This document shows positions 1 to 23,511 of a DNA stretch of 23,511 bases, piece by piece. Made by a program: the position numbers and the translations under genes. Under the pieces are notes generated by a model that had not been told where the DNA came from, made no database searches, and saw only the letters and a program-made list of their open reading frames with translations. How positions within the stretch are numbered: position 1 is the first letter of the stretch; every line of letters starts with the position of its first letter. This DNA comes from a virus: positions 1-23,511 of the IMG/VR virus record IMGVR_UViG_3300032246_001668; one strand, written 5' to 3'.

Positions 1-924
1 GTCCCTAAAGACTCAGGGCTAAAATACAATACTGATATTGAAGCTAGATACCGAGCAGAATTAAGAAAGACAATACCATTTCCATGGGCTCCTTTTAATC
101 TTCTAACACAAGGAGGATCTGGTGAAGGGGATTTAGTATTAGTTTTTGGATCTCCAGGTGGTGGTAAGTCGTGGGTAGTTTGTGCAATGGGTGCATATGC
201 AGCTAAACTTGGATTTAACGTTGTTCACTACACTCTTGAATTAGGTGACATTTATACTTCAAAAAGATATGATGCTATTCTAACAGGAATTGATTCTAAA
301 GATTTGGGCAATCATAGAAATGAAGTACAGGAAATAATGAAAGGATTAGAAGGCACTGTTGTTATCAAGGAGTATTCTCCTAAAAGAGCATCATTAGCAA
401 CTATTCAATCGCACCTTAGACAATTAGAATCAAACGAAGGATTTAAACCTGATATGATTATCATTGACTATCTTGACTACTTGCGACCAAGTTCTTCAAG
501 AAAGGATAGAAAGGAAGAAATTGATGATGTATTCATAGAAGCCAAGTCACTTGCAAAAGAACTTAAGGTACCAATTATTTCCCCATCCCAAGCAAACAGA
601 ACTGGTGCTAAGAGTGATATTCTAGAAGGAGATAATGCTGCAGGATCATACGACAAAATTATGATTGCAGATATTATTATTTCACTTGCAAGAAACAAAG
701 ATGATAAGGTAGCGGGTACTGGTAGATTTCATTTTATTAAGAATAGATATGGTGGAGATGGATTAACATTTAATGCATTGGTGAATACAAGCAACGGAGA
801 TATTAGAATTGACAATGATCCAAGAGATGAAGCCAAAGAAGTTGAAAATATTAACAACTTTGTTGATCAAGTTACATCAAAGGCCTCTGGAGGTGCAAAT
901 ACTTTCTTTGGTATTAGGATATAA
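1..924 (+). CDS. 41: Replicative DNA helicase, DnaB/T4 gp41-like (5' partial)
   Basis: The C-terminal 307 codons of a RecA-fold replicative helicase that unwinds DNA ahead of the phage polymerase. The reading frame is open from base 1, so the N-terminal domain lies outside the window. A Walker A motif GSPGGGKS is encoded at 148-171. The Walker B strand MIIID ends in the aspartate codon at 466-468. Further on come SQANR and a C-terminal segment with GSYDKIMIADIIISLAR and KNRYGGDG, the usual order of the DnaB family (arginine-finger region and DNA-binding loops). T4 gp41 is about 475 residues, so roughly a third is missing. An intrinsic terminator follows 73 bp downstream. A UvsX-type recombinase was considered, but the SQ-NR, AD-II-LAR and KNRYGG motifs fit DnaB helicases better. 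The family is sure; the gp41 equivalence is inferred from the T4-like context. Confidence 0.88.
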   Translation, partial: VPKDSGLKYNTDIEARYRAELRKTIPFPWAPFNLLTQGGSGEGDLVLVFGSPGGGKSWVVCAMGAYAAKLGFNVVHYTLELGDIYTSKRYDAILTGIDSKDLGNHRNEVQEIMKGLEGTVVIKEYSPKRASLATIQSHLRQLESNEGFKPDMIIIDYLDYLRPSSSRKDRKEEIDDVFIEAKSLAKELKVPIISPSQANRTGAKSDILEGDNAAGSYDKIMIADIIISLARNKDDKVAGTGRFHFIKNRYGGDGLTFNALVNTSNGDIRIDNDPRDEAKEVENINNFVDQVTSKASGGANTFFGIRI

Positions 925-996
925 AAATTCTTGTTATGTTTATAGTTTTTGTTACAATACTTAAACCATAATACAGAACTACGGTTATATTTATTT

Positions 997-1027
997 AAGC
1001 CCCCTTTTAGTTTGGGGCTTATTTTTT
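997..1027 (+). terminator. Rho-independent terminator
   Basis: A 7-bp stem AAGCCCC (997-1003) / GGGGCTT (1014-1020) with a 10-nt loop is followed by A and six T (1022-1027). The rest of the 925-1049 gap is A/T-rich and I see no convincing promoter in it. Transcription of the helicase unit probably ends here. Confidence 0.85.
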
Positions 1028-1049
1028 CAACCTTAAATACATTAAACGC

Positions 1050-2024
1050 ATGAGTATATTTGACAAGAGAGTCGCATTTAAACCTTTTGAATACCCAGAG
1101 ATCCTTAAGTACAAAGATGCCATCAGGCATTCATATTGGATCCACACAGAATGGAATTTTACTAGTGATGTGCAAGACTTTAATACTAAGTTAAACACAA
1201 AAGAAAAGAATGCAATAAAGAATACATTGCTTGCTATTGCTCAAATAGAAGTATCTGTAAAAAAGTTTTGGAGTAAATTAGGAGATCAATTTCCTAAATC
1301 AGAGTTTGATCAAGTTGGGATGACTTTTGCTGAGAGTGAGGTTCGTCATTCCGATGCGTATTCTCATTTACTAGAAGTACTTTCACTAAATGATGACTTT
1401 GTTGTTTTATTAGAAAACCCGGTTATACAAGGTAGAATTGATTATTTAAGTAAATATTTAAAAAATGCATCAAGTGATAATAAGCAGTTGTATACATTGA
1501 CACTAACTTTGTTTAGTTTGTTTACCGAGAACGTTAGTTTATTTAGTCAATTTGCTGTTATTAAGGCATTTAATAAGCATAAGAATATGCTGAAGGATAT
1601 TGATAATGTAGTGCAAGCAACACAAAAAGAAGAAATAGTTCATGGTTTACTTGGAATCTATATTATTAACAAAGTAAAGGAAGAATATTCAGAATGGTTT
1701 GATGAGGATTTCTACAAAAAGATTGAACGTGCTTCTAGAAAGGCTTATGATGCCGAAGTAAAAGTAATAGACTGGATCTTTGAAGAAGGAGAATTAGAAT
1801 TTATTCAAAAGGAAACTCTATATGAATTTATAAAGTACAGGTTTAATGAAAGTATACAGATGATTGGTGGTGAAAAAATATTTGAAGTAGATGAAACGAA
1901 GTTAGCTGACATCGAATGGTTTATGGAAGAAATATATGCCCAAACACATACTGATTTCTTTTACAAAAAACCAACAACATACAGTAAGAAAACAAAAAGT
2001 ATAACTTCAAACGATTTATTTTAA
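1050..2024 (+). CDS. nrdB: Ribonucleoside-diphosphate reductase, class I small (beta) subunit
   Basis: The radical-generating subunit that works with NrdA (next gene) to reduce ribonucleotides to deoxyribonucleotides for phage DNA synthesis. It has 324 residues, a normal length. The metal-ligand pattern is complete: E67 (in IAQIE), E97 and H100 (in SEVRHSDAY), E160 (in TENVSLF), and E195 and H198 (in KEEIVH). Y104 sits four residues after H100, the position of the tyrosyl radical in class Ia/Ib enzymes. The first ligand is Glu where E. coli has Asp84. A C-terminal tail rich in Lys, Thr and Ser ends in NDLF and would be the NrdA-docking peptide. The start has no Shine-Dalgarno sequence. It lies 22 bp beyond the terminator, and nrdA begins 1 bp after its stop. 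Confidence 0.95.
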   Translation: MSIFDKRVAFKPFEYPEILKYKDAIRHSYWIHTEWNFTSDVQDFNTKLNTKEKNAIKNTLLAIAQIEVSVKKFWSKLGDQFPKSEFDQVGMTFAESEVRHSDAYSHLLEVLSLNDDFVVLLENPVIQGRIDYLSKYLKNASSDNKQLYTLTLTLFSLFTENVSLFSQFAVIKAFNKHKNMLKDIDNVVQATQKEEIVHGLLGIYIINKVKEEYSEWFDEDFYKKIERASRKAYDAEVKVIDWIFEEGELEFIQKETLYEFIKYRFNESIQMIGGEKIFEVDETKLADIEWFMEEIYAQTHTDFFYKKPTTYSKKTKSITSNDLF

Positions 2025-2025
2025 T

Positions 2026-3669
2026 ATGGAATATAGGTGGTATAACGAAACTAGTAGAACTTTCTTAGAAAGAGATTATTTATTACCAGGCCAAACTTTA
2101 GATGAACGTGTTGACATTATTGTTAACCATGCAGAAAAGATTCTTAATAAGCCAGGATTTGCTGCAAAGATGAAGGAAAATATTGCAAAAGGTTGGTATT
2201 CAATATCTAGCCCTATATGGACAAATTTTGGTACTGATCGTGGTCTTGGTATTTCTTGTTTTGGAAGTTATGTAGATGACACAATGGAGAGTATTCTTTG
2301 GTCTGATGCTGAGGTAGGAATGATGTGTAAGATGGGTGGTGGAACTTCTGGGTATTACGGAAAGATTCGTCCACGTGGTTCATCAATTAGAGACAATGGT
2401 CAAAGCTCTGGTGCTGTTCATTTCATGAAGAAATTTGATACTACTGCTAATGTTATTAGTCAAGGAAGTTCTCGTAGAGGCCATCATGCGGCTTATTTGG
2501 ATATTGATCATGCCGATATTGAAGAGTTCTTAACAATTCGTTCTGAAGGTTCTCCAATACAAGATTTATCATTTGGTGTTTGTGTTCCAACCTATTGGTT
2601 AAATCAAATGAAGAATGGTGATCAGGCCAAAAGAAAAATATGGGCAAAAGTATTACAGGTGAGATCTGAATTTGGATTTCCCTACATTTTCTTTACTGAT
2701 AATGTAAATAATGGTGCTGCGGATGTTTATCGAGATAAGGATATGAAAGTTACTCATAGCAATATGTGTTCTGAGATATGCTTACCTGATAGTCCCGATG
2801 AATCTTTTGTTTGTGACTTATCTTCAATGAATGTTCTTTATTTTGAAGAATGGAAGGATACAGATGCAGTTGAAACTCTTGTTTACTTTTTAGATTCAGT
2901 TATGACTGATTTTATTGAAAAGGCAAGTAAGATACAATTTATGCAACGTGCAGTTAAATTTGCTGAAAAACATCGTGCATTGGGTATTGGTCAGTTGGGA
3001 TGGCATAGTTTTCTTAAGAGTAAGATGATTGCTTTTGATTCTTTGGAGGCTAAGTTATATAACACAATGATTGCAAAAACAATCTATGATCAAGCTTATG
3101 CAGCCTCGACTAAGATGGCAACTGAGTATGGAGAACCAGAGGTTTTAAAGGGATATGGAAGACGTAATACTACCTTGATAGCTATTGCCCCAACCACATC
3201 ATCTGCGTTCATCCTAGGCCAAGTATCGCAGTCTATTGAGCCTAATAATAGCAACTATTATATTAAAGATGTTGCTAAGATGAAGTTTACTGTAAAAGAT
3301 AAATATCTTGAGCAATTATTAGAATCTAAAGGAATGAATACCGCTGAAGTATGGATGAGTATCTTGAAAGCATTTGGAAGTGTTCAGCATTTGGATTTTC
3401 TTACTAAGGAAGAAAAGGATGTATTCAAAACTTTTATTGAGATATCTCAAAAGGAAATTATTATCCAAGCTGCGGCTAGACAAAAGTATATTGATCAATC
3501 ACAATCTTTGAACATTATGGTACACCCTACCACTCCTACAAAGGATATTAATTCATTGATGATCGAAGCCCATGATTTAGGAATTAAAACATTGTATTAC
3601 CAACATTCAGTAAATGCAGCTCAGGAATTTGCAAAAGATATCTTGGCCTGCCAGAGTTGCGAAGCATAG
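2026..3669 (+). CDS. nrdA: Ribonucleoside-diphosphate reductase, class I large (alpha) subunit, compact form
   Basis: The catalytic subunit of class I ribonucleotide reductase. All catalytic landmarks are present: C78 (in GISCF), the N246-x-C248-x-E250 triad (SNMCSE), C263 (in FVCDLSSMN), the Y524-Y525 radical-transfer pair, and the C-terminal shuttle cysteines C542-x-x-C545. At 547 residues it is about 200 shorter than the E. coli and T4 enzymes. It begins directly with the helical region before the barrel, so the N-terminal ATP-cone that carries overall activity control is missing. The thioredoxin at 7962 is a plausible electron donor for the C-terminal cysteines. It is cotranscribed with nrdB (1-bp gap) and has no Shine-Dalgarno sequence. 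Confidence 0.95.
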   Translation: MEYRWYNETSRTFLERDYLLPGQTLDERVDIIVNHAEKILNKPGFAAKMKENIAKGWYSISSPIWTNFGTDRGLGISCFGSYVDDTMESILWSDAEVGMMCKMGGGTSGYYGKIRPRGSSIRDNGQSSGAVHFMKKFDTTANVISQGSSRRGHHAAYLDIDHADIEEFLTIRSEGSPIQDLSFGVCVPTYWLNQMKNGDQAKRKIWAKVLQVRSEFGFPYIFFTDNVNNGAADVYRDKDMKVTHSNMCSEICLPDSPDESFVCDLSSMNVLYFEEWKDTDAVETLVYFLDSVMTDFIEKASKIQFMQRAVKFAEKHRALGIGQLGWHSFLKSKMIAFDSLEAKLYNTMIAKTIYDQAYAASTKMATEYGEPEVLKGYGRRNTTLIAIAPTTSSAFILGQVSQSIEPNNSNYYIKDVAKMKFTVKDKYLEQLLESKGMNTAEVWMSILKAFGSVQHLDFLTKEEKDVFKTFIEISQKEIIIQAAARQKYIDQSQSLNIMVHPTTPTKDINSLMIEAHDLGIKTLYYQHSVNAAQEFAKDILACQSCEA

Positions 3670-3725
3670 ACTATGAAAGTAAAATTTTTTTTGATTTTTG
3701 CATATATATAATTGAAGTCTATGAT

Positions 3726-3890
3726 ATGAAAGATACCTTTAAAGAATTGGAAAATATTGAAGATAACCTTAAGAGATTAAGAGAAATCAAAGATAAAATT
3801 ACTCCTACCTTAACTGTTGAAGAAATAAACAAGGTTCTTGAAGAGATCGTTTTGATTATAGATGGCAATCAAACCGAAAATCAAGAATAA
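3726..3890 (+). CDS. Small acidic helical protein, unknown function
   Basis: A 54-residue protein beginning MKDTFKELE. I chose the ATG at 3726. The frame is open upstream to 3657, but that longer start would overlap the end of nrdA and add a hydrophobic, aromatic stretch unlike the rest. The protein is rich in Glu, Lys, Leu and Ile, with heptad-like spacing in residues 1-30 (LENIEDNLKRLREIK) that suggests a short coiled coil. It ends 1 bp before the start of the next small gene, so the two are probably cotranslated. The leader contains a T8 run and TATATATA but no clear promoter. No family recognised. Confidence 0.6.
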   Translation: MKDTFKELENIEDNLKRLREIKDKITPTLTVEEINKVLEEIVLIIDGNQTENQE

Positions 3891-3891
3891 C

Positions 3892-4029
3892 ATGGCAAAG
3901 GCAAAAGTAGTTGAATCTAGAAAAATTGAGATCAAGAAAAAAAATATAGGAAGACACGCTAAAACTAAAACGTCTTTCAATAAAAAATCAAAGAACTACG
4001 TTAAGAAATACGCTGGCCAAGGAAGATAA
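3892..4029 (+). CDS. Small strongly basic phage protein
   Basis: A 45-residue gene that starts 1 bp after the preceding stop. The product is almost entirely Lys, Arg, Asn, Ser and Thr, with the segments KKKNIGRHAKTKTS and SKNYVKKY and a C-terminal GQGR. To my recollection, small proteins with this HAKTK...SKNY.K.Y.GQG pattern recur in T4-like and Bacteroidota phages; that is memory, not a search. The charge suggests nucleic-acid binding. It is the last gene before a promoter at 4031, which starts 2 bp after its stop. The compact motif pattern and the exact fit between neighbours are the reasons to accept such a short gene. Confidence 0.7.
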   Translation: MAKAKVVESRKIEIKKKNIGRHAKTKTSFNKKSKNYVKKYAGQGR

Positions 4030-4030
4030 T

Positions 4031-4061
4031 TTGGTTTGTTGTATTTTTTAATGTAGTTTTG
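4031..4061 (+). promoter_or_regulatory. Bacteroidota-type promoter for the lysin-polymerase-clamp unit
   Basis: TTG at 4031-4033, a 20-bp spacer, and TAGTTTTG at 4054-4061 match the Bacteroidota sigma-ABfr consensus (-33 TTG, -7 TANNTTTG). The element begins 2 bp after one gene stops and ends 17 bp before the next start. The spacer is the same length as in the promoters at 7925 and 19371. Confidence 0.7.
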
Positions 4062-4078
4062 GTAAAAAATAAAGGTAT

Positions 4079-4528
4079 ATGAAAGTAATAACATTATTTA
4101 CAAGCATGTTTTTATGCTTGAGTTACACCGCTTTATCTATTGGAAAAGCTGAAATTATAAAAATAATAGCTGATAATCCTGAAATAAAGTATAAAGATAT
4201 AACAATAGCTCAGTTTATTTTGGAAACAGGGCATAACAGATCTAGGCTTGCCAGACATAATAATATTTTTGGCATAAAGTATAACCGAAAATTTGCTAAT
4301 GGAAAAATAGGTTCATATGCAACTTATAGGTCAATAGATGACTGCATTTTGCATTACATCTTCATTCAAAATTATTTTTCTAAAAAGTACAAAATTTTAA
4401 GTAAAAAAGATTATCTTTGGTTTCTAAAAAAGAAATATGCTCGTTCTACTTCTTATACTAATCGAGTTGTAAAAATAGCATCAAAATATAAGATAGATAC
4501 AACAAATGTTTCAAGCCGTACACTATGA
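4079..4528 (+). CDS. Secreted glucosaminidase-type peptidoglycan hydrolase (GH73-like endolysin)
   Basis: A 149-residue protein with a putative signal peptide: Lys2, then a hydrophobic run at about 4-20 (ITLFTSMFLCLSYTAL). The mature part carries the GH73/FlgJ signature: AQFILETG with the likely catalytic E49, then SRLARHNNIFGIK (55-67). A later GSYATYRSIDDCILHY and a C-terminal YTNRV..IASKY segment are also typical of this fold. It should cleave beta-N-acetylglucosaminyl bonds in peptidoglycan after export. A short AAAGG lies 4 nt before the start. Its last 23 bases overlap the start of the DNA polymerase in another frame, and both are served by the promoter at 4031. Lysis or localised wall remodelling are both possible roles. 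Confidence 0.8.
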   Translation: MKVITLFTSMFLCLSYTALSIGKAEIIKIIADNPEIKYKDITIAQFILETGHNRSRLARHNNIFGIKYNRKFANGKIGSYATYRSIDDCILHYIFIQNYFSKKYKILSKKDYLWFLKKKYARSTSYTNRVVKIASKYKIDTTNVSSRTL

Positions 4529-7202
4529 TTTTGAAAGTAGAAATTACTTCCTAAGAGATGATGAAACAGGTTGGACCAAATTTCAGTACAGTCCTTTTTT
4601 TTACAAAATAGATAAGAATGGAGACTTTATGACCTTAGATGGATTTAAAGTATCTGCTACAAAAAAATACGATAAAGAGAATCCAAATTTATATGAGAAG
4701 GATATTGATAAAGAACTTCTTATACTTCGTGATTTGTACTATCAGACAGATGACTTGCCAAAGTCACATAATATAGTTTATTTAGATATTGAGATTGAGA
4801 TTGGTGGTACATTAACACCACAATATGTCAAAGATACCCCTACTAAGCTGACAGCAATTGCATTAATAGATAATAACTCAAAACAAAAGATATGTTTTAT
4901 TCTTGATGAGGAAGGTCAAATTAGTGATATTAATGTTGAGGGAAAAGAAATCATAACTTGTTCTAGTGAGGTTGATCTTATAAATAAATTTATTAAAAAA
5001 TGGAAAGAATTAGATCCAACTATTGTTGTAGGATATAACTCTGACTTCTTTGATATCCCATATCTATATTATAGAATAAAAAATATTTTAGGATGTGATA
5101 TTGCCAATCAACTTAGTCCTATTGGAAAAATAAAAGAAAGTCCATGGAAAACAGATTCCCCTATTACTATAGGTGGTGTTTCTTCTTTAGATTACATGTT
5201 ACTTCATAAGAAGTTTATTGTAAAGGAAGAGCCATCATATAAGCTAAATGCAATTGGTCTTAAGTATGCCAATTTAGGAAAGATTGAAGATAATAGAAGT
5301 CTTGATAGATTATTTAAAGAAGATGTTAATAAGTTTATTGACTATAATATTCGAGATGTTGAAATCATTGTAGCTTTAGAAGATAATCTTCAGTTTATTG
5401 CATTGACAGTATTAATATGTCATTTATGCCATACTCCTTATGAAATGATTTATTTTAATACTTTGCTTAATGAAGGGGCAATATTAACTTATCTTAAAAG
5501 GAAAGGAATCATTCCAAATAATAAACCTCATACAATCAATCGTTTTATTAAAGATTTTATAGTTGGTGATTATGTTAAGGTAGGAGATACAACGGAAGGT
5601 ATATTAGTTAGCCATGAAGATAAAGAATGTGGAGTACAACTTAAATCAGGAATAGTAAAATATTATAGTGAATCTATTGTAAAAAAATATGATCCTTCTG
5701 CTGGAGGTTACTTAAAAGATCCTGTTCCAGGATTATATGAAGATTTGTCTGACCTTGACTTTACATCACTATACCCGAGTATTATTAAGATGCTTAATGC
5801 TGGTTTAGAAACTTGTATTGGAAGAATTCAAACAAAAGATAATTACGAACAAAACAATACATTAGAAGAATTAAAACAAAAAGATCAATCTATTCAAGTA
5901 GTTGTAGAGAAATTAGACAGAAAAACTTATAAATTAAAAGAGGCAAGATTAAGTATTGGTGAACTTGTAAAATTTATTGAAGATAACGGTATTACTATAG
6001 GTGCATCAGGTGCAATGTTCTCAACTCATAAGAAAAGTATTGCTTGTGAAGTATTAGAAGATTGGTTTGACAAACGTGAGTATTATCGTGGTTTGATGAA
6101 GAAAGCTGGTAAGGAAGGTGATAAGGTTGGAGCTAAGTTATATAAGAACTACCAACAAGCATTTAAAATTCTTCAGAATGCTATGTATGGAACTTTTGGT
6201 GTTAATACATGGAGATTTGCTGATGGATATAAGATGATATCATCGGCTATAACAAATACAGGTCAAAGACTTACTATGGGATCAATTGACTATGTTAATG
6301 AAATAATAAATAAAGAATTAGGAACAGATAAGGATTATATTGTGGCATCTGATACTGATTCGCTTTATATTGAAATTAATCCATTACTTAAAAAAAGATT
6401 CCCAAAAGTTACTGATAGAAATGAAAGAATTGAAAAAATTATTGCCATATCTCAAGAAATTCAAGAAAGGGCTAATCAACAACTTAATAATCCAATTAAA
6501 AAATATTTTAATGCGAAAGAGAATAAATACCTTACACTTAAACAAGAAGTTGTAGTAGAACGTGCATATTGGGCAGGTAAGAGAAGATATGCGATGTGGG
6601 TAGTAAATGATCAAGGAGTTCCTAAAGATGAGTTTGATATCAAAGGATTAGATATTATGAAGAGTAATATGAATCCAATCTATAAAGAATTTGCAGAATC
6701 ATTCTTAAAAGACATCTTATTTGGAAAACAAAAAGTTGAAATGGATGAAAAATTAATTAACTTTAAAAAGACAGTTAAAACATTACCAATATCAAGCATA
6801 GCTAGACCAACAGGAGTAAATAAAGTAACTGAATATATTGAAAGAAAACCTACCGCAGGTTCTATATTTAGTACAATTGCAAAAGGAACTCCAATAAATA
6901 GTAGATCTGTAATATATTATAATGATTTAATTAAATTTAAAAAATTAGAAAAAAAACACTCTATGATCGTTAGAGGTGATAAAATAAAATTTATAGCTTT
7001 ATTAGATAATCCGTATAAAATTGACGTAATTGCTTTTACGGGAGAGGATCCAGATTTTATTAATGAGTTTATTGACAAATATGCTAATAGGGAGGAAGGT
7101 TTTAATACATCATTACTTAACAAGCTTACTGACTTATATTCAAATATCAAATGGGATTTTCCATCATTTAATGAGAACGTTGGTAAATTTTTTAAATTTT
7201 AG
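4506..7202 (+). CDS. 43: Family B DNA polymerase with 3'-5' exonuclease, T4 gp43-like
   Basis: The phage replicative DNA polymerase, 898 residues, the same length as T4 gp43. Exonuclease motifs: D94-x-E96 (YLDIEIE), NSDFFD with D183, and YNIRD with D284. Polymerase motifs: A, DFTSLYPSII with D418; B, KILQNAMYG with K554; C, SDTDS with D616 and D618. A KRRYAMW segment near residue 695 fits the KxY region. Between IPNNKPH (about 335) and GGYLKDPVPGLYE (about 400) sits an extra stretch of about 45 residues with small, SH3/KOW-like beta character (GDYVKVGDTTEG and following). The C-terminus ends GKFFKF, an aromatic tail suitable for binding the clamp encoded by the next gene. The chosen start overlaps the lysin gene by 23 bp; no later Met fits before the N-terminal domain. 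Confidence 0.95.
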   Translation: MFQAVHYDFESRNYFLRDDETGWTKFQYSPFFYKIDKNGDFMTLDGFKVSATKKYDKENPNLYEKDIDKELLILRDLYYQTDDLPKSHNIVYLDIEIEIGGTLTPQYVKDTPTKLTAIALIDNNSKQKICFILDEEGQISDINVEGKEIITCSSEVDLINKFIKKWKELDPTIVVGYNSDFFDIPYLYYRIKNILGCDIANQLSPIGKIKESPWKTDSPITIGGVSSLDYMLLHKKFIVKEEPSYKLNAIGLKYANLGKIEDNRSLDRLFKEDVNKFIDYNIRDVEIIVALEDNLQFIALTVLICHLCHTPYEMIYFNTLLNEGAILTYLKRKGIIPNNKPHTINRFIKDFIVGDYVKVGDTTEGILVSHEDKECGVQLKSGIVKYYSESIVKKYDPSAGGYLKDPVPGLYEDLSDLDFTSLYPSIIKMLNAGLETCIGRIQTKDNYEQNNTLEELKQKDQSIQVVVEKLDRKTYKLKEARLSIGELVKFIEDNGITIGASGAMFSTHKKSIACEVLEDWFDKREYYRGLMKKAGKEGDKVGAKLYKNYQQAFKILQNAMYGTFGVNTWRFADGYKMISSAITNTGQRLTMGSIDYVNEIINKELGTDKDYIVASDTDSLYIEINPLLKKRFPKVTDRNERIEKIIAISQEIQERANQQLNNPIKKYFNAKENKYLTLKQEVVVERAYWAGKRRYAMWVVNDQGVPKDEFDIKGLDIMKSNMNPIYKEFAESFLKDILFGKQKVEMDEKLINFKKTVKTLPISSIARPTGVNKVTEYIERKPTAGSIFSTIAKGTPINSRSVIYYNDLIKFKKLEKKHSMIVRGDKIKFIALLDNPYKIDVIAFTGEDPDFINEFIDKYANREEGFNTSLLNKLTDLYSNIKWDFPSFNENVGKFFKF

Positions 7203-7204
7203 TT

Positions 7205-7924
7205 ATGAAAGTTAAGGTTTTAGAGAATATTCTCAAGAAGTATTATTTAGGTGGCATAGTAGATTCTGTTAAGTGGACTCCTACAAAAGATGGAACTAAA
7301 ATAAGTTTTATATCACCGGCAAGTAACTTGGTTGGTATTATACAAACTAATAAATTGACCTTTGATACAAAAGATGAATTAGGAATTTTTAGTACTAAGA
7401 AACTACTTAAGATGCTTTCTATTTTTAAGGATGAACTTGAATTAGGATATAATGGAGAAAAGCTCAATTTAAAAGACTTAAAATTTGATGTTAACTTTTC
7501 ACTATGTCAGATAGATTTGATAACTAAATTTCCTAAAAGTATAGGATTACCTGAAAGTTTTAATCAAGTAATTACGTTTGAAAAAGATTTTACAAATGAT
7601 TTTATAACAGCATCCAAGGCTATAGATTCCGATGTTTTTAAACTTTCGATGGATAAAACTGGTAGCATTATATTTATAATGGGAGATGTTAGAAATAAAT
7701 ACTCTGACAAGATATCATTAAAAATAGAACCAGATCCTTTATTTACAAGTGGTACAAGGTTTGATGATATGATTTTTCAACTTAATGAAGTAGAAGAAAT
7801 ACTTTCAGCAAATAAAGATTCATCAACTTCTCAGATAAGTATATCCGGAGAGGGAATGATAAAGTTTTATTTTAAAAATGAAGATTATGAAGTAAATTAT
7901 TATTTAGTTGCTAATCAAGATTAA
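7205..7924 (+). CDS. 45: Sliding clamp, T4 gp45-like
   Basis: A 239-residue protein starting 2 bp after the DNA polymerase. Length, position and alternating strand/helix pattern fit the trimeric T4 gp45 clamp (228 residues), which tethers the polymerase to DNA and in T4 also activates late transcription. Supporting segments are an N-terminal LENILKKYY helix, a middle GIFSTKKLLKMLSIF segment like the gp45 LNGFLGILSLV region, FEKDFTNDFITASKAIDSD opening the second repeat, and a C-terminal strand with YEVNYYLVANQD. Sequence similarity to T4 is low, as is usual for clamps, so context carries part of the weight. The partner clamp loader is encoded about 12 kb downstream (19672 and 20855). Confidence 0.8.
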   Translation: MKVKVLENILKKYYLGGIVDSVKWTPTKDGTKISFISPASNLVGIIQTNKLTFDTKDELGIFSTKKLLKMLSIFKDELELGYNGEKLNLKDLKFDVNFSLCQIDLITKFPKSIGLPESFNQVITFEKDFTNDFITASKAIDSDVFKLSMDKTGSIIFIMGDVRNKYSDKISLKIEPDPLFTSGTRFDDMIFQLNEVEEILSANKDSSTSQISISGEGMIKFYFKNEDYEVNYYLVANQD

Positions 7925-7955
7925 TTGTCTATATTGTATTAATTAGTTATATTTG
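7925..7955 (+). promoter_or_regulatory. Bacteroidota-type promoter for thioredoxin-groES-groEL
   Basis: TTG at 7925-7927, a 20-bp spacer, and TATATTTG at 7948-7955, a full match to TANNTTTG. The thioredoxin ATG is at 7962, only 6 bp after the -7 element, so the predicted transcript would be leaderless or nearly so. Confidence 0.75.
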
Positions 7956-7961
7956 TAAATC

Positions 7962-8222
7962 ATGGTAAAAGTATTAAAGTTTAAAGCAGGATGGTGCGGA
8001 CCCTGTACTACATTGGCACCCATAATAAATGAAATTGTATCAGAAATAAATGGTATAATTTATCAAGAAGTAGATATAGACCAAGAGCCTATGCTAGCTA
8101 TTCAACATAAAGTCAGGAGCCTTCCTACCATTATTGTTGAAAAGGATGGTAAGGAAGTATCTAGAATTACAGGAATACAACCAAAAAATTTTTATATCGC
8201 AACAATTAAATCACATCTATAA
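7962..8222 (+). CDS. Thioredoxin-like protein
   Basis: An 86-residue minimal thioredoxin fold. The active site WCGPC is at residues 11-15 and the cis-proline at P55 (SLPTII). Other thioredoxin features are the VDID strand (37-40) and the late glycine in RITGIQ. It is shorter than E. coli thioredoxin (about 108) because it starts directly with the strand before the active site. Likely role: dithiol reductant, with the phage NrdA C-terminal cysteines as a plausible substrate; glutaredoxin-like use is also possible. It is the first gene of a unit with groES (3-bp gap) and groEL, directly after a strong promoter. Confidence 0.92.
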   Translation: MVKVLKFKAGWCGPCTTLAPIINEIVSEINGIIYQEVDIDQEPMLAIQHKVRSLPTIIVEKDGKEVSRITGIQPKNFYIATIKSHL

Positions 8223-8225
8223 GTT

Positions 8226-8519
8226 ATGTCTGAATTAAAAGCAGTTTTTGATTTTATTATCATTGAGCCAATCAAGGATAAAGAAGAAAGAAGAGGAGCA
8301 ATCGTAATTGCTGATATGGGTCAAGAAAGACCATTAAAAGGAAAAATCATTTCCGTTGGACCTGGCCGTTATAGTTTTACTGGAGAAATTCTACCAACTC
8401 AGCTAAAGGTTGGAGAAATTGTTATTATCCCAAAGATCGGACCAATTATTATAGAGCATAATGGAGTTCAATATTATAGTTGCCAAGAAGCAATTGTACA
8501 AGCAGTAATCACAGAATAA
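8226..8519 (+). CDS. groES: Co-chaperonin GroES, phage-encoded
   Basis: A 97-residue cpn10-family protein that would form the heptameric lid of the GroEL chamber. The mobile loop carries the hydrophobic tripeptide in RGAIVIAD (the GroEL-binding IVL equivalent). It is followed by GKIISVGPGR, VGEIVIIPKIGP and a C-terminal EAIVQAVITE strand, all in the normal order. This is full GroES architecture, rather than the unrelated fold of T4 gp31. It sits 12 bp upstream of groEL and shares its promoter. Because both partners are phage-encoded and adjacent, they most likely work as a matched pair, although mixing with host GroEL is possible. Confidence 0.93.
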   Translation: MSELKAVFDFIIIEPIKDKEERRGAIVIADMGQERPLKGKIISVGPGRYSFTGEILPTQLKVGEIVIIPKIGPIIIEHNGVQYYSCQEAIVQAVITE

Positions 8520-8531
8520 AGTTATATATAC

Positions 8532-10172
8532 ATGAATAAAGTTACATTAGGTAAAGAAGCAAAAGAAAAACTTTTAGCTGGTATTAATATTGTTGCAGAA
8601 GCAGTTACTACATCATTAGGGCCAAGTGGTAAAAATACAATCTTCAAAGATGAGTATGGAACCATCAAGAATACAAAAGATGGTGTAAGTATTTCTGATT
8701 CAATCAAGCAATTAGAGGATCCCGTAGAAGACTTTGGTGCACAGATTATTAAGCAGGCAGCAAAAAGAACTGTAAAGGAATGTGGTGATGGTACTACTAC
8801 AACAGTATTACTTACTCAAAGTATTGTTAAAAACGGATATCGTTTGATCATGAGTCATCATAATCCGGCTGCAGTTAAGAAAGGAATAGATAAAGCACTA
8901 AATGTTGTTATTAATGAATTAGAGTCTCAGTCAAAAAGCATAGAGACAAAAGATCAAATCAAACAAGTAGCAACAATCTCAGCTAATAACGATCCAGATA
9001 TTGGATTTTTAATTGCAGAAGCAATGGATAAGGTTGGTGTAGAAGGAATTGTTACGGTAGAGGAATCTCGTATTGGTGAAACATCTCTTGAAGTTGTAGA
9101 AGGTATTCAATTTAATCGTGGATTCCGTTCACTTTATTTTGTTACTGATAATAACAAGATGTCAGCAATATTGGATAAACCAAAGATCTTAATATATGAT
9201 GGTAAGATCACACAGGTTAAACCATTATTGGGCCTACTTGAGAGTCTTTCTAACGACAATCATTCGCTACTAGTTGTAGCTGAGGATATTGATGGAGAAG
9301 CGTTAGCTACTTTAGTAGTCAATAAGACTCGTGGTAGTCTTAAAGTAGCAGCTGTTAAAGCTCCTGAATATGGTGATCGTAGATTACAGTTTATGGAAGA
9401 CTTGGCAGTTATTACTGGAGGTACTGTTGTTACATCACAGAAAGGAATGCGTTTAGAGGAATTTGATTTAGATTGGTTAGGTGAGTGTCGTCTTGCAACA
9501 GTTCAGAAAGAAGTAACTACTATCGTAGATGGTAAAGGATCTGAAGAATCTATTGCACAACGAGCTATGCAAATTAAAAATCAAATTGATAGTTCGGACT
9601 CAGCCTATGAAACTGAAAAACTACAAGAACGTTTATCTAAGTTAGCAGGTGGTGTTGCAATTATTAGTATTGGTGGTGCATCTGACATTGAAATAAAAGA
9701 AAAGAAAGATCGTGCTGAAGATGCTCTACATGCTGCTAAATCTGCCATAGAAGATGGTGTATCTCCTGGTGGTGGTGTTGCTTTACTTAAGGCAAAAAAA
9801 GCTCTTAGATCAAAGAGGGTAGACCTAGAAACACAAGAAGAGATTATTGGATTTGATATTATTGAGCAAGCACTTGAATCTCCTATCATTAAGATTCTTT
9901 CTAATGCGGGATATACTGATTCAGAAATTTGGAAGATTCAGAATGATATTCAGTCAGGAGATCAATATTGGAATGGATATAATGTTAAAACATCCGAGTG
10001 GGTTGACTTATATCAAGATGGTGTCTTAGATCCAACTAAAACAATCAAGACAGCTTTGACGAATGCAGTATCTACTGCAGGTACAATCCTATTAACAGAT
10101 TGTATTATTACTGAAGATAAGAAGGAAGAACCTTCTATGAATATGAGTGGAATGGACTTTGGAGGAATGTAA
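8532..10172 (+). CDS. groEL: Chaperonin GroEL, phage-encoded
   Basis: A 546-residue group I chaperonin, essentially full length. ATPase residues are intact: KDGVS with D50, GDGTTT at 85-90 with D86, and EDALHAAK with D397 followed by GVSPGGG. Intermediate and apical segments are recognisable: VEEGI-type VVEGIQFNRGF at about 188-198, and an apical domain around residues 190-375. The C-terminus ends MNMSGMDFGGM, a much-reduced version of the host Gly-Gly-Met tail. The N-terminus begins MNKVTLGKEA. It would fold phage proteins too large or too specialised for the host chaperonin; the capsid or tail substrates are not visible here. Its last codons supply a GGAGG sequence that could serve as ribosome binding site for the next gene. 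Confidence 0.97.
   Translation: MNKVTLGKEAKEKLLAGINIVAEAVTTSLGPSGKNTIFKDEYGTIKNTKDGVSISDSIKQLEDPVEDFGAQIIKQAAKRTVKECGDGTTTTVLLTQSIVKNGYRLIMSHHNPAAVKKGIDKALNVVINELESQSKSIETKDQIKQVATISANNDPDIGFLIAEAMDKVGVEGIVTVEESRIGETSLEVVEGIQFNRGFRSLYFVTDNNKMSAILDKPKILIYDGKITQVKPLLGLLESLSNDNHSLLVVAEDIDGEALATLVVNKTRGSLKVAAVKAPEYGDRRLQFMEDLAVITGGTVVTSQKGMRLEEFDLDWLGECRLATVQKEVTTIVDGKGSEESIAQRAMQIKNQIDSSDSAYETEKLQERLSKLAGGVAIISIGGASDIEIKEKKDRAEDALHAAKSAIEDGVSPGGGVALLKAKKALRSKRVDLETQEEIIGFDIIEQALESPIIKILSNAGYTDSEIWKIQNDIQSGDQYWNGYNVKTSEWVDLYQDGVLDPTKTIKTALTNAVSTAGTILLTDCIITEDKKEEPSMNMSGMDFGGM
10161..10165 (+). promoter_or_regulatory. Shine-Dalgarno-like GGAGG within the groEL C-terminus
   Basis: GGAGG lies 8 nt before the ATG at 10174. 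It is one of the few strong Shine-Dalgarno matches in a window where most starts lack one. It arises from the GroEL Phe-Gly-Gly-Met codons, so it may be coincidental. Confidence 0.35.
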
Positions 10173-10173
10173 T

Positions 10174-10515
10174 ATGATGAATTCTAAAGATTTTGTTTTG
10201 TGGTTTGGTGGGTTTGTGGATGCTGTTGAAGGCATCCCTACCCAAGCTCAATGGGACTTATTAAAAAATAAGTTATCCGAGGTAGGTGAACCAATTACCT
10301 TTCCATCAGGACCAATTACAAGAGATAGGGGAACATGGCCAAATACTACTCCATGGGAAAATCCATATAAAGTAACTTGTGATAGTCAGGTAATTCTTAC
10401 AACAACGTCAGGAAGTGGTGGTACTTATAATATTCCCGGTATTACAACAAATGGTAATACAACTTGGACTAATATTCCAAAGGGTGCTAATATAAGTTAT
10501 ACATTAGATTTATAA
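10174..10515 (+). CDS. Small phage protein with W-rich helical N-terminus, unknown function
   Basis: 113 residues from the ATG at 10174, one base after the groEL stop. An in-frame ATG at 10147 exists but would lie inside groEL. The N-terminal segment FVLWFGGFVDAVEG followed by PTQAQWDLLKNKLSEV resembles a short helical module I have seen attached to hypothetical phage proteins. The C-terminal two thirds are Gly/Thr/Asn-rich and strand-like (TTTSGSGGTYNIPG), reminiscent of a small virion or glycine-rich beta domain. No catalytic motif is visible. Position suggests cotranscription with groEL. Confidence 0.7.
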   Translation: MMNSKDFVLWFGGFVDAVEGIPTQAQWDLLKNKLSEVGEPITFPSGPITRDRGTWPNTTPWENPYKVTCDSQVILTTTSGSGGTYNIPGITTNGNTTWTNIPKGANISYTLDL

Positions 10516-10517
10516 TT

Positions 10518-10721
10518 ATGATGTTACAATTAAATCCAACTATACCTATTATTAGATTATCAGATGGTATGAAAGGTTACGCATTTATTTGTATAGATTA
10601 TTCACAGGAACATGATTTATATTTTACTTGTGGTATGGATAATGGTCAAATTTGGGTATTAAATAATAAACATATAAGGCTTCAAAATAATATTACATTT
10701 GATAGAATTCAAAATAGTTAG
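10518..10721 (+). CDS. Small hypothetical phage protein
   Basis: A 67-residue protein, 2 bp after the previous stop. The core reads like two beta hairpins, with GYAFICIDYSQEHDLYF and NGQIWVLNNKHIRL, suggesting a small beta-rich fold. To my memory, the pattern G-G-AF-IDY-EH-L-W recurs in Bacteroidota phage hypotheticals; function is unknown. Its stop codon (10719-10721) lies within the 5' acceptor strand of the downstream tRNA-like gene, so gene and RNA overlap by 6 nt. Confidence 0.65.
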   Translation: MMLQLNPTIPIIRLSDGMKGYAFICIDYSQEHDLYFTCGMDNGQIWVLNNKHIRLQNNITFDRIQNS

Positions 10722-10867
10722 ATGGCGGAATTGGCCTACGCACCCGATTGTCTCTCGGGCGTGGATAAAGAAATAGATTGATAATATGGGAATGACCACC
10801 AGCATGCATGCGTTTATGTTATCAATCGAATCTCCACTTGATGGTTCGATCCCATCTCTAACTGCCA
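10716..10867 (+). tRNA. Type II tRNA-like gene, anticodon GUC, with giant variable arm
   Basis: Acceptor AGTTAGA (10716-10722) pairs with TCTAACT (10857-10863), followed by G73 and encoded CCA (10865-10867). D arm: GCG/CGC (10725-27/10739-41) with a GG-containing loop. Anticodon stem CCCGA/TCGGG (10743-47/10755-59) with loop TTGTCTC, anticodon GTC at 10750-10752 and an unusual T at position 37. T arm: GATGG-TTCGATC-CCATC (10840-10856). The variable arm has a perfect 5-bp stem GTGGA/TCCAC (10761-65/10833-37) enclosing 67 nt, which themselves contain a 9-bp hairpin GATTGATAA/TTATCAATC (10776-84/10819-27) and the palindrome GCATGCATGC (10802-11). The long arm, G73 and D-loop resemble Ser/Leu tRNAs, but the anticodon is that of Asp. 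The tRNA fold is strongly supported; identity and function are not. Confidence 0.7.
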
Positions 10868-10895
10868 TATCGTTAAAAGAAAAGATATTCACATT

Positions 10896-10915
10896 TATCG
10901 CAATAATAAGCGATA
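10896..10915 (+). other. Inter-tRNA hairpin
   Basis: TATCGC (10896-10901) and GCGATA (10910-10915) form a perfect 6-bp stem with an 8-nt A/T loop, between the two tRNA genes and 4 nt upstream of the second. No T-run follows, so it is not a classical terminator. A processing or spacer structure is possible. The rest of 10868-10919 shows nothing recognisable. Confidence 0.4.
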
Positions 10916-10919
10916 CTTA

Positions 10920-10991
10920 GGGCTTGTAGCTCAGCGGAAGAGCAAATGACTCATAATCATTAGGTCGGGATATCGTAATTCCCCGGGCCCA
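10920..10991 (+). tRNA. tRNA-Met(CAU) or tRNA-Ile(CAU), with degenerate T arm
   Basis: Acceptor GGGCTTG/CGGGCCC (10920-26/10984-90, two G-U pairs) with A73 and no encoded CCA. D arm GCTC/GAGC (10929-32/10940-43). Anticodon stem AATGA/TCATT with loop CTCATAA, anticodon CAT at 10952-10954. Variable loop of 5 nt. The T stem has 4 pairs and a T-T mismatch at 53:61, with loop ATCGTAA in place of the usual TTCRANY. A paired 1:72 end and a stem lacking three G-C pairs argue against an initiator tRNA. Elongator Met or lysidine-type Ile cannot be separated from sequence alone. Confidence 0.75.
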
Positions 10992-11009
10992 CAATAAATA
11001 AAATGTAAT

Positions 11010-11357
11010 ATGAACAAAATTAAAATTGGTAATTTTTGGATTTTTGGTGATGGGGTAGTTGGAATGACTATTTTCCCTTTTGTATTTCTTAAAAAATCAT
11101 ATGTTGATAGAATATCTAAAGAAACATTAAATAGAACAATTAATCACGAATCTATTCATTTGAAACAACAAGCAGAACTTTTGTGCATATTCTTTTACAT
11201 TTGGTATTTTGTTGAATTTTGTATTAGAGTAATTTTAATAGGTAATACAGATGCAGCTTATAGAAGGATTTGCTTCGAAAAAGAAGCTTATGATAATGAA
11301 CACAATCTAGAATACTTAAAGACTAGAAAACTTTGGTCTTTTCTTAAATATATTTAA
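11010..11357 (+). CDS. Small membrane protein with HExxH zinc-peptidase-like motif
   Basis: A 115-residue protein. HESIH at residues 46-50 matches the gluzincin HExxH zinc site. It is followed by KQQAELL, a hydrophobic segment at about 58-79 (likely membrane-spanning), and then FEKEAYDNE at 89-97, where a Glu could be the third zinc ligand. To my knowledge, proteins of this size with NHE-IH-KQQ-ELL and F-REAY-NE are common hypotheticals in Bacteroidota genomes, which supports a host-derived gene. Proteolytic activity is not established; a zinc-binding structural role is possible. It is the first gene after the tRNAs, with an A/T-rich leader and no Shine-Dalgarno sequence. Confidence 0.75.
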   Translation: MNKIKIGNFWIFGDGVVGMTIFPFVFLKKSYVDRISKETLNRTINHESIHLKQQAELLCIFFYIWYFVEFCIRVILIGNTDAAYRRICFEKEAYDNEHNLEYLKTRKLWSFLKYI

Positions 11358-11367
11358 AATAAAAGAT

Positions 11368-11583
11368 ATGCAAGAATTATATACTGATTTAGAAGGTTAT
11401 GACAAAGGATTAACTCCAGGAACACTAACATTTAGAGTTAGCAATAGTGATAATGAAATGGTGGAGATAATTAAGATATCAAGGGATGGATTCTTCTTTA
11501 AAGGAGAGAAAATAGAAGATATACATAATGTATATGATAGGTTTAATGAATGGCTTAAAATGGCAGAAAACCCAGGAATATAG
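11368..11583 (+). CDS. Small acidic phage protein, unknown function
   Basis: A 71-residue protein, 10 bp after the preceding stop. The core runs EIIKISRDGFFFKGEKIED followed by VYDRFNEWLK. The pattern ILKIS-DGFF-G-v-dd-eVY--F-eWL recurs, as I recall, in small hypothetical proteins of marine phages, with no assigned function. The predicted fold is a beta hairpin plus a C-terminal helix. The stop TAG overlaps the GTG start of the next tiny gene (TAGTG), implying translational coupling. Confidence 0.65.
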   Translation: MQELYTDLEGYDKGLTPGTLTFRVSNSDNEMVEIIKISRDGFFFKGEKIEDIHNVYDRFNEWLKMAENPGI

Positions 11584-11732
11584 TGACTACATTAAAGACA
11601 GCAAAAACAGAAATAGAAAAATTAAAAGATATAAATAAAAATCTTCTTGAAAAAATAGAAATTCTTGAGAAAGAACTTGATATTTTGAAGAAAAATGTTT
11701 ATATTAGCGAGAAAAATAAATTACCAAGTTAG
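11583..11732 (+). CDS. Tiny coiled-coil protein (GTG start)
   Basis: An open frame of 49 codons from GTG at 11583, overlapping the previous stop as TAGTG. No in-frame ATG exists back to the upstream stop at 11556. The product is Lys/Glu/Leu/Ile-rich with regular heptads (IEKLKDINKNLLEKIEILEK, then ELDILKKN), a convincing single coiled-coil helix. Such short coiled coils can be oligomerisation modules or host-factor binders; nothing specific is visible. The non-ATG start lowers confidence, while the stop/start overlap and codon quality support it. The 39 bp to the next gene hold no recognised signal. Confidence 0.5.
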   Translation: MTTLKTAKTEIEKLKDINKNLLEKIEILEKELDILKKNVYISEKNKLPS

Positions 11733-11771
11733 TAAATAGGTTTCGATGATAGATAAAATTTATCACGAAAA

Positions 11772-13037
11772 ATGGAAAAAGACAAAATATTTGTTTCGAT
11801 TGCGGCCTACCGTGATCCAGAATTACTACCAACTATTCGAGATTGTATTGCACAATCTGACAATCCACAAAATTTACATTTTTGTATTGCATGGCAGCAT
11901 TCAGAAGAGGATGCTTGGGATACATTAGATGAGTTTAAAGATGATTCTAGATTTAATATTATTGATATCTACTATAAAGAGTCATTTGGTGTATGCTGGG
12001 CTAGAAATTTAATACAACAACGTTATTCGGATCAAGAGTATTATTTTCAACTAGATTCACATCATAGATTTATTAAAGGATGGGATACTGAGTTAAAAGA
12101 TATGATAGGATATCTTCAAACAAAAGGACATGAAAAACCAATCTTATCTACTTATGCATCTTCATACAATCCACAAACAGATCCTGAAGGAAGAACATCC
12201 GAGATATGGGGTTTAATGATTGACAGATTTCTACCAGAAGGCCCTTCTTTTTTATCACCCGATGTTCTTGGTAAACCAGAAGATATGAAGGAACCAATAC
12301 CAGGAAGATTCTTATCTGCACATTTCATATTTACATTAGGTCAGTTTGCTAAAGAAGTACTTTATGATCCACAGATGTATTTTCATGGTGAAGAAACTTC
12401 ATTAGCGGCAAGAGCATATACTTGGGGTTACGATATCTTTATACCAAACAAGATATATGTCTGGCATGAGTATACAAGAGCTAATAAAAGCAAGCATTGG
12501 GATGATGATCCAGAATGGTCTACAAGAAATGATTTCTCATACTTCCGGTTTAGATCATTAATGGGTATAGGAGAATGTACCCCATGTGCTAAGAATGCAA
12601 TGAAGGATTACTGGTTTGGTGAAGTTAGAACATTACAGGATTATGAACTATATTCTGGAATTAAATTCTCTACACAGCAGATTCACAGAAAAACTCATCA
12701 GAGACTACATCCACCAATCTCAACTAATTTGGAAGAGTTTGAAGCTAATCTTTTTATTAACATGAAGGTTTGTATTGATGTTTATAAAGGATCACTATCA
12801 GAGCCAGATTATGATTGTTTAGTTGTAGCTTTGTTGGATGAGGAAGGAAAAGACCTTTACAGAAGGGATGCAGATCCTGATGAGATACAAAGATTATTCG
12901 CTGAAATACCAGATGATCAGTTTATTCATATTTGGAGAGAATATGAAGCTGATAGAAAACCATATAAATCATTAGTTTGGCCACATAGTATATCTAAAGG
13001 ATGGCTAGATAGAATAGAGCAAATAATCCCTTCATGA
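11772..13037 (+). CDS. GlcNAc-transferase-like glycosyltransferase (PF11397 type), copy 1
   Basis: 421 residues. The N-terminal GT-A domain begins IFVSIAAYRDPELLPTI (YRDPE at 13-17), carries a metal-binding LDSHHRF with D95-S-H97, and continues with TDPEGR, PGRFLSAHFIF and FHGEE. This is the pattern of the 'Glycosyltransferase (GlcNAc)' family related to cytoplasmic Skp1-type transferases. A C-terminal block of about 100 residues, shared with the next gene, ends in VWPHSISKGW. It would transfer a sugar, probably HexNAc, to a protein or glycan acceptor. It opens a tightly packed glycan operon and overlaps the next gene as ATGA. A competing start at 11746 is in a different frame. Donor and acceptor are unknown. 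Confidence 0.82.
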   Translation: MEKDKIFVSIAAYRDPELLPTIRDCIAQSDNPQNLHFCIAWQHSEEDAWDTLDEFKDDSRFNIIDIYYKESFGVCWARNLIQQRYSDQEYYFQLDSHHRFIKGWDTELKDMIGYLQTKGHEKPILSTYASSYNPQTDPEGRTSEIWGLMIDRFLPEGPSFLSPDVLGKPEDMKEPIPGRFLSAHFIFTLGQFAKEVLYDPQMYFHGEETSLAARAYTWGYDIFIPNKIYVWHEYTRANKSKHWDDDPEWSTRNDFSYFRFRSLMGIGECTPCAKNAMKDYWFGEVRTLQDYELYSGIKFSTQQIHRKTHQRLHPPISTNLEEFEANLFINMKVCIDVYKGSLSEPDYDCLVVALLDEEGKDLYRRDADPDEIQRLFAEIPDDQFIHIWREYEADRKPYKSLVWPHSISKGWLDRIEQIIPS

Positions 13038-14302
13038 GAAAGAAAAAAACAATATTAGTTCATCTTCCATCCTACCGTGATCCTGAACTTATACCAACAA
13101 TAAAAAGTGCATTAGAAAATGCAAAAGATCCAAGTAGGATACACTTTGGAATATGTAGACAGTATAATCCGGAAGATAAATTTGATAATGTAGATGAGTA
13201 TAGAGATGATCCAAGGTTTCATATTATGGACGTGCTTTATACAGAGGCCAAAGGATTACCATGGGCAAGAGCTCAGATAAATGAAAATTTATTAACTAAT
13301 CAGGATTATATACTTCAGTTGGACTCTCATCATAGATTTGCAGAGAATTGGGATGAAATATTAATTGAGATGCATAAAGGACTAGAGAAGAAAGGATATA
13401 AGCCTATATTAGCTGCATATCTTCCTTTATATACCCCATTTAACGATCCAGAAGGAAGAGCAGATGTTCCATGGCAACAGCAATTTGTTTGTTTCTACCC
13501 ACATGGTACTATCTTTATAAGACCTGGTTTATTAGAAGGACATGAAAACATGACTGAGCCACCAATGAGTAGATTCTTATCAGGGCATTTTTGTTTTGCA
13601 AAGAGTCAGTGGGCTAAAGATATAAGACATGATCCTGATATCTATTTTAGTGGTGAGGAGATAAATCTAACAGTAAGATCATATACTCATGGATATGATA
13701 TGTTCCATCCACACAAGATGGTTGTATGGCATTCAACAATGCGAGAAGAACGATCAGGAATCCTTAAGTGGGATGATGATAGCAAACAGGGTGTAGATTG
13801 GTATAACAAGCAGGAATATGCTCGTAAAAAAATAAGAGTTCTTTTTGGTACAGAAGAAGATCCAAACATCGACTTAACCGGATATGATCTTGGTACTGAA
13901 CGTACATTGAGAGATTATGAGAAATATGCTGGAATTAATTTTAAAAAGAAATCAGTTCAAAAATATACAATAGATAACTTTTATCCTCCAAATCCACTTA
14001 TAAGAGACAATGACCTATGGGAGAGTTCATTTATGAATTCATTTTATTATCTAGTAACAGTAGACAAATATTCATTTAGTGATAATAACTACAACTTTGT
14101 TTTAGTTGCTTTTGATGATGAAGATGGTCAATCAATAAACTCAAAGTTTATCGAAGGGCATGAACTTAATATGTTTAATCAAGGGCAGAGTATTCATTAT
14201 GAAGAATATTTTTTAACTGATAAGATTCCTGTAAGAGTTGTTTATTGGGCTCATAGTGAAGAAAAAGGTTGGTGTGAACGTGTAGAGCATAAAATAAACT
14301 AA
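13034..14302 (+). CDS. GlcNAc-transferase-like glycosyltransferase (PF11397 type), copy 2
   Basis: 422 residues, clearly a tandem paralogue of the preceding gene. It has SYRDPELIPTI at the N-terminus, LDSHHRF with D97-S-H99, NDPEGR, MSRFLSGHFCF, FSGEE and the same C-terminal block ending VYWAHSEEKGWCERVE. By eye the N-terminal domains are about 40-50% identical, while the C-terminal halves have drifted, which suggests different acceptors or linkages. Start and stop overlap (ATGA) indicates translational coupling. Catalytic residues look intact in both copies. Confidence 0.82.
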   Translation: MRKKKTILVHLPSYRDPELIPTIKSALENAKDPSRIHFGICRQYNPEDKFDNVDEYRDDPRFHIMDVLYTEAKGLPWARAQINENLLTNQDYILQLDSHHRFAENWDEILIEMHKGLEKKGYKPILAAYLPLYTPFNDPEGRADVPWQQQFVCFYPHGTIFIRPGLLEGHENMTEPPMSRFLSGHFCFAKSQWAKDIRHDPDIYFSGEEINLTVRSYTHGYDMFHPHKMVVWHSTMREERSGILKWDDDSKQGVDWYNKQEYARKKIRVLFGTEEDPNIDLTGYDLGTERTLRDYEKYAGINFKKKSVQKYTIDNFYPPNPLIRDNDLWESSFMNSFYYLVTVDKYSFSDNNYNFVLVAFDDEDGQSINSKFIEGHELNMFNQGQSIHYEEYFLTDKIPVRVVYWAHSEEKGWCERVEHKIN

Positions 14303-14303
14303 A

Positions 14304-15272
14304 ATGAATAAAAAGGCCCTAATTACTGGAATATCAGGACAGGATGGATCTTATTTAGCTGAGTTACTTTTATCTAAAGGATATGAGGTTCATGGAACAA
14401 TAAGAAGAAATTCATCAAATGAAAATACAACATCTAGAATAAACAATATTATAGATCAAGTCACATTGCATTTTGCAGACCTAACTGATTTATCTTCATT
14501 AGAGAAAGCAATCATTGCAGCAAGTCCAGATGAAGTTTACAACTTAGCAGCCCAATCACATGTTGGTATAAGCTATCAGAATCCTGTCTATACTGCCAAT
14601 GTAGTAGGACTTGGAACTCTAAACTTATTAGAGTCAGTTAGAAACTATTGCCCGAATGCAAAGATATATCAAGCAGGTACTTCTGAGATGTTTGGAAACT
14701 CTATTGATGAGGATGGTTTCCAACGTGAAACTACTCCGTTCAAACCCGCTAATCCTTATGCTTGTGCAAAACAGTTCTCACATAACATCTGCATAAACTA
14801 CCGAAACTCATATAATCTATTTATAAGTAATGGTATCTTGTTTAATCATGAGTCACCACGAAGAGGAGAAAACTTTGTTACAAGCAAGATAATTAAAGGA
14901 GCAATTGCTATTTATAATGGAACACAAAGTGATTTGAAGTTAGGCACTTTAGAAACATATAGAGATTGGGGCCATGCTAAGGATTATACCAGGGCAATGT
15001 GGACAATTCTCCAACAGGATGCTCCTGGTGAGTTTGTGTGTGCAACTGGTGTAACTCATAGTATTGAGGAGTTATGCAATTATGTATTTTCTAAGTTAAA
15101 TCTAAACTACAAGGAGTACATTGTTATAGATCAGGAATTTATAAGACCGGAAGAAACATTAAGACTAAAGGGGGATTCTACTAAACTTAGAAATCTTACT
15201 GGATGGAAACCTGAATATACATTTGAATCCATGATTGATGAAATGATTGAGTATTACTTAAATAAAAATTAA
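14304..15272 (+). CDS. gmd: GDP-mannose 4,6-dehydratase
   Basis: A 322-residue extended short-chain dehydrogenase that converts GDP-D-mannose to GDP-4-keto-6-deoxymannose, the precursor of GDP-L-fucose, GDP-rhamnose and related 6-deoxy sugars. The NADP-binding TGISGQDGSYLAE motif is at about 8-20, HGTIRR follows at 30-35, then AAQSHVG, TSEMFG (T126, E128), the Y152-x-x-x-K156 pair (YACAK) and NHESPRRGENFV. The length is slightly below bacterial Gmd (about 340-370). No second-step enzyme (fucose synthase or reductase) is in the window, so the pathway must use a host enzyme or a phage gene elsewhere. It lies in the glycan operon with 1-bp spacings on both sides. Confidence 0.95.
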   Translation: MNKKALITGISGQDGSYLAELLLSKGYEVHGTIRRNSSNENTTSRINNIIDQVTLHFADLTDLSSLEKAIIAASPDEVYNLAAQSHVGISYQNPVYTANVVGLGTLNLLESVRNYCPNAKIYQAGTSEMFGNSIDEDGFQRETTPFKPANPYACAKQFSHNICINYRNSYNLFISNGILFNHESPRRGENFVTSKIIKGAIAIYNGTQSDLKLGTLETYRDWGHAKDYTRAMWTILQQDAPGEFVCATGVTHSIEELCNYVFSKLNLNYKEYIVIDQEFIRPEETLRLKGDSTKLRNLTGWKPEYTFESMIDEMIEYYLNKN

Positions 15273-15273
15273 A

Positions 15274-15984
15274 ATGTTAGAATGTCTTAAAGTATATAAT
15301 ATAAATTCTCCAAAAATAAGACTTGGAGTAGAAAAAGATGGTGGTTATGTTATGCCTGAGCTTGTACTTGAAAAATGTAGTGCCCTATTTACTTATGGTG
15401 TAGGAGGTGATACAAGTTATGAAGCTGAGTTTGAACATAAATACGATAAGCCAATATATCTTTTTGATCATACTATCGGGCATGAAAATTGGGATAAAGG
15501 AAACCAACATTTTTTTAACGAAGGATTAGGATATCAGGGGTGTGAGGACCCACGTTTGAGGGATGTAAAAGAACATTACGATAGGATTGGTCTACAGGGA
15601 GAAATATTTTTAAAAATAGATACTGAAGGGGCTGAATATGATTACTTTCTGAATGCTGATATTGCTGTTCTTTCTTCCTTTGTTATTGGAATGGTTATTG
15701 AAGTTCATTGGTTAGAGCAGGAGCCGAACCAAATTAAGTTCAAAGAGTTTATGGATAAGATAAATAAATATTTTGTTGTAACTCATGTTCATGGAAACAA
15801 TTGGGGTGGCGAGTTTAACTACAATGGACAATCTGTACCAAGAGTAGTAGAAATTTCATTTGTAAATAAAAATAATATTACAGAGCTTATCAGTGATTCC
15901 GCTTCATACCCATTAGAAGGAATAGACTTCCCTAATAATCCAGATAAACCAGATTGCAATTTAGATTTTCTTAACACTCTTTAA
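15274..15984 (+). CDS. FkbM-type SAM-dependent methyltransferase
   Basis: 236 residues. An N-terminal RLGVEKDGGYVMPE segment (16-29), YGVGGDTSYE (41-50) in the place of the SAM-binding loop, FDHTIG at 64-69, and the hallmark LKIDTEGAEYD at 113-123 place it in the FkbM methyltransferase group. These often O-methylate sugars or polyketides. In this operon the likely substrate is a sugar hydroxyl of the phage glycan, as a cap. The stop overlaps an 11-codon mini-frame that leads into the next gene. Substrate is inferred from context only. Confidence 0.8.
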   Translation: MLECLKVYNINSPKIRLGVEKDGGYVMPELVLEKCSALFTYGVGGDTSYEAEFEHKYDKPIYLFDHTIGHENWDKGNQHFFNEGLGYQGCEDPRLRDVKEHYDRIGLQGEIFLKIDTEGAEYDYFLNADIAVLSSFVIGMVIEVHWLEQEPNQIKFKEFMDKINKYFVVTHVHGNNWGGEFNYNGQSVPRVVEISFVNKNNITELISDSASYPLEGIDFPNNPDKPDCNLDFLNTL

Positions 15985-16019
15985 TGCCTCACAAGAAACA
16001 TATATCAAAAGTAGGATAA

Positions 16020-16874
16020 ATGATTTATATATCGCTAACAACAGTACCCCTTAGAATGCAGTTATGGGAATCTGCAAGAATAAATTTAACTTCATTGTTA
16101 AACCAAGATACAGATAAAGAGTACAAGGTAGTACTTAGTGTTCCTTATCATTATAAAAATAATAACAATGAGGAATATATTTTATCGGAGCAATTAATTG
16201 CATTTGCTCAAGAAAACCCTAGACTTATTATTAATCGAGTTGAAGAAGACTTTGGTCCTATTGTAAAAGTAACGGGAGTTCTTGAAATATCAAATGATCC
16301 AAATGACATACTGATTGTTTGCGATGATGATCAGGAATACCATCCGGAAATGCTTGAATACATCTTAAATAAGATGAATAAATATCCAAAAGATGCTGTA
16401 TGTTTTAGGGGGGATAATCCAATAGAAACAAGAGAATGGACTGAAGAAGATGGTGTTAATAAGTATATCTTAAAATCAACACACTTAACTTTCCCTGTAA
16501 AAGTTGATTTGCAACTACTCATTCCTGGACACTGGCACTCTGTTGGATATAAAAGAAGCTTCTTTGAAGATGATTTTTTAACAAAAGATTTTCTTTCATA
16601 CTCAAATAATGATGATGTTCTTGTAGGATACTATTTAAAAAAGAATCAGATTCATTTAAGGTGTGTTACATGGGATAAGGAGACTGATTTCAGGCCGGTT
16701 AATCATTATGGTAGACCTGCTTATAGTTTTCCTATTGTACAGGCACTTCCTTTTCCAAATTCTGGGTTCTATGAGTTTAGACAACAAAGTGGTAACGGTT
16801 CCGGAAAAACAGTAGATCATGTGCTGAATTTTCTACATGATGAACATATTATATTTATAGCAAAAAATGAGTAG
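16020..16874 (+). CDS. Glycosyltransferase with DDD motif, copy 1 of tandem pair
   Basis: 284 residues. A GT-A-like N-terminus starts YISLTTVPLR, with LNQDTDKEYKVVLSVP, EEDFGPIVKV (75-84) and the metal/nucleotide-sugar motif VCDDDQEYHPEM (CDDD at 101-104). The C-terminal part has FFEDDF and NDDVLVGYYLKK-QIHLR. I do not recognise a CAZy family with certainty; the fold fits small phage and capsule glycosyltransferases. A weak TAGGA precedes the start. The last 8 bases overlap the start of the paralogous next gene. Confidence 0.75.
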   Translation: MIYISLTTVPLRMQLWESARINLTSLLNQDTDKEYKVVLSVPYHYKNNNNEEYILSEQLIAFAQENPRLIINRVEEDFGPIVKVTGVLEISNDPNDILIVCDDDQEYHPEMLEYILNKMNKYPKDAVCFRGDNPIETREWTEEDGVNKYILKSTHLTFPVKVDLQLLIPGHWHSVGYKRSFFEDDFLTKDFLSYSNNDDVLVGYYLKKNQIHLRCVTWDKETDFRPVNHYGRPAYSFPIVQALPFPNSGFYEFRQQSGNGSGKTVDHVLNFLHDEHIIFIAKNE

Positions 16875-17673
16875 AGTAGTAGTAACACTTACAACATTAC
16901 CTAGTAGAATAACACAGGAATATCCAGAAGGAATTAAAAGTAATATTGATTCACTTTTAGGGCAGGACTATCTAGGAGATTATGAGATTCATTTTAATGT
17001 ACCATCGGTATTAAAACATACTAGTGAGGAGTATATCATACCTGAATGGTTACGGCAGATATCAGTGGACAATCCAAAGTTCAAAATATTTGAAGGACTT
17101 GAAGATATGGGTCCGATAACTAAGTGTGTTCATACAATTAAACGTGTAACAGAGCCAGATGCTATTATCATTGTCTGTGATGACGATCTTGTTTACCACC
17201 CAGGAATGGTTACCGAACAAGTAAGAAATCAACTTAGATTTGTTAGAACTGCTGTAGGATATGATGGAAGCCGGGCCGAGGATCCGACAATTTTTAATGA
17301 TGTAAGAAGTCATTTTGTAGTATCTGTTTATAAGGATGTGGAAGTTAATATGCTTCAGCACTATAAGACAATATCATACAGGAGAGAATGGTTTGAAGAT
17401 GATTTTTTTACTGAGTTTGTAGGAAAGTCTTGGAATGATGATATTCTGATAAGTGCTTACATGGGAAAGCAAGGAATTAGAAAGTTAGTTGCAACTTATG
17501 AATTTGAAGATCAATTAGTAACAATTGAGGAATGGAGAGAAAGGGGAGGTGTTACAACATTCCCAGTATTAAGACATACCTCTCATGAAGGACAGGAGGG
17601 ATGTAATCTATACCGGGCTGCTAAGATTGACGAAAACTATATGGAATTTGTTACAAAAGGATACTTAAAATGA
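16867..17673 (+). CDS. Glycosyltransferase with DDD motif, copy 2 of tandem pair
   Basis: 268 residues, paralogous to the preceding protein: VVVTLTTLPSRI, LLGQDYLGDYEIHFNVP, EDMGPITKC (79-87), VCDDDLVYHPGM (CDDD at 104-107), WFEDDFFTEF and WNDDILISAYMGKQGIRKL line up segment by segment. An extra stretch around residues 115-150 differs from copy 1. The start is an ATGAG overlap with the upstream stop. An AAAGGA near its 3' end could serve the next gene, whose ATG overlaps this stop as ATGA. It probably adds the same class of sugar in a different linkage. Confidence 0.75.
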   Translation: MSRVVVTLTTLPSRITQEYPEGIKSNIDSLLGQDYLGDYEIHFNVPSVLKHTSEEYIIPEWLRQISVDNPKFKIFEGLEDMGPITKCVHTIKRVTEPDAIIIVCDDDLVYHPGMVTEQVRNQLRFVRTAVGYDGSRAEDPTIFNDVRSHFVVSVYKDVEVNMLQHYKTISYRREWFEDDFFTEFVGKSWNDDILISAYMGKQGIRKLVATYEFEDQLVTIEEWRERGGVTTFPVLRHTSHEGQEGCNLYRAAKIDENYMEFVTKGYLK

Positions 17674-19361
17674 TTAATAAAGATACTACAGTAGTAACCG
17701 GTCTTTGGAATATAAACAGACCAGGAAGAGATTTCTCGGAGTATATAAAAAACTTTAAAAATTTTCTTGAATTTCCTGTTAATATGTTCATATACATCCA
17801 AAAGGAATATGAATACCTTATTTGGGAAACAAGAACTACGGACAATACTTTTGTTAAAGTTTATGAATTAGAAGACATAAAAAATTTATATTCACCATTT
17901 TGGGACAAAACTCAAATCATAAGAACAAACCCAGAGTGGTACAATTTAACAGGAGAAGGTGGTTGGCTTAAAGATAGTCCACAGGCTGCAAATGAATGGT
18001 ACAATCCAATTGTTCAATCTAAGATGTTCATGCTAAATGATGCTACAATATGGAATCCTTTTGATAGTAAATACTTTTTTTGGTTAGATGCTGGAATAAC
18101 AAACACAGTCTATGAAAACTACTTTATAGAAAACAAGGTTGTAGATAAAATAAATCAATATTTAGATCCATTCTTATTTTTATCATATCCATACGAATCC
18201 TCTGGAGAAATTCACGGATTTAAGTTTGAAGATATGAACAGGTATGCAGGATCAAAAGTTGAATACGTATGCAGAGGTGGTTTATTTGGCGGTACAAAGC
18301 AAGCAATCAATGAGGCTAATGGAATGTACTACTCACTCTTAGATCGTTCTTTATCTGAAGGATTAATGGGGACAGAAGAAAGCATATTTGCTATTATGTC
18401 TTATATTAAACCAGAGATGTTTAGAAGATATTCTTTAGATGGTAATGGACTAATTATTAAGTTCATACAGGCATTAGATGAGGATAACGTTTGGTTAGAA
18501 CCAGTTCCAGAAAACAGAATTAAATACGTTGAATCTAACAAGACATCTGATGATTTTAAAACATCTGTTTACATGCTTACATTTAACTTTCCTGAACAAG
18601 TTGAACATACAATCAATACATATCTTAAGCATGATAAATGGCTAACAAGCACAAGAAACATTCTTATTGATAATTCAACTAATGATGAAGCAAGAGAAGC
18701 TAATAAATTAATATGTAATAAGTATAACTTTGAACATATTATCACGGGTAAAAACGGTGGTATATGTGGTGGTAGACAACTAGCGGCAGAACATTTTCAA
18801 GAATCAGATAGTGATTATTATGTATTTTTGGAGGATGATATGCAATTACATGAAGATGGTAATGGATTTTGCAGAAACGGATTTAGGCAATATATTCCAA
18901 ACTTGTATGATGCTATTCATAAGATAATGAATAAGTCTAATCTTGACTATCTTAAGTTGTCTTTTACCGAGGTTTATATGGATAATAATATTCAAGTATC
19001 ATGGTATAATGTTCCACAACATATTAGAACTGAGTTCTGGCCTGATTACGACAGACTTCCTACAACTGGATTAGATCCAAACTGTCCTAGAACTGACTTT
19101 AAACAAATAGAATCTGTAGATGGACTTTCATATATAACGGGAGATGTCTATTATGCTAACTGGCCAATGATTGTTGGCAAGGAAGGTAATAGAAAAATGT
19201 TCTTAGAAACAACTTGGGCCCATCCTTATGAACAAACATGGATGTCTTACATCTTTCAAGAAACTAAGAAAGGAAATATAAAACCAGGTATACTCTTAGC
19301 ATCCCCTATAAATCATAATAGATTTATGCATTATAAAGCAGAAGATCGAAGAGAAAATTAA
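17670..19361 (+). CDS. Bifunctional glycosyltransferase: HtrL/YibB-like plus GT-A domain
   Basis: 563 residues, about twice the length of its neighbours, reading as a fusion. Residues 1 to about 270 resemble the HtrL/YibB (WlaTC) family: VVTGLWNINR near the N-terminus, IVQSKMFMLNDA--NPF, FFWLDAGI (DAG at 140-142) and GGLFGGTK (203-210). From about 295 a second glycosyltransferase begins (SVYMLTFNFPEQVEHTI), with NGGICGGRQLA and the DxD-like FLEDDM at 386-391, then a TYITGD-like SYITGDVYYANWPMI region. Both nucleotide-sugar sites look intact, so two consecutive transfers by one polypeptide are likely. It is the last gene of the operon; an A/T-only inverted repeat (19360-19367/19380-19387) follows it. 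Confidence 0.78.
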   Translation: MINKDTTVVTGLWNINRPGRDFSEYIKNFKNFLEFPVNMFIYIQKEYEYLIWETRTTDNTFVKVYELEDIKNLYSPFWDKTQIIRTNPEWYNLTGEGGWLKDSPQAANEWYNPIVQSKMFMLNDATIWNPFDSKYFFWLDAGITNTVYENYFIENKVVDKINQYLDPFLFLSYPYESSGEIHGFKFEDMNRYAGSKVEYVCRGGLFGGTKQAINEANGMYYSLLDRSLSEGLMGTEESIFAIMSYIKPEMFRRYSLDGNGLIIKFIQALDEDNVWLEPVPENRIKYVESNKTSDDFKTSVYMLTFNFPEQVEHTINTYLKHDKWLTSTRNILIDNSTNDEAREANKLICNKYNFEHIITGKNGGICGGRQLAAEHFQESDSDYYVFLEDDMQLHEDGNGFCRNGFRQYIPNLYDAIHKIMNKSNLDYLKLSFTEVYMDNNIQVSWYNVPQHIRTEFWPDYDRLPTTGLDPNCPRTDFKQIESVDGLSYITGDVYYANWPMIVGKEGNRKMFLETTWAHPYEQTWMSYIFQETKKGNIKPGILLASPINHNRFMHYKAEDRREN

Positions 19362-19370
19362 AAAATTGTA

Positions 19371-19401
19371 TTGTTTTGTAATTTTTTATTTTTTATATTT
19401 G
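19371..19401 (+). promoter_or_regulatory. Bacteroidota-type promoter for the clamp-loader unit
   Basis: TTG at 19371-19373, a 20-bp T-rich spacer, and TATATTTG at 19394-19401. It lies in one of the few sizeable gaps (59 bp), 19 bp upstream of the ATG at 19421. Same spacing as the promoters at 4031 and 7925. Confidence 0.7.
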
Positions 19402-19420
19402 AATAATAATTTAAGTATAA

Positions 19421-19672
19421 ATGATAGTAAACAAATACAATCTATTTGTAGATTCTAATAAGAGTCCAATAGATGCATATATTAAAACCAAAGATAAGAT
19501 ATATGTAAACGAAGAATGGGAATTATCTAAAGATATTTCTGAAGCATATGATTTTATAAAGAAAAAGGGAATGCCTAACTCAATTAGTATAACCACTAAG
19601 GATGAATCATTAATTGAGTATTGCAATTCAAAAGAATTAGACATTACAAGCAAAATTTTAATTCACGGTTAA
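19421..19672 (+). CDS. Degenerate receiver-like domain protein
   Basis: An 83-residue protein. The layout YNLFVDSNKSPIDAY, YVNEEWELSKDISEAYDFI, KKGMPNSISITTKDES and ILIHG follows the small 'cyclic-phosphate processing receiver' proteins common in Bacteroidota and their phages (typically LDD-R-P, W-iVR-YdeF, GlPd-iSFDHDL). The acidic pocket residues expected after the first strand (DD) and in the FDHD stretch are replaced here, so the fold is probably kept while the catalytic or phosphoryl-accepting function is lost. The assignment is from remembered pattern only. It is the first gene after the promoter at 19371; its stop overlaps the clamp-loader start (TAATG). Confidence 0.55.
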   Translation: MIVNKYNLFVDSNKSPIDAYIKTKDKIYVNEEWELSKDISEAYDFIKKKGMPNSISITTKDESLIEYCNSKELDITSKILIHG

Positions 19673-20586
19673 TGGCAGTAAATAGTTTATTTGTAGAAAA
19701 ATACAGACCTATCACTTTAGATTTATATGTTGCCGATGGGGAGTTAAAGGCATTTGTTCAAGCATGCATTGATAACAACTATATCCCCCATTTGTTACTT
19801 CATGGAATTCAAGGTACAGGTAAAACTACATTAGCAAAAATGCTAGTAAATACATTAAACTGTGATTATATCTACATTAATGCATCTGATGAAAGAAATA
19901 TTGATACCGTTCGTGATAAAATAGTTTCCTTTGCCTCTACAAATAGTTTCAGCCCACTTAAAATAGTCATCCTTGATGAAGCTGATTTCTTGACTCCAGT
20001 AGCTATGGCTGCTTTAAGATCAGTGATGGAGCAGTTCTCGGCAAAGACTAGATTTATACTTACCTGCAATTATGTTGAAAAGATAATTGATCCATTAATT
20101 AGTAGATGCCAAACCTTTAGTATTAATCCACCTAAAAAGATGGATTTGTTAAAACACATATGTTTGAATATTCTAGATAAAGAAGAAATAAATTATAGTA
20201 GAGGTGATGTTGCTACAATAATAACAAAACATTTTCCGGATATAAGAAAAATAATCAATGTTTGTCAATCTTTGATTGTAGATAAAAATTTAATTTATTC
20301 GGATTTATCTAAAATTCCTGCATCTCTTAGCAATATCTTAATAGATAAGTTAAAAAACACAAATAAAGATACCTGGTTAGAAATAAGGAAAGAAGTAATA
20401 TACCAGCAGGTTAAAGAATTTCAGCCAATATATTCAGACTTATTCTCTAGAATGGGCGAGTATTCAAAAGGACAAGATGGTCTTCTTGCAATAATATTAA
20501 ATAACTATCAGAAAAGTAATCCGATAGTAGTAGATAAAGAATTAAATTTTGCTGCTTGTATGGCAGAAATACTTAAAATTATATAA
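19672..20586 (+). CDS. 44: Clamp loader large subunit, T4 gp44-like AAA+ ATPase
   Basis: 304 residues from the ATG at 19672, close to T4 gp44 (319). An upstream in-frame ATG at 19621 is inside the previous gene and would add 17 non-conserved residues, whereas MAVNSLFVEKYRP begins with the family's typical WVEKYRP-like opening. Walker A GIQGTGKT (45-52), Walker B VILDEAD (99-105), sensor I TCN (131-133) and the SRC motif (144-146) carrying the trans-acting arginine finger are all present. In T4, four copies plus gp62 load the gp45 clamp. It forms an operon with the zinc ribbon protein and the gp62-like gene, about 12 kb away from its clamp. Confidence 0.93.
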   Translation: MAVNSLFVEKYRPITLDLYVADGELKAFVQACIDNNYIPHLLLHGIQGTGKTTLAKMLVNTLNCDYIYINASDERNIDTVRDKIVSFASTNSFSPLKIVILDEADFLTPVAMAALRSVMEQFSAKTRFILTCNYVEKIIDPLISRCQTFSINPPKKMDLLKHICLNILDKEEINYSRGDVATIITKHFPDIRKIINVCQSLIVDKNLIYSDLSKIPASLSNILIDKLKNTNKDTWLEIRKEVIYQQVKEFQPIYSDLFSRMGEYSKGQDGLLAIILNNYQKSNPIVVDKELNFAACMAEILKII

Positions 20587-20587
20587 T

Positions 20588-20854
20588 ATGAATGGACAAC
20601 AAAATATGAATATTGATCTTACAAAGACAGAGGAAATTATTTGTTCTGAATGCCAAGGTAAAACATTTGAAGAAGTTATTCTTCTTAGAAGAGTTTCTAG
20701 ATTTATTGTTCAGACAACCCAGGATGCTCTTGTACCAATTACTGTTATGGCATGCAAGAACTGCAAAACAATCTTACAGGAAACAATGCCATTGCAATTA
20801 CGAGAGAAAAAGGAAGAACCTAAGAAAATATCAAATATTCAAATATCAAAATAG
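20588..20854 (+). CDS. Small zinc-ribbon protein
   Basis: 88 residues from the ATG at 20588, 1 bp after the clamp-loader stop; an in-frame ATG at 20549 would lie inside that gene. Two CxxC knuckles, C19-C22 (CSEC) and C56-C59 (CKNC), are separated by a strand-rich segment with FEEVILLRRVSRF and VPITVMACKN. This is the plan of a zinc ribbon. The C-terminus is a Lys/Glu-rich tail. Its place between the two clamp-loader subunits suggests a role in replication or in late transcription linked to the clamp, but no specific family is recognised. Confidence 0.75.
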   Translation: MNGQQNMNIDLTKTEEIICSECQGKTFEEVILLRRVSRFIVQTTQDALVPITVMACKNCKTILQETMPLQLREKKEEPKKISNIQISK

Positions 20855-21271
20855 ATGAATATTTTTGATCTAGCTAATGATATTCTTGTTAAAAAAAGAG
20901 ATTGGTCTGATTTATCCGATGAGGATAAGAAAGCATTTAATCCATTTATGGTCATGAAGTTTATGGGCATGAATAAGGATCTTTGTGTTACTATGAACGA
21001 TCTTCAAATACAAGACATATTAGTTTTGAGTTCAAAGGATTGCTATAATATTATAAAGGATGTAACACCAAAAGGAAAGAAATATCTTTCTTATATAAAA
21101 TCAACAACAAAATCACAAAACACAGAACTGATTAGCCATATAGCAAAGTACTTTGAATGTTCTACAAGGGAGGCTTCAGAATACTTGTTATTTTTAAGTA
21201 AAGAAGATTTGAAAGATATATTGTCTAATTATTCTTTAGATGATAAAGAAATTTCAAAAATAATTAAGTAA
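20855..21271 (+). CDS. 62: Clamp loader small subunit, T4 gp62-like
   Basis: 138 residues, shorter than T4 gp62 (187). The best-matching region is KDVTPKGKKYLSYIKS (68-83), followed by ELISHIAKYFECSTREASEYLLFL (91-114), which parallels the T4 gp62 segment AAVPRGKRYGKW and its following helix with a -AKRYQVNTNDAINY- pattern. The N-terminal portion (FNPFMVMKFMGMN) fits the family's helical collar domain. In T4, gp62 is the single non-ATPase subunit of the gp44/62 loader. It starts directly after the zinc-ribbon stop. Adjacency to the gp44-like gene supports the call. Confidence 0.75.
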   Translation: MNIFDLANDILVKKRDWSDLSDEDKKAFNPFMVMKFMGMNKDLCVTMNDLQIQDILVLSSKDCYNIIKDVTPKGKKYLSYIKSTTKSQNTELISHIAKYFECSTREASEYLLFLSKEDLKDILSNYSLDDKEISKIIK

Positions 21272-21280
21272 AAATGTCTT

Positions 21281-21310
21281 TTTATATATATGTATGCTAT
21301 TTATATATAT
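21281..21310 (+). repeat. Direct repeat TTTATATATAT x2, possible operator
   Basis: Two identical 11-mers at 21281-21291 and 21300-21310, 19 bp apart (about two helical turns), lie just upstream of the ribbon-helix-helix-like gene at 21323. Low-complexity A/T sequence makes chance plausible; autoregulation is inference. Confidence 0.35.
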
Positions 21311-21322
21311 AGAATAAATAAG

Positions 21323-21535
21323 ATGAGAATATCAAAACCAAAATTACATCCTACAACTTTAACATCTGTAAAAGTGTTAGATGACTTGCACGAGAAGTTT
21401 AGAGCATCTTGTGCATATGACAGAAATAATCTGCAGAAGTTCTTAAACCGATGCATGTATCTATATGTCAATGACATTGAATTTAAAAATAAAGTCCTTA
21501 ATACCTCGGACTTGGTTGTGTCTGGAAGTTTTTAA
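21323..21535 (+). CDS. Ribbon-helix-helix-like DNA-binding protein (putative)
   Basis: 70 residues from the ATG at 21323. An earlier in-frame ATG at 21290 lies inside the A/T repeat and would add an implausible tyrosine-rich leader. The body reads as a short strand (TLTSVKVLD) followed by two helices (LHEKFRASCAY and NNLQKFLNRCMYLYV), the outline of Arc/CopG-type ribbon-helix-helix regulators, which bind DNA as dimers. It could repress its own promoter region or regulate phage timing. The assignment rests on pattern only. The gene follows the clamp-loader genes and precedes two GT4 glycosyltransferases. Confidence 0.6.
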   Translation: MRISKPKLHPTTLTSVKVLDDLHEKFRASCAYDRNNLQKFLNRCMYLYVNDIEFKNKVLNTSDLVVSGSF

Positions 21536-21544
21536 AAAACATTT

Positions 21545-22984
21545 ATGAAGGACGGTTATCTAAAAAAAGAAGACAGAAAAAAGATTCTGTTAATGTGCGA
21601 TGATATTACAGCTACAAGTGGAATCGCAACTATGGCACGAGAAATGGTAGTAGGAACCTGCCATCACTACAACTGGGTTAATCTAGGAGGAGCTATTCAT
21701 CATCCAAATGAAGGCCAAAAAATTGATCTATCAATAGACTCAGGTAAATTAAATGGAATTGATGATGCATCTGTTATGCTATATCCTATCAGTGGATATG
21801 GAAATGAGCAGATAGTTTTCCAATTAATAGAAATGGAGAAGCCTGATGCTATCATGATTTTTACAGATCCTAGATATTGGACTTGGTTGTTTGAAATCGA
21901 AAGAGATATCAGAAAAAAGATACCAATTACATACTTATCTATTTGGGATGACTTACCTTATCCTATGTACAACAAACAATTTTATGAATCTTGTGATGCA
22001 TTATTTGGCATTTCTAAACAAACAGATAATATTCATCGTGTAGTTTTAGGAGAATCGGGAAAGGATAAAGTCATCAAATATGTTCCCCATGGAATCAATG
22101 AAAATGCATTCTACCCAATAGATCAAAATTTAGAGGCACTTGTTAATTTTAAACAAAATGCTTTAGGTGGTAAAGATTATGACTTTATAGTTTGTTGGAA
22201 CAATAGAAATATTCGTAGAAAGAAAGCATCGGATATCTTACTTGCATTTAAAGTATTTTTGGATACTCTTCCAAAGGAAAAAGCTAATAAGTGTTTGCTT
22301 TATATGAAGACCAGGGCAGTAGATGAAAATGGTACAGATCTTAATGCGGTGAAAGAGATGTTATTTAATGCAGATATTGCGGCGAATGTAATCATTGATC
22401 AAAACATTTATAGTACAGATCAATTAAATTATATGTACAACATGTCAGATGTATGTATATCACTAAGTGATAACGAAGGTTGGGGATTATCTTTAACAGA
22501 GGCAATGATGGCTGGTAAAATGATTATTTCTACAGCACAAGGTGGGCCAAATGATCAAATGAGGTTTGTAGATGAGAATGGAAAATGGATTAACTATAGT
22601 CAATTCTTTCCTAGTAATAATTTTGCAACATATAAGGAATGTGGTGAGTGGGCAGTTCCGGTATTTCCTTCAAACATTACATTGAACGGATCAGTTCCAA
22701 CCCCTTATATCTATAGCTCAAATGCTGACTTTAGAGATGCTGCTAAGGCAATATCCGATGTATATCAAATGGGAGCAGAAGAACGTAATAGACGTGGCCA
22801 AAAAGCTCGTGAATGGGTAGTATCTGATGAATCTATGATGTCTGCAAGATGGATGTCTAAAAATATTATAGATGGAGTTGATGAGACACTATCTAAATTT
22901 GTTCCTAGATCATCATTTGATCTGATTAAATATGACAAATCTCAAGTGGCAACTAACTTTGTTGAACAAAAATTTATTTACTAA
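21545..22984 (+). CDS. GT4-type (group 1) glycosyltransferase
   Basis: 479 residues with a GT-B fold. The N-terminal domain starts ILLMCDDITATSGIATMAR, including the flexible Gly loop. The C-terminal domain has VPHGINENAFYP (180-191), CWNNRNIRRKKASD (217-230) and the SDNEGWGLSLTEAM motif with the E311-x7-E319 pair that holds the nucleotide sugar. This is a retaining transferase using an activated hexose. The C-terminal 30 residues are hydrophilic. It lies 9 bp after the ribbon-helix-helix gene and 2 bp before another GT4-type gene, forming a second glycan cluster separate from the one at 11772-19361. Confidence 0.88.
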   Translation: MKDGYLKKEDRKKILLMCDDITATSGIATMAREMVVGTCHHYNWVNLGGAIHHPNEGQKIDLSIDSGKLNGIDDASVMLYPISGYGNEQIVFQLIEMEKPDAIMIFTDPRYWTWLFEIERDIRKKIPITYLSIWDDLPYPMYNKQFYESCDALFGISKQTDNIHRVVLGESGKDKVIKYVPHGINENAFYPIDQNLEALVNFKQNALGGKDYDFIVCWNNRNIRRKKASDILLAFKVFLDTLPKEKANKCLLYMKTRAVDENGTDLNAVKEMLFNADIAANVIIDQNIYSTDQLNYMYNMSDVCISLSDNEGWGLSLTEAMMAGKMIISTAQGGPNDQMRFVDENGKWINYSQFFPSNNFATYKECGEWAVPVFPSNITLNGSVPTPYIYSSNADFRDAAKAISDVYQMGAEERNRRGQKAREWVVSDESMMSARWMSKNIIDGVDETLSKFVPRSSFDLIKYDKSQVATNFVEQKFIY

Positions 22985-22986
22985 AA

Positions 22987-23511
22987 ATGAACAAAAAACC
23001 AATAGTAGTGGTATCTTCTCCCTGTGATACATATTCTGGATATGGTAGAAGAGCATCTGATTTTATAAAAGCATTAATTAAATCTAAACCAGAATGGGAT
23101 ATTAGACTATTATCTCAAAGATGGGGCAATACTCCGTTTGGATATCTAAAGGATCATAATGAAGAAGATTTATTATCAAGACTTATCCCCAACCTATCAG
23201 AACAGCCAGATGGATGGATCCAGATTACCATCCCATCAGAGTTTGAACCGATTGGAAAACACTTTTCATGGGGTCTTACTGCTGGAATTGAAACAACAGT
23301 ATGTGATTCTTCTTGGATTACAGGTATCAACAAAATGGACTTAACTTTAGTTTCAAGTGAATTCTCAAAGAAAGCCTTAGTTGAGACTGAGTATGACGAA
23401 ATTGATCAAAATACAAAAAAAGTAATAGGAAAGTTAAAAGTAAACAAACCTATTGAAGTTTTATTTGAAGGTGTTGACATTAATAATTACTTTAAGATTG
23501 ATAAGTTCTCA
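22987..23511 (+). CDS. GT4-type glycosyltransferase (3' partial)
   Basis: 175 codons are visible from the ATG at 22987; the frame runs off the right edge. The N-terminal strand IVVVSSPCDTYSGYGRRASDF with a Gly-rich turn, the SEFEPIGKHFSWGLTAGIET segment, LTLVSSEFSKKAL and IEVLFEGVDINNYF match the N-terminal half of group 1 glycosyltransferases. The EGVD-N segment corresponds to the usual hinge (NGVD). The nucleotide-binding half and the EX7E motif are outside the window. It resembles the upstream neighbour in layout and probably acts in the same pathway. Confidence 0.8.
   Translation, partial: MNKKPIVVVSSPCDTYSGYGRRASDFIKALIKSKPEWDIRLLSQRWGNTPFGYLKDHNEEDLLSRLIPNLSEQPDGWIQITIPSEFEPIGKHFSWGLTAGIETTVCDSSWITGINKMDLTLVSSEFSKKALVETEYDEIDQNTKKVIGKLKVNKPIEVLFEGVDINNYFKIDKFS

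Follow-up and report, generated by a model that had tools for sequence, protein, structure and literature searches.

Positions 10716-10867 of a 23.5-kb phage fragment (the whole stretch of DNA analyzed, hereafter the window) encode an RNA that folds as a tRNA, presents an aspartate anticodon and carries a greatly enlarged variable arm, which raises the question of what such an RNA does. The initial annotation had offered several answers, among them a tRNA charged by SerRS that would read Asp codons as Ser, a non-translational tRNA mimic, and a decayed gene. The surrounding genes, some of them named by reading their translations, specify a T4-type replisome (PolB, clamp and clamp loader), ribonucleotide reductase, GroEL/GroES and many glycosyltransferases; a thioredoxin-like protein, GroES and GroEL, likewise read from translations, follow one another at 7962-10172.

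The canonical cloverleaf described in the initial annotation, with acceptor, D, anticodon and T arms and an encoded CCA, is confirmed in the sequence, as are the anticodon GUC, U37, G73, the variable-arm insert of ∼67 nt and a 10-nt palindrome. All features lie on the plus strand. The acceptor 5′ strand AGTTAGA (10716..10722) forms seven of seven pairs with TCTAACT (10857-10863), with A1-U72 at its end, and is followed by U8 and G9. The D arm (10725..10741) has a 3-bp stem, GCG/CGC, and G18G19. In the anticodon arm CCCGA-TTGTCTC-TCGGG (10743..10759), all five stem pairs of which covary in the family described below, GUC occupies positions 34-36 (10750..10752) and is followed by U37 and C38 (10753-10754). 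The whole variable arm spans 10761-10837. Its outer stem begins with GTGG (10761..10764), which pairs with 10834-10837; in the family these four pairs are 100% paired and three have changed on both sides. An internal loop, GAAAUA (10770..10775), identified as conserved by alignment, faces GAAUC (10828-10832) and leads into the inner stem P1 (10776..10787, partner 10816-10827), which also covaries in the family. This stem had been described as a perfect 9-bp helix; it is present and has 12 bp including one U-G pair. It is capped by the apex motif GGGAAUGACCAC (10788..10799), the GG...GACCAC pattern of which is found in nearly all phage members, and by the palindrome GCATGCATGC = GCAUGCAUGC (10802..10811). 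The T arm GATGG-TTCGATC-CCATC (10840..10856), a helix 99.3% paired across the family, and G73 with the encoded CCA (10864..10867) complete the molecule. A short open frame running through the insert was judged by eye to be the usual read-through of a T arm.

Upstream of the element, TACATTTG at 10694-10701 resembles a Bacteroidota -7 box. Downstream, a spacer (10869..10915) precedes a tRNA-Met(CAU) gene (10920..10992). The spacer is conserved in a sister phage, L023 (L023:6172-6220), in which the stretch before tRNA-Met is A+T-rich and contains two hairpins (z -4.7). A gene matching phrog_15610 (protease) lies at 11010-11357 of the window and is absent from this place in L023, where tRNA-Met is followed directly by the next gene. 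ARAGORN, a check proposed with the initial annotation, and Rfam both detect the tRNA-Met in the window and miss the element, for which Rfam 15 gives no match at E values up to 5; Rfam searches of the L023 element likewise give nothing above a family cut-off. The single-sequence folding energy of the window element is not significant (z -1.08).

The sole close relative found is L023 (contig IMGVR_UViG_3300032242_003284), the flanks of which are 98% and 93% identical to those of the window. The tRNA-like body between them has diverged widely, but the apex retains a stretch of 21 identical nt, and pairing in P1 is kept through three double changes and one change from G-C to G-U. Exact searches with 15- and 18-nt cores returned almost solely chance matches in coding sequence, a search with the spacer motif returned unrelated coding matches besides the contig of L023 itself, and two blastn searches with family members against 50,697 phage records returned no match. 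A covariance model of the insert alone, from which the anticodon loop was absent, recovered another five copies from distant phages, every one of them lying within the same tRNA-like body and showing GUC in its loop. A pattern based on the conserved spacing then matched 95 stretches of viral contigs, where roughly 7 were to be expected on our own estimate, and a final pattern in which both anticodon and apex were left free gave at least 120 matches; searches that placed no constraint on the anticodon also yielded GUC. One false positive was discarded, leaving at least 135 distinct phage elements from viral contigs. Each of 42 large carrier phage contigs holds exactly one strong copy (130-166 bits, next best at most 60 bits), and the elements are located in phage tRNA arrays. 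The carriers are uncultured large phages, some with a T4-type polymerase and others with no good match to one; the T4 genome itself has no match to the covariance model. The hosts of these phages we infer to be Bacteroidota. A second series of odd tRNA-like genes was seen in contig IMGVR_UViG_3300008262_000042 (L411:7728-7851, 8149-8294, 8435-8616 and 712-836; L412:4882-4980, 5260-5357 and 5539-5639), from a phage with a large tRNA set; its members share the acceptor AGTCAGG/CCTGACT, or close variants, and a T arm, and mostly lack a normal anticodon arm.

Comparison of the homologues shows strong covariation in all helices. In 28 diverse phage homologues 98.3% of cells pair and 27 of 31 pairs have changed on both sides; the covariation score is reached by none of 500 shuffles, and slid registers also score far below it. 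The family acceptor is 100% paired, with changes on both sides. The insert was found to be present and covarying in related phages rather than absent. The suggestion of a decayed gene does not survive these data, in that L023 and the other homologues retain both insert and cloverleaf through compensatory changes. Decay or a chance resemblance could draw on the unexceptional folding energy of the single sequence; the massive covariation and the existence of 135 phage and 45 chromosomal homologues refute it and leave it a negligible probability. The insert belongs to the best conserved portions of the molecule, which makes its excision as an intron unlikely, and it matches no known ribozyme, riboswitch or Rfam RNA. 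Conservation extends to the internal loop (GAAAUA/GAAUC) and the apex (GG...GACCAC); the search patterns had partly fixed both, although the last scan placed no constraint on the apex. In a sizeable minority of phage elements (e.g., L194, L202 and L255) the T stem seems to contain a bulged U.

In 124 of 134 phage members the apex contains a palindrome 8 nt long or longer, compared with 4 of 134 shuffled sequences. About 20 different palindromic sequences occur, and they are nearly always perfect. Most relatives have in addition an extra hairpin in the D-loop, often perfectly palindromic, such as GCGTACGC, GCTCTAGAGC and GATTGACACGCGTGTCAATC. A simple hairpin does not need a self-complementary centre, so that either two RNA molecules pair through it or a mutational process generates perfect palindromes; of the two, the pattern suggests a dimer. 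Pairing of the anticodon GUC with GAC of the apex was also considered and was not adopted: both are nearly invariant, so that no covariation signal is possible, and one element, L346, keeps its cloverleaf and GUC despite a wholly different variable-arm apex.

Which positions are conserved bears directly on function. G34, U35 and C36 are found in 135/135 phage elements, and C38 and G73 in 133/135 each. On a tree of the 135 elements built without the anticodon loop, positions 34-36 are free of change and positions 38 and 73 have two changes each, compared with 6 at 37, 12 at 33 and 17-24 for acceptor positions 4-6. Constraint on the acceptor end and G73-C74 is about equal to that on the loop. 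Position 33 is C in 63 elements, U in 59, A in 12 and G in 1, and position 37 is U in 122, C in 11 and A in 2. The U37 that had been remarked upon as anomalous in the window is therefore real, but it is, together with the lack of a strict U33, a trait of the family. Canonical tRNA-Asp genes, which several carrier phages also hold, have U33 and A37 in 17 of the 17 listed. The strong determinants of bacterial AspRS are G73, G34, U35, C36 and C38, a list from which 33 and 37 are absent (PMC9976931). The retention of AspRS determinants while 33 and 37, positions that matter to the ribosome, drift lends support to the earlier idea of a non-translational tRNA mimic, and we regard the element as almost certainly a conserved RNA that does not decode. 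On the same sequence grounds it is probably a substrate or ligand of AspRS. The AspRS preference for G1-C72 and G10 is not followed, the 1-72 pair being U-A (A-U in the clade of the window) and G10 merely frequent (93/135), and AspRS would have to tolerate the giant variable arm, as the model assumes. A class II synthetase of the D/K/N type is encoded by none of the 42 carrier phage contigs, so the charging enzyme would be that of the host.

The proposal that Asp codons are read as Ser finds no support, because SerRS does not read the anticodon and yet GUC and C38 are the most conserved part of the molecule. SerRS determinants are represented by the long arm, G73 and G2-C71; C72 is absent and C11 is found in 37/136. 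The more general possibility of an aspartate (or serine) tRNA that works in translation despite its unusual variable arm would account for the complete cloverleaf, the GUC anticodon and the conserved elbow bases and C74 (134/135). It is nevertheless very improbable, given the drift at 33 and 37, the giant insert in place of the short variable loop recognised by tRNA models, the canonical tRNA-Asp in several of the same phages, and the fact that most relatives do not encode CCA, although a host enzyme could add it.

The first base pair of the acceptor suggests a further step. U1-A72 is found in 132/135 phage elements and in 43/43 distinct chromosomal copies, and 132/135 phage elements have A two positions after G18G19; the canonical tRNA-Asp genes of the same phages have mostly G1-C72 and never U1-A72. 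U1-A72 confers amidation of aspartyl-tRNA by bacterial GatCAB, which G1-C72 and U20a prevent (PMC9976931; PMC4206432). Signatures for aspartate loading and for amidation are thus combined in one RNA, and we put the chance that it is a GatCAB substrate at about even. The window copy may differ: its clade (the window, L192 and L270) has A1-U72, which makes its amidation uncertain.

Homologues are not confined to phages. The full covariance model, applied to 395 sampled Bacteroidota genomes at E ≤ 1e-12, found elements of 110-196 nt in 40 of them, often as tandem pairs or triplets; the chromosomal set comprises 45 copies (43 distinct). Their helices covary, the anticodon loops of the copies listed read GUC except for one that reads CTTTCTC, and GGGAxAAA/GCTAAC stands at the position of the internal loop. 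None of the chromosomal copies tried, which for Rfam were the elements of nine loci, is detected by ARAGORN or Rfam. The family is a new, large and widespread group of tRNA-like RNAs, absent from Rfam, ARAGORN and the phage collections tried. In the open PMC literature we found neither such an RNA in phages or Bacteroidota nor a tRNA-like RNA in asparagine synthesis. A Bacteroidota-type promoter lies within 120 nt upstream of 17/45 chromosomal copies (0.34 expected); the -7 box is not enriched over shuffles before phage copies (6 seen, 6.3 expected).

In E. coli, asnC lies next to asnA and is transcribed divergently from it. The AsnC protein of this species activates asnA, which encodes an enzyme converting aspartate to asparagine, and asparagine abolishes the activation (PMC4482635). 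In 15 of 21 chromosomal regions of 12 kb the divergent neighbour of the element is an Lrp/AsnC protein of ∼155 aa, for which the best NCBIfam match is AsnC at about 160-180 bits, below the equivalog cut-off of 227 bits. No other gene recurs in more than 4 of the 21 regions and the flanks are otherwise not conserved; no AsnC gene was seen in the phages. A gene of ∼560 aa near the RNA in L448/L449, considered as an asparagine synthetase, proved to encode an AMP-binding enzyme of the acyl-CoA synthetase type. GatB is present in 40/40 carriers and 33/40 non-carriers, and AsnRS in 40/40 and 31/40, in sets that are phylogenetically unmatched, so that phylogeny confounds the comparison. AsnA is found in 3 carriers and 1 non-carrier, and AsnB with the size of the E. 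coli protein (gauged from hit pattern and frame length) solely in non-carriers, most of which lack GatB. Most carriers have longer AsnB-like proteins above the model cut-off, and six have neither AsnA nor an above-cut-off AsnB. Since AsnB-like proteins occur in most carriers, and AsnA in 3, the RNA is not their only possible source of asparagine.

The following mechanism is proposed. Host AspRS would recognise the RNA through G34-U35-C36, C38 and G73 and load it with aspartate, while the drifting positions 33 and 37 and the long variable arm would bar it from decoding. In most members U1-A72, without the antideterminants G1-C72 and U20a, would allow GatCAB to convert Asp-RNA to Asn-RNA, so that asparagine would be made or sensed on a dedicated RNA. 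Because the chromosomal gene lies divergent to an AsnC-like regulator, as asnA does in E. coli, its expression is probably induced by a shortage of asparagine; the position is observed and the regulation presumed. Two copies probably pair through the palindromic apex, an arrangement that, speculatively, would suit the dimeric AspRS or a transamidosome scaffold. The large phages, with one copy and no regulator, presumably steer the aspartate/asparagine economy of the host to their benefit. Judged from sequence, the reading as a non-decoding RNA that AspRS would charge with aspartate and that GatCAB would amidate in most members, serving to supply or sense asparagine, is as probable as all other readings together, and a role in asparagine metabolism as such falls somewhat short of an even chance. 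The fullest version, in which a ribosome-barred RNA cofactor carries asparagine made by AspRS and GatCAB, replaces asnA beside an AsnC-type neighbour, forms a palindrome-linked dimer or transamidosome scaffold, and was taken over by large Bacteroidota phages, is tentative, and it is rather unlikely that all of its parts hold jointly.

Alternatively, the RNA might be a decoy or regulator of AspRS that binds the enzyme, perhaps as a dimer, or is charged by it, titrating AspRS or signalling aspartate/asparagine status without amidation. The same conservation of anticodon and G73 would be expected, the palindromic apex suggests dimers, and an AsnC neighbour would still fit; left unexplained are the replacement of G1-C72 by U1-A72 and the presence of GatB in 40/40 carriers, and we consider this alternative unlikely while giving it real weight. 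A role in defence, the other main rival, is quite improbable: an RNA with an altered loop could escape, or occupy, a nuclease attacking tRNA-Asp or GUN anticodon loops, which agrees with the placement in phage tRNA arrays and with the evasion of tRNA-targeting defences by phage tRNAs described in PMC10264068 and PMC11555353. It leaves unexplained why chromosomal copies adjoin an AsnC-like gene and in many cases have promoters of their own, and why constraint on the acceptor end and G73-C74 is about that of the loop.

The proposed aspartylated and amidated RNA can be compared with several known systems. With bacterial tRNA-Asp(GUC) the element shares the anticodon, C38, G73, often G10, G2-C71 and the elbow bases; it differs in the insert of tens of nucleotides, a position 33 not fixed to U, a mostly pyrimidine 37, U1-A72 or A1-U72 instead of G1-C72, and in being missed by ARAGORN and Rfam. 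With the tRNA-Asn of tRNA-dependent asparagine synthesis (AspRS and GatCAB; PMC4206432) it shares the amidation determinant U1-A72, and loading with Asp followed by amidation would be expected; the same source cites the structure of an asparagine-forming tRNA-protein particle. The element, however, has an Asp anticodon, so that a discriminating AspRS could load it, is apparently barred from decoding, and has a gene of its own next to an AsnC-like regulator. Viral tRNA-like structures and synthetase-binding mRNA leaders similarly aim tRNA mimicry at a synthetase rather than the ribosome, whereas the element is a separate small RNA gene with a complete cloverleaf, found in phages and bacteria. 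Staphylococci have a non-translating tRNA-Gly for cell-wall synthesis that is charged and kept out of translation; a non-translational metabolic role, as proposed here, is common to both, and amino acid, anticodon and architecture differ. T4 species 1 RNA (rnaC) is likewise a stable RNA of a phage tRNA cluster with a T arm, but no common anticodon arm or apex motif is seen, and rnaC and rnaD were rejected as homologues in the absence of any covariance-model match in T4. Type II tRNA-Ser and tRNA-Leu share the long variable arm, a Leu-like D arm and, for tRNA-Ser, G73; in the element the conserved GUC and C38 would go unread by SerRS, and the SerRS determinants C72 and C11-G24 are mostly absent.

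Roughly a tenth of the Bacteroidota genomes sampled, together with many large phages, thus carry members of an abundant structured RNA family that is missing from the collections tried. Its identity elements join those for aspartate loading with those for asparagine amidation, while the decoding positions are released. It offers a testable case of a tRNA-shaped RNA that would serve metabolism rather than translation, and a concrete starting point for explaining the presence, in some phages, of tRNA-like genes that seem unable to decode.
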